Shown here piece by piece: positions 1-52,570 of a stretch of DNA of 52,570 bases. The position numbers and the translations under genes are program-made. The notes under the pieces are model-generated. The model was not told the origin of the DNA. It did not search any database and saw only the letters and a list, made by a program, of their open reading frames with translations. Positions within the stretch are counted from its first letter, which is position 1, and the number at the start of each line of letters is the position of its first letter. Origin of the DNA: a virus; IMG/VR virus record IMGVR_UViG_3300037508_000456, positions 1 through 52,570 of that record; one strand, written 5' to 3'.

Positions 1-2
1 GT

Positions 3-857
3 GAGAACTATAAGATTCTTAATGTGGATGATCTTAAAGATCTTGTGCTGAAATTGTCTAAGTCTTCTCAGAGAATTGGACTCAGTACCAAGATGCAAGT
101 TCTTCTTCCTCAAGTTTCAAATCTTGATTTGAAAAATCCTAATGACACATCTAAGTTACATCAACTTATGAAAGACTTTGATCCTGACGAGAAGAGGATC
201 TCTCAAATATTGTTCAATCCAGGTGGAACTAGATCATACATGCCAAACTTGATGTTTGACTGCACCCTCAAATCACAGAGTGATGCTCTTTTTACTGTTG
301 GTACTCTTCGTGCCGCTGGCTATAAGCCAGAAGACATTCACATTGTTTGGATTTTAACCGACTTCAAAGTTGCTCTTCGTCAAAATTACAATAGAGGAAG
401 AAGAATTTTTAATGACATTCTTCTTGATACTCACTTAGGTGCAAAGATGACCATGACAGATCTAGTGTTGAAAAACTACACTAAACTAAACATCAATGGT
501 GACTTGGCAATTATTATTGGAGGTCCAGAGCAAAAGTATGGAGATATGCCTTGGCAAAATGTTGGAAGCAAAATGATTAAGACTGGAGGACAAGTTCTTC
601 CTGTTCATTTGGACAAGAATGGTGATCCAATGAAACCCGGTTTTACTGGAAAAGCCTATGGACAAAAAACCGCTGCTCCAGCCGAATGGGCAAAGGACTT
701 CACATATTTCAGATTGAAAAAGGCAGGAAAACAGGGAATAGATGAATCACAGATGGAAAGAATCAATTGGTTCATGAATCTGTTGACACCATTTGGAGAT
801 CGAAACGAACTCTCAACTAGCCTGTCCAAAATGTATCCTGAAACGGGAAAATCTTAA
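3..857 (+). CDS. P-loop kinase-like phage protein, 5' end cut by window
   Basis: The reading frame is open to the left edge, with sense codons before the GTG at 24, and no ribosome binding site precedes that GTG, so the gene almost certainly starts outside the window. The visible part has about 285 codons. A stretch beginning HIVWILTDF, followed by an Arg-rich segment (NRGRR) and DILLDTH, resembles the beta strand and lid region of the zeta-toxin-like or adenylate-kinase-like proteins common in T4-like phages. The Walker A motif would lie in the missing N-terminus. Function is inferred and weak; a plain hypothetical call is the alternative. Confidence 0.55.
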   Translation, partial: ENYKILNVDDLKDLVLKLSKSSQRIGLSTKMQVLLPQVSNLDLKNPNDTSKLHQLMKDFDPDEKRISQILFNPGGTRSYMPNLMFDCTLKSQSDALFTVGTLRAAGYKPEDIHIVWILTDFKVALRQNYNRGRRIFNDILLDTHLGAKMTMTDLVLKNYTKLNINGDLAIIIGGPEQKYGDMPWQNVGSKMIKTGGQVLPVHLDKNGDPMKPGFTGKAYGQKTAAPAEWAKDFTYFRLKKAGKQGIDESQMERINWFMNLLTPFGDRNELSTSLSKMYPETGKS

Positions 858-900
858 AGTAAACTCTTGAACATAGTAATTAATGGAGTAAACTAGCACC

Positions 901-1488
901 ATGCAAAATCCAATCAATCTACACAATTTGCTCGTTTCAAACAGTAAACTTGTTCGTGAGAAGAAAGAACTAATTCGTTTAGTGAGACTTCTGAATACAA
1001 CTCTGAATCAGATGTCTGATGTTGCAGGTTCATACAGCAAACAGGTCTCTGATGAAGCGGAAAAATATAAGACTTTGCCCAAAGGATTCTTAGTCAATTT
1101 ACTAAAGAACAGAAGTTCTTTTGAACAAGTTATGGCAGCGACAAAAGAAACTGCCAAGACGGTTGAGAAGAGTGTATCTGAGACATCAGGTGACATAGAT
1201 GATAATGTCATGGGAAATGCGTATTTCGATTCTCTCATTGAAGAGATGAATAGAATTAAGAATAATTCCATCAAAAATAATTACATGAATCAGTTGTGGT
1301 TTGAGGGTTATATGGGATCTGATGGAAAGTGGAAGTTCAAGAAAGTCGATAAGAACAATCCAAAATATAACAACAATATCTTTGGTAATAATTTACAAGA
1401 CTACTTGAATGATCAAATCAATAAACTGTTCAATGATATGAACAATGATTCCGATGATTATAATATTCCCCCAGAGGAGAATGTTTGA
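901..1488 (+). CDS. Hypothetical protein, helical
   Basis: This 195-residue protein is not recognised. The N-terminal 60 residues look helical and charged, and the C-terminal 60 residues are very rich in Asn and Asp. There is no signal peptide or membrane segment. A weak TGGAG lies upstream of the ATG. Its stop overlaps the start of the next gene by 4 nt (ATGATG around 1485), so the two are probably translated together. A minor structural or assembly role is possible, but nothing in the sequence shows it. Confidence 0.75.
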   Translation: MQNPINLHNLLVSNSKLVREKKELIRLVRLLNTTLNQMSDVAGSYSKQVSDEAEKYKTLPKGFLVNLLKNRSSFEQVMAATKETAKTVEKSVSETSGDIDDNVMGNAYFDSLIEEMNRIKNNSIKNNYMNQLWFEGYMGSDGKWKFKKVDKNNPKYNNNIFGNNLQDYLNDQINKLFNDMNNDSDDYNIPPEENV

Positions 1489-2069
1489 TGGACAGTTGCA
1501 GAACATACATGTTGAATGAGGCATCTTTAATTCGCCTCTATCAACACACGGTAGAGAGAAATATCGGAATAATTACCGCTTACCGTGGTAGATATCCTAC
1601 TAGTGAAAACAAGAGAAGAAATTCTGTCTTGCAGGCTGATATACGGGCAGCAGGATTTGGTTTTTATCGTGTTGAGGGACATTACATTGAGGGATACGGT
1701 TCAGATGTCTCTAAGGATGTAAAGGAACAATGTTTTCTTGTTATCGGTGACAAGGGTAATGATGATGGAAAATTGAAGGGTCTAATGAAGAAGTGGGGGG
1801 CGAAATATAATCAAGACTCAATTTTCTATAAGTCATTCGATGAAAAAGCGGTTCTTATTGGAACTCAATCTAAAGACGAAGATGGGAATCCCGTGGAGTT
1901 TCCCGGTCTTGGAAAGGAAGTTTCAGTGGGCGTTTATAAGCCTATGAAGATGGGTCAATTCTATAGTAGGATGAAGGGTAAGCCTTTCGTATTTGAATCT
2001 TATGGTATCCCCAAAACTTGGATCGAAATGTATGCAGAATATCTTCAACATAAGGTAGAAGATACTTGA
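1485..2069 (+). CDS. DUF3293-like phage protein
   Basis: This 194-residue protein has the pattern of a family seen in many large phages: an N-terminal IITAYRG segment, then N-x-R-R-N with a run of hydrophobic residues, a GFGFYRVEGHYIEG core and a following CFLVIGD strand. This fits the DUF3293 group, whose biochemical role is unknown. It overlaps the upstream gene by 4 nt. Its last codons overlap the -35 box of the promoter for the next gene. The family call rests on pattern memory only. Confidence 0.6.
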   Translation: MMDSCRTYMLNEASLIRLYQHTVERNIGIITAYRGRYPTSENKRRNSVLQADIRAAGFGFYRVEGHYIEGYGSDVSKDVKEQCFLVIGDKGNDDGKLKGLMKKWGAKYNQDSIFYKSFDEKAVLIGTQSKDEDGNPVEFPGLGKEVSVGVYKPMKMGQFYSRMKGKPFVFESYGIPKTWIEMYAEYLQHKVEDT

Positions 2070-2094
2070 CATCAACATCATTTGGCATTATACT
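2066..2094 (+). promoter_or_regulatory. Sigma70-like promoter, leaderless type
   Basis: TTGACA at 2066-2071 and TATACT at 2089-2094 with a 17-nt spacer. The -10 box ends 6 nt before the ATG at 2101, so transcription should begin at or next to the start codon. Confidence 0.8.
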
Positions 2095-2100
2095 ATAAGC

Positions 2101-2445
2101 ATGAACCAAGAAACCCTATCTCAACAAGAAATCGATGAGTTGCATACGAGTGTGACTCTTCTTCGCAACGCTCTACAACAGCACATCTGTATGGTCACCT
2201 TTACGAAGTCTGATGGTACTGAGCGCACTATGTACTGCACTCTTCGTAATGATAGTCTCCCAAGCCGCACCATCGAAGAGGCGGCAGAATCCTACAAGAG
2301 GCAAAAGGAGCAGAGACCCCGACCATTCACCAACATCTCAGTTTGGGATTTGGAGAACAATGCATGGCGGTCTTTTAACATCGACAAGGTTGACTCATTC
2401 GTTGTCGGAGTTGAGTTCCCACCGAACAAACCTGAGCATAACTGA
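2101..2445 (+). CDS. WYL_2 / DUF2693 Sm-like phage protein
   Basis: This 114-residue protein carries the hallmark of the phage DUF2693 (WYL_2, Sm-like SH3 barrel) family: a strand reading VTFTKSDGTERTMYCTL, then a Pro-rich segment (QRPRPFTNISVWDLE) and a closing WRSFNIDKV strand. Members are small and common in T4-like phages; a nucleic-acid or regulatory role is suspected but not established. No Shine-Dalgarno sequence is seen, and the promoter -10 box ends 6 nt before the ATG, so the mRNA is predicted to be leaderless. A tRNA cluster follows directly. Confidence 0.7.
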   Translation: MNQETLSQQEIDELHTSVTLLRNALQQHICMVTFTKSDGTERTMYCTLRNDSLPSRTIEEAAESYKRQKEQRPRPFTNISVWDLENNAWRSFNIDKVDSFVVGVEFPPNKPEHN

Positions 2446-2454
2446 AACTAACCT

Positions 2455-2528
2455 GTCTCCGTAACTCAGTTGGATAGAGTAACTGCCTTCTAAGCAGTAA
2501 GTCATAGGTTCGAATCCTATCGGGGACG
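2455..2528 (+). tRNA. tRNA-Arg (anticodon TCT)
   Basis: Complete 74-nt cloverleaf. The acceptor stem GTCTCCG/CGGGGAC is paired, the anticodon loop is CTTCTAA and the T loop is TTCGAAT. Discriminator G; no encoded CCA. It reads AGA. Confidence 0.95.
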
Positions 2529-2533
2529 CTTTC

Positions 2534-2606
2534 GCTTCGGTAACTCAGTTGGTAGAGTAGCGGACTTTTAATCCGCAAGTCGTGGGTTCGATCCCCACCC
2601 GAAGCA
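2534..2606 (+). tRNA. tRNA-Lys (anticodon TTT)
   Basis: 73-nt cloverleaf. Acceptor stem GCTTCGG/CCGAAGC, anticodon loop CTTTTAA, T loop TTCGATC, discriminator A. It lies 5 nt after tRNA-Arg. Confidence 0.95.
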
Positions 2607-2609
2607 TTC

Positions 2610-2693
2610 GACTTTGTGGCGGAATTGGCATACGCAAAGGTCTTAGAAGCCTTCGGAGTAACATCCTTGTGGGTTCGACTCCCACCAAAGTCA
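2610..2693 (+). tRNA. tRNA-Leu (anticodon TAG)
   Basis: 84-nt class II tRNA with a long variable arm. Acceptor stem GACTTTG/CAAAGTC, anticodon loop CTTAGAA, T loop TTCGACT, discriminator A. Confidence 0.93.
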
Positions 2694-2706
2694 TTGAAAG
2701 GAAATC

Positions 2707-2791
2707 GGCTCTGTGGCGGAACAGGCAGACGCAGTGGACTTAAAATCCACAGCCCTAATAAGGCGTGGGGGTTCGATTCCCCCCGGAGTCA
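2707..2791 (+). tRNA. tRNA-Leu (anticodon TAA)
   Basis: 85-nt class II tRNA. Acceptor stem GGCTCTG/CGGAGTC with G-T pairs, anticodon loop CTTAAAA flanked by GTGGA/TCCAC, discriminator A. Confidence 0.93.
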
Positions 2792-2816
2792 TTTAAGATC
2801 TTACATAATTACTTTC

Positions 2817-3011
2817 ATGGAAAAGTTAGACTGGGAAAAAGAAGATAAGAAAACCTTGATCGCTTTGGTCAAGTTTTCTCTTAATTTCGCTTCCTATGTG
2901 AGGGAAATGAATCCTGAACTTTGGAAAAAGGCAGGAGAGTATGCGGAAGACTTCACTAAAGAGGAAGGTGTTGAATTTACATCTAGCGAAGAAGATGAAA
3001 ATCAATCTTGA
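2817..3011 (+). CDS. Small acidic hypothetical protein
   Basis: This 64-residue protein (MEKLDWEKEDKK...) begins at an ATG 25 nt after tRNA-Leu(TAA). The frame is open further upstream, but only by running through tRNA genes, so the internal ATG is chosen. No clear Shine-Dalgarno sequence is present. The product is charged, has a Glu/Ser-rich C-terminus and has no membrane segment. It is not recognised. Confidence 0.7.
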   Translation: MEKLDWEKEDKKTLIALVKFSLNFASYVREMNPELWKKAGEYAEDFTKEEGVEFTSSEEDENQS

Positions 3012-3031
3012 ATAATTTTTTCTGTATCCTA

Positions 3032-3059
3032 TTGACACAAGAACAAAAGTAGTTACAAT
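3032..3059 (+). promoter_or_regulatory. Sigma70-like promoter
   Basis: TTGACA at 3032-3037 and TACAAT at 3054-3059, 16-nt spacer. The -10 box ends 9 nt before the ATG at 3069. The transcript probably also carries the tmRNA gene that follows. Confidence 0.75.
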
Positions 3060-3068
3060 TAAACCAAC

Positions 3069-3365
3069 ATGGACAAGATTCCAAACGACATTCAAGAAGT
3101 TTTGTTAGACTATTTGATCTGTAAGATTCAAGAGATCAGCGAGAGAAAGTTTTCCTCTCCTTGGATCAAGGGAATTGAGTTTAAGGTTTGGGACGCAATC
3201 AACGATCAAGAAATTTCAAATCTTGTGAGTGCAGATGAAGCCGCATTTCTTCGAACTGCATCAAGGGCTACAAATTCTTGGATTACTTTGGATAGCGGAT
3301 TAAGCAGTGAAGGTGAAATCATCGTTATTCCTATTTCTGAATGGAAGAAAAAGTATCTTACTTAA
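3069..3365 (+). CDS. Hypothetical protein upstream of tmRNA
   Basis: A 98-residue soluble protein, not recognised, with a regular alternation of hydrophobic and charged residues. The promoter -10 box lies 9 nt upstream of the ATG and no Shine-Dalgarno sequence is visible, so the message is likely leaderless or has a leader of only 2-4 nt. The stop codon TAA at 3363-3365 is immediately followed by the first nucleotide of the tmRNA, so tmRNA 5' maturation must cut directly behind this gene if they share a transcript. Confidence 0.75.
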   Translation: MDKIPNDIQEVLLDYLICKIQEISERKFSSPWIKGIEFKVWDAINDQEISNLVSADEAAFLRTASRATNSWITLDSGLSSEGEIIVIPISEWKKKYLT

Positions 3366-3758
3366 GGGGGCGAACAGGTATCGACTAGACAAAACATACA
3401 AGAACAGCATGCAGGAGATGGTTACTAGGCTCCTTTAAAAATGTGACCAAACAACAACTGCCAATAACAAGAGCAGATTCGTTTACGCAAAGCCCGTTGC
3501 TCGTCAGCGTCGCCTTGCTCTCGCCGCCTAAAAATCGGTGAGAAAGAGTTAGATGATCCCGATAATCTAACTCTTAAAATCGGGACTCGCACCAGGGACA
3601 AACGGCTTCACTCACATGTGCCGTGTGCGTATGAGAAACAGGTGAGAACCTTGTGAGGAACCCTTAGCCTCACTTGGAATTCTAAAGGGGAAGCATGTAG
3701 GTAAAGTGGTTCTTGTAAGGATTGTATTAGCACGGGGGTTCGATTCCCCCCGCCTCCA
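3366..3758 (+). ncRNA. ssrA: tmRNA (SsrA), complete one-piece
   Basis: The tRNA-like ends are clear: 5' GGGGGCG pairs with 3' CGCCTCC and discriminator A at 3758, and the third pair is G-U, the alanine identity element. The 5' end carries the conserved CGAACAGGTATCGAC segment. The T arm GGGGG-TTCGATT-CCCCC is at 3734-3750. A tag frame starts at GCC (3460) and ends at TAA (3529-3531). Just after it, a 10-bp stem (3545-3554 with 3565-3574) has a loop (3557-3563) complementary to 3579-3585, a standard tmRNA pseudoknot. CCA is not encoded. tmRNA with SmpB rescues stalled ribosomes and tags the nascent chain for ClpXP. Phage copies are known but uncommon. Confidence 0.95.
3460..3531 (+). other. 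tmRNA proteolysis-tag reading frame
   Basis: With resume codon GCC at 3460, the tag is 23 residues: it begins ANNKSRFVYAKP and ends RRLALAA before TAA. The LAA end matches the usual ClpXP degron. The Arg-rich middle and the length (bacterial tags are usually 10-20 residues) are unusual. The resume codon is inferred from the frame of the LALAA-stop end and from the preceding A/C-rich single-stranded stretch. Confidence 0.8.
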
Positions 3759-3761
3759 TTC

Positions 3762-3779
3762 GGGGATCTAGCCATCCCC
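3762..3779 (+). other. Hairpin after tmRNA
   Basis: GGGGAT-CTAGCC-ATCCCC forms a 6-bp stem 3 nt after the tmRNA. There is no T run, so it is more likely a processing or stabilising element than a Rho-independent terminator. The Shine-Dalgarno sequence of the next gene lies about 15 nt downstream. Confidence 0.5.
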
Positions 3780-3805
3780 AATTCAACTCTAACAAAGGAG
3801 AAAAA

Positions 3806-4015
3806 ATGGCTAAGAATGAGACTGGTTCGTGTCCGTTGTTTGGTGGTTGTGATAAGTTGTCTTGCCTTCTTTCGAAGGTCGGCATCAATCGTAGCCTTTT
3901 GATCACGCTTGGACTTCTTCCGTTCGCATGGAATGGAGTTGTCTTCCTTAAGAATTTCATTGTCAGCGTTTGGTCGCATCTTTCGACCGGCTTGACCACG
4001 GCATTCGGTGGATGA
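3806..4015 (+). CDS. Small membrane protein, hypothetical
   Basis: A 69-residue product with a strong AAAGGAG ribosome binding site before the ATG. The N-terminus holds three Cys residues (C9, C15, C20) in a short Gly-rich segment. Residues about 30-55 form a hydrophobic stretch that could be one or two membrane segments. It lies between the tmRNA and the second tRNA cluster, probably on the same transcript. Function unknown; the Cys pattern could bind metal or form disulfides, but that is speculation. Confidence 0.7.
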   Translation: MAKNETGSCPLFGGCDKLSCLLSKVGINRSLLITLGLLPFAWNGVVFLKNFIVSVWSHLSTGLTTAFGG

Positions 4016-4062
4016 TCAAAAAAGTCTCACGACATGTTCCCTTGCAGGGATGCGGGGGGTTT

Positions 4063-4134
4063 GAGGATGTAACTCAATGGCAGAGTTCTACCCTTCCAAG
4101 GTAGATGTTGCGGGTTCGACTCCCGTCATCCTCT
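4063..4134 (+). tRNA. tRNA-Gly (anticodon TCC)
   Basis: 72-nt cloverleaf. Acceptor stem GAGGATG/CATCCTC, anticodon loop CTTCCAA, T loop TTCGACT, discriminator T as expected for glycine. Confidence 0.94.
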
Positions 4135-4138
4135 TTTT

Positions 4139-4210
4139 GGGTCGATAGTTCAACGGTAGAATACTGCCTTTGCAAGGCAGGGGTTAGGGGTTCAAATCCC
4201 CTTCGATCCA
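4139..4210 (+). tRNA. tRNA-Ala (anticodon TGC)
   Basis: 72-nt cloverleaf. Acceptor stem GGGTCGA/TCGATCC has the G3-U70 pair required for alanylation. Anticodon loop TTTGCAA, T loop TTCAAAT, discriminator A. Confidence 0.95.
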
Positions 4211-4225
4211 CTCAGGAGAGATACT

Positions 4226-4429
4226 ATGAGATACTACGCAGGACAGGGATACCGTGATGGATACAATGACAGACAGAGTGGATCCAGAAGCCGTTGCCCT
4301 TTTGGTTCAGGCACGACGGATGATCCGTATTGGATAGAGTATAAGCAAGGATATGCAGACGCTGACCGTAAGATTCTTGAGGATGCACGAAGAGGCATGG
4401 AAGAGCAGAATAAATTTTTGTCAGAATGA
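4226..4429 (+). CDS. Ribosome modulation factor-like small protein
   Basis: A 67-residue product with a CAGGAGAG ribosome binding site before the ATG. Residues 8-45 follow the ribosome modulation factor pattern: GYRDGYND, then RSRCPF, then W-I-E-Y-K-Q-GY-A-D-A, matching the G-Y-x-x-G, C-P-[YF] and W-x(n)-G-[WY]-x-x-A positions of bacterial RMF (55 residues in E. coli). RMF dimerises 70S ribosomes into hibernating 100S particles. The gene sits among tRNA genes near a tmRNA, consistent with a ribosome-directed role. The C-terminal 20 residues are an extra acidic helix. The assignment is by eye; a chance Gly/Tyr-rich match is possible. Confidence 0.6.
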   Translation: MRYYAGQGYRDGYNDRQSGSRSRCPFGSGTTDDPYWIEYKQGYADADRKILEDARRGMEEQNKFLSE

Positions 4430-4435
4430 AATTAA

Positions 4436-4523
4436 GGATGGGTGGCAGAGTGGTCGAATGCGGTAGTCTTGAAAACTACTTTGGAGCAATACTCCAACGG
4501 GGGTTCGAATCCCTCCCCATCCG
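4436..4523 (+). tRNA. tRNA-Ser (anticodon TGA)
   Basis: 88-nt class II tRNA. Acceptor stem GGATGGG/CCCATCC, anticodon stem-loop GTAGT-CTTGAAA-ACTAC, long variable arm, T loop TTCGAAT, discriminator G as in serine tRNAs. Confidence 0.94.
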
Positions 4524-4526
4524 TTT

Positions 4527-4607
4527 GCGTAGTCAGCGTATAGGTTGCCAGGGTCATCTACTTGCAAGGGGTGATCTGATACAGAGGTGCAAGTCCTCCG
4601 CTACGCT
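4527..4607 (+). tRNA. Atypical tRNA-like gene (isotype uncertain, TGC or GCA)
   Basis: This 81-nt unit sits 3 nt after one tRNA and 3 nt before the next. It has a perfect-length acceptor stem GCGTAGT/GCTACGC and discriminator T. The T arm is odd: loop TGCAAGT, with G where T55 is expected and one A-C mismatch in the stem. The D arm is short (GCG/TGC, with GG in the loop). The anticodon arm is extended: about 9 bp close around ACTTGCAAG. A 7-nt loop CTTGCAA would give anticodon TGC (Ala); a one-base shift gives GCA (Cys), which the T discriminator would suit. It may be functional, degenerate or a tRNA mimic. Confidence 0.55.
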
Positions 4608-4610
4608 TTT

Positions 4611-4700
4611 GGACAGATGGCAGAGTGGTCTAATGCTGCGGTTTACTAAACCGCCGATGGTTCTTGAAGCCATCCGGGGGTTCGAATCCCTCTCTGTCCG
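4611..4700 (+). tRNA. tRNA-Ser (anticodon ACT)
   Basis: 90-nt class II tRNA. Acceptor stem GGACAGA/TCTGTCC, variable arm GATGG/CCATC, T loop TTCGAAT, discriminator G. The anticodon stem-loop is GCGGT-TTACTAA-ACCGC, giving ACT with T33 and A37 in place. Bacterial AGY-reading serine tRNAs normally carry GCT, so A34 is unusual. Confidence 0.88.
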
Positions 4701-4706
4701 TTTGGT

Positions 4707-4777
4707 GGCTCGTAGCACAACGGTAGTGCATCCCGCTGTTAACGGGAGGGTTGAAGGTTCGAATCCTTCCGAGCCAG
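4707..4777 (+). tRNA. tRNA-Asn (anticodon GTT)
   Basis: 71-nt cloverleaf. Acceptor stem TGGCTCG/CGAGCCA, anticodon loop CTGTTAA, T loop TTCGAAT, discriminator G. Confidence 0.95.
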
Positions 4778-4778
4778 T

Positions 4779-4849
4779 TGATCCGTGGTGTAAAGGTAGC
4801 ACAGGAGATTTTGATTCTCCTTGTCTTGGTTCAAATCCAGGCGGATCAG
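4779..4849 (+). tRNA. tRNA-Gln (anticodon TTG)
   Basis: 71-nt cloverleaf. Acceptor stem TGATCCG/CGGATCA, anticodon loop TTTTGAT, T loop TTCAAAT, discriminator G. Only one nucleotide separates it from tRNA-Asn. Confidence 0.95.
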
Positions 4850-4851
4850 TA

Positions 4852-4925
<74 letters not shown>

Positions 4926-4928
4926 TTC

Positions 4929-4956
4929 TTGACATAGTTAGAGTTGCTGTTATAAT
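4929..4956 (+). promoter_or_regulatory. Sigma70-like promoter, leaderless type
   Basis: TTGACA at 4929-4934 and TATAAT at 4951-4956, 16-nt spacer. The -10 box ends 6 nt before the ATG at 4963. Confidence 0.85.
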
Positions 4957-4962
4957 TATCAC

Positions 4963-5505
4963 ATGAACATTTTTGTACTAGATTCTGTTCCACAAGTAGC
5001 CGCACGAAACCTTTGCGACAAACATGTTGTAAAGATGATTGTCGAGAGCGCACAGATGATGTCAACGGCACATCGTGTACTAGACGGAGAACCTACCACC
5101 CGTGTAACTAAGACAGGTAGGAATGTTAAGCATTGGGATCACAGTAATCAGATGTTGTGCCTTGCAACGATGATTCATCACCCATGCACACAGTGGGTAA
5201 TGAGTACAAATAAAAATTACCAATGGTTGTATCAGCATGCGTCAGCCATGCTTATGGAATACAATCTTCGGTATAACAAGATCCATGCCATGGAAAAGTT
5301 GATTTCTGTTCACCTCAGTAGTTGCCCTAAAAATATTCCACTTGGCGATCTCACACCCTTCGCACAGGCGATGCCTGAAAAGTATCGTTCTGAGGATGCG
5401 GTCACCGCCTATCGCAACTACTACCTCGGTGATAAGGCAAGATTTGCCAAGTGGAAGAATGTTCAAGCACCGAATTGGTGGGTAGGGGTAAATTTTGGGA
5501 AGTAA
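4963..5505 (+). CDS. Conserved T4-like phage protein (CDKHVVKM family)
   Basis: This 180-residue protein matches a family I recognise from many large phages by its landmarks: an N-terminal NIFVLD strand, then C-D-K-H-V-V-K-M-I-V-E-S-A-Q, an H-x-C-x-x-W-V segment (HHPCTQWV), and near the end QAMPEKYR, AYRNYY and a closing PNWW. Its function is unestablished; some annotations liken it to pyrimidine-dimer glycosylases, which I cannot confirm. The many conserved His, Cys and Asp residues suggest an enzyme or metal site. No Shine-Dalgarno sequence is present and the strong promoter predicts a leaderless message. Confidence 0.75.
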   Translation: MNIFVLDSVPQVAARNLCDKHVVKMIVESAQMMSTAHRVLDGEPTTRVTKTGRNVKHWDHSNQMLCLATMIHHPCTQWVMSTNKNYQWLYQHASAMLMEYNLRYNKIHAMEKLISVHLSSCPKNIPLGDLTPFAQAMPEKYRSEDAVTAYRNYYLGDKARFAKWKNVQAPNWWVGVNFGK

Positions 5506-5635
5506 GCACAGCGCAGGAAAGGGAGACACCTACCGAAAGGTAGATTATTCCAAATGGTCTAAGAATTGGGACAATATATTTGGTAAAAAGCGTAAACCTA
5601 AGGTCACACGAAAGTCTCGTAAGACGAAGTCATAA
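5495..5635 (+). CDS. Small basic phage protein (SKHSAGKGD family)
   Basis: This 46-residue gene starts at TTG (5495) inside the end of the preceding gene, 11 nt before its stop; an in-frame stop at 5489-5491 limits the start. AGGGGT about 6 nt upstream can act as a ribosome binding site. The product begins GSKHSAGKGDTYR, then a W-S-K-N-W-D-N-IFGKK block and a Lys/Arg-rich tail. This G-K-G-D-x-Y-R-x-V-D and NW-x-x-IFGK pattern is a very widespread small phage protein of unknown role. Its stop codon overlaps the late-type CATAAATA box for the next gene. Confidence 0.75.
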   Translation: MGSKHSAGKGDTYRKVDYSKWSKNWDNIFGKKRKPKVTRKSRKTKS

Positions 5636-5638
5636 ATA
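5631..5638 (+). promoter_or_regulatory. T4-late-like promoter box, leaderless type
   Basis: CATAAATA ends 5 nt before the ATG at 5644 and overlaps the stop codon of the 46-residue gene. Confidence 0.6.
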
Positions 5639-5643
5639 CAAGT

Positions 5644-6015
5644 ATGAATATCATTACACAACTTTTAACAGTTCAGGCTCAAATTAGGGTTTATCACTGG
5701 CAAACTAAATCTTATGCAGAACATAAGGCTTTAGGTAAATTGTACGAGACACTTGATGGACTGACTGATCAATTTATTGAAACGCTGTCTGGATCTAAAG
5801 GTGGAGTTCCAAATGCAAAAGACAATTTCACCTTAGTGGCAGAAAACTACAAATCAAAAGAAAATGTCATTCAATTTCTTGACGAGTTTGTGGTTTATTT
5901 GAACCAAGATGTTCCTCAAATGATAGATCCACAGAAAGATACTGATTTACTCAATATCCGTGACGAGATTCTTGGTGCAGTCAACACGACAAAGTATCTT
6001 CTAAGACTAAAGTAA
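5644..6015 (+). CDS. Dps/ferritin-like phage protein (DUF5856-like)
   Basis: A 123-residue four-helix protein. The first helix reads LLTVQAQIRVYHWQTKSYAEHKALG, followed by LYETLDGLTDQFIE, which matches the Dps-like ferritin fold (H-W-x-T in helix A, D-x-x-x-E in helix B). It is shorter than bacterial Dps (about 160 residues). Related phage proteins are grouped as DUF5856. Whether it stores iron or binds DNA cannot be told from sequence. A late-type CATAAATA box sits 5 nt before the ATG and no Shine-Dalgarno sequence is visible, so a leaderless late message is likely. Confidence 0.7.
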   Translation: MNIITQLLTVQAQIRVYHWQTKSYAEHKALGKLYETLDGLTDQFIETLSGSKGGVPNAKDNFTLVAENYKSKENVIQFLDEFVVYLNQDVPQMIDPQKDTDLLNIRDEILGAVNTTKYLLRLK

Positions 6016-6018
6016 CTG

Positions 6019-6702
6019 ATGCTTAAATTTCAGCAAATTCATTCAATGGATAATATTATTGGTTATTCGAATCCAAAATCTCTTGCGAAAATGGAGGATG
6101 ACGAGAAAGATCCATTTTCGGTTTTGAGTAAATTCTTAAGATCGGGGGTTCCCGTTTCAAGAGTGATTGATAGTCCCCCCACCAATAGTAGTACAAAAAC
6201 CCTGAATGAAATTAACTACATCATCAGAAGAATGAATGATTCTACTGAACAAGAGAAGAAATTTGCCATTGAAATGGATTCAACAGAAAACCATTACAAA
6301 TTCTGGGCAGAACAAGCATCAGTTATGACGGGGGAGAACTATTCTAAAGATACGATCTCCAATATTATTAAAAACACAGATGGAATTCTTTCCTATTTCA
6401 AGGTCTACTTTAACCGTGCTAGACCATATCAGATTTCAAATGAATATGGTAAGAAAATAACCATTCTAGTTGCAGATCCTTATACTCCGGCCTATCCTTC
6501 GGGTCATACTTTTGAAGCATGGTTGTTTGCTTTACTTCTTTCGAATAAGCATACGGATCACAGAGAAAAATTTGAAAGTATTGCCAATCAAATAGCGGAC
6601 TCTAGAGTCGTTGCTGGTGTTCACTATCCATCAGATAACATTGCAGGAAAAAGACTAGCAACTTATATCGTAAAAAACAAATTAGTGGAACCCCTCAAAT
6701 GA
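6019..6702 (+). CDS. PAP2-superfamily phosphatase, soluble
   Basis: This 227-residue protein has all three PAP2 (acid phosphatase / lipid phosphatase) signature motifs in order: K-x6-RP (K128 to R135-P136), PSGH (160-163) and S-R-x5-H-x3-D (S195, R196, H202, D206). The histidines would form the phospho-enzyme and act as acid. Unlike membrane phosphatidate or undecaprenyl-pyrophosphate phosphatases, it shows no obvious multi-pass membrane segments, so it resembles soluble bacterial acid phosphatases or vanadium haloperoxidase relatives. It overlaps the HAD hydrolase downstream by 4 nt, suggesting coupled dephosphorylation functions. Substrate unknown. Confidence 0.82.
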   Translation: MLKFQQIHSMDNIIGYSNPKSLAKMEDDEKDPFSVLSKFLRSGVPVSRVIDSPPTNSSTKTLNEINYIIRRMNDSTEQEKKFAIEMDSTENHYKFWAEQASVMTGENYSKDTISNIIKNTDGILSYFKVYFNRARPYQISNEYGKKITILVADPYTPAYPSGHTFEAWLFALLLSNKHTDHREKFESIANQIADSRVVAGVHYPSDNIAGKRLATYIVKNKLVEPLK

Positions 6703-7232
6703 AAGACTTTTTAGACTACTTCAAAGAAGATTCTAGTAAAAGACCGACCATCTATTGCGATATGGATGGTGTTCTAGTTGATATAATTGGAGGTATGTCC
6801 AAAATTTTAAATATTCCAAATCTATCACAGAAGAATTTTGATAGTATTATCAATCCAATCAAACCTAAAATTGATGAAGATCATCCAGATTTATTTGCTA
6901 AACTACCTTGGATGCCGGATGGTAAAACACTTTGGAAATATATCTCAAAGTACAAGGTAGAAATTCTATCAGCACACACAACAACTTGGCAACCGAAATC
7001 TAAATCGGGTAAGATGAAGTGGATTGAAAATAACTTGCGCCCTAAGCCTCACTTTTCAAATATAGTTCTTCGCACACAGAAAAAGGACTATGCCAAAACT
7101 GATGGCGTTCCCAATATTTTAATTGATGATTGGAGCAAGAACATTAAAGAATGGCAATCTGCTGGTGGTATTGCCATTCAGCACAAGAGCGCAAATCAAA
7201 CCATTCTTGAACTTAAGAAGTTAGGTCTTTAA
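6699..7232 (+). CDS. HAD-superfamily hydrolase (5'(3')-nucleotidase type)
   Basis: This 177-residue protein carries HAD motif I DMDGVLVD (D21 nucleophile, D23 acid), a motif II LSAHT region, a conserved Lys-containing stretch (KMKWIENNL) and motif III NILIDDWSKN. This layout matches the phage and bacterial 5'-nucleotidase (NT5C-like) group, which hydrolyses nucleoside monophosphates. The start ATG overlaps the stop of the PAP2 gene (ATGA). A nucleotide-salvage role is inferred; a different phosphate monoester could be the substrate. Confidence 0.8.
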   Translation: MKDFLDYFKEDSSKRPTIYCDMDGVLVDIIGGMSKILNIPNLSQKNFDSIINPIKPKIDEDHPDLFAKLPWMPDGKTLWKYISKYKVEILSAHTTTWQPKSKSGKMKWIENNLRPKPHFSNIVLRTQKKDYAKTDGVPNILIDDWSKNIKEWQSAGGIAIQHKSANQTILELKKLGL

Positions 7233-7235
7233 GGC

Positions 7236-7263
7236 TTGACAAACTTTTCGGTGTGGTTATAAT
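7236..7263 (+). promoter_or_regulatory. Sigma70-like promoter for tRNA pair
   Basis: TTGACA at 7236-7241 and TATAAT at 7258-7263, 16-nt spacer, ending 9 nt before tRNA-Leu(CAA). It would drive tRNA-Leu, tRNA-Val and the gene at 7436. Confidence 0.85.
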
Positions 7264-7272
7264 TTAACCAAA

Positions 7273-7356
7273 GCCGAAGTGGATGGAATGGCAGACACGG
7301 CGGATTCAAAATCCGCTGCCCTAACGGGCGTGTGGGTTCGACTCCCACCTTCGGCA
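7273..7356 (+). tRNA. tRNA-Leu (anticodon CAA)
   Basis: 84-nt class II tRNA. Acceptor stem GCCGAAG/CTTCGGC, anticodon stem-loop GCGGA-TTCAAAA-TCCGC, T loop TTCGACT, discriminator A. Confidence 0.94.
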
Positions 7357-7360
7357 TTCT

Positions 7361-7433
7361 GCTTCCTTAACTCAGTGGCTAGAGTGCTTCCTTTACACGG
7401 AAGAAGTCGTAGGTTCGAATCCTATAGGAAGTA
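7361..7433 (+). tRNA. tRNA-Val (anticodon TAC)
   Basis: 73-nt cloverleaf. Acceptor stem GCTTCCT/AGGAAGT, anticodon stem-loop CTTCC-TTTACAC-GGAAG, T loop TTCGAAT, discriminator A. The AGGAAG of its 3' acceptor strand also serves as the only plausible Shine-Dalgarno sequence of the next gene. Confidence 0.94.
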
Positions 7434-7435
7434 TT

Positions 7436-7720
7436 ATGGCAAAGCGTAAACTATGGGCAATCGGTATCATGCACGGTAACGATCTACAGGGACACTTGGT
7501 TGAGAGATCGAACATCGTGGCAGTCTACGAGACCGAGGAAGCGGCCAAAAAGGAAGCCAAGTGGCTCAACGAATTCCATCGAAAGTCATCTTCCAAGACG
7601 ATTTATGAGCCTGTACGGTGGAAGGATGATGGGAGTGAAACTTCTATTCAGTCTAAGGACGAAAAGATAATCAACTATTCGAAAATGGACGATGGACTGA
7701 CTGCTTTGTTTGAGGATTAA
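7436..7720 (+). CDS. Hypothetical protein behind tRNA-Val
   Basis: A 94-residue soluble protein, not recognised. It reads as an alpha/beta domain (KLWAIGIMHG strand, ETEEAAKKEAKWLNEF helix) of the kind seen in small phage proteins. The ATG is 2 nt after the end of tRNA-Val, so the ribosome binding site must lie inside the tRNA sequence. Cutting out the mature tRNA would therefore remove it from the message. Confidence 0.75.
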   Translation: MAKRKLWAIGIMHGNDLQGHLVERSNIVAVYETEEAAKKEAKWLNEFHRKSSSKTIYEPVRWKDDGSETSIQSKDEKIINYSKMDDGLTALFED

Positions 7721-7725
7721 ATCGT

Positions 7726-7733
7726 CATAAATA
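7726..7733 (+). promoter_or_regulatory. T4-late-like promoter box, leaderless type
   Basis: CATAAATA ends 6 nt before the ATG at 7740; no Shine-Dalgarno sequence lies between. Confidence 0.6.
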
Positions 7734-7739
7734 ATCAAC

Positions 7740-8165
7740 ATGAACAATCCATTTAAAAACACTAGTAAAGAAATGCTTGATGCAATCAATAGCATCATTA
7801 ATGAGCAAAATCAACCACAGGCATTGAAGGCTTTAAATATTGGTGGTAGAGTTGCACAAACAATCGATTTTACCATGTCAACTGATGACCCCGATGTTTA
7901 CCTTAAGGGACTAGGGACATTACCCCTCTCAATGATAAAGAAACTGGTTAAGCAAGACTTGATCAGATTTGCTGATAAAGTCGGAGTGGCTAGTTCAAAA
8001 GAACTAATTTCTTTCATGATCGACATTGAAGGCAAGAAAACAAATAATCCGTTTGGACAATTTGCGTATCGTCTTCATGGATTAGCAGAAATTGAAGAAT
8101 TCTTGAGTAAACCAGAAACTAAGCGCAAAATCTCCCTCATGAAGAAGAAGAGTGGTATTGTCTAA
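7740..8165 (+). CDS. Hypothetical late protein
   Basis: A 141-residue, mainly helical, basic protein with no signal peptide or membrane segment; not recognised. It is preceded directly by a late-type box, so it is probably expressed late and may be a virion or assembly protein. Its end overlaps the start region of the next gene, suggesting translational coupling. Confidence 0.72.
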   Translation: MNNPFKNTSKEMLDAINSIINEQNQPQALKALNIGGRVAQTIDFTMSTDDPDVYLKGLGTLPLSMIKKLVKQDLIRFADKVGVASSKELISFMIDIEGKKTNNPFGQFAYRLHGLAEIEEFLSKPETKRKISLMKKKSGIV

Positions 8166-8559
8166 ATCACTTAGAAATACAGCAAAAATTCAAAAATGCC
8201 GATCAGCCGATTGCTCCCCAAATAGCGACGAGATGGCAGAGGTTTCAATGCGTCTTGGAAAATCAGGGAAGTCTAAGATGGCCGGATTTACGCATCTGAA
8301 CAAATTGGTATCGATGATGAAGGAATCAAATGTTTGGACGGGTTCCATCAAAGGATATTTCTTCCGAGGCACAATACCAACTAAAATGAAGTCTGAGATA
8401 AAAGAGTATTCAAAAGTCGCTGGATGGCAAAGTAAAACCACCAAACGGATGAGTAAGTCTGGAATAATGTGGAGAGCCAAAGGTAAAAGATATCTCTTGA
8501 TCTTTGCCAACTACCGTGGAATGGGCAATCGAATTTATTGCTCATTGACCATAATCTGA
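8152..8559 (+). CDS. Hypothetical basic protein
   Basis: A 135-residue, strongly basic protein, not recognised. The start is either GTG at 8152 or TTG at 8158; a purine-rich AAGAAGAAGAG lies just upstream of both, inside the preceding gene, which it overlaps by 8-14 nt. The central region is rich in Lys, Ser and Met; the C-terminal part (RYLLIFANYRG) looks like a beta strand pair. No ATG start is available near the 5' end. Confidence 0.6.
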   Translation: MVLSKSLRNTAKIQKCRSADCSPNSDEMAEVSMRLGKSGKSKMAGFTHLNKLVSMMKESNVWTGSIKGYFFRGTIPTKMKSEIKEYSKVAGWQSKTTKRMSKSGIMWRAKGKRYLLIFANYRGMGNRIYCSLTII

Positions 8560-8587
8560 TTGACAAAACCGAAAACGCTGATACAAT
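8560..8587 (+). promoter_or_regulatory. Sigma70-like promoter
   Basis: TTGACA at 8560-8565 and TACAAT at 8582-8587, 16-nt spacer. It leads to a 24-nt gap before the ATG at 8612 that contains AAAGGAGGTG. Confidence 0.8.
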
Positions 8588-8611
8588 CTCACAACACAAA
8601 GGAGGTGCTAT

Positions 8612-8851
8612 ATGCACAATATTTCAGGATTAGGTTTGGGGCTTGTTGTTTCATCGGTTCTCAATGGAGTTCTTCTTATCCTTCTTTATCTGAAGAGCAA
8701 GGCACACGCAGAAGATATGAATGCACTCAATAATGTGCAAAAAAACATGGAAGATGAACGCCGTCACGATGCTATGTGGAGAGAAATCGATAGCCTCAGC
8801 GAAAGCATCAGGGAACTAAAGAGCAATCGCACAGGTGGAATTCGAAAGTAA
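8612..8851 (+). CDS. Small single-pass membrane protein
   Basis: A 79-residue protein with a strong AAAGGAGGTG ribosome binding site. Residues about 5-27 (GLGLGLVVSSVLNGVLLILLYL) form a membrane segment or uncleaved signal anchor; the remainder is a charged helix with heptad-like spacing, probably a cytoplasmic coiled coil. Function unknown. With its own promoter and the tRNA-Thr behind it, it looks early expressed; small phage membrane proteins of this shape often act on the host envelope or in lysis control, but nothing shows this here. Confidence 0.75.
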   Translation: MHNISGLGLGLVVSSVLNGVLLILLYLKSKAHAEDMNALNNVQKNMEDERRHDAMWREIDSLSESIRELKSNRTGGIRK

Positions 8852-8857
8852 AATTAA

Positions 8858-8875
8858 GTGGATCGTAAGATCCAC
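8858..8875 (+). other. GNRA hairpin before tRNA-Thr
   Basis: GTGGATC-GTAA-GATCCAC is a perfect 7-bp stem with a GTAA tetraloop, 3 nt before the tRNA. No T run follows. It may define the RNA processing point between the upstream message and the tRNA. Confidence 0.55.
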
Positions 8876-8878
8876 GCC

Positions 8879-8950
8879 GCCATCTTAGCAGAGTGGTAAT
8901 GCAGTCGCCTTGTAAGCGACAGATCATGGGTTCGATTCCCATAGATGGCT
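8879..8950 (+). tRNA. tRNA-Thr (anticodon TGT)
   Basis: 72-nt cloverleaf. Acceptor stem GCCATCT/AGATGGC, anticodon stem-loop GTCGC-CTTGTAA-GCGAC, T loop TTCGATT, discriminator T. Confidence 0.94.
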
Positions 8951-8960
8951 TTACGACGGC

Positions 8961-8967
8961 CTAAATA
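8961..8967 (+). promoter_or_regulatory. T4-late-like box, leaderless type
   Basis: CTAAATA ends 5 nt before the ATG at 8973. An earlier in-frame ATG at 8967 overlaps the box and is therefore a less likely start. Confidence 0.5.
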
Positions 8968-8972
8968 TGAAC

Positions 8973-10217
8973 ATGAGACCGATTTGTCTGTCCGACTTTA
9001 TTCGTCAGCAAGAATCTTTGGAGCCTGAGATACTAATTTCAGAAGGTGCTTGCCCTCCTATTAGTGGGCATGGATTTGCATTAGAGAGATCTATTGCAAC
9101 AGCAATGAAGTGTGCTGCTGAAAATTTATTGAAAGACACCCGTCAAGACAGATTTGATATTGGAGACAGTGCAGGAAATGACAATGATAAGCCCGATTTG
9201 GTTATCAGAGTAAGAAAAGTTGCGGGATCGTCTTTCTCAGGTAACATCAATATTGAGATCAAAGATGAAAGTTCACAGGGAACGCAGATTGGATTGCAGA
9301 ATAATTTTGACCCCTACAGTTCCGAAGATGTGACTGAGACATCTTGGACCCAAAGTGGGCGAAAAAAGATTCAGGTTGAAAAAGAAATTTGGCTAGGAAT
9401 CATTCGGGCAATTCATACCAAGAAGTTTGAAATGATTCGACAGATGCAACAGTATCTTCGAACTTCTATGGACCCATCAGCACTACACAAGAAGTACATT
9501 ATTCCTGGTAGACTACCCTTTGGTAAGGTTTCTAAAATTGCGTGGAAACAGGTAGGAAACAAGGGAACTATTTTCACTCAGAGTGGAGACAAACTCTCCT
9601 ACAATATCAACGAGTATATTCAAGACTCAGCCAATATTAGATTTTATGAGGAAATCTTGCGTCAAAAGAATGTGCATTTCATTTACATTAATGGAAGGGG
9701 ACTATATTCAACTGGTCTTAGTAGTTCTCCTTCCATTAAAGGATTACCTAGACTCGTAGATTCATGTAAAGGGGCTGCTCAAGTCGAAATTAGACTCAAA
9801 GCGAGTGGCGGCTCATATACAAAAAGCGATGCTGCGTTGGCCGAACAGTCAATCGTTACTCATCTGTATTGTAATCAAGATCCAACCACTATTAAAGCCA
9901 AGCGAATTTACATGGAGGATTGGGCTGGAAATACACCAGTCAATCAATCCAAACTCTACATGTTTGATGATGAGGATAAACTTCCTTCCGGAATTTCCCA
10001 CGCCAAGGGAAACGAAGTTGCTAAACTAGTCAGCATTAAGAGCATTAAACCCACAAACGAACCCTCCAAGTGGTCAGTTCGTATGGATATTAAACATAGA
10101 ACTACAAGTCCAACTCTTCAGTTTACGACCCGAATCACATCCAAGAATTTTACGGAATCACCCTATAAATTCGACACACAAGAAGATATGATAAATTTTC
10201 TTCAGTCTATTCCATAA
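8973..10217 (+). CDS. PD-(D/E)XK nuclease-like phage protein
   Basis: About 414 residues from the ATG at 8973; the in-frame ATG at 8967 would add two. The N-terminal third has a helix GHGFALERSIATAMK, followed by K-P-D-L-V-I-R-V and, about 20 residues later, N-I-E-I-K-D. An acidic residue in a helix, then PD and ExK on adjacent strands is the layout of the PD-(D/E)XK nuclease fold, which includes restriction enzymes and phage exonucleases. The C-terminal two thirds are not recognised. A late-type box directly before the gene argues for late expression. The nuclease call is an inference from one motif and could be wrong. Confidence 0.5.
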   Translation: MRPICLSDFIRQQESLEPEILISEGACPPISGHGFALERSIATAMKCAAENLLKDTRQDRFDIGDSAGNDNDKPDLVIRVRKVAGSSFSGNINIEIKDESSQGTQIGLQNNFDPYSSEDVTETSWTQSGRKKIQVEKEIWLGIIRAIHTKKFEMIRQMQQYLRTSMDPSALHKKYIIPGRLPFGKVSKIAWKQVGNKGTIFTQSGDKLSYNINEYIQDSANIRFYEEILRQKNVHFIYINGRGLYSTGLSSSPSIKGLPRLVDSCKGAAQVEIRLKASGGSYTKSDAALAEQSIVTHLYCNQDPTTIKAKRIYMEDWAGNTPVNQSKLYMFDDEDKLPSGISHAKGNEVAKLVSIKSIKPTNEPSKWSVRMDIKHRTTSPTLQFTTRITSKNFTESPYKFDTQEDMINFLQSIP

Positions 10218-10244
10218 GTTCTTGATATCAAATAACTTGTAAAA

Positions 10245-10251
10245 CTAAATA
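10245..10251 (+). promoter_or_regulatory. T4-late-like promoter box
   Basis: CTAAATA 34 nt before the ATG at 10286, with a strong Shine-Dalgarno sequence between them. Confidence 0.5.
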
Positions 10252-10285
10252 TACTTAGGGCTAAACCCCCCGAAGGAGGTGTTCC

Positions 10286-11032
10286 ATGAGAAACCTTTGG
10301 GTAGTAGGACTGCTGCTTGCAGTCACAGTAAGTACATCGGTAGATCGTGCGGGAGTCAAGGCAAAAATAGCCGAGGCTCCCGTGGTCGTTTATGGGGATG
10401 GCCTTTCAGTTGCAGAGAGAATTTTATCTCACTCTGTGGTAATTTTATATGAAACACTAGAGGGAAAGAAGAGTCTTGGATCCGGTGTTCTTTATAAGAA
10501 GAATGGTTCTTGGTTTGTGATGACCGCCGCACATGTAATTCAAGATGAGAAGGAATTTGGTAAGGGTAAAATTTCAATAGCATTCACTCCATATAATTCA
10601 GACATTCCAACGCATGCGTGGAAAGGAATTTTACTAGCGCACAATGAATCTCTAGATGCAGCCATAATAGGATTAGAAGACGCAAAAGATCTTAAAGATT
10701 CTATGGACTCAGTATTCGATAGAAATGAGCCTAGAATAGGAAAAGAGATATATGCGGTAGGCAATCCTTTAGGTGAAATCAATACAGTTACCGATGGAAT
10801 AATCTCCAACAACAGGCGAAAGGTCGATTGGACAAATGAACACCATGTGCAAATCACCGCAAATGGTGCGCCCGGATCAAGTGGGGGTGGAGTATTCACT
10901 AAAGATAAGGGTCAATGTATTGGTATCGTTGTAAGAATAAACTATGGAACTAGAATTCTAATGGTTGTTCCTACAAATAGAATATTCGATTGGCTTGATG
11001 CAAATAATCTTTCCAATATAGCACCTGACTGA
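10286..11032 (+). CDS. Exported trypsin-like (HtrA-type) serine protease
   Basis: This 248-residue protein begins with a hydrophobic signal segment (residues about 3-17). The catalytic triad of the trypsin/DegP fold is visible: TAAHVI (H83), ESLDAAII (D124) and GAPGSSGGGVF (S199). The C-terminus lacks a PDZ domain, so it is a single-domain protease. A GAAGGAGGTG ribosome binding site precedes the ATG. The predicted location is the periplasm or outer surface, where it could cut host envelope or receptor proteins or mature virion proteins. Chymotrypsin-fold proteases are unusual in T4-like phages. Confidence 0.85.
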   Translation: MRNLWVVGLLLAVTVSTSVDRAGVKAKIAEAPVVVYGDGLSVAERILSHSVVILYETLEGKKSLGSGVLYKKNGSWFVMTAAHVIQDEKEFGKGKISIAFTPYNSDIPTHAWKGILLAHNESLDAAIIGLEDAKDLKDSMDSVFDRNEPRIGKEIYAVGNPLGEINTVTDGIISNNRRKVDWTNEHHVQITANGAPGSSGGGVFTKDKGQCIGIVVRINYGTRILMVVPTNRIFDWLDANNLSNIAPD

Positions 11033-11060
11033 TTGACTTTTTGTTCGTAGGCCGTATACT
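11033..11060 (+). promoter_or_regulatory. Sigma70-like promoter for sliding clamp
   Basis: TTGACT at 11033-11038 and TATACT at 11055-11060, 16-nt spacer, followed by AAGGAGG and the ATG at 11085. Confidence 0.8.
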
Positions 11061-11084
11061 CTCCACATCTCACAAGGAGGAAAT

Positions 11085-11777
11085 ATGCCTACAACTACTA
11101 ACTGCGTCAAGATTTCACCTGAGACTCTTTCGATTCTCAAGAATTTTGCTTCCATCAATCCTAGCCTGTTAATTCGATCAGGCAGTAAACTTAATACGGT
11201 TTGTCCGTCCAACCGAATTCTTGCAGAGGCACAGGTTTCTGAGCACTTTCCTGTCGATTTTGCGATTTACGACATGGCTCAATTTCTTGGTATTGTTAGT
11301 TTGTTCAAGTCACCTGTGTTTGAGTTCAAGGATACACATTTAGTCATCTCTTCAGATGGTGATGGTGGATCTAGTTCTGTCAAGTATTTTTATACTAATC
11401 CCGAATTCATTCAGAACAAGGGAGATAAGAAGATCAAGATGCCGAATTCTGTGGTTGTCTTCGATATTAGCGAGAGTGATCTCGCCTCTATCATGAAGGC
11501 AGCATCTGTTCTTCAAGTTCCTGATATGTGTATCACAAGTGAGGAGGGAAACCTTCTTGTTAGAGTTTGTGATAAGAAGAACCCGACAGGTAATAGTTGG
11601 GAACTCATTGTCTCTGAAGTTGCAGAAGAGGCCGATCACTTCCCCTTCTGGTTCAGTATCGACACAATGAAAATGGTTCAGGATGATTATGCGGTTTCAA
11701 TCGCATCTAAGGCAGTAGCAAGTCTCAAGGGAAAGAATGTACCTGTTCAGTATTGGATCGCTATGAGTGCAGGATAA
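11085..11777 (+). CDS. 45: DNA polymerase sliding clamp (gp45)
   Basis: A 230-residue protein, the same length class as T4 gp45 (228 residues). It is followed directly by the clamp loader, as in T4. The fold is all alternating strands, with FEFKDTHLVISSDG and a C-terminal VPVQYWIAMSAG strand typical of phage clamps. gp45 forms a trimeric ring that holds gp43 on DNA and, in T4, also acts as a mobile activator of late transcription. That second role fits the T4-late-like boxes found in this window. It has its own promoter and a strong AAGGAGG ribosome binding site. Confidence 0.88.
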   Translation: MPTTTNCVKISPETLSILKNFASINPSLLIRSGSKLNTVCPSNRILAEAQVSEHFPVDFAIYDMAQFLGIVSLFKSPVFEFKDTHLVISSDGDGGSSSVKYFYTNPEFIQNKGDKKIKMPNSVVVFDISESDLASIMKAASVLQVPDMCITSEEGNLLVRVCDKKNPTGNSWELIVSEVAEEADHFPFWFSIDTMKMVQDDYAVSIASKAVASLKGKNVPVQYWIAMSAG

Positions 11778-11781
11778 TAAA

Positions 11782-12717
11782 ATGAATCACTTTTTGTGGG
11801 TAGAAAAATATCGACCGAAAGATATCGACTCCTGTATTCTTCCCGACAGGATTCAGCAGACATTTCGTGATGTTGTAAAGTCTGGTCAAATTCCCAACAT
11901 GATTTTAACGGGAAGTGCAGGTTCAGGTAAAACGACTGTCGCCCGAGCATTATGCAATGAGATGAACTTGGACATGTTGTTCATCAATGCTTCGGACGAG
12001 AGTGGAATTGATGTTCTTCGAACTAAGATTCGCAACTTTGCTTCTACTGTTTCGATCAGTGGGGGAAATAAAGTGGTGATCTTAGATGAAGCAGATTATC
12101 TAAATCCGTCTTCCACTCAACCTGCACTTCGTGGTTTCATGGAAGAGTTTGCTGCAAATTGTAGGTTCATTTTAACTTGCAACTTCAAGAATCGTATTAT
12201 CGAACCTCTGCACAGTCGATGTACTGTCATTGATTTTAGGATTCTTGGTTCCGAGAAAATTGCGGTAGCATCGAACTTTAGTCAGAGAGTGAAAAGAATT
12301 CTTGAAAGTGAAGGAATTGAATACAACGATAAGGTTATCGCTGATCTAATTATCAAGAACTTTCCAGATTTCAGAAAGACACTCAATGAATTGCAAAGAT
12401 ACTCAATCGGTGGGAAGATCGATGTTGGTGTTCTATCATCAGATACGAATGTTAGCATTAAGGCTCTAGCAAAAGCACTCAAGGCGAAGAGTTTTACAGA
12501 TATTCGTAAGTGGGTGACTGACAATAGTGACAAAGATACGACTCATATTTTCCGATCCATTTATGATGGATTACAGGATCACTTAAAATCAGATTCCATT
12601 CCACAAGCAGTTTTGATTATTGCAGATTATCAATATAAAGCAGCATTTGTTGCCGATCAGGAGGTCAATCTTGCTGCATGTTGTATTTCCCTTGCTGCTG
12701 ATTGTACCTTTAAGTGA
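11782..12717 (+). CDS. 44: Clamp loader ATPase large subunit (gp44)
   Basis: A 311-residue AAA+ ATPase. The start is taken at ATG 11782; a GTG at 11767 would overlap the clamp gene. Walker A is TGSAGSGKTT and Walker B is VVILDEADYL, followed by the sensor region FILTCNFKNRI and an SRC motif (HSRCTVI), as in gp44/RFC-type loaders. The N-terminal WVEKYRPKDI is also typical. Four gp44 with one gp62 load gp45 onto primer junctions. It follows gp45 with a 4-nt gap. Confidence 0.95.
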   Translation: MNHFLWVEKYRPKDIDSCILPDRIQQTFRDVVKSGQIPNMILTGSAGSGKTTVARALCNEMNLDMLFINASDESGIDVLRTKIRNFASTVSISGGNKVVILDEADYLNPSSTQPALRGFMEEFAANCRFILTCNFKNRIIEPLHSRCTVIDFRILGSEKIAVASNFSQRVKRILESEGIEYNDKVIADLIIKNFPDFRKTLNELQRYSIGGKIDVGVLSSDTNVSIKALAKALKAKSFTDIRKWVTDNSDKDTTHIFRSIYDGLQDHLKSDSIPQAVLIIADYQYKAAFVADQEVNLAACCISLAADCTFK

Positions 12718-12733
12718 TTTGAGGGAGATGGAA

Positions 12734-12741
12734 TATAAATA
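12734..12741 (+). promoter_or_regulatory. T4-late promoter box (TATAAATA)
   Basis: An exact T4 late consensus TATAAATA, 30 nt before the ATG at 12772 with GAAGGAGG in between. Confidence 0.65.
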
Positions 12742-12771
12742 AACTAGTATCACCCTCTGAAGGAGGCAGTC

Positions 12772-13509
12772 ATGGAAGCAGTAAAAAGCCTCAACGATTT
12801 GTCAATCAAGATTCATGAGATTGGGAAAAAATACGATATCAAGAGTTTTGTTAAGGAGTTTAGAACTTCAGTTCGTGAAATTAATCAAAAGGCTTGGGAT
12901 GAAATTGATAATATCACCGAATCTGAAGTATCAGAGGCAACACCTCTGTCTAAAATTATTCTGATGTCTAGCATATTAGATGATGACGATTTGTCTAAAG
13001 TAATGAAGGTTTCTGAAACTCTGAATAAAAAGTATCATTATGAGACATTTAGCAAGGAGTGCGAGGTTGTTCGCCGCAAATTTCTTGAGGATAGACAGAA
13101 TTATTTCTCAATAAAAGCGATCCAAAGCACGAAAGGCCAAGATACGGGGGGGCTTAATTCTTATGTTGAGATCACAGGCATGTCAGATATGATGCTTGGC
13201 AGTTGGATCTACAAAATTCTTGAGAGAATTTATCCATATCCTTTAGACATTGAATATGAGAATTTAAATGGAACTAAGGTGAAGACACAGATTATCCACA
13301 AAAACAACATAGTTTCTGATAATTATGTTGAGTGTCCGCTCATTCCCAGATACCATGGCAGCAACGGATATGATCAGTTTTTATTGAACTCGTACTACGA
13401 TAACAACAAGATGAAGTGGGTGTATGTACCCGTAAGATTGATTGTGAACCTCTCGTCACCTGACGGTATTAATTTAGATGATTTGGATTTGCCCGATGAC
13501 AATGAGTAA
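12772..13509 (+). CDS. Hypothetical protein between gp44 and gp62
   Basis: A 245-residue protein, not recognised, in a position where T4 has no gene. The N-terminal 110 residues are helical and charged; the rest looks mixed alpha/beta and ends in an acidic tail (DDLDLPDDNE). It has its own exact late box and a strong AAGGAGG ribosome binding site, and its end overlaps the gp62 start. The late box suggests a structural or late function despite its setting in the replication block. Confidence 0.75.
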   Translation: MEAVKSLNDLSIKIHEIGKKYDIKSFVKEFRTSVREINQKAWDEIDNITESEVSEATPLSKIILMSSILDDDDLSKVMKVSETLNKKYHYETFSKECEVVRRKFLEDRQNYFSIKAIQSTKGQDTGGLNSYVEITGMSDMMLGSWIYKILERIYPYPLDIEYENLNGTKVKTQIIHKNNIVSDNYVECPLIPRYHGSNGYDQFLLNSYYDNNKMKWVYVPVRLIVNLSSPDGINLDDLDLPDDNE

Positions 13510-13897
13510 ACGACTTTCACCTTTTGACTTCGTAAAAAGTATAAATGAGAAGTCCGAGAATCTGATTCAGGTGCAGCCTGATGTAGAGAAGGATTATCTC
13601 CCTTATATGGTTAATCGTGCTTTGTCATTTAGTCCTGATACCATTCTTTATGCCAACACCATGAATGAGCGGTGGATTTTGGATAAGAAGTTGCAGTATG
13701 ACTTTCTGTATGGATCAGTTCGCCGCCGAAGGCGTTATGACAAGTGGATGAAGCGTGAGGGGGATGAAATGGTTCCATTAGTTATGGAACTCTATCAAGT
13801 CAACCAAAGAATAGCGGCTGAATACCTATCATTGTTAACTGAGGAACAGAAACAAAAACTGCGGCAAGGGCGTGGAGGAGATTATATTCCTAAATAA
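13502..13897 (+). CDS. 62: Clamp loader small subunit (gp62)
   Basis: A 131-residue protein from ATG 13502; an ATG at 13496 is an alternative. Key features are SPFDFVKSINEKS at the N-terminus, a central NRALSFSPDTI segment followed by NTMNERW, a basic RRRRRYDKW stretch and a C-terminal LLTEEQKQKLRQGRGG. These match the compact gp62 of T4-like phages, placed between gp44 and RegA as expected. It is shorter than T4 gp62 (187 residues), as in marine relatives. Translation is probably coupled to the overlapping upstream gene. Confidence 0.78.
   Translation: MSKRLSPFDFVKSINEKSENLIQVQPDVEKDYLPYMVNRALSFSPDTILYANTMNERWILDKKLQYDFLYGSVRRRRRYDKWMKREGDEMVPLVMELYQVNQRIAAEYLSLLTEEQKQKLRQGRGGDYIPK
13890..13896 (+). 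promoter_or_regulatory. T4-late-like promoter box
   Basis: CTAAATA overlaps the gp62 stop codon (TAA 13895-13897), 33 nt before the RegA start. Confidence 0.45.
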
Positions 13898-13929
13898 CTA
13901 CTGAACCTAATTAATGGGCGGGAGTTATC

Positions 13930-14355
13930 ATGGCTTTATTAGATACATTTGTAGAAGTTGCACTAGAGGATCCTCAAAACTTTTTGAAAATTAAGGAAAC
14001 TCTAACAAGAATTGGCGTGTCTTCGAAAACAGAAAATAAACTTTATCAGTCTTGCCACATTCTTCATAAAAGAGGCAAGTATTACATCGTACACTTTAAA
14101 GAACTTTTTGCTCTAGATGGACTTTCTGATGGCTTCCCCGATCAAGACAAGGGTAGAAGAAATACCATAGCAAAATTGCTTGAGGAGTGGGGTTTATTAA
14201 AGATCTTAAACAAAGATGTAACTAATGAACCACTATGTCCCATCAATCACATGAAAATTCTCCCACACTCAGAGAAAAAAGATTGGCAACTGATTCCGAA
14301 ATACACGATAGGAACTCGACATAAATCAGTTGACAAAAGCGACAAGACAATGTAA
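13930..14355 (+). CDS. regA: RegA translational repressor
   Basis: A 141-residue protein strongly like T4 RegA (122 residues). It shares the signature blocks FLKIKETLTRIGV, LYQSCHILHKRGKYYIVHFKE, IAKLLEEWGLL and LIPKYTIG. RegA binds early mRNAs near their start codons and blocks translation initiation. Predicted leaderless early messages in this genome raise the question of how RegA recognises them. The C-terminus extends about 15 residues beyond the usual end, with the promoter for dUTPase lying inside this extension. It stands between gp62 and gp43 as in T4, but separated from gp43 by six genes. Confidence 0.95.
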   Translation: MALLDTFVEVALEDPQNFLKIKETLTRIGVSSKTENKLYQSCHILHKRGKYYIVHFKELFALDGLSDGFPDQDKGRRNTIAKLLEEWGLLKILNKDVTNEPLCPINHMKILPHSEKKDWQLIPKYTIGTRHKSVDKSDKTM

Positions 14356-14358
14356 GAT
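14330..14358 (+). promoter_or_regulatory. Sigma70-like promoter for dUTPase
   Basis: TTGACA at 14330-14335 and TAAGAT at 14353-14358, 17-nt spacer; it overlaps the 3' end of regA. Confidence 0.65.
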
Positions 14359-14386
14359 AGACTGTATACCAAGTGAGGTTTAAATT

Positions 14387-14935
14387 ATGAATTTAGGCGA
14401 TTCCATTCGCACAGTTTCTGTCGGTGTACACAAACTTCATCCCGATGCATTTGATCCTGTATATGCAACTCCGGGTTCCGCTTGTTTTGACATCCATGCT
14501 TGTTTTCCGGATGGTCGGAGTCTAATCAAAGCATTCACAGAAAATAATAAAGAGATTATGCTATTGGCAGCGGTTCCGAATGCTGGAGATAGGAAGCATA
14601 TTCTTATTCCACCCAAACATCGTGCGATGATCCCAACTCAATTGATTTTTGATATTCAAGACTCCTGGTCTGTGCGTATTCATATGAGATCTGGACTTGC
14701 GATTAAAGGTGGACTTATCCTATCAAATTCAGAAGGAATTATTGATTCCGATTACACCGATGAGTTGATGGTTTTAGTTACAAATACTAGTGATGTTTCG
14801 ATTCGTGTTAATCACGGTGATCGAATTTGTCAGGGTGAACTTGCACCTGTTTATAGAGCACAATTCAATAATTGCAATAAACCAAACCAAAAAACATCGA
14901 GAGATGGTGGATTTGGATCAACAGGTAAGTCCTGA
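14387..14935 (+). CDS. dut: dUTP diphosphatase
   Basis: A 182-residue trimeric-type dUTPase. Conserved motifs are GSACFDIHA (1), RSGLAIKGG (2), EGIIDSDYTDEL (3), GDRICQGEL (4) and the C-terminal RDGGFGSTG (5) that closes over the active site. It converts dUTP to dUMP, feeding ThyX and keeping uracil out of DNA. About 30 residues are inserted after motif 1, making it longer than the usual 150 residues; such insertions occur in other phage dUTPases. It has its own promoter. Confidence 0.95.
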   Translation: MNLGDSIRTVSVGVHKLHPDAFDPVYATPGSACFDIHACFPDGRSLIKAFTENNKEIMLLAAVPNAGDRKHILIPPKHRAMIPTQLIFDIQDSWSVRIHMRSGLAIKGGLILSNSEGIIDSDYTDELMVLVTNTSDVSIRVNHGDRICQGELAPVYRAQFNNCNKPNQKTSRDGGFGSTGKS

Positions 14936-14997
14936 TGAATTAATTTGCGAATAAATCTAAAGTTCGATATTCGATGTGCCGATGAAAGGAATGAAGA

Positions 14998-15330
14998 ATG
15001 ACCCGTGATGAACTACTGAAGTCCCATAACGAATTAACAAAAAAGGCTTTTGAACTCATGAAGCGAAAGAACGCTGATTATGCTGGTAAGGCTGGCACAG
15101 AACCTTTCGCAAACTTTACTCGCTGCGAGGCGATGGGCATCTGCACTACAGAGGCAGGAATGCTTGTTCGAATGACGGACAAGTTATCGAGACTTTCCTC
15201 GTTTGTTGAAGCAGGGACTTTCCAAGTTAAGGACGAGAGTCTTGAAGACACTTGTGTTGACATCATTAATTATGCCGTTCTGTTTCACACCTTTGTTCAG
15301 GACAAGAAGAATTCAAACCGAAAGGGGTGA
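14998..15330 (+). CDS. DUF1599 / MazG-like nucleotide-associated protein
   Basis: A 110-residue all-helical protein with KKAFELMKRKNADYAGK, FANFTRCEAMGI, MLVRMTDKLSRL and LEDTCVDIINYAVL blocks. These are the hallmarks of the DUF1599 (nucleotide modification associated domain 1) family, related to MazG-type pyrophosphohydrolases: a K-N-x-D-Y helix, an R-x-x-D-K-x-x-R helix and a D-x-x-x-D-x-x-N-Y helix. It probably acts on nucleotides, and its place next to dUTPase supports this. The exact substrate is unknown. Confidence 0.8.
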   Translation: MTRDELLKSHNELTKKAFELMKRKNADYAGKAGTEPFANFTRCEAMGICTTEAGMLVRMTDKLSRLSSFVEAGTFQVKDESLEDTCVDIINYAVLFHTFVQDKKNSNRKG

Positions 15331-15334
15331 TTTC

Positions 15335-15745
15335 ATGAAGTGGATTCTTACCCTCGCCTGCGTGTGTGCGCTTGCGTGTGCGCCTGCGCCCGTGCGTGTA
15401 CCTTCTGCATTGACACCCAAACTTCTTGCTGCTATTCGGCAAGTCGAAAGTGGCGGAAATGATAATGCTGTCGGTGATCAAGGTCGAGCGATTGGTCCCT
15501 ATCAGGTATGGGAAATTTATTGGAAAGATGCGGTTGAGTACGATAAAACAATTGGCGGTTCATATAAGGACTGCTATAATCCCGAGTATGCAAAGAGAGT
15601 TGTTATCGCCTATCTAAGTCGATATGCTCCAAAGAATGCGACGGCAGAGGATTTAGCGAGGATCCACAATGGTGGACCAAGAGGACACAAGAAGGCTGCA
15701 ACAATTAAGTACTGGCAAAAAGTTGAAAAGGAGATGAGAAAGTGA
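15335..15745 (+). CDS. Exported lysozyme/transglycosylase-like protein
   Basis: A 136-residue protein from the ATG at 15335, with AAGGGGTG upstream; the longer frame upstream overlaps the preceding gene and lacks a signal. Residues 1-16 form a Cys-rich signal peptide (WILTLACVCALAC), but the lipobox is poor, so lipoprotein status is uncertain. The mature part has IRQVESGGNDNAVG with a candidate catalytic Glu, AIGPYQVWE, and ARIHNGG near the end. That arrangement (E-S-x-x-N, G-x-x-Q, N-G-G) is typical of lysozyme-like lytic transglycosylases. It likely cuts peptidoglycan from the periplasm, either at lysis or for envelope remodelling. Confidence 0.78.
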   Translation: MKWILTLACVCALACAPAPVRVPSALTPKLLAAIRQVESGGNDNAVGDQGRAIGPYQVWEIYWKDAVEYDKTIGGSYKDCYNPEYAKRVVIAYLSRYAPKNATAEDLARIHNGGPRGHKKAATIKYWQKVEKEMRK

Positions 15746-16137
15746 AAAAACCATTTGGATATTCTTATTATCTTGATATGTACCAATGTCGTATCGGAGT
15801 GGCAGATGATTTAGAGTTACACTATCGATTCCTTGAGAATGTAGTTGACAAAATTGGCATGACCCGCATGAGTCAACCTTTCGTGATTCATGCACCCACA
15901 CAAAAGGGTGTGGAGTTATATCCGAATAAGGCAGGAGTGAGTGGTTGGGTTCCGCTTATTGAGAGTGGCATACAGATCCACTCCATCGAACCAACCCACT
16001 TCATCACGCTTGATGTTTACTCCTGCAATAAATTCGACAAGGATATTATTCTTCAGTATGCAAGGGCATGTTTCGGGTTTAAGAAATTCGAAGAGCATTA
16101 CTTTGAGCGTGGAATTGAATATGGAGATGATGAATGA
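15742..16137 (+). CDS. speD: S-adenosylmethionine decarboxylase-like (SpeD) protein
   Basis: A 131-residue protein from a GTG start that overlaps the previous stop (GTGA), with AAGGAG upstream. The core VSGWVPLIES-GIQIHS and later ITLDVYSC match the self-cleaving pyruvoyl enzyme SpeD: predicted autocleavage at E74-S75, with H80 and C95 at spacings of 5 and 20 residues, the same as S63, H68 and C83 of bacterial AdoMet decarboxylases. The His normally following the cleavage Ser is Gly here. AdoMet decarboxylase makes the aminopropyl donor for spermidine. Some SpeD relatives decarboxylate ornithine or arginine, so the substrate is open. Confidence 0.85.
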   Translation: MKKPFGYSYYLDMYQCRIGVADDLELHYRFLENVVDKIGMTRMSQPFVIHAPTQKGVELYPNKAGVSGWVPLIESGIQIHSIEPTHFITLDVYSCNKFDKDIILQYARACFGFKKFEEHYFERGIEYGDDE

Positions 16138-17090
16138 CGAATTATCAAATCATTCAGGGCGACTGCATTGAAGGCATGAAGACTCTGCCTGACGGGTGCG
16201 TACACACTTGCATCACATCACCTCCCTATTTCGGACTCCGTTCATACGATGGTGGTGACAGCGAGATCGGACGGGAGGATACCGTTGACGGCTATGTGCA
16301 GAAGATGGTAGAGGTGTTTCGTGAGGTTCATCGCATTCTCCGTGATGACGGTACTCTGTGGTTAAATCTTGGCGACTCGTACATGAGCGCAAAGAACTGT
16401 GCCCCGCCACCACAGACTATTGGTGGGCAGCGTGGAATGCCTTCAGACTTCATCCCTCCTAATCGCAAGGATCAAAGAGGGCTTAAGGGTAAGGACTTGA
16501 TTGGTATTCCTTGGAGAGTTGCACTTGCCCTACAGGCTGATGGATGGTATCTGCGGCAGGACATCATCTGGAGCAAGCCGAATCCGATGCCTGAAAGTGT
16601 GGAAGACCGCTGCACCAGAGCGCATGAGTACATTTTCATGTTGACTAAGAAGCCCAAATACTATTACGATCACAATGCCATTAAGGAGGACGCTGTGGGT
16701 AAGCCTCATGCTCCTGGTAACAAGAGCCGCACACAACCCGAAGAAAAGGGTGCCCGTGATCCAGCATTAGAGCCTGATAGGGTATGGGGAGCAGATGGCA
16801 AGCGTAACAAGCGTTCTGTGTGGACGGTGAACACGAAGGGCTACAAGGGTGCACACTTTGCTGTATATCCCGAGAACTTGATTGAGCCGTGTGTGCTTGT
16901 GGGATGTCCTGAAGGGGGAACTGTATTCGATCCGTTCACAGGCAGCGGCACCACGGCTGTAGTTGCCATGAAGAACGGTCGCAACTACATCGGCACCGAA
17001 CTGAACCCCGAGTATGTGAAGATCGCAGAAGAGCGTATTGCAGATGAAATAAAACCTAATCTTTTGGAGATGATGAATGAGCAAATTTAG
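16134..17090 (+). CDS. DNA methyltransferase (N4-cytosine/N6-adenine, beta order)
   Basis: A 318-residue methyltransferase. Catalytic motif IV TSPPY is at residues 28-32 and the AdoMet-binding motif DPFTGSGTTAV at about 264, so motif IV comes first, as in the beta class. TSPPY is typical of N4-cytosine methyltransferases but also occurs in N6-adenine enzymes. No restriction partner is adjacent, so it is probably an orphan enzyme protecting phage DNA or altering regulation. The start ATG overlaps the SpeD stop by 4 nt. Confidence 0.92.
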   Translation: MTNYQIIQGDCIEGMKTLPDGCVHTCITSPPYFGLRSYDGGDSEIGREDTVDGYVQKMVEVFREVHRILRDDGTLWLNLGDSYMSAKNCAPPPQTIGGQRGMPSDFIPPNRKDQRGLKGKDLIGIPWRVALALQADGWYLRQDIIWSKPNPMPESVEDRCTRAHEYIFMLTKKPKYYYDHNAIKEDAVGKPHAPGNKSRTQPEEKGARDPALEPDRVWGADGKRNKRSVWTVNTKGYKGAHFAVYPENLIEPCVLVGCPEGGTVFDPFTGSGTTAVVAMKNGRNYIGTELNPEYVKIAEERIADEIKPNLLEMMNEQI

Positions 17091-17346
17091 ACCGATTGGC
17101 AAATGGGTAAGCGTTAAGACACCAGGACTTGGTCAGCAAAAGAAGACCAAGGAAGGTATCATTTATACTGAAAAAATTACCAACAAAAACATTTGGAGTG
17201 TTGTTGTATCCGTTGGAGACAAACTAACAGAGGACATCAAAATTGGGGATAAAATTCTTTGGGATTTGACAAAAAATGGTGGACGAGGACATGGTGGTTG
17301 TGATATAGTACACCAAGATTGGATCTTAGCAGTAGAGCGTGAATGA
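17077..17346 (+). CDS. GroES-like co-chaperonin
   Basis: An 89-residue protein with the Cpn10 layout: RPIGKWVSVKT strand, a mobile-loop region rich in Gln/Lys (QQKKTKEGIIY), then VVVSVGDK, IKIGDKILWD and a final IVHQDWILAV. T4 gp31 plays this role, replacing host GroES so that GroEL can fold the capsid protein gp23. Here the gene overlaps both neighbours by 4-14 nt, between the methyltransferase and DNA polymerase. It is a little shorter than GroES (97 residues). Confidence 0.82.
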   Translation: MSKFRPIGKWVSVKTPGLGQQKKTKEGIIYTEKITNKNIWSVVVSVGDKLTEDIKIGDKILWDLTKNGGRGHGGCDIVHQDWILAVERE

Positions 17347-19895
17347 GCAAATTCTACACACATGTTGCCTGCAAAGGCGGTAAGATCCTGCATCGGGGGT
17401 GGGACGATGATGGTAGACGGATTCATGAATCTGTTCCATTTCGTCCTTCCCTCTTCGTGAGAGATTCAAAACCATCCGATCCGCCAAAGTACAAGACCAT
17501 CAACGGTATGGATCTCCGTGAAATCGACTTCCCGAATCAGTATGATATGCGGGAGTTCATGGATGAATATGGCAAGTGCGAAGGATTCACCATCTACGGT
17601 GAGATCGATTCCCAATATCAGTTTATTGCTAAAGAATACAGAGGAGACTCCGAAGTCGATTATAATCCTAATCACATTAGGGTAATGTATATCGATATCG
17701 AAGTTGAGAGTGAGAACGGGTTTGCATCCCCCGAAGATCCTACTGAAAGAGTTAATGTTATTACTATTCGAATGTCGGATGGTAAAGGATATACTCTCGC
17801 TCTACATGACTTCGATGTTTCGGGTGTAAAGTGTTTCTCGTTTGATGATGACGAGAGAGCCTTGCTCAGTCACTTCGTTGATCTTTGGGAGTCATTAGAC
17901 ACCGATATTGTTTCAGGGTGGAATGTCAATGCCTTTGACATGCCATATCTCTACAACAGAATTACTGCTCTACTCGGTAAGAAGACAGCACAGAAACTAT
18001 CTCCTTGGAACATTGTTCGTGATCGTAAAGTGACTGATCAGAATAGAACATATACCGTCTATGAGTTTACGGGGATAACTATTCTCGACTATATTGAATT
18101 GTACAAGAAGTTCACTTTCGTTAAGCAAGAGTCATATCGATTGGGATTCATTGCATCTACCGAACTTGGCGAAGATAAGATCGCTTACGATGACATCGGC
18201 ACAATCACAGACTTTTATCGTCGTGACTTTCAGCGATTCGTGGAGTATAATGTTCGTGATGTTGATCTTGTTGTTGGGCTTGAGAATAAGTTGCGCCTGA
18301 TCGAACTTGCGCTCGGTCTTGCATACTCTTCAAGAACAAACTATGGTGATGTGTTTACACAGGTTCGCATGTGGGATTCCATCATTTACAATTACTTGTT
18401 GCAGCGTAACACGATCATTCCGCCACGAAAGAAGTCGGATAAAGACGAGCAATTTGAAGGTGCTTATGTAAAAGACCCACAAGTGGGACAACACGATTGG
18501 GTTGTCTCGTTTGACTTGGATAGTCTCTATCCCCACCTCATCATGCAGTATAATATCTCACCTGAAACAAAGACGGACAAGTCTTTCTTGTTTCTTCGTG
18601 GCAATCTTAATCCTGATATGATTCTAGACAATACTGACAAAGTCGAGGATCAGAGTCGATCTGCTTCTGAGAACGGCGTTAGCATCTGTGCAAATGGTGT
18701 GGCATTTACTAATGAGTTTAGAGGATTTCTCCCCGAACTCATGGATACCATGTATGAGCAGAGAAAGCAGTTCAAGAAGAAGATGCTTGAGTTGAAAGCA
18801 TTCCTTAAGAACAATCCCGATTTGTCTGCTGATGAGGTCGATGAAAAGAAGCGAGAGATCGCCAAGTACGGCAACTTCCAACTTGTCCGAAAGGTGCAGT
18901 TGAACTCTGCGTATGGTGCATTGGGCAATCAGTACTGTCGTTACTATGATTTGGAAATGGCAGAGGCCATTACTGTTTCAGGTCAGTTGTCTGCTCGTTG
19001 GATTGAAAAGCAATTGAACGAGTTTCTAAACAAAGTTTGTGAGACTGTAGGTGTTGACTATGTTATTGCATCGGATACAGATTCAGTATATCTGCGAATG
19101 TCCGAGTTGGTGAATAAGATGTCTCCCAATAAGTCTCAAGAGAAGACAGTTGACTTTATCGATAAGTCCTGCAAGAGCATCATCCTCCCATTCATCGCAA
19201 AGAAGTATGATGAATTAGCAAAGCGTATGAATGCTTACGCCAACAAGATGTCCATGAAGCGAGAATCGATTGCGGCCAAGGGAATTTGGACTGCAAAGAA
19301 AAGATATGCTTTAACTGTTCTGAAGGGTGAAGACGATGTTTATATGGACACACCCGAACTCAAGATTACCGGTCTTGAGATGGTGAAGTCATCCACTCCC
19401 GCCATCGTGCGTAAGCGACTCAAGGAGGCCATGGAGATCGTCATGCTGAAGGATGAGAGTAACCTCCGTAGGTTCGTTCAGGACTTCCATGCTGAGTTTA
19501 TACGGCTTCCTGCCGACAAGGTAGCCTTCCCCCGTGGATGCAATGGGCTTGACACCTACGGGGACTACAGCAGCATATACAAGAAGGCGACACCAATTGC
19601 CCCCAAGGGTGCGCTGATATACAATCATTGGATTCGAATGAAGAAACTTGGTAAGAAGTATCCTATGATCCGTGAGGGCGAGAAGATTAAGTATCTTTAC
19701 CTTCGAATGCCTAATCCTATCAACGAAAAAGTAATTTCATTCGTAACTTCTTTGCCCGAGGAACTATCCTTAGATAAGCACATCGACTACGAAATGCAGT
19801 TTGAGAAATCTTTTGTTCAACCTCTGACTGCAATCGTTGAGATAATTGGTTGGAAACTTGAAGAAACATCATCATTAGAGGATCTATTTGTATGA
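17343..19895 (+). CDS. 43: DNA polymerase, family B (gp43)
   Basis: An intact 850-residue replicative polymerase (T4: 898). The 3'-5' exonuclease motifs are YIDIEVES (about residue 115), SGWNVNAFDMPYL and YNVRDVDL. The polymerase motifs are DLDSLYPHLIMQYN (A, about 391), KVQLNSAYGALGNQY (B, about 517) and SDTDSVYL (C, about 577). It works with gp45, gp44/62, gp41 and gp61, all in this window. The start overlaps the GroES-like gene (ATGA). No intron or homing endonuclease interrupts it. Confidence 0.97.
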   Translation: MSKFYTHVACKGGKILHRGWDDDGRRIHESVPFRPSLFVRDSKPSDPPKYKTINGMDLREIDFPNQYDMREFMDEYGKCEGFTIYGEIDSQYQFIAKEYRGDSEVDYNPNHIRVMYIDIEVESENGFASPEDPTERVNVITIRMSDGKGYTLALHDFDVSGVKCFSFDDDERALLSHFVDLWESLDTDIVSGWNVNAFDMPYLYNRITALLGKKTAQKLSPWNIVRDRKVTDQNRTYTVYEFTGITILDYIELYKKFTFVKQESYRLGFIASTELGEDKIAYDDIGTITDFYRRDFQRFVEYNVRDVDLVVGLENKLRLIELALGLAYSSRTNYGDVFTQVRMWDSIIYNYLLQRNTIIPPRKKSDKDEQFEGAYVKDPQVGQHDWVVSFDLDSLYPHLIMQYNISPETKTDKSFLFLRGNLNPDMILDNTDKVEDQSRSASENGVSICANGVAFTNEFRGFLPELMDTMYEQRKQFKKKMLELKAFLKNNPDLSADEVDEKKREIAKYGNFQLVRKVQLNSAYGALGNQYCRYYDLEMAEAITVSGQLSARWIEKQLNEFLNKVCETVGVDYVIASDTDSVYLRMSELVNKMSPNKSQEKTVDFIDKSCKSIILPFIAKKYDELAKRMNAYANKMSMKRESIAAKGIWTAKKRYALTVLKGEDDVYMDTPELKITGLEMVKSSTPAIVRKRLKEAMEIVMLKDESNLRRFVQDFHAEFIRLPADKVAFPRGCNGLDTYGDYSSIYKKATPIAPKGALIYNHWIRMKKLGKKYPMIREGEKIKYLYLRMPNPINEKVISFVTSLPEELSLDKHIDYEMQFEKSFVQPLTAIVEIIGWKLEETSSLEDLFV

Positions 19896-20083
19896 CAAAC
19901 GAAATCAATCATGCACAGTCGCTCATGAATCTTATTACTATTCTGGTCATTTTAGGTGGACTTGGTATTCTTTGGTCTAGTTTCTTAGAATGGTTGTATG
20001 TCGAAAAACCAAACAAGAATACTAAAAACACCAGAAAGCGATCAGTTGCCAAAAAGAAGAGGCAAGATAAGTTCGCTAAATAG
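19892..20083 (+). CDS. Small membrane protein behind gp43
   Basis: A 63-residue protein whose ATG overlaps the gp43 stop (ATGA). Residues about 12-35 are a membrane segment (LITILVILGGLGILWSSFLEWLY); the last 25 residues are very basic (KNTRKRSVAKKKRQDK), giving an inside-positive tail. Function unknown. Its stop codon TAG lies within the CTAAATA box of the next gene. Confidence 0.72.
   Translation: MTNEINHAQSLMNLITILVILGGLGILWSSFLEWLYVEKPNKNTKNTRKRSVAKKKRQDKFAK
20076..20082 (+). promoter_or_regulatory. T4-late-like box, leaderless type
   Basis: CTAAATA ends 5 nt before the ATG at 20088 and overlaps the upstream stop TAG. It helps to fix the start of the deacetylase gene. Confidence 0.55.
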
Positions 20084-20087
20084 TTTC

Positions 20088-20834
20088 ATGGATCGTTTCG
20101 GGACTTTCACATCTCATAAGGTAAAACTACCACATGCTCATCTGTGTTTTGATGATCATTGTATATCTAATTGGCATTACAATGCTAGAGACATTCTCAG
20201 AAAACATGATGCTAAAGCCGTATTTTACATCGATTCATTCGATCAATTGAGTAATTCAGACATTGATTTGATTTTTGAATTAAAGAAAGATGGTCATGTT
20301 ATAGGGTGTCATGGGGTTTCTCATAAGGATGCCCTAGAGTACGGTGAAACGGATAATTACATAGATGAAGAAGTAATTCCTGCTATGGAGTCAATGGCGG
20401 CGGTTGGACTTCCACCAACACATTTCGCTTTCCCCTACTCAAGTTTCAATTCTTCTCTCTATGATGCAGTATCTGATATGTTCTGTTATATCAGGCTTAG
20501 ACCAGGACAAAACACTCTATACAATGATAGATTTTTATTGATGCGACATGCTGATATCCTACGGGAAAGAGAAGGCGGAAGAAATAGTGAGACCTACGAA
20601 CACAGAATTCGTCGTGGAGATATGGTCAATGTTATTGATGAAATCGACACCAAATTGAAGATGGGTCTAGGCATAAACTTAGTTTTCCATGATGTTCACC
20701 CACAGTCGCAGAAAAATAATGGAACACATGCAGATAAATTGGGATTTGTCACAAAAGAAGAACTAGATACCGTGCTGTCTGCCGTTAAGATGGCAGGTGC
20801 TTCATTTGAGACATTTGAATGTTCAACTAATTGA
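20088..20834 (+). CDS. Polysaccharide deacetylase (NodB/CE4-like)
   Basis: A 248-residue protein. The frame is open upstream to 19998, but that part overlaps another gene and is not NodB-like; the ATG at 20088, 5 nt after a late box, is chosen. CE4 motifs are CFDD (D22, D23), GCHGVSHKD (H74 and H78, the metal-binding H-x3-H) and FAFPYSS (motif 3, P-Y). A late FHDVH segment may be the catalytic His motif. CE4 enzymes remove acetyl groups from peptidoglycan, chitin or capsule sugars. The phage could use it on host glycan during entry or on its own fibre-bound glycan. Confidence 0.82.
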   Translation: MDRFGTFTSHKVKLPHAHLCFDDHCISNWHYNARDILRKHDAKAVFYIDSFDQLSNSDIDLIFELKKDGHVIGCHGVSHKDALEYGETDNYIDEEVIPAMESMAAVGLPPTHFAFPYSSFNSSLYDAVSDMFCYIRLRPGQNTLYNDRFLLMRHADILREREGGRNSETYEHRIRRGDMVNVIDEIDTKLKMGLGINLVFHDVHPQSQKNNGTHADKLGFVTKEELDTVLSAVKMAGASFETFECSTN

Positions 20835-20863
20835 TTGACACACTAACTTATAGGGGATATAAT
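20835..20863 (+). promoter_or_regulatory. Sigma70-like promoter for uvsX
   Basis: TTGACA at 20835-20840 and TATAAT at 20858-20863, 17-nt spacer; ATGGAGAT ribosome binding site and ATG at 20892 follow. It may drive the glycan island as well. Confidence 0.85.
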
Positions 20864-20891
20864 CCCCAAATCACTTTGTAATGGAGATAAT

Positions 20892-21929
20892 ATGAACTTT
20901 CTGAAGAGTCTTGTTAAGAGCAGTGGAAACGAACATGCAACTATTGCAATCGACGGAACCGAGGCCGATGTTTCGGGATTTGTTGACACCGGATCCTATG
21001 CGTTCAACGCATTAGTATCAGGTACGCTTACGGGCGGAATTGCTAACAATAAGATCATCGGGATTGCGGGTGAATCTGCTACAGGGAAAACATACTTTGC
21101 TCTTGGTATTGCAGGACAGTTTTTGAAGGACAATCCTGAAGGGGCTGTGCTTTACTTTGACAGCGAACAGGCAGTCACACGGGAAATGATCAAGTCCCGT
21201 GGTCTTGATCCAACCAAGGTTGCCGTATTTCCTGTGGCTACTGTTGAGAACTTCAGATTCCAACTGATTCAGATCCTTGACAATTACGGTAAGTTGAACA
21301 AGAGTGAGCAGAAGCCAATCATGGTTGTTCTCGACTCCCTTGGAATGCTTTCGACATCCAAGGAAATGAATGACACAGCGGAAGGCAAGGAGACCCGTGA
21401 TATGACTCGTAGTCAAGTCATCAAGGGAACTTTCCGTACTGTGACCCTTAAGTTAGGAAAGTACAACATTCCTTTAATCGTTACTAACCACACTTATGAT
21501 GTTGTGGGGGCGTATGTACCAACCAAGGAGATGGGTGGAGGTAGTGGTCTAAAGTATGCTGCCTCAACTATTGTTTATCTGACGAAGAAGAAGCACAAGG
21601 TCGATGATGAGATTGTTGGCAACATCATTCATTGTAAAACCTACAAGAGCCGTCTGACAAAGGAGAATCGTCAGGTGGATGTTCTGCTCAACTACGACAC
21701 GGGTCTAGACCGATACTATGGTCTTGTTGAACTGGGGCTGTCTCAGGGATTATTCACCAAGGTCTCCAACAAGATTCAATTTCCAAACGGTGTTGCTGCA
21801 TTCGAAAGTCATATCAACAAGAATCCCGAGAAGTACTTTACTGATGATATCATTAAGGCTCTTGATGATGCTGCTGCGAAGGAATTCAAGTATGGTGGTA
21901 ATGGAGAAGAAACGGAGGAAACTGAATGA
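20892..21929 (+). CDS. uvsX: UvsX RecA-like recombinase
   Basis: A 345-residue RecA-family strand-exchange protein. Walker A is GESATGKTYFA (about residue 60) and Walker B is IMVVLDSLGML; the L2 region with GGGSGLKYAAS and the downstream KSRLTKENR also fit T4 UvsX. It promotes recombination-dependent replication and repair with gp41. It has its own promoter. Its stop overlaps the first gene of the glycan island (ATGA at 21926), so island translation may be coupled to it. Confidence 0.95.
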   Translation: MNFLKSLVKSSGNEHATIAIDGTEADVSGFVDTGSYAFNALVSGTLTGGIANNKIIGIAGESATGKTYFALGIAGQFLKDNPEGAVLYFDSEQAVTREMIKSRGLDPTKVAVFPVATVENFRFQLIQILDNYGKLNKSEQKPIMVVLDSLGMLSTSKEMNDTAEGKETRDMTRSQVIKGTFRTVTLKLGKYNIPLIVTNHTYDVVGAYVPTKEMGGGSGLKYAASTIVYLTKKKHKVDDEIVGNIIHCKTYKSRLTKENRQVDVLLNYDTGLDRYYGLVELGLSQGLFTKVSNKIQFPNGVAAFESHINKNPEKYFTDDIIKALDDAAAKEFKYGGNGEETEETE

Positions 21930-22699
21930 GATTATTGATAAAAATGCCCACAAGAGGGAGACCGAATAAATTTGTTTCAGTTTTAGATCGATATATTAAC
22001 TTTTGTTCAGGAATGAGAGATGTGCATTTCCTTATTTCTATGGATCATGATGATCCACTTATGAACAATGACAACATGATCTCTCATCTAATGCGAATGA
22101 GAAGCAGGATGGAAAATAGATTGCATTTCTCATATGGAGCATCTAAAACTAAAATTGAAGCATGTAACGCAGATTTGAACATGGTACAAAAAATCAAACC
22201 TAATGTTATTGTTCTCGCATCTGATGATATGATTCCAGTAGTTTCTGGTTATGATGATATCATCTGCAAAAATATGGCCGAAAACTTTCCTGATACAGAT
22301 GGAGTTCTTCACTATGACGATGGATTTAGTGGCAAAGATCGATTGATCACACTCAGCATACTCGGAACAAAATATTTCAATAGATTTAATTACTTATACA
22401 ATCCTGAGTACAAGAGTGTTTTTGCTGATGATGAATTCACGCAAGTTGCTCGTATGCTGAATAAAGTTGTTTATATTGATCGTTGCATAATTCAACATCA
22501 ATGGGTTGGAATCCCCTATGCTATGGCTTCCCGTGGAGAGATTCCAACTCAAGAGGTTTCCCGTGACTCTTTGCATGAAAGAAATGAATCACAGGAAATG
22601 TATGACCATGATCGTAATGTTTATGAAAAACACAAAGAGAATAACTTTGGTATCTCATTAGAAGAGGGAGCGAAAAATGCCTTGGCGACCAACTCATAA
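21926..22699 (+). CDS. Glycosyltransferase, GT-A type
   Basis: A 257-residue protein. It begins LLIKMPTRGRP, the N-terminal strand of GT2-like enzymes, and has VIVLASDDM at about residue 90, where the DxD metal-nucleotide motif is expected, and a later SVFADDEF acidic motif. It opens the glycan island, overlapping uvsX upstream and the next glycosyltransferase downstream. Sugar donor and acceptor are unknown. Confidence 0.75.
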   Translation: MRLLIKMPTRGRPNKFVSVLDRYINFCSGMRDVHFLISMDHDDPLMNNDNMISHLMRMRSRMENRLHFSYGASKTKIEACNADLNMVQKIKPNVIVLASDDMIPVVSGYDDIICKNMAENFPDTDGVLHYDDGFSGKDRLITLSILGTKYFNRFNYLYNPEYKSVFADDEFTQVARMLNKVVYIDRCIIQHQWVGIPYAMASRGEIPTQEVSRDSLHERNESQEMYDHDRNVYEKHKENNFGISLEEGAKNALATNS

Positions 22700-23273
22700 A
22701 TTGTCGATTCTTATTCCAAGCCTGAATGAGCGAAAGAACAAACTAATTCAACTCATGGATGACCTTGATAGGCAGATTGGTAAAAAGTCTGTTCAAGTTT
22801 TATATGCATCTGATGATAGATCGATGTCTATTGGACAGAAGCGAAATATGCTTCTGACTCAATCTACAGGTGAATATGTTGCTTTTGTAGACGATGACGA
22901 TACAGTTAGTATTGACTACATAGACAAAGTCTTAAATGCTATTGTTAAGAATCCTGATTGCTCATCTCTGACTGGACAAGTAGTATTTTCTGATGGCTAT
23001 TCAAGACCCTTTGTTCATTCGCTAAGGTACGATAGGTGGATTGATGATCACGAATCAAAGATATACTATAGACCACCCAACCACTTAAACGCAGTAAAGA
23101 GATCGATAGCAGCAGCAGTTGGATTTCCACAAATTAATAGTGGTGAAGATCGTGTATTCAGTATGGGGATTCGTCCGCAGTTAAAGACTGAGGAATGGAT
23201 CGAAGGAATAATCTACAACTACATCTGTAGAAAGACCTTTGAAGAAACACACCACAATCAAGTACAAAGATAA
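22677..23273 (+). CDS. Glycosyltransferase family 2 protein
   Basis: A 198-residue GT2-type enzyme: LSILIPSLNERKN first strand, a SMSIGQKRNMLL helix and the DxD region AFVDDDDTVS. It is short, covering only the catalytic GT-A core. The SMSIG-x-KR block recurs in the island gene at 27269, suggesting a duplicated pair with the same donor type. It overlaps the preceding gene by 23 nt. Confidence 0.82.
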   Translation: MPWRPTHKLSILIPSLNERKNKLIQLMDDLDRQIGKKSVQVLYASDDRSMSIGQKRNMLLTQSTGEYVAFVDDDDTVSIDYIDKVLNAIVKNPDCSSLTGQVVFSDGYSRPFVHSLRYDRWIDDHESKIYYRPPNHLNAVKRSIAAAVGFPQINSGEDRVFSMGIRPQLKTEEWIEGIIYNYICRKTFEETHHNQVQR

Positions 23274-23276
23274 TTC

Positions 23277-24128
23277 GTGAATAATCGACGGAAAACTATT
23301 CTGTTTTACAATGAACTTCATAACGGTGACATACACATGTCCCGACCGTATGTCGTTGATTTAATGAGTATTCTTGGAGACAATGATTACTACTATTTAC
23401 ATAAGAATAATTCTAGGCTATTGGCTGATATAAAGGGACTGAAAACTATTTCTTCCGAAGAAGAACTTCCAAAATGTGATTTAAAAATATCAACATGGAT
23501 TGGACAGTTTTCATGGAATAGTAATGGTGAAATGATAGCACCATTTTATGGATGTAATTTTACTAACTACTATTCCGTGATGACGAAAGTATATCAATCG
23601 ATAGGGGTACTAAAACAAATGAAACCGATTGATTTTTACTGCCCCCAAATAGATTACAATCAATTCAAAATCGAAGGAATTGATAATTATTTCTCAAATA
23701 AAAAGCGAAAGCATGTATTGATATGCAATAACCATGTAAATTCAGGACAAGCATATGGATCCATGACACAATTAATCCAACACCTGTCTAATAAATTTTC
23801 CGACTATATCTTCGTTGTTTCGAACAAGTTATCTGATGAAGATAAAATTAGTTCAGAAAATGTAGTCTATGCTTCGGACATAATAAATGATCCAACAATT
23901 TTATTTGATATGAATGAGGTTTCTTACATAGCAAAAAATTGTGATGTGATCATAGGAAGATCATCAGGTCCATACACTTTTAGTATCACAAAAGATACAA
24001 TCAGTAGCAAGGTTTTTGTTTGTTTCTGCAATTCGGTGCAAGACAGTTGGCCGACAGATAGAACAATTTGGAGTAACAATTATAATAACATGAATGAAAT
24101 TTGTGAACAAGTCTTACAAGTTTTGTAA
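23277..24128 (+). CDS. Putative glycosyltransferase, GT-B-like
   Basis: A 283-residue protein from a GTG at 23277, 3 nt after the previous stop. Two-domain look: an N-terminal half with short strands (TILFYNELHNGD, CDLKISTWIG) and a C-terminal half with HVLICNNHVNSGQ and CDVIIGRSSGPYTF. The Gly-Arg-Ser-Ser-Gly-Pro motif after a strand resembles the donor site of GT9/heptosyltransferase-like GT-B enzymes. The assignment is from shape and context only. Confidence 0.55.
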   Translation: MNNRRKTILFYNELHNGDIHMSRPYVVDLMSILGDNDYYYLHKNNSRLLADIKGLKTISSEEELPKCDLKISTWIGQFSWNSNGEMIAPFYGCNFTNYYSVMTKVYQSIGVLKQMKPIDFYCPQIDYNQFKIEGIDNYFSNKKRKHVLICNNHVNSGQAYGSMTQLIQHLSNKFSDYIFVVSNKLSDEDKISSENVVYASDIINDPTILFDMNEVSYIAKNCDVIIGRSSGPYTFSITKDTISSKVFVCFCNSVQDSWPTDRTIWSNNYNNMNEICEQVLQVL

Positions 24129-24135
24129 AAATCAA

Positions 24136-24837
24136 ATGAAAAATCAAATGAAAACTTGCCTACTAATTTCGGGTCTCCCAAGAAACATTTATGCTGGTTT
24201 CAATAACATAAATCAATGTTTGATTGAACCCAACAACGCTGATGTATTCATTCATTCTTGGCTAAATGAAAGTGAAGAGAAACAAAAGTCTAGATTCATA
24301 TTGGAAAATTTTAAGCCAAAACGATGGTTGTTTGAGACTCAGAAGAAGTTTGTTGACAGCCATATGGAACTTAGTAGAATGATGGCTTCTCACGGAAGGG
24401 GATATGAGAGAAACAATTTTGTCACAATGGTGTATAGTTCTTGGTACAGCATATTGCAGGCCAATCTATTAAAAGAACAATATCGCCTTGAAAATGATAT
24501 AGAGTATGATTATGTGATTAGAGCAAGATTCGATATCGCTTACAACAAGCCAGTAATCTGTTCATCTTATCACAAAGACACACTCAACATATCTAACAGA
24601 AATCTTGTTCCAAATAAAGGTCCACTTCCACCTGAGATGGTCGATGATAGGTTTGCATTTGCTTCGAATTCCATCATGAATGTTTATTGTAATGGATTCA
24701 GTATGATTGACTATCTTCATAATATGAGAAACAAAAAAGATGGTATATTTTGTGGTGAGACTATTGTGTATGAAATGAGTAAGATGTTTGACTTCAGCAT
24801 AAATACGCTCGACAACCTGATAGCGTATCATATCTAA
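24136..24837 (+). CDS. Putative glycosyltransferase (LPS type)
   Basis: A 233-residue protein, start ATG 24136 (24148 also possible); the longer frame would overlap the previous gene. Landmarks are CLLISGLPRNI, ADVFIHSWL and YDYVIRARFDI, which recur in glycosyltransferase-like proteins of O-antigen and phage sugar clusters. The R-x-R-x-D motif takes the place of DxD. No membrane segment. Sugar specificity unknown. Confidence 0.65.
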   Translation: MKNQMKTCLLISGLPRNIYAGFNNINQCLIEPNNADVFIHSWLNESEEKQKSRFILENFKPKRWLFETQKKFVDSHMELSRMMASHGRGYERNNFVTMVYSSWYSILQANLLKEQYRLENDIEYDYVIRARFDIAYNKPVICSSYHKDTLNISNRNLVPNKGPLPPEMVDDRFAFASNSIMNVYCNGFSMIDYLHNMRNKKDGIFCGETIVYEMSKMFDFSINTLDNLIAYHI

Positions 24838-24851
24838 ATTAGGAATTTATC

Positions 24852-26072
24852 ATGAAAGAACTATTTACTTTGGGCGATTTGTATGTGTCTGACTTTATCC
24901 AAGATGGGAATATGCCCCGTGGAGGTAAGGTCGAAATGAAAATGATGTTAGATGAAAACAGTGGACTGGTTCGTTTAGATACTACTGCTCCACTTGATAC
25001 TATGTATGGGAAATACTGGTATCGCTCAGGTATAAATCAAACTATGCGTACAGAACTTCAACACATCGTTGAATCTATTCTAGATGTAGTTAATTTCAAA
25101 GAGAATGATCTTTGGATCGATATTGCTTGCAACGATGGTACTTTATTGAGTTATGTTCCCAACCAAATGATTCGTGTTGGTATTGATCCTGTGGATGATT
25201 CTTTCAAGAATGAGTCCGAAAAGCATTCAAACTTGATCATACAAGACTACTTCACAGCGAAAAAGTTTAAATCTTCCAAGTTTGGGTTCATGAAAGCGAA
25301 GGTAATCACTACAATCGCTATGTTCTACGACTTAGAGAATCCGGAGGAATTTATTCGTGATGTGAATGATGTTCTAGATGATGACGGTCTTTGGGTTCTA
25401 CAGTTGTCTTATACCCCATTGATGTTGAAGCAATTGGCCTTCGACAACATCTGCCATGAACACATCTACTATTACTCACTTTTTAATTTGAAGAGTATGT
25501 TCGATAGGTGTGGGTTTGATATTGTAGATGTTCAACTCAACGATACGAATGGAGGATCTTTTCGTGTCTACGCCATGAAGAAAACATCAGACAAGACTAA
25601 GTTTGGGACTCAGCCATATCGTGATGTCTGTAGTTTCAGAGTTCACTCTTTACTGGAGTATGAAAAGACTTTGGAACTAAACAGTAAAAAAACATGGGAT
25701 GAATTTTTTTCCCGTATTGTAGACCTTAAACAGAAAACCACCGATTTTATCAAGCAAGAGAAGGCCAAAGGTAAACGAATATGGGGATATGGAGCATCAA
25801 CTAAGGGTAATACTTTACTGCAATACTTTGGACTTGATCACACAATGATCGATGGTATAGCAGAAAGAAGCATCTACAAATTTGGTCTTAAAACCGTAGG
25901 GACTAACATACCCATATACTCTGAAGATGAGATGAGAAAGCAAAAACCGGATTATCTGCTGGTTCTTCCTTGGCACTTCATTAATGAGTTTATGGTTCGT
26001 GAAAGTGATTACATAAAAGGTGGCGGTAAGTTTATTGTACCGTGTCCTGAATTCAAAATCATGGGAGCGTAA
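24852..26072 (+). CDS. Sugar C-methyltransferase-like, SAM dependent
   Basis: A 406-residue protein of the NDP-deoxysugar C-methyltransferase group (TylCIII/EvaC-like). The SAM site is LWIDIACNDGTLLSY (about residues 87-100), with FDNICHEHIYYYS further on (the HEH catalytic segment) and the C-terminal Rossmann domain GYGASTKGNTLLQYFG. The usual N-terminal zinc-binding Cys cluster of the family is absent; the corresponding segment has no Cys. It adds a methyl group to C3 or C5 of a keto-sugar nucleotide, consistent with the dehydratase downstream. Confidence 0.82.
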   Translation: MKELFTLGDLYVSDFIQDGNMPRGGKVEMKMMLDENSGLVRLDTTAPLDTMYGKYWYRSGINQTMRTELQHIVESILDVVNFKENDLWIDIACNDGTLLSYVPNQMIRVGIDPVDDSFKNESEKHSNLIIQDYFTAKKFKSSKFGFMKAKVITTIAMFYDLENPEEFIRDVNDVLDDDGLWVLQLSYTPLMLKQLAFDNICHEHIYYYSLFNLKSMFDRCGFDIVDVQLNDTNGGSFRVYAMKKTSDKTKFGTQPYRDVCSFRVHSLLEYEKTLELNSKKTWDEFFSRIVDLKQKTTDFIKQEKAKGKRIWGYGASTKGNTLLQYFGLDHTMIDGIAERSIYKFGLKTVGTNIPIYSEDEMRKQKPDYLLVLPWHFINEFMVRESDYIKGGGKFIVPCPEFKIMGA

Positions 26073-26073
26073 T

Positions 26074-26331
26074 ATGGCAGATACGATTGGAAATCTAATT
26101 GACAAATTAACTGTGGTAAACATTCGGATTTGGATGGCTGAAGACATAAAAAGAAACAGCGATTCCACAGACAATGACATCGCCAATGCTTGCAAAATTA
26201 CTAATATTGCTAATTCTCAAAGAAATGATCTTATTCAAGAAATAGATGAAAGAGTAAATCACATGATTAAGACTGGTGAAATTCAAAAGTTGTATTCGCA
26301 GGGATCAACTAAAATGTATGGGAGAAAATAA
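26074..26331 (+). CDS. DUF4254-like small protein
   Basis: An 85-residue helical protein from the ATG at 26074. Its N-terminal DTIGNLIDKLTVVNIRIW, followed by N-S-Q-R-N-D-L-I-Q-E-I-D, matches the DUF4254 pattern found next to LPS glycosyltransferases in many bacteria. The role of that family is unknown. Its last base overlaps the next start. Context supports an accessory role in sugar transfer. Confidence 0.7.
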   Translation: MADTIGNLIDKLTVVNIRIWMAEDIKRNSDSTDNDIANACKITNIANSQRNDLIQEIDERVNHMIKTGEIQKLYSQGSTKMYGRK

Positions 26332-27260
26332 TGGGGAAAACCTTAATCACTGGTGGGTCTGGCCTTCTCGGATCAAACTTAAACATATCGAATTCAATAA
26401 AGCCTAGTAGTAAAGAGGTAAACTTACTCGACTACGACTCTCTTTGTAATTTTATCGAGAGAGAAGAAATAGACAGAATAATTCATTGTGCAGCAATTGT
26501 TGGTGGTGTACATGCTAATACAAAATGGGTCTATGAGTTCTTTGACAAGAACTTAGTGATGAATCTGAATATACTGCGAGCATGCAAAGAGTACAGCATT
26601 AACAACTCTATCTTTGTACTTTCAACATGTATTCTTCCTGCTGATGGACCATTCCCATTAAGTGAAAATATTCTTCATCGTGGAGAGCCACACTTCACCA
26701 ACTACGGATATGCATATGCAAAAAGAATGATCGAAGTTGGTGCTAGATGCCTAAAAGATGAATATGGAATATCATCTACATGTGTTGCTCCTTGTAATTT
26801 TTATGGACCGAATGACAATCACGATTTAGTTGGGGGTCATGTTATTCCTAGTCTAATCCACAAGTGTTATTTGGCTATGAAAAATGGGGACGATCTTAAG
26901 ATATGGGGAACAGGATTACCTGAAAGAGAGTTCATCTATGTTGGAGATCTTGCTAGAGTTATACAAACTATTCACGACGATCAACGAAAAGACCCGTCTA
27001 AGCAATACCCACAAACAATGATTATATCTCCAGGTAGGTCATATTCTATTAGAGAATTAGTTGACGAGATTGTTCAGACTATGAATTATAATGGAAAAAT
27101 TGTATTTGACATTGACAAACCGGATGGTATTTTACGCAAACCCACAACGAACGATTTGTTTATGCAGAACTTTCCAAAATTTAATTGGACAGACTTAAAA
27201 ACTGGTCTGAAAGAATCCGTCAAACACTTTATGGAAAATTACCCAAATATTCGAAAGTGA
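26331..27260 (+). CDS. GDP-L-fucose synthase-like epimerase/reductase
   Basis: A 309-residue extended SDR protein. The NAD(P) site is LITGGSGLLGSN, then IIHCAAIVGG, a LSTC catalytic segment and the Y-x3-K pair YAYAK. The order and the NDNHDLVGGHVIPSLIHK segment fit GDP-4-keto-6-deoxymannose epimerase-reductase (Fcl/WcaG). The partner GDP-mannose dehydratase is not in this window, so the substrate may come from the host or another part of the genome. Confidence 0.85.
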   Translation: MGKTLITGGSGLLGSNLNISNSIKPSSKEVNLLDYDSLCNFIEREEIDRIIHCAAIVGGVHANTKWVYEFFDKNLVMNLNILRACKEYSINNSIFVLSTCILPADGPFPLSENILHRGEPHFTNYGYAYAKRMIEVGARCLKDEYGISSTCVAPCNFYGPNDNHDLVGGHVIPSLIHKCYLAMKNGDDLKIWGTGLPEREFIYVGDLARVIQTIHDDQRKDPSKQYPQTMIISPGRSYSIRELVDEIVQTMNYNGKIVFDIDKPDGILRKPTTNDLFMQNFPKFNWTDLKTGLKESVKHFMENYPNIRK

Positions 27261-27268
27261 GAAATAAA

Positions 27269-27922
27269 TTGAGTAAAAAAGAAATCCTACTTACGATTGC
27301 AATTCCATCTATTCCATCAAGGATGCGTATGAACCTTGAGCCTATGTTTTCAAGACTCATGACTCAAATTGGTGATAGAAAAGATGTTGAAGTTGTTTCA
27401 ATAATGGATAATAAGAGCATGTCAATTGGTAAGAAAAGACATCTTCTTCACCATATCGCACAAGGAAAGTACTGTGCAATCATCGATGATGATGATGATG
27501 TAACAAATGATTTTGTCAGCGAAGTATGCTCGGCTATCAATTCACACGATGGTGTAGATGTTATCCATTATAATCAAGAGGCTATAATTGATGGTGTGTC
27601 TTTTCTTATAAGCACAGACATTAATGCTCCTATGAATCCATTCGACCAACTACCGAAGTATCCTATGGATTCTCATGGAAATTACATCCCATGTAAAAGA
27701 CCTCCTTGGCATTGGTGTGCTTGGAGAACCGATTATGCCAAGAAGTATCCATTCGGGGATTCATTCTCCGGAGAAGACACTTTGTTTGCCACAGAGGCCA
27801 CAAAGAACATTACCTCACACCACAAAATAGACAAGATCTTACATGTATATAAGTGGTCATCAAAATCAACATCAGCACCATTACTTCCTGGTAACGCTAA
27901 TCCTCCAGTGGTACTTAAATGA
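27269..27922 (+). CDS. Glycosyltransferase family 2 protein
   Basis: About 217 residues from TTG 27269, with a GTGAG Shine-Dalgarno-like stretch; a GTG at 27257 overlapping the previous stop is the alternative, and no ATG fits. GT2 core: LTIAIPSIPSR, SMSIGKKRHLL and AIIDDDDDVTNDF as the DxD region; a later SGEDTLFATEA gives the acidic base motif (ED). Closely similar in its first half to the gene at 22677. Confidence 0.8.
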   Translation: MSKKEILLTIAIPSIPSRMRMNLEPMFSRLMTQIGDRKDVEVVSIMDNKSMSIGKKRHLLHHIAQGKYCAIIDDDDDVTNDFVSEVCSAINSHDGVDVIHYNQEAIIDGVSFLISTDINAPMNPFDQLPKYPMDSHGNYIPCKRPPWHWCAWRTDYAKKYPFGDSFSGEDTLFATEATKNITSHHKIDKILHVYKWSSKSTSAPLLPGNANPPVVLK

Positions 27923-28677
27923 ACACTAGAGTATTTGTTGTTTTCCATTCTCAACTCCATGAGCATCAATACCAAGGTGTTGAAGATCTATACTCTTTTG
28001 TTAAGGTGGGAGATTCTCCGTTCTCTATTGTATCGGAGAATATATCATCTAAGGTATTATTGTGTAAAGATATGCCTGTATTTGTTTCAAAGGGGAAACA
28101 TTGGACTGAAAGTGAGTTTCTGATTTCTTTGTATCACACACTAAAAAAAGACCCTTCGTATCTTAATGAAACTGATTATGTTGGTTTCATGCAATATGAT
28201 CATACGATAAAATCTAAAGATGGAAAATCTATGCTTGATTACTTAATTAAGCATGTTGATGCTATGGGAAATCTTGGTGTAATTTGCTTTGCCCCTATTG
28301 ATTTGAATCACGAAATAACATCAACTAAGATAGCAATGGACCCAAACGAACCTCAGAAATTGCGAGGAGATCCGTTGTGTTATTTTCCTATGATAGCAAA
28401 TTTCAATAAGTACTATGGAACATCTATTCGTTTTTCTGATTTTGCTAAGAATAAAATCATACCTTTATGTTCATCGTTCGTTATGTCAAAGGATAACTTC
28501 ATGGACATGATGAATTTTTGCGTATGGGCCGCAGAGAGAGACAATATAGACCAGTACGATCCGGAGAGGAAACATAGACTGTCGGGCGGTTTAATGGAGA
28601 GATACTATGGAACATGGATTCTATTAAAAGGTCTAAAGATCAATATTTTTCAAGTGGATGAAATGCCTAGATTCTAA
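27919..28677 (+). CDS. Putative glycosyltransferase (DUF4422-like)
   Basis: A 252-residue protein whose ATG overlaps the previous stop. Landmarks: a YVGFMQYDH motif that resembles the Y-x-G-x-x-H-Y-R-R block of DUF4422 glycosyltransferases, and a C-terminal PERKHRLSGGLMERYYGTWIL, where E-R may contribute to catalysis as in that family. No signal or membrane part. The donor is unknown. Confidence 0.6.
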   Translation: MNTRVFVVFHSQLHEHQYQGVEDLYSFVKVGDSPFSIVSENISSKVLLCKDMPVFVSKGKHWTESEFLISLYHTLKKDPSYLNETDYVGFMQYDHTIKSKDGKSMLDYLIKHVDAMGNLGVICFAPIDLNHEITSTKIAMDPNEPQKLRGDPLCYFPMIANFNKYYGTSIRFSDFAKNKIIPLCSSFVMSKDNFMDMMNFCVWAAERDNIDQYDPERKHRLSGGLMERYYGTWILLKGLKINIFQVDEMPRF

Positions 28678-28701
28678 TTGCAAGTTAAAAGAGAAAATAT
28701 C

Positions 28702-29562
28702 ATGTCAGAACTCAATAATTACACAACAACTCCCAAATACAGCATCGTAATTGCAACTCATGTTCACAGGTATGAGAAGTATTTCAAACACTTAATGAAC
28801 TCAATCTCTCGGATGCGACCAGATGTTGACAAAATCATTTTTGTAAATGGTCAACACAAAGAAGATTTCGATCAAGAGTATCGAAGAGAGATAATGAAGT
28901 TCTGTTCTCTGTGTCCAAGAACATATGTTATTATGTCCCCAATTGTTAGAGGATGTTCGTTCATGTGGAACACCGCTATCAACTTCACTAATAGTGATTA
29001 CATCTTAAATGTTGGAGATGATGTGTCTATTAAAGATGGATTTTTTGAGGAATATGAGATGGCACTTTCCGACAGGAGAAAAAATGGGGATTGTTCATTT
29101 AGAATTAATACATGGGGATTTGCACATTTCTCAGTTTTCAGACAAGATTTGTTCGATGTTGGATACTTCGATGAAAGACTACTAGGATTTGGTGAAGAAG
29201 ATGGTGACTGGTGGTGGAGGTATGAAACTATCAAGAAGAAAGAGTTGCCTGTAGTTTATCTCAATAATATTGTACATTTATGTGATAATTCTCCAACAAA
29301 TTCTAAAAACATGAACGTCGAAAAGGTAACTGGTTGGAACAAGTACTCTTTATTTAACATCAATTGGCTCTGGAATAATAAGTATGAAGAAGTAAAAGAT
29401 CCATCGGACATTGATCCGAACCGTCCCGCACATAGTGGTTATACGCCTATGGGTCCGTACACAAACCATAAATCACATCCGGTTAGAATGAGAATTGGTG
29501 CTACAAATCCAGATTTTTATCCTGCGGAGAGTTGGTACAGAAAACACATAAATGATGTTTGA
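28702..29562 (+). CDS. Glycosyltransferase, paralogue of the gene at 33186
   Basis: A 286-residue GT-A protein from ATG 28702 with an AAGAGA ribosome binding site; the frame also has a TTG at 28678. Core: YSIVIATHVHRYEKYF, IIFVNGQHKEDF, GCSFMWNT, and VGDDVSIKDGFF as the DxD region, then YFDERLLGFGEEDGDWWWR as the acceptor or base motif. These blocks recur almost unchanged in the gene at 33186, so the two are duplicates within the island. Confidence 0.8.
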   Translation: MSELNNYTTTPKYSIVIATHVHRYEKYFKHLMNSISRMRPDVDKIIFVNGQHKEDFDQEYRREIMKFCSLCPRTYVIMSPIVRGCSFMWNTAINFTNSDYILNVGDDVSIKDGFFEEYEMALSDRRKNGDCSFRINTWGFAHFSVFRQDLFDVGYFDERLLGFGEEDGDWWWRYETIKKKELPVVYLNNIVHLCDNSPTNSKNMNVEKVTGWNKYSLFNINWLWNNKYEEVKDPSDIDPNRPAHSGYTPMGPYTNHKSHPVRMRIGATNPDFYPAESWYRKHINDV

Positions 29563-29582
29563 TTAAATGGAGAATAATACAC

Positions 29583-30479
29583 ATGAAAATAGACAAAATA
29601 GCATTCCCGTGTTCAGAAAAGTTTAGTCCTTTTTGGAATATTCAATCGAAAGTGTGGAAAACCAAATTGGGAATTCATCCCGTTTGTTATCTGTATGGAG
29701 ATAAGAATAAGTGTGGTATGTCTGAAGAGTATGGAGATGTAATTGAGATAACTCCTGATCCGAGTATACCTGAAGTATTACAACTTCAGTTTTCGAGGTT
29801 TTGGTTTCCAACCCTAGAGCCAGATACGACTTGGTTGATCGGTGACATCGATTTAATTCCATTACAAACAGAGTATTTCACGAAATTGGAAAGTGTACCC
29901 GACGATTCGTATTTACACCTCAACTATTCAATTATAGGTAGAGAGATGGGTCTAAATCCTCATGAATATTTTAAAAAGGGATCATTAAAAATGGGTAATG
30001 GTGGTTATGACCTACCTGGACATTATCACTGTGCTAAAGGCAGTTTAATCAAAGAAATATTCTTCAAACATCATGAAACATTTGAATCCTTCATTAAATT
30101 CATTGTAGCATCACGAAAATATGAGAGAGTAGAGAGTGATTCTGAACTTCGTAAACTCCGTGGTGATCATTGGATGGCAGAGGAACATTACACATCCGAA
30201 ACTTTATGGAATTATTTTGCACCTAAACAATTTATGGGGTTCTCCGTCAAAGAATATATTTCACAATTCCAAAGACTTGAAGCAAAATATCAAAACGCAT
30301 ATAATCCAACATACTATCCTAGGGTTTGGGATGGGGAAAATTTTATACACGACGGGGATAAAAGATGTCCAAATAGATTGAAGGAAAAGATGCTCGTTGA
30401 GATACATTGTGGGCTTCCTTTTGAAAAATATGAGGCTGCTCTTCTTCGTTTACTTAAAACATCAGGGATGATGGACTAA
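29583..30479 (+). CDS. Putative glycosyltransferase with DxD motif
   Basis: A 298-residue protein; the start ATG 29583 is chosen because TGGAGA lies 10 nt upstream, rather than the TTG at 29559. LIGDIDLIPL (about residue 90) is a good DxD site, and GHYHCAKGSL plus WMAEEHYTSE may form the acceptor site. Similar proteins occur in sugar clusters of T4-like marine phages. Its stop overlaps the next start by one base. Confidence 0.65.
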   Translation: MKIDKIAFPCSEKFSPFWNIQSKVWKTKLGIHPVCYLYGDKNKCGMSEEYGDVIEITPDPSIPEVLQLQFSRFWFPTLEPDTTWLIGDIDLIPLQTEYFTKLESVPDDSYLHLNYSIIGREMGLNPHEYFKKGSLKMGNGGYDLPGHYHCAKGSLIKEIFFKHHETFESFIKFIVASRKYERVESDSELRKLRGDHWMAEEHYTSETLWNYFAPKQFMGFSVKEYISQFQRLEAKYQNAYNPTYYPRVWDGENFIHDGDKRCPNRLKEKMLVEIHCGLPFEKYEAALLRLLKTSGMMD

Positions 30480-31888
30480 TGAAACTAATTTGTGTGTCAG
30501 GCAGTTCTGGTGTGGGTAAAACAACATTGTCGAAACTCATAGAGAGTGTTATTGGAGTTGACAAAGTAGTTTGTTTGAGTGGCGATGATCTTCATAAATG
30601 GGAGAGAGATAATTGCGCCTGGAACACCAAAACCCACTTAAATCCTGAATCTAATGTGCTCCATGTCGGACACGAACACATAGTTTCTCTTATGAATGGT
30701 GAAAGTGTGCTTCGTGTGCAGTACAATCACGATACCGGTAAGTTTGATCCTCCTGTAAAAATTGAACCTAAACAATGTGTTTTATATGAGGGCTTACATG
30801 CTTTATACCATAAGCCCACATCAGATCTCGCTGATGTCAAAATATTTGTAGACACGGATACTGAATTGAAGACTGAGTGGAAAATCAAAAGAGATACCAA
30901 AAAGAGGGGATACACTGAGGATCAAGTCATAGACACGATGAAAAGAAGGATACATGACGAAGAATTGTATATAACTCCACAGAGAAAAAATGCGGACATC
31001 ATCGTTAAATTCACTAAAGACAGGATGGGGTCTGTTTGTTTAGAATATGTGAATATAACTGATGTGGGTTCGGAATTGATGAGTAAAGTGAAAGATTTCT
31101 ACGACTCACTTAACGAATTTATGGGTATCTGTAAGTCTTTATCTTTAGACCCGTCGCTAGTGCAAGGAAGGGGCGGCAATGTTTCAATAAAGTCTAAGAG
31201 TGGATTGATTATTAAAGCATCAGGTTCGATGATGGGAGACATCAACCTCTACCACGGATTCTGTGTCTGCCATCATAGTAATGGATCTGTTCCATCGTTT
31301 GATACGGATGATGAGTACAATAACTATGTAACTCTATCAAAGAAGTCTGGATTTGGAAGACCTTCTATGGAAATGGGGTTTCATGACTCTATCAAGGAAA
31401 GAGTAATAATTCACACACATCCGATTCATCTGAATGTACTCCTCTGTAGCAGAGAAGGGAAACCAATTATCAATGGATTATTTAAAGACCTATCATATAA
31501 ATTCATTGAGTATCAAGTTCCTGGTAGAGAACTTATGAATCGAATTGGTGATAGTAAAGGTATTCTGTTTCTTGAGAACCACGGACTAATAGTAAGCGCA
31601 GTAAACGCTAAGGAAGCACTTTCTATTACTAATGAAATCAACAACAGATGTAAGATGTGGTTAGGAAATCACTATGAATCATTTGTTGATGTTAGTGAGG
31701 ATGATACTAAAATAAATCTTCCGTTATTTCCTGATGCCGCTGTGTTTCCCGTAGAGATGTCATCTACGAACAACTACATACTAAGGTTGATGACGGCTGC
31801 TTGCTTGACTCCTAAGTTCTTGAATAGAAATCAGATCAGGCACCTTAATAACATGACATCTGAAAAGCATAGGAAGACTTTAGTATGA
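30479..31888 (+). CDS. Fusion: uridine-kinase-like kinase plus class II aldolase
   Basis: A 469-residue two-domain protein. Residues 1-200 are a P-loop kinase of the uridine kinase/phosphoribulokinase type: Walker A SGSSGVGKTT (7-16), LSGDDLHKW, YEGLHALY and IFVDTD, with a lid rich in Lys/Arg. Residues about 215-440 are a class II aldolase (fuculose-1-phosphate aldolase/adducin) domain: GRGGNVSIK, IKASGSMM, zinc-binding HTHPIH (about 312-317) and LENHGLI (about 365-371). The pair suggests phosphorylation of a sugar and aldol cleavage or condensation of the product in one enzyme. It sits beside a sugar nucleotidyltransferase. Confidence 0.85.
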   Translation: MKLICVSGSSGVGKTTLSKLIESVIGVDKVVCLSGDDLHKWERDNCAWNTKTHLNPESNVLHVGHEHIVSLMNGESVLRVQYNHDTGKFDPPVKIEPKQCVLYEGLHALYHKPTSDLADVKIFVDTDTELKTEWKIKRDTKKRGYTEDQVIDTMKRRIHDEELYITPQRKNADIIVKFTKDRMGSVCLEYVNITDVGSELMSKVKDFYDSLNEFMGICKSLSLDPSLVQGRGGNVSIKSKSGLIIKASGSMMGDINLYHGFCVCHHSNGSVPSFDTDDEYNNYVTLSKKSGFGRPSMEMGFHDSIKERVIIHTHPIHLNVLLCSREGKPIINGLFKDLSYKFIEYQVPGRELMNRIGDSKGILFLENHGLIVSAVNAKEALSITNEINNRCKMWLGNHYESFVDVSEDDTKINLPLFPDAAVFPVEMSSTNNYILRLMTAACLTPKFLNRNQIRHLNNMTSEKHRKTLV

Positions 31889-32715
31889 AAATCATTGTTC
31901 CGATGGCAGGGACGGGAAACCGTTTCGTAGAGAAGGGTTATATCGATCCAAAACCATTGATCAAAGTCAATGGCAAAATGATAATTGAATACATCTTGGA
32001 CATGTTTGATGTTAAGAATGATGAGTTTGTTTTCATCTGCAATGATGTGCATTTGAAAACAACTAACATGAGGAAAATACTAAAGAAACTTGTTCCAAGT
32101 GCCAAGATTGTATCCATGCCACAGCATAAATTGGGTCCGGTCTTCACCGTAAAAACTGTCTACGATCTAATCGATGACAATGAAGAGGTGATCATCTCGT
32201 ATTGCGATAATCCTCACCTTTGGGATCGCAAGGACTTCAAGAAGAAGATGAAGGAAGGAAAGTTCGATGGTTGTGTACTTACACACACGGGCTTTCACCC
32301 ACACACGCTGGCTCACACGAAGATGGCTTTTGTGAAGGGGGAAAACAACATCCTTGAGGAGATCAAGGAGAAAGCCTGCTATACTAATAATCCACTAGAT
32401 GAACATGCATCAACTGGTGTCTACTACTTCCGCAAAGGGAAATACATTAAGAAGTATTTCGATCAGGCAATGAAAGAAGATATTAACTATAACGGTGAGT
32501 ACTATGTTACTTTAGTTTATAACTTGTTGGTAAGAGATGGACTAAAGGTAGGGTACTACGATACCCCTTATGTGACTGTGTTTGGGACTCCCGAAGAAGT
32601 CGAGAACTTTGAGGCGTGGGTGAAAATCTTAAAGGGGGGGCAAGCAAAACACCCTTTACATGCTGCCGCTTGCTTTGAGTATTGGACAGAGTACCACAAA
32701 GAGGTGTCCAAATGA
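31885..32715 (+). CDS. Sugar-phosphate nucleotidyltransferase
   Basis: A 276-residue NTP-transferase with the signature IIVPMAGTGNRF and KPLIKVNGKMIIEYIL, then YCDNPHLWD as the catalytic-metal Asp region and EHASTGVYYFRKG. It activates a sugar-1-phosphate as an NDP-sugar. Base specificity (dTTP, CTP or other) cannot be read off. The RmlB-like dehydratase and RfbH-like dehydrase downstream would use its product. It overlaps the kinase-aldolase gene by 4 nt. Confidence 0.85.
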   Translation: MKIIVPMAGTGNRFVEKGYIDPKPLIKVNGKMIIEYILDMFDVKNDEFVFICNDVHLKTTNMRKILKKLVPSAKIVSMPQHKLGPVFTVKTVYDLIDDNEEVIISYCDNPHLWDRKDFKKKMKEGKFDGCVLTHTGFHPHTLAHTKMAFVKGENNILEEIKEKACYTNNPLDEHASTGVYYFRKGKYIKKYFDQAMKEDINYNGEYYVTLVYNLLVRDGLKVGYYDTPYVTVFGTPEEVENFEAWVKILKGGQAKHPLHAAACFEYWTEYHKEVSK

Positions 32716-33176
32716 TATTCATATCGCATAGAGGAAATCTGGATGGCGTTTATCCTGAACTTGAAAACTCCCCAAATTACATAGACAAGTGCTTAAATAA
32801 TTCATTTGATTGCGAGATTGACTTAAGAATGCGAGATGGTATCCCACATCTTGGTCATGATACACCAGATTATCCAATTTCATCAGATTGGATCAATGCG
32901 AGGAAAGAATTTCTCTGGATCCATGTTAAGGAGTATAATGCTCTTCTGTGGTTAATGGATAATGTTCCTGATTGCAAATACTTTTGTCACAGATCCGATG
33001 ACTATACATTAACAAGCAATCGATATATTTGGTCCCACGATTTAACTAATCCTCCAACAGATAAGTGCATCATACCACTTTTATCTAAGAAGTGCATAGA
33101 ATCTTATGGACATACAGGGTTTTATGCTGTATGCTCTGATTTCATTTATGACTGCCTAGACAAATTCGTTAATTGA
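32712..33176 (+). CDS. Short GDPD-like phosphodiesterase domain protein
   Basis: A 154-residue protein from ATG 32712, overlapping the previous stop (ATGA). The N-terminal half matches the glycerophosphodiester phosphodiesterase pattern: ISHRGN (catalytic His-Arg), YPELENSPNYID, CEIDLRMRDG (metal-binding E-x-D) and HLGHD (catalytic His). Full GDPD enzymes are about 250 residues, so this version lacks much of the barrel. It may be a small phage form acting on sugar phosphodiesters in the island. Confidence 0.72.
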   Translation: MIFISHRGNLDGVYPELENSPNYIDKCLNNSFDCEIDLRMRDGIPHLGHDTPDYPISSDWINARKEFLWIHVKEYNALLWLMDNVPDCKYFCHRSDDYTLTSNRYIWSHDLTNPPTDKCIIPLLSKKCIESYGHTGFYAVCSDFIYDCLDKFVN

Positions 33177-33185
33177 GAATAAACA

Positions 33186-33983
33186 ATGACTAACATTCCA
33201 TCTTACAGCATCACAGTTCAGACTTATGTCTATAGATTTGATTCATATTTCAAGGTTCTTCTCGCCAATATTAATAGATTGAGACCGAATGTGGAGAAAG
33301 TCATTTTCGTCAATGGTCAAAATAAAGAACCATTCAGCGAGAACTATCGCCGTGGTATGATGCAGTATGCATCTAACTTCTCAAATACATTTTTGGTGAT
33401 GTCCCCTTTCATGCGTGGTTGTTCTTTCATGTGGAACACATCTGTTAATTATACTAGTAATGATTACACCTTGATTCTTAGTGATGATGTTATTTTTCGT
33501 GATCAGTTTTTCGATGATTTTGAATCTATGCTTGTTGAAAATAGGAGTCTTGGTGACGAGTCGTTTAGAATCAACAGTCATTGGGGTCACTTTTGCATGT
33601 ACAGAAAAGACATGACAGACAAAGATCGTGTTGGATACTTTGATGAGAGGCTTATAGGTTTTGGTGAAGAAGATGGAGACTGGATGTGGAGGTTCCAAAA
33701 TAAATTCAATCGCCACATGAGAAATTATACTACTAACAGTCTTGTTTTCAACACCGACAATAACTGTCAACCGGGAAAAAATACCAAAACACATAGCGGA
33801 ACTAAGTATAGCGCATACAATCGTGAGTTTCAATTTGGGCAGAAGATGGAACTAGATCCCGATGGTTCGAATAATGCATGCGGTGCTTACGGCAATTCAC
33901 CACAGAGATTACGAAATGGTATGGATACTCCCGATATGTATCCTGGTGAGCGTTGGTTTAGAAACAACATTGACAAACTATAA
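33186..33983 (+). CDS. Glycosyltransferase, paralogue of the gene at 28702
   Basis: A 265-residue GT-A protein. It repeats the landmarks of the gene at 28702: VIFVNGQNKEPF, RGCSFMWNT, LSDDVIFRDQFFDDFE as the DxD region and VGYFDERLIGFGEEDGDWMWR. The C-terminal part diverges, which may reflect different acceptor sugars. It follows the GDPD-like gene after a short gap. Confidence 0.8.
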   Translation: MTNIPSYSITVQTYVYRFDSYFKVLLANINRLRPNVEKVIFVNGQNKEPFSENYRRGMMQYASNFSNTFLVMSPFMRGCSFMWNTSVNYTSNDYTLILSDDVIFRDQFFDDFESMLVENRSLGDESFRINSHWGHFCMYRKDMTDKDRVGYFDERLIGFGEEDGDWMWRFQNKFNRHMRNYTTNSLVFNTDNNCQPGKNTKTHSGTKYSAYNREFQFGQKMELDPDGSNNACGAYGNSPQRLRNGMDTPDMYPGERWFRNNIDKL

Positions 33984-33992
33984 GACACAAAT

Positions 33993-34844
33993 ATGACTCA
34001 AAATGAAATTTCTGTATATGGTTCCACAGGGTTTATTGGTAGCCGTTTTGTGGAGATGAACAAAGATCGTTGTGTATCTATTGACCGAAACGAGAACAAA
34101 CCTAAAAGTAAAGATGTGTTGTATTTCATAAGTACGACACACAATTATAACATTTTCGACAAGCCCACTTTAGATATACAAACTAACTTGACCAAAATGG
34201 TCGATGTACTTGAGTCTTGTAGACTTAATTACCGTGAGGATACGGTATTTAATTTCGTCAGTTCTTGGTTTGTATACGGGATGAATTGCTCTTTGGATAC
34301 AAAAGAAAGTGATTATTGCGATCCTAGAGGTTTCTATTCAATCACGAAGAGAGCAGCGGAACAGATGTTAATCTGTTATTGCAAAACCTACGGTATGAAA
34401 TACAGAATTCTCCGCATGACTAACATCATTGGCGAGGGGGATAAAGGCGTATCACTAAAAAAGAATGCCCTACAGCATATGATGAACCTTATGAAGGTCG
34501 GTAGTTCAGTTCAACTTTATGACAAGGGAACCAATATTCGTGATTTCATGTATGTTGGTGATGCCTGTAGGGCAATCAAAACATGTATAGATCAATCGCC
34601 TATGGATGAAGTGATCAATATTAGCAATAGAGAACCTAGAAAAATCGGAGAGATTATTCATTATGCACATAGCAAAATGGGTTCTACATCTAGTATTACA
34701 AACATTGATGTTCCCCACTTCCACAAGGTTGTTCAAGTCAGAAATGTTTGTTTAAACAATGATAAGTTGCTTTCGTATGGATATAAGCCGTCGATAAATA
34801 CCTTCGAAGCGGTTGATATAATTTTAGATTCGATGAAAGGTTGA
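33993..34844 (+). CDS. NAD-dependent sugar epimerase/dehydratase (SDR)
   Basis: A 283-residue extended SDR: dinucleotide site VYGSTGFIGSRF, FVSSWFVYG as the catalytic Ser strand, and the Y-x3-K pair YSITK, followed by RMTNIIGEGD and RDFMYVGDAC. Similar to NDP-sugar epimerases and reductases that finish deoxysugar synthesis, for example CDP-paratose or abequose synthases. The exact reaction is unknown; its position next to an RmlB-like and an RfbH-like gene suggests the final reductase or epimerase step. Confidence 0.82.
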   Translation: MTQNEISVYGSTGFIGSRFVEMNKDRCVSIDRNENKPKSKDVLYFISTTHNYNIFDKPTLDIQTNLTKMVDVLESCRLNYREDTVFNFVSSWFVYGMNCSLDTKESDYCDPRGFYSITKRAAEQMLICYCKTYGMKYRILRMTNIIGEGDKGVSLKKNALQHMMNLMKVGSSVQLYDKGTNIRDFMYVGDACRAIKTCIDQSPMDEVINISNREPRKIGEIIHYAHSKMGSTSSITNIDVPHFHKVVQVRNVCLNNDKLLSYGYKPSINTFEAVDIILDSMKG

Positions 34845-34846
34845 TC

Positions 34847-35746
34847 ATGAGACTAGTAGTAACTGGTGGTAGAGGATTTATTGGTAGTCACTTTGTTGAG
34901 TTGGCACTCAAAAATGGAGACACAATTATTGATTATGACTGTGTAACTTATTGCGCCAATCAAAGCCTCCCATTCGATAACAATCCGAATTATAAGCACA
35001 TCAAACAAGATATTTGTGAAGTCAAGCATTTACCGATGTGCGATTATGTTGTTAATTTTGCTGCGGAGACTCATGTTGACAACTCTATAAATGATACTGT
35101 TCCGTTCATCAAGAGCAATATCTTAGGAGTACACAATCTACTTGAGATAATCAGAGGTAAGTCTGAACACGAAAGACCTGTGTTTTTTCATATAAGTACA
35201 GATGAAGTCTATGGAGACACCGTGGGTTCGTCTTTCAAAGAAAACGATAGACTAATGCCAAGTAATCCTTACTCCGCATCAAAAGCATCCGCTGAGATGC
35301 TTGTCTTTAGTTATTACAGAACATATGGAATAGATTATGTTATTACACGGAGTTCTAACAACTATGGACCAAGACAATATTATGAAAAACTAATTCCAAA
35401 GAGCCTCGATTGTATTAATAATGGGAAGAAAATTCCTTTACATGGGGATGGTTCGTATGTTCGGGATTGGATTTATGTAACAGATAATGTAAAAGCAATA
35501 TATTCATTGATAAAATCGAAGGTTAAAAATTCGACATTTAATATTGGTGCAGATAATCACATGACAAACCTTGATGTTGCTATTGATCTTCTTAGTTCCT
35601 TTGGTAAAACTAAAGAAGAAGGTATACAGTTTGTTCCTAATCGTTGGGGTCAGGATGTAAGATACTCACTCGATACTACCAAGATTAAATTAACAACTGG
35701 ATGGGAACCTGAATATAAGAAGGGAATACACAAGTGGTGGAATTGA
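34847..35746 (+). CDS. NDP-glucose 4,6-dehydratase, RmlB-like
   Basis: A 299-residue extended SDR from ATG 34847 (a TTG at 34841 is also in frame). RmlB hallmarks are all present: VTGGRGFIGSHF, NFAAETHVDNSI, STDEVYGD, YSASKAS (Y-x3-K) and RSSNNYGPRQYYEKLIP, with GDGSYVRDWIYV. The enzyme makes the 4-keto-6-deoxy-glucose nucleotide. The sequence looks like the dTDP type, while the next enzyme, RfbH, classically uses CDP sugars. Confidence 0.92.
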   Translation: MRLVVTGGRGFIGSHFVELALKNGDTIIDYDCVTYCANQSLPFDNNPNYKHIKQDICEVKHLPMCDYVVNFAAETHVDNSINDTVPFIKSNILGVHNLLEIIRGKSEHERPVFFHISTDEVYGDTVGSSFKENDRLMPSNPYSASKASAEMLVFSYYRTYGIDYVITRSSNNYGPRQYYEKLIPKSLDCINNGKKIPLHGDGSYVRDWIYVTDNVKAIYSLIKSKVKNSTFNIGADNHMTNLDVAIDLLSSFGKTKEEGIQFVPNRWGQDVRYSLDTTKIKLTTGWEPEYKKGIHKWWN

Positions 35747-35751
35747 ATATC

Positions 35752-37065
35752 ATGCAGCAGGACAAGCAGAAGATGATTTATGATCTTGTCACCGAGATCG
35801 TAAAATCAAGATCCGAGAATTGGGTTGCCGGTACTGATTGGGTTCAGTACTCTGGCTCTGTTTTGGACGAAAAAGAATATATTGCGGTAATAGATTGTTT
35901 GCTTGGCGGCTGGCTTGCTCTCGGAGAGAATGGGATTCGTTTTGAAAACAAGTTTCCTAAGCGTCTTGGAAAAGAACATGGATGTTTGACCAATAGTGGC
36001 TCTAGTGCAAATCTTCTCATGATTACTGCTCTGAGTTCCAAGAAATTGTGGGATCTGCCAAAGGGATCGAAGATAATTACTCCTGTTGCTGGATTTCCCA
36101 CAACAATCAATCCAATCATTCAAAATGGATTCACACCAGTATTCATTGACATTGAATTGGATACTCTGAATCTAAACATTGAACAACTAGAAGCAGCAGC
36201 AAAAAATGGAGCAAGCGCACTGGTATTTGCCCATGTTTTGGGAAATCCTCCAAACATGGATGCTGTGATGGATATTGTTCATCGGTATAACCTTATTCTA
36301 GTAGAAGATTGTTGTGATGCTCTTGGAAGCACATACAAGGGACAAGCACTAGGTTCGTTTGGAGAAATGTCTACTTGTTCGTTCTATCCTGCCCACCATA
36401 TAACAATGGGAGAGGGTGGTTTCATTGCAACCAAAACCAGAGAACAAGAAATGGTTCTCAAGAGTCTGCGAGAGTGGGGTCGTGGTTGCTATTGTTCCGG
36501 AAAGGCTGCTTCTTGCTTGAAAAATGGTATGTGCAAGAAGAGATTTAGTAATTGGTTGCCTTCTCTTCCAGATGAAGTCTTCGACCATAAGTATGTGTAT
36601 GAGGAAATAGGATATAATTTGAAGCCTTTGGATTTACAGGCTGCTATGGGTCTTGTTCAACTGGAAAAGTTGGACAGTATTATTGAAACTAGAAAGCACA
36701 ACTATCGAAGACTGCTTGAAATTTTCTCCAATTACGAAAGTAAGTTCATTCTTCCAAAAGCAACAGATGGGGCTGATCCTTCTTGGTTTGCCTTTCCAAT
36801 CACGGTTAAGGCAGATGCTGGTTTCAAGAGAACAGAATTGACAATGTTCTTTGAGGACAACAAGATTCAGACTAGAAACTACTTTGGTGGAAACATTTTG
36901 TTGCAGCCGGGTTATGCACATTTGGCAACAGGAGATCCAATTAAAGATTTCCCGAATGCAACCAATGCAACAATAAACACTTTCTTTTTGGGGACTAGTC
37001 CAAGAATCACAGACCCGCAGATTGATTATATTGAAGAGACTCTCAACAAATTCATGAAAAGATGA
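35752..37065 (+). CDS. rfbH: RfbH/ColD-type 3-dehydrase (DegT/PLP family)
   Basis: A 437-residue PLP-dependent protein from ATG 35752. In the DegT fold, the PLP-Lys is replaced by His: SFYPAHHITMGEGG at about residue 210-223. This marks dehydrases such as RfbH (E1) and ColD instead of aminotransferases. A Cys cluster GCYC...C...CKKRF after the site resembles the [2Fe-2S]-binding cysteines of E1, which accepts electrons from a reductase (E3) to remove the 3-OH. It would yield 3,6-dideoxyhexoses such as paratose, tyvelose or abequose. The E3 reductase gene is not seen here. Confidence 0.9.
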   Translation: MQQDKQKMIYDLVTEIVKSRSENWVAGTDWVQYSGSVLDEKEYIAVIDCLLGGWLALGENGIRFENKFPKRLGKEHGCLTNSGSSANLLMITALSSKKLWDLPKGSKIITPVAGFPTTINPIIQNGFTPVFIDIELDTLNLNIEQLEAAAKNGASALVFAHVLGNPPNMDAVMDIVHRYNLILVEDCCDALGSTYKGQALGSFGEMSTCSFYPAHHITMGEGGFIATKTREQEMVLKSLREWGRGCYCSGKAASCLKNGMCKKRFSNWLPSLPDEVFDHKYVYEEIGYNLKPLDLQAAMGLVQLEKLDSIIETRKHNYRRLLEIFSNYESKFILPKATDGADPSWFAFPITVKADAGFKRTELTMFFEDNKIQTRNYFGGNILLQPGYAHLATGDPIKDFPNATNATINTFFLGTSPRITDPQIDYIEETLNKFMKR

Positions 37066-37110
37066 TTAAAAATAGAGAAATGAATTTGTAATGAATTTAG
37101 TTAAAATGTG

Positions 37111-37138
37111 TTGACTTTAGTGAATTTTTCTGTATAAT
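37111..37138 (+). promoter_or_regulatory. Sigma70-like promoter for gene 41
   Basis: TTGACT at 37111-37116 and TATAAT at 37133-37138, 16-nt spacer; the -10 box ends 8 nt before the ATG at 37147. Three TGAATTT repeats (37081, 37092, 37121) flank or overlap it and might form an operator. Confidence 0.75.
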
Positions 37139-37146
37139 AAAATCAA

Positions 37147-38562
37147 ATGCCAAACGATAAAATCGAACTCGTTATATTGCGTAATCTGCTTTATAATGAC
37201 GAATACACTCGGCGTGTCCTTCCATTTCTCAGGAGTGACTATTTTCATGACCCATGTGATCGTAGACTCTTTCAGAGCATCGAATCATTTATTCAGAAAT
37301 ATTCTTCCTCTCCAACAACAGAAGCATTAAACATCATTCTATCTGAACAAGATGGTGTTTCTCAGGGTGAGTACGATAACTGCTCTAAACTTATCGACAC
37401 TCTGATGGTTTCTAAGGATGTTACTAATGAAATAGATTGGCTTATAGATCAGACTGAGAAGTTCTGTAAGGACAAAGCGGTCTATAATGCTTTGATGGAG
37501 TCTATTCAATTATTGGACGAGAAGAAGTCCAAGGGGAAATCACGAAATGCTATTCCTGAGATTCTAACTGAGGCACTCAGTGTATCTTTTGATGCTAGTA
37601 TTGGTCACGACTTCGTAGAAGATGCTGATAAACGATTTGAGTTTTATCATAGAGTTGAGCAAAAGACTCCATTTGATCTTGAATTCCTCAACAAAATCAC
37701 CAATGGTGGTGTCCCAAACAAAACTCTTAATGTCATATTGGCGGGAACGGGTGTGGGTAAGAGTCTATTCATGTGTCACCATGCGGCCAACTGCCTGACA
37801 ATAAATAAGAATGTATTGTACATTACCTGTGAAATGGCAGAGGAGCGTATTGCAGAGCGCATTGATGCCAACCTGATGGATATTCCTGTGGATGAACTCA
37901 AGAAACTACCAAAAGATATTTATGACCGTAAGTTGTCCAAGGTCACTTCTGGTATGACGGGCAAGTTGATCATTAAAGAATATCCAACTGCTACAGCAAA
38001 TGTAGATCATTTCCGTCACCTTTTAAACGAGTTGAAACTCAAGAAGAACTTTCTTCCCGATGTCTTGTTTATTGATTACTTGAACATTTGTGCTTCAAGT
38101 CGGTTCAAAGCGGGAGCAAATGTTAACTCATATACTTATATTAAAGCAATCGCAGAGGAATTACGGGGACTTGCGGTTGAATTCGGTTTCCCAATATTTA
38201 CCGCAACACAAACGAATAGATCGGGATTTTCGAATACTGATGTGGAACTAACTGATACATCGGAGTCATTCGGGCTACCAGCAACAGCAGATTTGATGTT
38301 TGCTATTATTGCAACCGAGCAACTTGATGAGTCAGGCCAAATCATGGTTAAACAACTGAAGAACAGATATAATGATCCAACTCTTCACAGAAGATTCATT
38401 TTAGGTATTGACAGATCCAAGATGAAACTGTATGATGTACAAGAAGATGACCAAGTGTTGTTTGAGCAAATAGGAAAGGAAAAGGAATCTGTCGATGACG
38501 AGGAAGACATGAGTAAGTTCAAAATCAAGAAGCCCAGATCTTTGTCAGGTTGGGGAGAGTAA
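37147..38562 (+). CDS. 41: Replicative DNA helicase (gp41, DnaB-like)
   Basis: A 471-residue DnaB-family helicase. The N-terminal 170 residues are helical, as in gp41/DnaB. The RecA core has GGVPNKTLNVILAGTGVGKS (Walker A, about 199-206), ITCEMAEERIAERI (catalytic Glu), VLFIDYLNIC (Walker B) and TATQTNRSGFS. gp41 unwinds the lagging strand and works with gp61 primase and UvsX. It reopens the T4 gene order after the 15 kb glycan island. No clear Shine-Dalgarno sequence is seen and the promoter sits 8 nt before the ATG, so the message is probably leaderless. Confidence 0.95.
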   Translation: MPNDKIELVILRNLLYNDEYTRRVLPFLRSDYFHDPCDRRLFQSIESFIQKYSSSPTTEALNIILSEQDGVSQGEYDNCSKLIDTLMVSKDVTNEIDWLIDQTEKFCKDKAVYNALMESIQLLDEKKSKGKSRNAIPEILTEALSVSFDASIGHDFVEDADKRFEFYHRVEQKTPFDLEFLNKITNGGVPNKTLNVILAGTGVGKSLFMCHHAANCLTINKNVLYITCEMAEERIAERIDANLMDIPVDELKKLPKDIYDRKLSKVTSGMTGKLIIKEYPTATANVDHFRHLLNELKLKKNFLPDVLFIDYLNICASSRFKAGANVNSYTYIKAIAEELRGLAVEFGFPIFTATQTNRSGFSNTDVELTDTSESFGLPATADLMFAIIATEQLDESGQIMVKQLKNRYNDPTLHRRFILGIDRSKMKLYDVQEDDQVLFEQIGKEKESVDDEEDMSKFKIKKPRSLSGWGE

Positions 38563-38564
38563 AA

Positions 38565-38816
38565 ATGCCCTACAGAATTCATATTGATATTCCGATTGAA
38601 TCAATTAGCGTTGACGATGCTCAGATTGAAGCAAAGGACATTCTCGCAAAGTTAGGAATTCTGATTGCAGATAATCCTCAATTGATAGGATCTGACTTGG
38701 AAATCAATTACAGACTTGGACACGATGATGATCGACAGCGTTCGAACTATCTTGACATGGATAAGATGGGTCATTGCACCCACAAGAAAAACCGTGTCAA
38801 ATTCGCAAATGGATAA
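38565..38816 (+). CDS. Hypothetical protein
   Basis: An 83-residue protein from ATG 38565, with GGGGAG upstream inside the end of gene 41. An N-terminal strand-rich half (YRIHIDIPIESISV) is followed by DAQIEAKDILAKLGI and a His-rich C-terminus (GHDDD...GHCTHKK). It overlaps the start of the zinc-ribbon gene by 8 nt. Not recognised. Confidence 0.7.
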   Translation: MPYRIHIDIPIESISVDDAQIEAKDILAKLGILIADNPQLIGSDLEINYRLGHDDDRQRSNYLDMDKMGHCTHKKNRVKFANG

Positions 38817-39063
38817 TGGAGAATGTCCATCTTGCCCTAAATGTGGCTGTGCAACAATTCGTTCACGGCAGGATCTTTCTTTCGAAATTAGTGGTGGAGA
38901 AATTAGAACAGAACCCTTAGTTAGTGCCACAATTGTCATGAATGTTCCGATCTTTCAATGCATAAATCCTAGTTGTAGGAACGGAATGTATGGAGAAGAA
39001 GCAGAAAAAATCATGGAGCCTATAAAGAAAGTATTGACAAAACACGCAGTAGTTAAAAGTTAA
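38809..39063 (+). CDS. Small zinc-ribbon-like protein
   Basis: An 84-residue protein from the ATG at 38809. The N-terminus has C-P-S-C-P-K-C-G-C and a second pair C-I-N-P-S-C lies 40 residues on, the layout of a four-Cys zinc ribbon. The C-terminal half is a helix with a basic end. Such phage proteins often bind nucleic acid; the exact role is unknown. The frame is open upstream, but that part overlaps the previous gene and has no start signal. Confidence 0.68.
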   Translation: MDNGECPSCPKCGCATIRSRQDLSFEISGGEIRTEPLVSATIVMNVPIFQCINPSCRNGMYGEEAEKIMEPIKKVLTKHAVVKS

Positions 39064-39068
39064 AATTT

Positions 39069-39139
39069 GTGCCGTGGGAGGTCAGCATCTCAGGTCGGCT
39101 TATACCCGAGCAACACAAGGGCAGCACTTGTACGGCATA
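39069..39139 (+). ncRNA. Noncanonical tRNA-like cloverleaf, anticodon position TAT
   Basis: A 71-nt stretch between genes folds with canonical tRNA dimensions: acceptor GTGCCGT (39069-39075)/ACGGCAT (39132-39138) plus A; D arm GAGG/TCTC; anticodon arm TCGG-CTTATAC-CCGA with T33 and A37; 4-nt variable loop; and T arm ACAAG-GGCAGCA-CTTGT. The T loop and D loop lack the invariant bases (no TTC, no GG). If it is a tRNA, the anticodon TAT would read AUA (Ile), and A73 agrees. It could equally be a tRNA mimic or a regulatory RNA. Confidence 0.5.
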
Positions 39140-39181
39140 TTAAGATAGTTTATTCCTCCACTTTGGAGAACAAAACAACAG

Positions 39182-39189
39182 AATAAATA
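39182..39189 (+). promoter_or_regulatory. T4-late-like promoter box
   Basis: AATAAATA 25 nt before the ATG at 39215, with AAGGAATAGGG between as ribosome binding site. Confidence 0.45.
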
Positions 39190-39214
39190 ATTGACTAACC
39201 CAAAGGAATAGGGA

Positions 39215-40429
39215 ATGCTGTCATTTGCACGATACAATCATGAGATAATCAAAGAAGAGACCGCTAGAAACAAGCATCTAGATCACATTGAAGATTTGAT
39301 GATCCTTTATGGACAAAAGGGATTAGACAACTCAATAGCATTCCTCAAGGATATAATCGAAAGCCTAAAAACTGGGAATACTAGTTTGGGAGTTTCCACC
39401 AAATGGGATGGGAAGCCTGCGATCATTTGCGGCGAAAACCCCGATAATGGTAAATTCTTCGTATCGACGAAGTCCGTTTTCGGTGCCAAAGAACAAAAAG
39501 CATATCATACGGAGGCCGAACTCAGAAAATCCGGCTTGCCGTCTGATTTGATTGATAAGATGGCAATGTGTTTGAAAATGCTCACTAAGGTTGGTATTGG
39601 CAAGAGAATTTTGCAAGGCGATTTGATGTTTACTGCTGATATGAAAAAGGCAGTAAATATCGATGGTAAGCCACATATAGCATTTCAACCAAACACAATC
39701 ATGTACGCTGTACCGAAGAATAGTGATATTGGATCGGCAATCTCTTCGGCAAAATTAGGAATTGCATTTCATACCGAATATAAGGGAGACAGTCTGAAGT
39801 CTATTCAGGCAGTATCTTATAATTTCAATTCCAAGGTTTTAAAACAAACGAGTGATGTTTGGGTAACAGATCCAAACATCTACGATCTCTCTCCTGCCCT
39901 TATGAAGGGCGGCGAATCAGAGATGTCAATCAGGATGCTCAAGGAATGCGAAGCCCTAGCATCTAAAGTAAGACCGTTCCTCAAGACTCTAATTGCACAG
40001 AAAGAGATAGCAGAAAATTATTTGTTGCCTTATGTCAATAGTACAATCAATGGTGGAATGAGCAATTTTAATGCATCTAGTCTCAAACTAAACATCCAAG
40101 GTAAGTTTGAAAAGGACATAAATAAACTAAAAACTGACAAAGCCAAGCAAGCAAAAACTGAGTTGATGCAAAAGCAATTAGATTTCGTTGATGCATATTC
40201 AAAGCAGATTGATCAAATGTTTGAACTTCATAATAAAATCGCCAATATCAAAGAAATTCTTTTGCGTAAACTGTATGCCATTTCAACACTAGGTCATTTC
40301 TTCATGGACGAAAATGGAATTCGCCCGACAAATCCTGAAGGTATTGTCATCTATCGATCAGGATCGGTGATTAAACTAGTTAATCGTTTAGAATTTAGTA
40401 AACAAAACCGAATGGTGAATCAGAGGTAA
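39215..40429 (+). CDS. KxDG nucleotidyltransferase/ligase-like phage protein (DUF6267-like)
   Basis: A 404-residue protein. The N-terminus (NKHLDHIEDLMILYGQKG) is shared with a family in T4-like marine phages. STKWDGKPAI contains K63-W-D-G, the KxDG adenylylation motif of ATP-dependent DNA/RNA ligases and capping enzymes. GDLMFT (motif III-like) follows and near the C-terminus EGIVIY (E375; motif IV) and VIKLV (K387; motif V). The order and spacing support a covalent nucleotidyltransferase. The substrate, whether nucleic acid or protein, is unknown. It is followed after one base by the 1212-residue fusion, suggesting joint action. Confidence 0.75.
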   Translation: MLSFARYNHEIIKEETARNKHLDHIEDLMILYGQKGLDNSIAFLKDIIESLKTGNTSLGVSTKWDGKPAIICGENPDNGKFFVSTKSVFGAKEQKAYHTEAELRKSGLPSDLIDKMAMCLKMLTKVGIGKRILQGDLMFTADMKKAVNIDGKPHIAFQPNTIMYAVPKNSDIGSAISSAKLGIAFHTEYKGDSLKSIQAVSYNFNSKVLKQTSDVWVTDPNIYDLSPALMKGGESEMSIRMLKECEALASKVRPFLKTLIAQKEIAENYLLPYVNSTINGGMSNFNASSLKLNIQGKFEKDINKLKTDKAKQAKTELMQKQLDFVDAYSKQIDQMFELHNKIANIKEILLRKLYAISTLGHFFMDENGIRPTNPEGIVIYRSGSVIKLVNRLEFSKQNRMVNQR

Positions 40430-40430
40430 A

Positions 40431-43400
40431 ATGTTTAACTTCTCAGACCACAATACTCAGATTAATGAAGCAAAAAAAGATAGTGTAGTTTTTGCATTCG
40501 GTAGAATGAACCCACCAACTATCGGTCATAAGGTAGTTGTGGATAAAGTTCTAAGTGAAGCCGCAGCAAAGGGAGCAGATCATTTTATCTTTGTGTCTAA
40601 AACTCAGGACACCAAAAAAAATCCACTCAGTCAAAAGTCAAAGATCGACTATCTGAAGAAGTTGTTTCCAAAAGTTAAGTTTCCATTGGGAAAATCGACA
40701 AATCCATTTGACACAGTTTTATATCTTTGCGAACTAGGATACAAAAACATCTATGTGGTCACAGGAAGTGATCATGTTACAGAATATAACCGTATTAAAG
40801 AGTACAAGGGAAAAGTGGCAACAAACGACCCCAAAAAGAGGTCGTACTCATTCGATAATCTTGAGGTCATAGTTGCAGGCAAGGCAAGAGTTAAAGTTAC
40901 TCTTGATATGATAGATGATATGCTAAAGAAGGGTCAAGATGTTGATCCTATGTACATGTCGGCATCTCTTATGCGTGAAGCGGCATTTAAGGATCGATTT
41001 GATATATTCTCAATCGGCATTCCTGGAAATAAAACTCTTGCCAAGAGTTTGTGGAAAGATGTTCGTAAAGGGATGAGTTTGAAAGAAGATTTAGATCTTT
41101 TAGATGAGGCCACTAAAAAAGAGGATGTGACAATTATAGCCCTCACTTCATCAGAAAAAGATCTGAGTGATACTATAGAAAAAACTGAAGCGATATGCAA
41201 AAGACGTAAGATAGAATTCTATCCCATAAAAACAAGCAAGGCACAGGTAGAAATATCAAATGTCTCTTCGAAGAAAATTACTATAAAGAACTACGATGGA
41301 GAGGGAAAAGATGTAACCATTGTTCCAGAGAACACAGTTGCAATCGTTCGTGGTGGTGTAATGAACACCGAAATTGGTGTAGCCATAATGACGATTCTAC
41401 AGAACAACGGTGTGTTCATGGTAAACGAAAGAGCGGGTATGGAACTGTGCGCCAATAAGTTGGAAACAGCCATCGCACTCAAGAAACATGGTTTACCTCA
41501 CCCACGCACGGCTTTCGTCGCAAATGAAGAGAATATCGAATCGGCTGTCAAGGAAGTCGGCGGTAAGTTTCCGATCATCTGTAAGACCCTTACAGGCGCA
41601 GAAGGAATCGGTGTGTCCAAAATTGAGAGTATGGAAAGTCTCAAGTCTGTGCTACAGACATTATGGAAGTATGGTGCAGAGATCATCATTCAAGAGTTTC
41701 TTCCTGAATTCAAGAATGATGTTCGTAGCATAGTACTCAATGGGAAGATATTTGCATGTGCCAAAAGAGACAAAGCACCTAAAGACTTCCGAACCAATAT
41801 TGCCCGTGGCTCTAAGGGCGGATCACATCAATTGTCTGAAGAAGAGATTAAACTAGTTGAGCAAGCCGCACGGGTCAGTAAATGTTTCTATGTTGGTATA
41901 GACCATGTTATCAATGATGGTAAGCCATACATCATTGAAATGAACGCAAGTCCAGGTAGTGGAAATATCTATTATCGTTACTATGAGGATGGCGAAGGTA
42001 AAGATAATGTTAAAGGTGAAGAACTTGTAGAAGACTTTGTTGAATATATTCTCAACAAGGCACATTGGAAACTATTTTCGAATCTTGCTGTTCGTGAGAA
42101 TGTTAAGGTCGATGGCAATGAATATACCGCAAAGATCGATACTGGAAATAGCGGTTACAATATGATTCATGCCGACAACATAAAAGACAATGGTGACCAC
42201 ACCGTTTCATTTAAGTTAGCAGACGGTAAGAAGATTACGAAGAAAATTGTCAGCAGAATCAAAGTTAAGAGTGGCATCGGGGAGAAAGAAAGAATTGTGG
42301 TTTTCATGGACATTGAGTTCCATGGTAAGAGATATCCGAACATCAAATTCAGCCTTGGTGACAGAAACCATATGTCAACCAAGGTTCTTCTTGGACTGAG
42401 ATTCCTTGAGAAGACTGGTTATGTTGTTGATCCGGCAAACGCAATATATCCACAACCAGATGTCAAGAAAAAAACATCAGGTGAAGAGGAAGAAGAAGAG
42501 GAACTGTCTGAGAGTATCATTCCTAAAGGCAAAGCAAATATTGCGGGTGCCTTATTTAAATTGATGACCACCAAAAAAATGGTTGGGAAAATATTTGAAC
42601 TGTCCAAACTGTGGAAATCCAACTCAGTTGAGTTCAAGAAAAAACTACAGGATCTTGAGACAGAAATAGTGATTGACTACAATAAGTCTTTAGAAACGGG
42701 AGCAAAAACTGCTTTTTTTGTAGATAGATTCAAGTTACAGAGTATCATTGATAAGATTTTGTATAAAATGCTTGATGTCGCTGGTGTAGATTTACAGACA
42801 TATGTGGCTAAATTGTCTTCAGTATTTGGATCTCAATTAACCATGGGATATTCAATCGACGGAGAATCAATACAAGAAGCCGATATTACTAAGGGGAAAA
42901 AATTCTACACGAAGAGTGGAAAGATTAAGGCATCCCCAAAAGATAAAAAGACTGGATTGCCAAAGAAGTATGTCTCTGGATTATCGAAGCGAGAGGCTGA
43001 ACTTCGAAAGAAGAGACTTGCAAAGCGTAAGGATATGTCAGATGACGATCCGAAGACTTGGGAGTTTGTTAATCCTAGAGAAAAGAATATCAAGACTAAA
43101 CCTTCGAAATATACGACTGCTTTCAAGAAACTTGCCAAAAAAGGTAAACTGAAAACAATTAAGAACGACTATGAAGTCAATGAAGCAATCGCAGCAATAG
43201 AATCATTTGAAGAATTAGATTACAGAACTCGTATGGATAAAGCCATATCACTTGAACAGAAATCCCTTGAGAGGGGATTAAAGGATGCGGCATTGGTTTA
43301 CAGGTCTTTCATAGAATACGAGAAGAAAAAACAGTATGGAAACTATGAAATACAAACAAGTGTACAAGAAGATATCGAATATCTTTTGTATGAGGTAAGT

Positions 43401-44069
43401 CCACCATCTGGTCCTGCCCGGCGCTTTTCGAAAAAAGAGAGGATTAAAAAAGAATTCCAGAAGCGTTATGGTAAGCGTTGGAAAGAGATTTTCTATGCAA
43501 CCGCATGGAAGATGCATAAAGATTCATTTGATCCCAAAGTTAACACGATTGAATCTACAATTGATAAACTTTACATTTTGGTTGATTCTTGGAAGTGGAC
43601 TGCAAAAGATGATCGTGGTCCTCTGAGTATTGGAACAGACAATATCGTTAAGAAATACAAGAAAGACACTCCAGGGGAAAGATTAGGTGAAGATAAACGT
43701 GATAAAGATAAAGATGCTCTTTACGGGGATTGGAAAAAACTCATAAATATGTCAGGGAAAGAGATTCAATCTTTTCTCGACTCAGAAGAGGGTAAAGAAG
43801 CAGGACTTTCCCGCAAAGAAGCAGGCAAGGCAGGAGCAGATGGGGGTAAAATTACAAGTGGAAGAGATTCTGCCCGGGCCATTATTCGTATGCTTGATAC
43901 TCCCAAAGAGGACTGGACGGCAAATGATTGGAAATGGGCGAGTAAGCAAGTCAGTTTCATCAGTAGAATGCAAGGTGTGAAGGGCGGTATGAGGGATGAG
44001 AAAGGTCATCCAACCCGAAAACTTCTTGCTCTGAAAGTTTGGGGTCATAATCCGGAGAGGAAATCATGA
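40431..44069 (+). CDS. Multidomain enzyme: nucleotidylyltransferase, ATP-grasp, retropepsin-like and phage domains
   Basis: A 1212-residue fusion, the largest complete gene here. Residues about 15-200: nucleotidylyltransferase with FAFGRMNPPTIGHK (HxGH-type site) and S-A-S-L-M-R (ISSTxxR-type site), like NMN adenylyltransferases. Residues about 235-555: RimK-like ATP-grasp ligase with FPIICKTLTGAEGIGVSK, IIIQEF and YIIEMNASPG. Residues about 560-670: RimK-associated retropepsin-like protease domain with AKIDTGNSG and LGDRNHMSTKVLLG. Residues about 825-905: SGKIKASPKDKKTGLPKKYV, a DUF5872-like basic block. C-terminus about 1010-1212: YGKRWKEIFYATAWK and a Trp-rich module ending ALKVWGHN. No signal or membrane segments. 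Overlaps the next gene (ATGA). Confidence 0.85.
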   Translation: MFNFSDHNTQINEAKKDSVVFAFGRMNPPTIGHKVVVDKVLSEAAAKGADHFIFVSKTQDTKKNPLSQKSKIDYLKKLFPKVKFPLGKSTNPFDTVLYLCELGYKNIYVVTGSDHVTEYNRIKEYKGKVATNDPKKRSYSFDNLEVIVAGKARVKVTLDMIDDMLKKGQDVDPMYMSASLMREAAFKDRFDIFSIGIPGNKTLAKSLWKDVRKGMSLKEDLDLLDEATKKEDVTIIALTSSEKDLSDTIEKTEAICKRRKIEFYPIKTSKAQVEISNVSSKKITIKNYDGEGKDVTIVPENTVAIVRGGVMNTEIGVAIMTILQNNGVFMVNERAGMELCANKLETAIALKKHGLPHPRTAFVANEENIESAVKEVGGKFPIICKTLTGAEGIGVSKIESMESLKSVLQTLWKYGAEIIIQEFLPEFKNDVRSIVLNGKIFACAKRDKAPKDFRTNIARGSKGGSHQLSEEEIKLVEQAARVSKCFYVGIDHVINDGKPYIIEMNASPGSGNIYYRYYEDGEGKDNVKGEELVEDFVEYILNKAHWKLFSNLAVRENVKVDGNEYTAKIDTGNSGYNMIHADNIKDNGDHTVSFKLADGKKITKKIVSRIKVKSGIGEKERIVVFMDIEFHGKRYPNIKFSLGDRNHMSTKVLLGLRFLEKTGYVVDPANAIYPQPDVKKKTSGEEEEEEELSESIIPKGKANIAGALFKLMTTKKMVGKIFELSKLWKSNSVEFKKKLQDLETEIVIDYNKSLETGAKTAFFVDRFKLQSIIDKILYKMLDVAGVDLQTYVAKLSSVFGSQLTMGYSIDGESIQEADITKGKKFYTKSGKIKASPKDKKTGLPKKYVSGLSKREAELRKKRLAKRKDMSDDDPKTWEFVNPREKNIKTKPSKYTTAFKKLAKKGKLKTIKNDYEVNEAIAAIESFEELDYRTRMDKAISLEQKSLERGLKDAALVYRSFIEYEKKKQYGNYEIQTSVQEDIEYLLYEVSPPSGPARRFSKKERIKKEFQKRYGKRWKEIFYATAWKMHKDSFDPKVNTIESTIDKLYILVDSWKWTAKDDRGPLSIGTDNIVKKYKKDTPGERLGEDKRDKDKDALYGDWKKLINMSGKEIQSFLDSEEGKEAGLSRKEAGKAGADGGKITSGRDSARAIIRMLDTPKEDWTANDWKWASKQVSFISRMQGVKGGMRDEKGHPTRKLLALKVWGHNPERKS

Positions 44070-44326
44070 AATATTACGACAACCTAATTAAAAACATTAA
44101 TGAGGCAAGAATTGCTGGATTGGAAAAGAAATCAAAACAAAGTGGAATTTCTTATGGAATTTTGAAACAAGTATTCGATAGAGGCATGGCTGCATGGAAA
44201 AGTGGACATAGACCTGGAACAACGCCTCAACAATGGGCTTTTGCCAGAGTTAATTCATTTATTGTTGGCGGCAAAACTCGTAGAACCGCAGATAAAGATT
44301 TGTGGAAAAAGGCAAAGGGCGGCTAA
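44066..44326 (+). CDS. DUF5824-like phage protein
   Basis: An 86-residue basic protein with the DUF5824 pattern KQSGISYGILKQVFDRGMAAW, KSGHRPGTTPQQWAFARVNSFI and TRRTADKDLW. Related domains are common in T4-like phages, often next to or fused to the same kind of multidomain proteins as the upstream gene; the function is unknown. Its ATG overlaps the stop of the 1212-residue gene, so the two are co-translated and probably act together. Confidence 0.8.
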   Translation: MKYYDNLIKNINEARIAGLEKKSKQSGISYGILKQVFDRGMAAWKSGHRPGTTPQQWAFARVNSFIVGGKTRRTADKDLWKKAKGG

Positions 44327-44328
44327 GA

Positions 44329-44335
44329 CTAAATA
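44329..44335 (+). promoter_or_regulatory. T4-late-like promoter box
   Basis: CTAAATA just behind the stop of the DUF5824-like gene, 33 nt before the ATG at 44369; AAAGGAT ribosome binding site between. Confidence 0.5.
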
Positions 44336-44368
44336 TCGATACAGTTAATTAAGTAATAAAGGATAAAA

Positions 44369-45235
44369 ATGTTTACAAATCCCCACAACCAAAATCTTCT
44401 CAATGATGTTATGCGTGTTCTCAGTGGAGAAACGACAGAAACTCCAATTAAGCCGGTGCCTAAATGGATATCAGAAGCGGCGAGAAAGGCTGCTACTGAA
44501 ATTAAGCATGTGTTGAGTGAGGGAATGGTCGTAACTAGCGAGAGCAGAAGAGACATTCTTCGAAAGAACTTATCGGAAGCACTTGATACTTGCAATTGCT
44601 CTGTAAACAACGAAACTTCATTGCAGTTTGAAGAAGAAGTTAGAAAACTTGAAAATCAAATTGCAGAAGGTAAGCAAAGATCTGCCGGAGAGATTCTTGA
44701 TATGTTAGAAAAGTCCTACAAGCAAAATGGACTTGATTCTATTCTTCTTGGATGGAAAGAACTGGGGCTTTCAGAGCCAATGAGAGTCGGAGAAGCACTA
44801 GAGGAATTCAAGTCTATCTTTGAACCAAAGGATCAAAAGTCCGCTGCCGCCGATATTAAGAGTTGGCTAAAGCCAAATGATTACAACAAATATAAGAAGA
44901 TGATGGAAGGTGTTGAAATCAATTTGGATGACGATGAAGTTGAATTGGACGAAATGGTTCCGGGATCGAAGTCCGATAAGAGAGGAAACAAGTCCGCAGC
45001 GTTAAAACTTCGTAAAGACAGATTGGCTAAACTCCGTAAAGAGTTGGAAGATATGAAGAGAGCCGAAGTGATAAAAGTGTTAAAAAATTTGCCGAGTCTC
45101 CAAGGGGTATTGAAAAACGAAGAAGTTGAAGCGGAAAGAATCAATGAAATGGTTGATGGCCTTATTGAATTTGTATCAAAATTGTCTGATGAAGAAGTGT
45201 CGGTACTTCGTACAATCATTGACAAAACTAACTAA
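44369..45235 (+). CDS. Hypothetical helical late protein
   Basis: A 288-residue, charged, almost wholly helical protein with long predicted coiled-coil stretches (residues about 90-130 and 210-285), not recognised. It has a late-type box and an AAAGGAT ribosome binding site. Position before putative structural genes and its scaffold-like composition suggest an assembly or virion protein, but direct evidence is lacking. Confidence 0.72.
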   Translation: MFTNPHNQNLLNDVMRVLSGETTETPIKPVPKWISEAARKAATEIKHVLSEGMVVTSESRRDILRKNLSEALDTCNCSVNNETSLQFEEEVRKLENQIAEGKQRSAGEILDMLEKSYKQNGLDSILLGWKELGLSEPMRVGEALEEFKSIFEPKDQKSAAADIKSWLKPNDYNKYKKMMEGVEINLDDDEVELDEMVPGSKSDKRGNKSAALKLRKDRLAKLRKELEDMKRAEVIKVLKNLPSLQGVLKNEEVEAERINEMVDGLIEFVSKLSDEEVSVLRTIIDKTN

Positions 45236-45238
45236 ATA
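45232..45238 (+). promoter_or_regulatory. T4-late-like promoter box
   Basis: CTAAATA overlaps the upstream stop codon (TAA 45233-45235), 20 nt before the ATG at 45259. Confidence 0.5.
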
Positions 45239-45258
45239 CCACAAAGTGGAGAAAATAA

Positions 45259-46230
45259 ATGTCACACTGGAATAACAACGACAGAGAAGAATCAAAACCA
45301 TCATATCTCAACAAAATCCAAAAAAGACTTTGCACTCGCACGGTTCGTGGTTGGGAGATACCTCTACAGGGTTCTTTTTTTGCTTATGCTGCAACTGGAG
45401 CATCTTCATCTTCAACTAACCCAAACAATTATACAGATGGAGTTGTTCTTACTGAACTGCTAGTAACTATTCCAAATGATCCCGGTTCATCGGGGCAATC
45501 ATTCTTCACTCCAAGAAGCGGTGGTCCAACTGCTACAGGATGGGGACAGGGGTTCACTAGTCAAGGTAATGTGAACAATTATGCACCATATTTTGCATGT
45601 CCTTTCAATAATGATTCTGCTACTGCGGGGGGAATGGCTGGAGTGGGAGTTTCTCACGCATCTTTCAACCTTTTCCGATCCTCAACTGGACAAACATTTA
45701 GTAACAATTTTTTACCCGGAATGTCGGGTTCTAATGGATTCCAATGGGGGGTAAATAAGTATGGAGTCTCATCTCTCGGTGGTATATCTGGTGCAACAAC
45801 ATATATTAAAGTTGTGGTAAATGATGCTAACTTTATTCAAACAATAACCATGGGATTGAGTAGCGGTGCTTTAACTAATAACAATGGTGCAACCCTCTAC
45901 ACAGGAATTACACAACTTAATGACCCCACTCTTGTTCCTCCAAGTGTAATGAGAACATTCTTTGGTGCAACAAGTACAAATGATGGATTGAAGTCTTACC
46001 GATATGATAATATTGGAGTTCTTCGTATCGCTGGTGCCACCGCAAGTGGAACAAGAAGATTCGGTTTATATGCGGAAGACTCAAGAATGGCTGGCGGGCT
46101 AACCGCTGGGTTAACTGCCACAACGACATTTACCATGTCTTTCGATAGACAACCTGGTGCCACATTTGGCGGATCACAAACTGCAAGTATCAATGATTAT
46201 ATCTATGGATCTTACTTTAAATCATTCTAA
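45259..46230 (+). CDS. Putative virion structural protein
   Basis: A 323-residue protein rich in Gly, Ser, Thr and Asn, with beta-type composition. Its N-terminal NKIQKRLCTRTVRGWEIP matches the start of virion proteins in T4-like marine phages. A late-type box lies directly upstream and AAGTGGAG serves as ribosome binding site. Probably an outer capsid, neck or tail component. The hydrophobic, glycine-rich body has no catalytic motif. Confidence 0.68.
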   Translation: MSHWNNNDREESKPSYLNKIQKRLCTRTVRGWEIPLQGSFFAYAATGASSSSTNPNNYTDGVVLTELLVTIPNDPGSSGQSFFTPRSGGPTATGWGQGFTSQGNVNNYAPYFACPFNNDSATAGGMAGVGVSHASFNLFRSSTGQTFSNNFLPGMSGSNGFQWGVNKYGVSSLGGISGATTYIKVVVNDANFIQTITMGLSSGALTNNNGATLYTGITQLNDPTLVPPSVMRTFFGATSTNDGLKSYRYDNIGVLRIAGATASGTRRFGLYAEDSRMAGGLTAGLTATTTFTMSFDRQPGATFGGSQTASINDYIYGSYFKSF

Positions 46231-46237
46231 TGGAGAT

Positions 46238-46711
46238 ATGATGAAGTCCTTTAAAAGTATTAGAAAAATAATCAACGAGACATTTCAAGAGTATACCGGA
46301 TTTTCTCGTCGGCGTGTGGGACCATTAGATAGTGATAACTCTATGGATTTCAATCAGAACTTAGCACAGTTGAATCCAAGTGAAATCGATAGATTCAATA
46401 TCTATCTTGGGGCTTTATCCTCAAAACCTTATCTCGATCCTAATCAAGCGTTTCGTGAAGTTCACTCAAAATTGTCAATAACGGGACTACATTTTGATGT
46501 TGATTGGAAAGATGATTTAAGAAAATCAGGTGAGCGAGTATATCCACTGAGTTTATTTGGTGGCTCGTTCGGATCCGATGGTAAAACGTATGGCACTTCG
46601 ACAGATGACAACATTGAGCGTAAACTCGGCCATAAATTGGGATTAATGGTGACATCTACTCCAACATCAACAGGAATGACAACATTAAGGGCTGAAGTCA
46701 TCCCCATGTAA
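46238..46711 (+). CDS. Hypothetical protein
   Basis: A 157-residue protein from ATG 46238 (46241 also possible), with TGGAGAT upstream. The frame is open further upstream but overlaps the previous gene there. The N-terminus is basic and helical; the C-terminal half is beta-like and Gly/Ser/Thr-rich (LSLFGGSFGSDGKTYG). Probably structural by position. Not recognised. Confidence 0.68.
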   Translation: MMKSFKSIRKIINETFQEYTGFSRRRVGPLDSDNSMDFNQNLAQLNPSEIDRFNIYLGALSSKPYLDPNQAFREVHSKLSITGLHFDVDWKDDLRKSGERVYPLSLFGGSFGSDGKTYGTSTDDNIERKLGHKLGLMVTSTPTSTGMTTLRAEVIPM

Positions 46712-46726
46712 CATAAACACTTTGTG

Positions 46727-47113
46727 ATGATTAATGAGACTTTGACTGAAAAAAATTATGTGCGCTATGCGATGAAGAACTACGATAATCCATCTGGAGG
46801 AATCGAAGAGTTCGAAGAAGACATGGCGAGAATAGTTTATCTAAAGAGGCTGTTCCGTAAATATCATAATTCAAGAATACTGCGTGAAAGATTAGTTCTC
46901 AACCACATAATAACATTCTATAATGTATTTGGAGTCGAGGTTGCTACTCGACTCCTTTTCTTTCGTATAGAGAATGAACTTCACTACATACTCAAAACAT
47001 TTTTGATATTTTTGAATTATCTTCCAGATGGGAATCCAAAATTCAATGTTGGTGTTGATGTAGTTTCTATACCTCTTGATGATAGGATCATAAAAAATTT
47101 AAGGAGAATCTGA
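46727..47113 (+). CDS. Conserved T4-like phage protein (DUF7207-like)
   Basis: A 128-residue protein from ATG 46727; a GTG at 46724 is in frame directly before it. The blocks NYDNPSGGIEEFEEDMARIVYLKRLFRKY, split over two helices, then RERLVLNHIITFYNVFGVEVATRLLFF form a family found beside structural or replication genes of many T4-like phages, without known function. It is followed by another conserved phage gene whose start overlaps its stop (TGATG). Confidence 0.75.
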   Translation: MINETLTEKNYVRYAMKNYDNPSGGIEEFEEDMARIVYLKRLFRKYHNSRILRERLVLNHIITFYNVFGVEVATRLLFFRIENELHYILKTFLIFLNYLPDGNPKFNVGVDVVSIPLDDRIIKNLRRI

Positions 47114-47793
47114 TGTCTATAAACATACTTGATACATTTATAGCCTATAAATTTATAAAGATCATATCAACATCTTGGAAAGATATGGATGCTTTCAAAC
47201 TAGGAATTATTGATGAGAATGGTAAAATCCTCAAGAAACGAGGAACTCTTAAATCACAAGCAGAAAAGGCTGCATATCCAAGTATATTCTACACTCTGTG
47301 CTGGAATATCAAGAAATTGCTGGATAAAGTTCCGGTCATCAATCTTAAGAGCAAACCAGGTTCGTTAATAGCATCAATCATGCTTCTTCGTGAAGTATGT
47401 GCAAAGGACATTAATTCTCAGTCTTTAATTGATGATCTAGTAAAAGAAGAATTATCAAAAAGAGGCATGCACATCGGCACTATCTCTGAGTCCGCTTCTA
47501 ATCCAAAGTTGATTTCAACTGGAACATATTCAGTTCGTGGGAAGACAATTAAAATTGAATCTGATCTTCTTCCTATTGATGAGTGTTTCGGCCATCCAGT
47601 TTACAAATCAAATGGAATGTTCTTCATTTTATCTGAGGTCAAGAGAGTTAAGGAAGATGCCCCAGTAAACAATGTTGGTGGCGGTGCTATTGCGGGAGTC
47701 TCACCTGGACAGGAACCCCCTATGCCTAGGGTTGGTTTTGAGAGATTACGAAAGTTAAGAAGGCGAAAGCCACCACAAACTCCACCTATCTAA
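47113..47793 (+). CDS. Conserved T4-like phage protein paired with the previous gene
   Basis: A 226-residue protein. WKDMDAFKLGIIDENGKILKK and the following EKAAYPSIFYTLCWNIKKLL are recurrent in proteins that sit next to the DUF7207-like gene in T4-like phages. The C-terminus holds VNNVGGGAIAGVSPGQEPPMP, a low-complexity Gly/Pro linker, and ends in a basic RKLRRRKPP tail. The role is unknown; a virion-associated function is the usual guess. Translation is coupled to the upstream gene. Confidence 0.72.
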   Translation: MSINILDTFIAYKFIKIISTSWKDMDAFKLGIIDENGKILKKRGTLKSQAEKAAYPSIFYTLCWNIKKLLDKVPVINLKSKPGSLIASIMLLREVCAKDINSQSLIDDLVKEELSKRGMHIGTISESASNPKLISTGTYSVRGKTIKIESDLLPIDECFGHPVYKSNGMFFILSEVKRVKEDAPVNNVGGGAIAGVSPGQEPPMPRVGFERLRKLRRRKPPQTPPI

Positions 47794-47828
47794 TAGAAAT
47801 CAAAATAATCGCTTATGTATTTGTTGTT

Positions 47829-47836
47829 TATAAATA
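47829..47836 (+). promoter_or_regulatory. T4-late consensus box (TATAAATA) in AT-rich gap
   Basis: An exact TATAAATA in the AT-rich 160-bp gap between two genes. No gene starts closely behind it except gp61 at 47956, about 120 nt away. An inverted repeat TTTAATA/TATTAAA lies at 47857-47878. Confidence 0.4.
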
Positions 47837-47856
47837 AATGAAATTAAGTTCCAATC

Positions 47857-47878
47857 TTTAATAAGAAATTCTATTAAA
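47857..47878 (+). other. AT-rich inverted repeat in intergenic gap
   Basis: TTTAATA-AGAAATTC-TATTAAA in the gap between 47794 and the primase promoter; 7-bp arms. The gap is AT-rich and holds one late-type box. It may be a protein-binding site or a weak terminator; no run of T follows. Confidence 0.35.
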
Positions 47879-47920
47879 GTTAAAAGTGAACGCTATATTA
47901 TTAGACTTTCATAAAATTGT

Positions 47921-47948
47921 TTGACATTGTCGGCGGTAAGAATATAAT
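47921..47948 (+). promoter_or_regulatory. Sigma70-like promoter for primase, leaderless type
   Basis: TTGACA at 47921-47926 and TATAAT at 47943-47948, 16-nt spacer; the -10 box ends 7 nt before ATG 47956. It lies inside a longer open frame from TTG 47917, which argues for the downstream start. Confidence 0.8.
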
Positions 47949-47955
47949 TGTGCCA

Positions 47956-48990
47956 ATGGCACAGTTCATAGACACTAAGTACATTAATTTACTGTCTCCA
48001 AGACTTGATAGATTTCAATGGAAGAAATCTAATCTAGCAGCATGTCGATGTCCAATTTGCGGCGATTCATCGAAGAGTAAAACAAAGATTCGCTTCTACT
48101 TTTACGAGAAGGGCGGCAACTTCTTTGTGCGATGTCACAATTGTGACTATAGTACAACACTCGGTGGTCTCATTCGCCACATGGATGGAAATCTTTACAA
48201 ACAATATTGCTTTGAAAATCTAAAAAATAAGAATGACAATGGCCTATACAGTCATGTAAAGCAAGACAAACTAAGGAAGAAACCAACTCCACCTGAGAAT
48301 TCTACCCTTAATGAGATACCTAAGTTATCGAAACTGCCACCATCTCATCCTGCTGTAGAATGGGCGAGAACTAGAAAAATTCCAAAGACTAAGTTGGATT
48401 TACTTTACTACGCCAATAACTTCGCTGAATGGGTATCACATATAGATCCTGATGCAAATGTCGGTGATGATGGAAGAGTTGTCATACCCATATTTTCTAG
48501 TACCGGTGTGTTAATAGGCGCACAAGGGCGTATACTCGGTAAATCGCAAACTCACGGTCGAGAGGTGAGGTATATCACAATTAAGGCAGACAAAGACATT
48601 GGTAGGCTTTGGTATGGCCTTGAGAGAATAGATACAGATAGACCTCTGATTGTGGTTGAAGGCCCAATCGATAGTTTATTTCTAACTAATTGTGTTGCGA
48701 TGTTGGGATTATCTGACCCCTTGAATATCCCTGTGGGGATTCCAACTGACAAGATCATATACGCTTTAGACAATGAACCTAGAAACAAACAAGTTGTTGA
48801 GGCCATGGAAACTCTCATTGAAGCGGGGAAATCTGTTTGTATATGGAGTCCCCGTGTGGATGGAATCAAAGACATAAATGACATGGTTCTTAATGGGATT
48901 CATGTAGTAGAGATTGAATCGATCATTCGTGAATGCACATTGTCGGGTCTTTCTGCGAAACTTGCGATGAAGGCTTGGAAGCGTGTCTAA
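47956..48990 (+). CDS. 61: DNA primase (gp61)
   Basis: A 344-residue protein from ATG 47956. The zinc-binding domain has CRCPICGDS and VRCHNCDYS near residues 30-65. The TOPRIM-like part has LIVVEGPIDSLFL (catalytic Glu) and ALDNEPRNK (metal-binding D). Together these match the gp61/DnaG-type primase of T4-like phages. A TTG start at 47917 would add 13 residues but lies on the promoter, so it is rejected. It would work with gp41 (37147). Its stop overlaps a CTAAATA box. Confidence 0.93.
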   Translation: MAQFIDTKYINLLSPRLDRFQWKKSNLAACRCPICGDSSKSKTKIRFYFYEKGGNFFVRCHNCDYSTTLGGLIRHMDGNLYKQYCFENLKNKNDNGLYSHVKQDKLRKKPTPPENSTLNEIPKLSKLPPSHPAVEWARTRKIPKTKLDLLYYANNFAEWVSHIDPDANVGDDGRVVIPIFSSTGVLIGAQGRILGKSQTHGREVRYITIKADKDIGRLWYGLERIDTDRPLIVVEGPIDSLFLTNCVAMLGLSDPLNIPVGIPTDKIIYALDNEPRNKQVVEAMETLIEAGKSVCIWSPRVDGIKDINDMVLNGIHVVEIESIIRECTLSGLSAKLAMKAWKRV

Positions 48991-48993
48991 ATA
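48987..48993 (+). promoter_or_regulatory. T4-late-like promoter box
   Basis: CTAAATA overlapping the gp61 stop (TAA 48988-48990), 18 nt before the ATG at 49012. Confidence 0.5.
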
Positions 48994-49011
48994 GAAATGT
49001 GGGAGTGATTT

Positions 49012-49296
49012 ATGGCAGAAAATGATAACATCGATGAAAACACGGATGAAGAAGAAACAGAAGAAATTGGTTTCGATGTCGATTCGAACGATAGTTCAGA
49101 GGAAACTTCAATTTCAAATTCAGATTTTGAGGAAAGTGATTATCCAACTACAGATATTCCTCCAGCGGACCTCGTTGACTTGATTGCAAATCAAAAGGCG
49201 AGTGAGGCAAGAGCGGAAATTTTTCGTTCTCTTTATAATAAAGTCGGTGAAAAAATCGAAGGTCTTAAGTCTGATATTCGTAAAAGTTCTGAGTGA
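49012..49296 (+). CDS. Acidic hypothetical late protein
   Basis: A 94-residue protein with GGGAGTG upstream of the ATG. The first 50 residues are extremely acidic and Ser-rich; residues 52-94 form an amphipathic helix (ADLVDLIANQKASEARAEIF). Short acidic-plus-helix proteins of this kind occur among head-core and assembly proteins of T4-like phages, and the late box agrees, but identity cannot be shown. Confidence 0.7.
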   Translation: MAENDNIDENTDEEETEEIGFDVDSNDSSEETSISNSDFEESDYPTTDIPPADLVDLIANQKASEARAEIFRSLYNKVGEKIEGLKSDIRKSSE

Positions 49297-49311
49297 AGAT
49301 AGGATTTTATT

Positions 49312-50016
49312 ATGATTCCAAATATGATTCCTGTTCTAGGAGCAGGATTTGTTCAATATGTTGATCACATGGGAAGCGACTTGACGGTCGTAAATGCTGC
49401 CCGAGTCTCTTTCAACAAAGAAAGCGAATGGGAACATCCAGATAGCCATGTTCCTGCCAATATTCTTTCGGAAAAAGATAAGAAGTTAATCTATTATCTT
49501 GCAAAACATAACCACTGGACTCCATTCGCACATCCACAGATTACTTTGCGAATCAAGGCTCCAATTTCAATTCGCACACAACTATTTAAACATAAGCAGG
49601 GATTCGTAGAAAACGAAGTATCTCGCCGCTATGTTTCGGATTCACCAGAATTTTATTTGCCCAAATGGAGATCTAAGCCATCTAATGGTGCAAAACAAGG
49701 TAGTGAGGATTTCATCGATGATCAGCAGCGTATTGAACACTTTAACGATCTTTATAGCCAAGTTATTTCGAAGGCTCATGGATACTATGAATTCTTGATT
49801 GAACAAGGCGTGGCACCTGAACAAGCAAGGTTTATTCTTCCTCAGGGAGCATATACGGAATGGTGGTGGACTGGAAGTCTTGCAGCATATGCTAGAGTAT
49901 ATTCTTTAAGATCGGATCCCCACGCTCAATGGGAAGTTAGATCTTATGCCCAAGCCATTTCCAATATTATTAGTTCAATATATCCTGAGTCTTGGAACGC
50001 TCTAACTTGTCAATAA
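49312..50016 (+). CDS. thyX: FAD-dependent thymidylate synthase
   Basis: A 234-residue ThyX. The motif region reads FKHKQGFVENEVSRRYV, the phage variant of RHRxxSxNExSxRY with Lys in place of the first and third Arg. Other conserved parts are WTPFAHPQITLRIKAPI, QARFILPQGAYTEWWWTGS and DPHAQWEVR. It makes dTMP from dUMP with FAD and methylenetetrahydrofolate, downstream of the dUTPase. It replaces the ThyA-type enzyme (td) of T4. Its stop overlaps the AATAAATA box of the next gene. Confidence 0.93.
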   Translation: MIPNMIPVLGAGFVQYVDHMGSDLTVVNAARVSFNKESEWEHPDSHVPANILSEKDKKLIYYLAKHNHWTPFAHPQITLRIKAPISIRTQLFKHKQGFVENEVSRRYVSDSPEFYLPKWRSKPSNGAKQGSEDFIDDQQRIEHFNDLYSQVISKAHGYYEFLIEQGVAPEQARFILPQGAYTEWWWTGSLAAYARVYSLRSDPHAQWEVRSYAQAISNIISSIYPESWNALTCQ

Positions 50017-50019
50017 ATA
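50012..50019 (+). promoter_or_regulatory. T4-late-like promoter box
   Basis: AATAAATA overlapping the thyX stop (TAA 50014-50016), 15 nt before the ATG at 50035. Confidence 0.5.
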
Positions 50020-50034
50020 CAAGTGGTGCGGTGA

Positions 50035-52570
<2,536 letters not shown>

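Follow-up and report, generated by a model that had tools for sequence, protein, structure and literature searches.

A complete, conserved one-piece tmRNA gene with a strongly basic tag in a T4-type phage lineage

The stretch of DNA analysed here (the window) is a 52,570-base IMG/VR virus record, a fragment of a T4-type phage, and it carries a complete one-piece tmRNA gene (ssrA) at positions 3366–3758 on the plus strand, the strand of all RNA elements given below. We consider it probable (roughly 0.78) that this gene encodes a functional tmRNA, expressed early, that would use the SmpB and alanyl-tRNA synthetase of the host in ordinary trans-translation. Support for function comes from a full-length model match, intact base pairs, a conserved tag end, promoters and a conserved CAACU (with A at -4) before the resume codon. 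The gene is one more phage tmRNA, of the one-piece kind and of an already known class.

We identified the gene using two tools. ARAGORN called it as a standard, unpermuted tmRNA, and a two-piece (permuted) arrangement was therefore rejected. The Rfam covariance model RF00023 matched the same interval over its full length (model positions 1–374; 97.9 bits, E 4.5e-37; gathering score, 47), a score near the low end of the 94–287 bits of above-cutoff matches in four phyla. The coordinates and the tag sequence of the original prediction were exact, and the elements that it had named (the G3–U70 pair, T arm, tag frame and pseudoknot) were all present. The 5' acceptor strand (3366–3372) contains G3 of the G3–U70 pair and pairs with 3751–3757 (GGGGGCG with CGCCUCC); the T arm, GGGGGTTCGATTCCCCC (3734–3750), was found by ARAGORN, Rfam and helix alignment alike. 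The 3' end of the RNA is the discriminator A and CCA is not encoded, the DNA reading TCCA and then TTC. ARAGORN and codon comparison place the tag reading frame at 3460–3531, from an alanine resume codon, GCC, to a final GCC UAA, and it encodes ANNKSRFVYAKPVARQRRLALAA, which ends in the hydrophobic degron LALAA.

Next, we wrote the secondary structure by hand as 13 helices and 80 pairs, including three H-type pseudoknots and a hairpin around the stop codon, and compared it with relatives by helix alignment. Pseudoknot PK1 (3414–3448) interleaves GGAG/CTCC with GGTTAC/GTGACC; a 7-bp hairpin (3520–3542) holds the UAA of the tag in its loop; PK2 (3545–3585) and PK4 (3653–3689) show compensated changes in relatives, from A-U to G-C and from G-C to A-U, respectively. 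Whereas tmRNAs usually have four pseudoknots, PK1, PK2 and PK4 could be written and were intact, and the PK3 position (3588–3629) was seen as a nested hairpin only.

To gather related IMG/VR contigs, we used the upstream 98-residue protein, RegA and a pattern for the tmRNA 5' end. The anatomy of the RNA and its conservation were directly apparent in these contigs: the tmRNA is present in five close relatives (L009, L010, L011, L092 and L100) and in the more distant L014 (RegA 70% identical), and the G3–U70 pair is kept in all of them, in L014 alongside a change of acceptor pair 5 from G-C to U-A. Every one of the 80 pairs is preserved in each of the four distinct sequences from close relatives, and compensated changes occur at two pairs; when partners were slid by 1–3 columns as a control, 37–49% remained paired. 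Because these close relatives are 97% alike and covariation is correspondingly small, the conservation of pairing by itself provides modest evidence for the structure. The claim of a complete, conserved phage tmRNA was borne out.

The window belongs to a T4-type phage because it encodes RegA, the gp43 polymerase, UvsX, a DnaB-type helicase (gp41), the gp45 clamp and the gp44 loader. Its best polymerase matches, to Synechococcus phages, reach 47% identity, so it has no close isolate. ARAGORN also found 14 tRNA genes in the window. Elsewhere in it we noted an S-adenosylmethionine lyase family protein (1485–2066; PF23780), a possible anti-restriction gene, and a 1,212-residue protein (40431–44069) with matches to cytidyltransferase families and to a family of ribosomal protein S6 glutaminyl transferases.

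Upstream of the tmRNA, also on the plus strand, lies a near-consensus sigma-70-type promoter, TTGACA-N16-TACAAT (3032–3059), that probably drives both the tmRNA and ORF98, a 98-residue open reading frame (3069–3365) that had no match in PHROG or Pfam and is 95–100% identical in L009–L011. The promoter sequence itself is plain: the window has six sites of the form TTGACA-N15-18-TAYAAT where 0.11 would be expected, and comparable sigma-70-type promoters were found upstream in six of the six loci examined. On this basis, the best reading is early expression by the host polymerase. As originally noted, ORF98 ends at the base before the tmRNA, its TAA abutting the RNA, and the order of promoter, ORF98 and tmRNA is kept in the five close relatives, each with a sigma-70-type promoter. 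Since the promoter is shared, ORF98 and the tmRNA are likely to be on one transcript. The tie to the upstream message that the original prediction proposed is kept in the close relatives but is not essential: in L014 the promoter ends 22 bases before the tmRNA with no ORF98-like gene between, and ORF98 is dispensable for the early expression proposed here.

Several features near the gene are worth recording. Strong sigma-70-type promoters at 2066–2101, 3032–3069 and 4929–4963 have a -10 box ending 6–9 bases before an ATG, so the predicted mRNAs would have no leader or almost none, a layout that may hint at the identity of the host or at a phage strategy. Directly 3' of the tmRNA, a short hairpin (GGGGAT...ATCCCC; 3762–3779) without a T run is kept in L092 and L100 and is a possible processing signal. 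Further downstream, a small open reading frame of 69 residues (MAKNETGSCPLFGGCDKLSCLL...; 3806–4015) has a ribosome-binding site and is conserved in L100.

Phage tmRNA genes had been described in the original prediction as known but rare, in agreement with a 2022 survey (PMC9004378) in which such genes turned up in 402 of 18,146 phage genomes and 133 unique structures were distinguished. The present gene shares with bacterial one-piece tmRNA (ssrA, RF00023) an acceptor with G3–U70, the T arm, a long P2, pseudoknots, a resume codon and a tag ending in ALAA; it differs in being phage-borne, in its unencoded CCA, in its 23-residue tag at +6 and in its low-end model score. Mycobacteriophages Bxz1 and Wildcat and Bacillus phage G (PMC4131195) likewise carry a tmRNA that presumably works with host SmpB, but searches of 50,697 phage records returned no match to the present tmRNA (blastn) or to its tag (tblastn). 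The tmRNAs of Melnitz and pelagimyophages (PMC9004378) are also found in T4-like phages behind an early promoter. The Melnitz tmRNA is two-piece and permuted and has a glutamine riboswitch (PMC9004378), whereas the present gene is one-piece and an Rfam search found no riboswitch.

We then examined the tag. In the window and in L009, L010 and L011 it is the same 23-residue peptide of net charge +6; L092 and L100 encode ANKKRRFVYAKPAARQRRLALAA, and L014 encodes AKFNKKQSRRLALAA, in which the positive charge is kept. The final seven residues, RRLALAA, are shared by the window and L014 even though silent substitutions separate four of the seven codons, a pattern suggestive of selection at the peptide level. 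The remainder of the tag varies more freely: the close relatives differ by three amino-acid substitutions (N to K, S to R and V to A) and by no more than one silent change, and the charge goes up from +6 to +8. We compared the tags of this lineage (+6 to +8) with two sets of distinct tags: 69 from viral contigs sampled by pattern, and 93 from bacterial loci, most of which belong to four phyla. The way in which each set was sampled introduces bias, and the sets include some artefactual calls, which makes the ranks approximate. No viral tag had a net charge of +5 or more, and the bacterial tags averaged -1.2 (sd 1.4) with one at +5 and none at +6, giving a maximum of +5 among the 162 other tags. 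That single +5 tag, AKSKRIAKNDVRFQKLALAA, had been added through a targeted search for long basic tags, which used a pattern for long tags with a basic residue before a terminal LALAA. Of the 11 bacterial loci that this pattern picked out, the majority had tags that were short or unrelated, and AKSKRIAKNDVRFQKLALAA came nearest in character. These figures strongly support the description of the phage tag as more basic than usual, and that of a longer tag holds against the bacterial set but not the viral one, in which 7 of 69 tags have 23 or more residues. With ranks approximate, the length is unremarkable for a viral tag and the charge is the outlier.

The +5 tag belongs to a tmRNA of a Gammaproteobacteria MAG (L110:7306–7708) and has 20 residues. 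When the phage tmRNA was compared by blastn with 299 genomes of the phylum of this MAG, only the 26–27-nt T-arm and acceptor end matched, and no host was found there.

The conserved basic tag, a direct observation, might send tagged peptides to a different fate: they could be taken by another protease, be left undelivered by the host adaptor, or bind ribosomes or nucleic acid. The outlying charge and its retention in the diverged L014 tag speak for such an effect, yet the usual ALAA degron forms its C terminus, and the basicity of the tag may reflect the host tmRNA or drift, given the long +5 tag of the MAG. The C-terminal ALAA is an ordinary ClpX degron, and the suggestion that tagged peptides are steered elsewhere found no support. 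We regard this explanation as unlikely, and give similarly little credence to the proposal that the lineage evolved its strongly basic tag to alter the fate of tagged peptides, by escaping host adaptor control or reaching another target, with ribosome rescue serving the virus.

For ordinary trans-translation, we infer from sequence a course of transcription, processing, charging, tagging and degradation that would benefit the phage. A host-type sigma-70 promoter would give an early transcript shared with ORF98, from which RNase P would cut the tmRNA 5' end, the host adding CCA. Host alanyl-tRNA synthetase would charge the phage tmRNA, and host SmpB would carry it into ribosomes that had stalled on broken mRNAs, as might happen when host messages are being degraded. 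The ribosome would switch to the phage tag frame and be released at UAA, and the fragment, now bearing the 23-residue basic tag ending in LALAA, would pass to ClpXP or a similar protease. Host SmpB is the assumed partner because none is encoded in the 52.6-kb fragment.

The absence of SmpB from the fragment would also suit a tmRNA that competes with or titrates the host tmRNA–SmpB system, its main effect being to blunt host trans-translation. Mycobacteriophage DS6A has a tmRNA gene with only the tRNA-like domain, and a molecule resembling it is a strong tmRNA inhibitor (PMC4131195). Here, by contrast, the whole mRNA-like part, tag frame and stop codon are intact, with protein-level conservation of the tag end, and we think such a role improbable. 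Integration at ssrA is common (PMC12656738), but we find it scarcely credible that this is a decaying gene captured from a host, or what is left of an integration site, with no role: the gene is intact, has compensated changes and a linked promoter, and is conserved across several phage contigs from a T4-type lineage.

Phage tmRNAs have been little studied. With a clear early-type promoter and a tag that is both outlying and conserved, peptides tagged by this phage tmRNA are probably distinguishable from those tagged by the host and, given a host, the targets of a phage tmRNA during infection would become directly testable.
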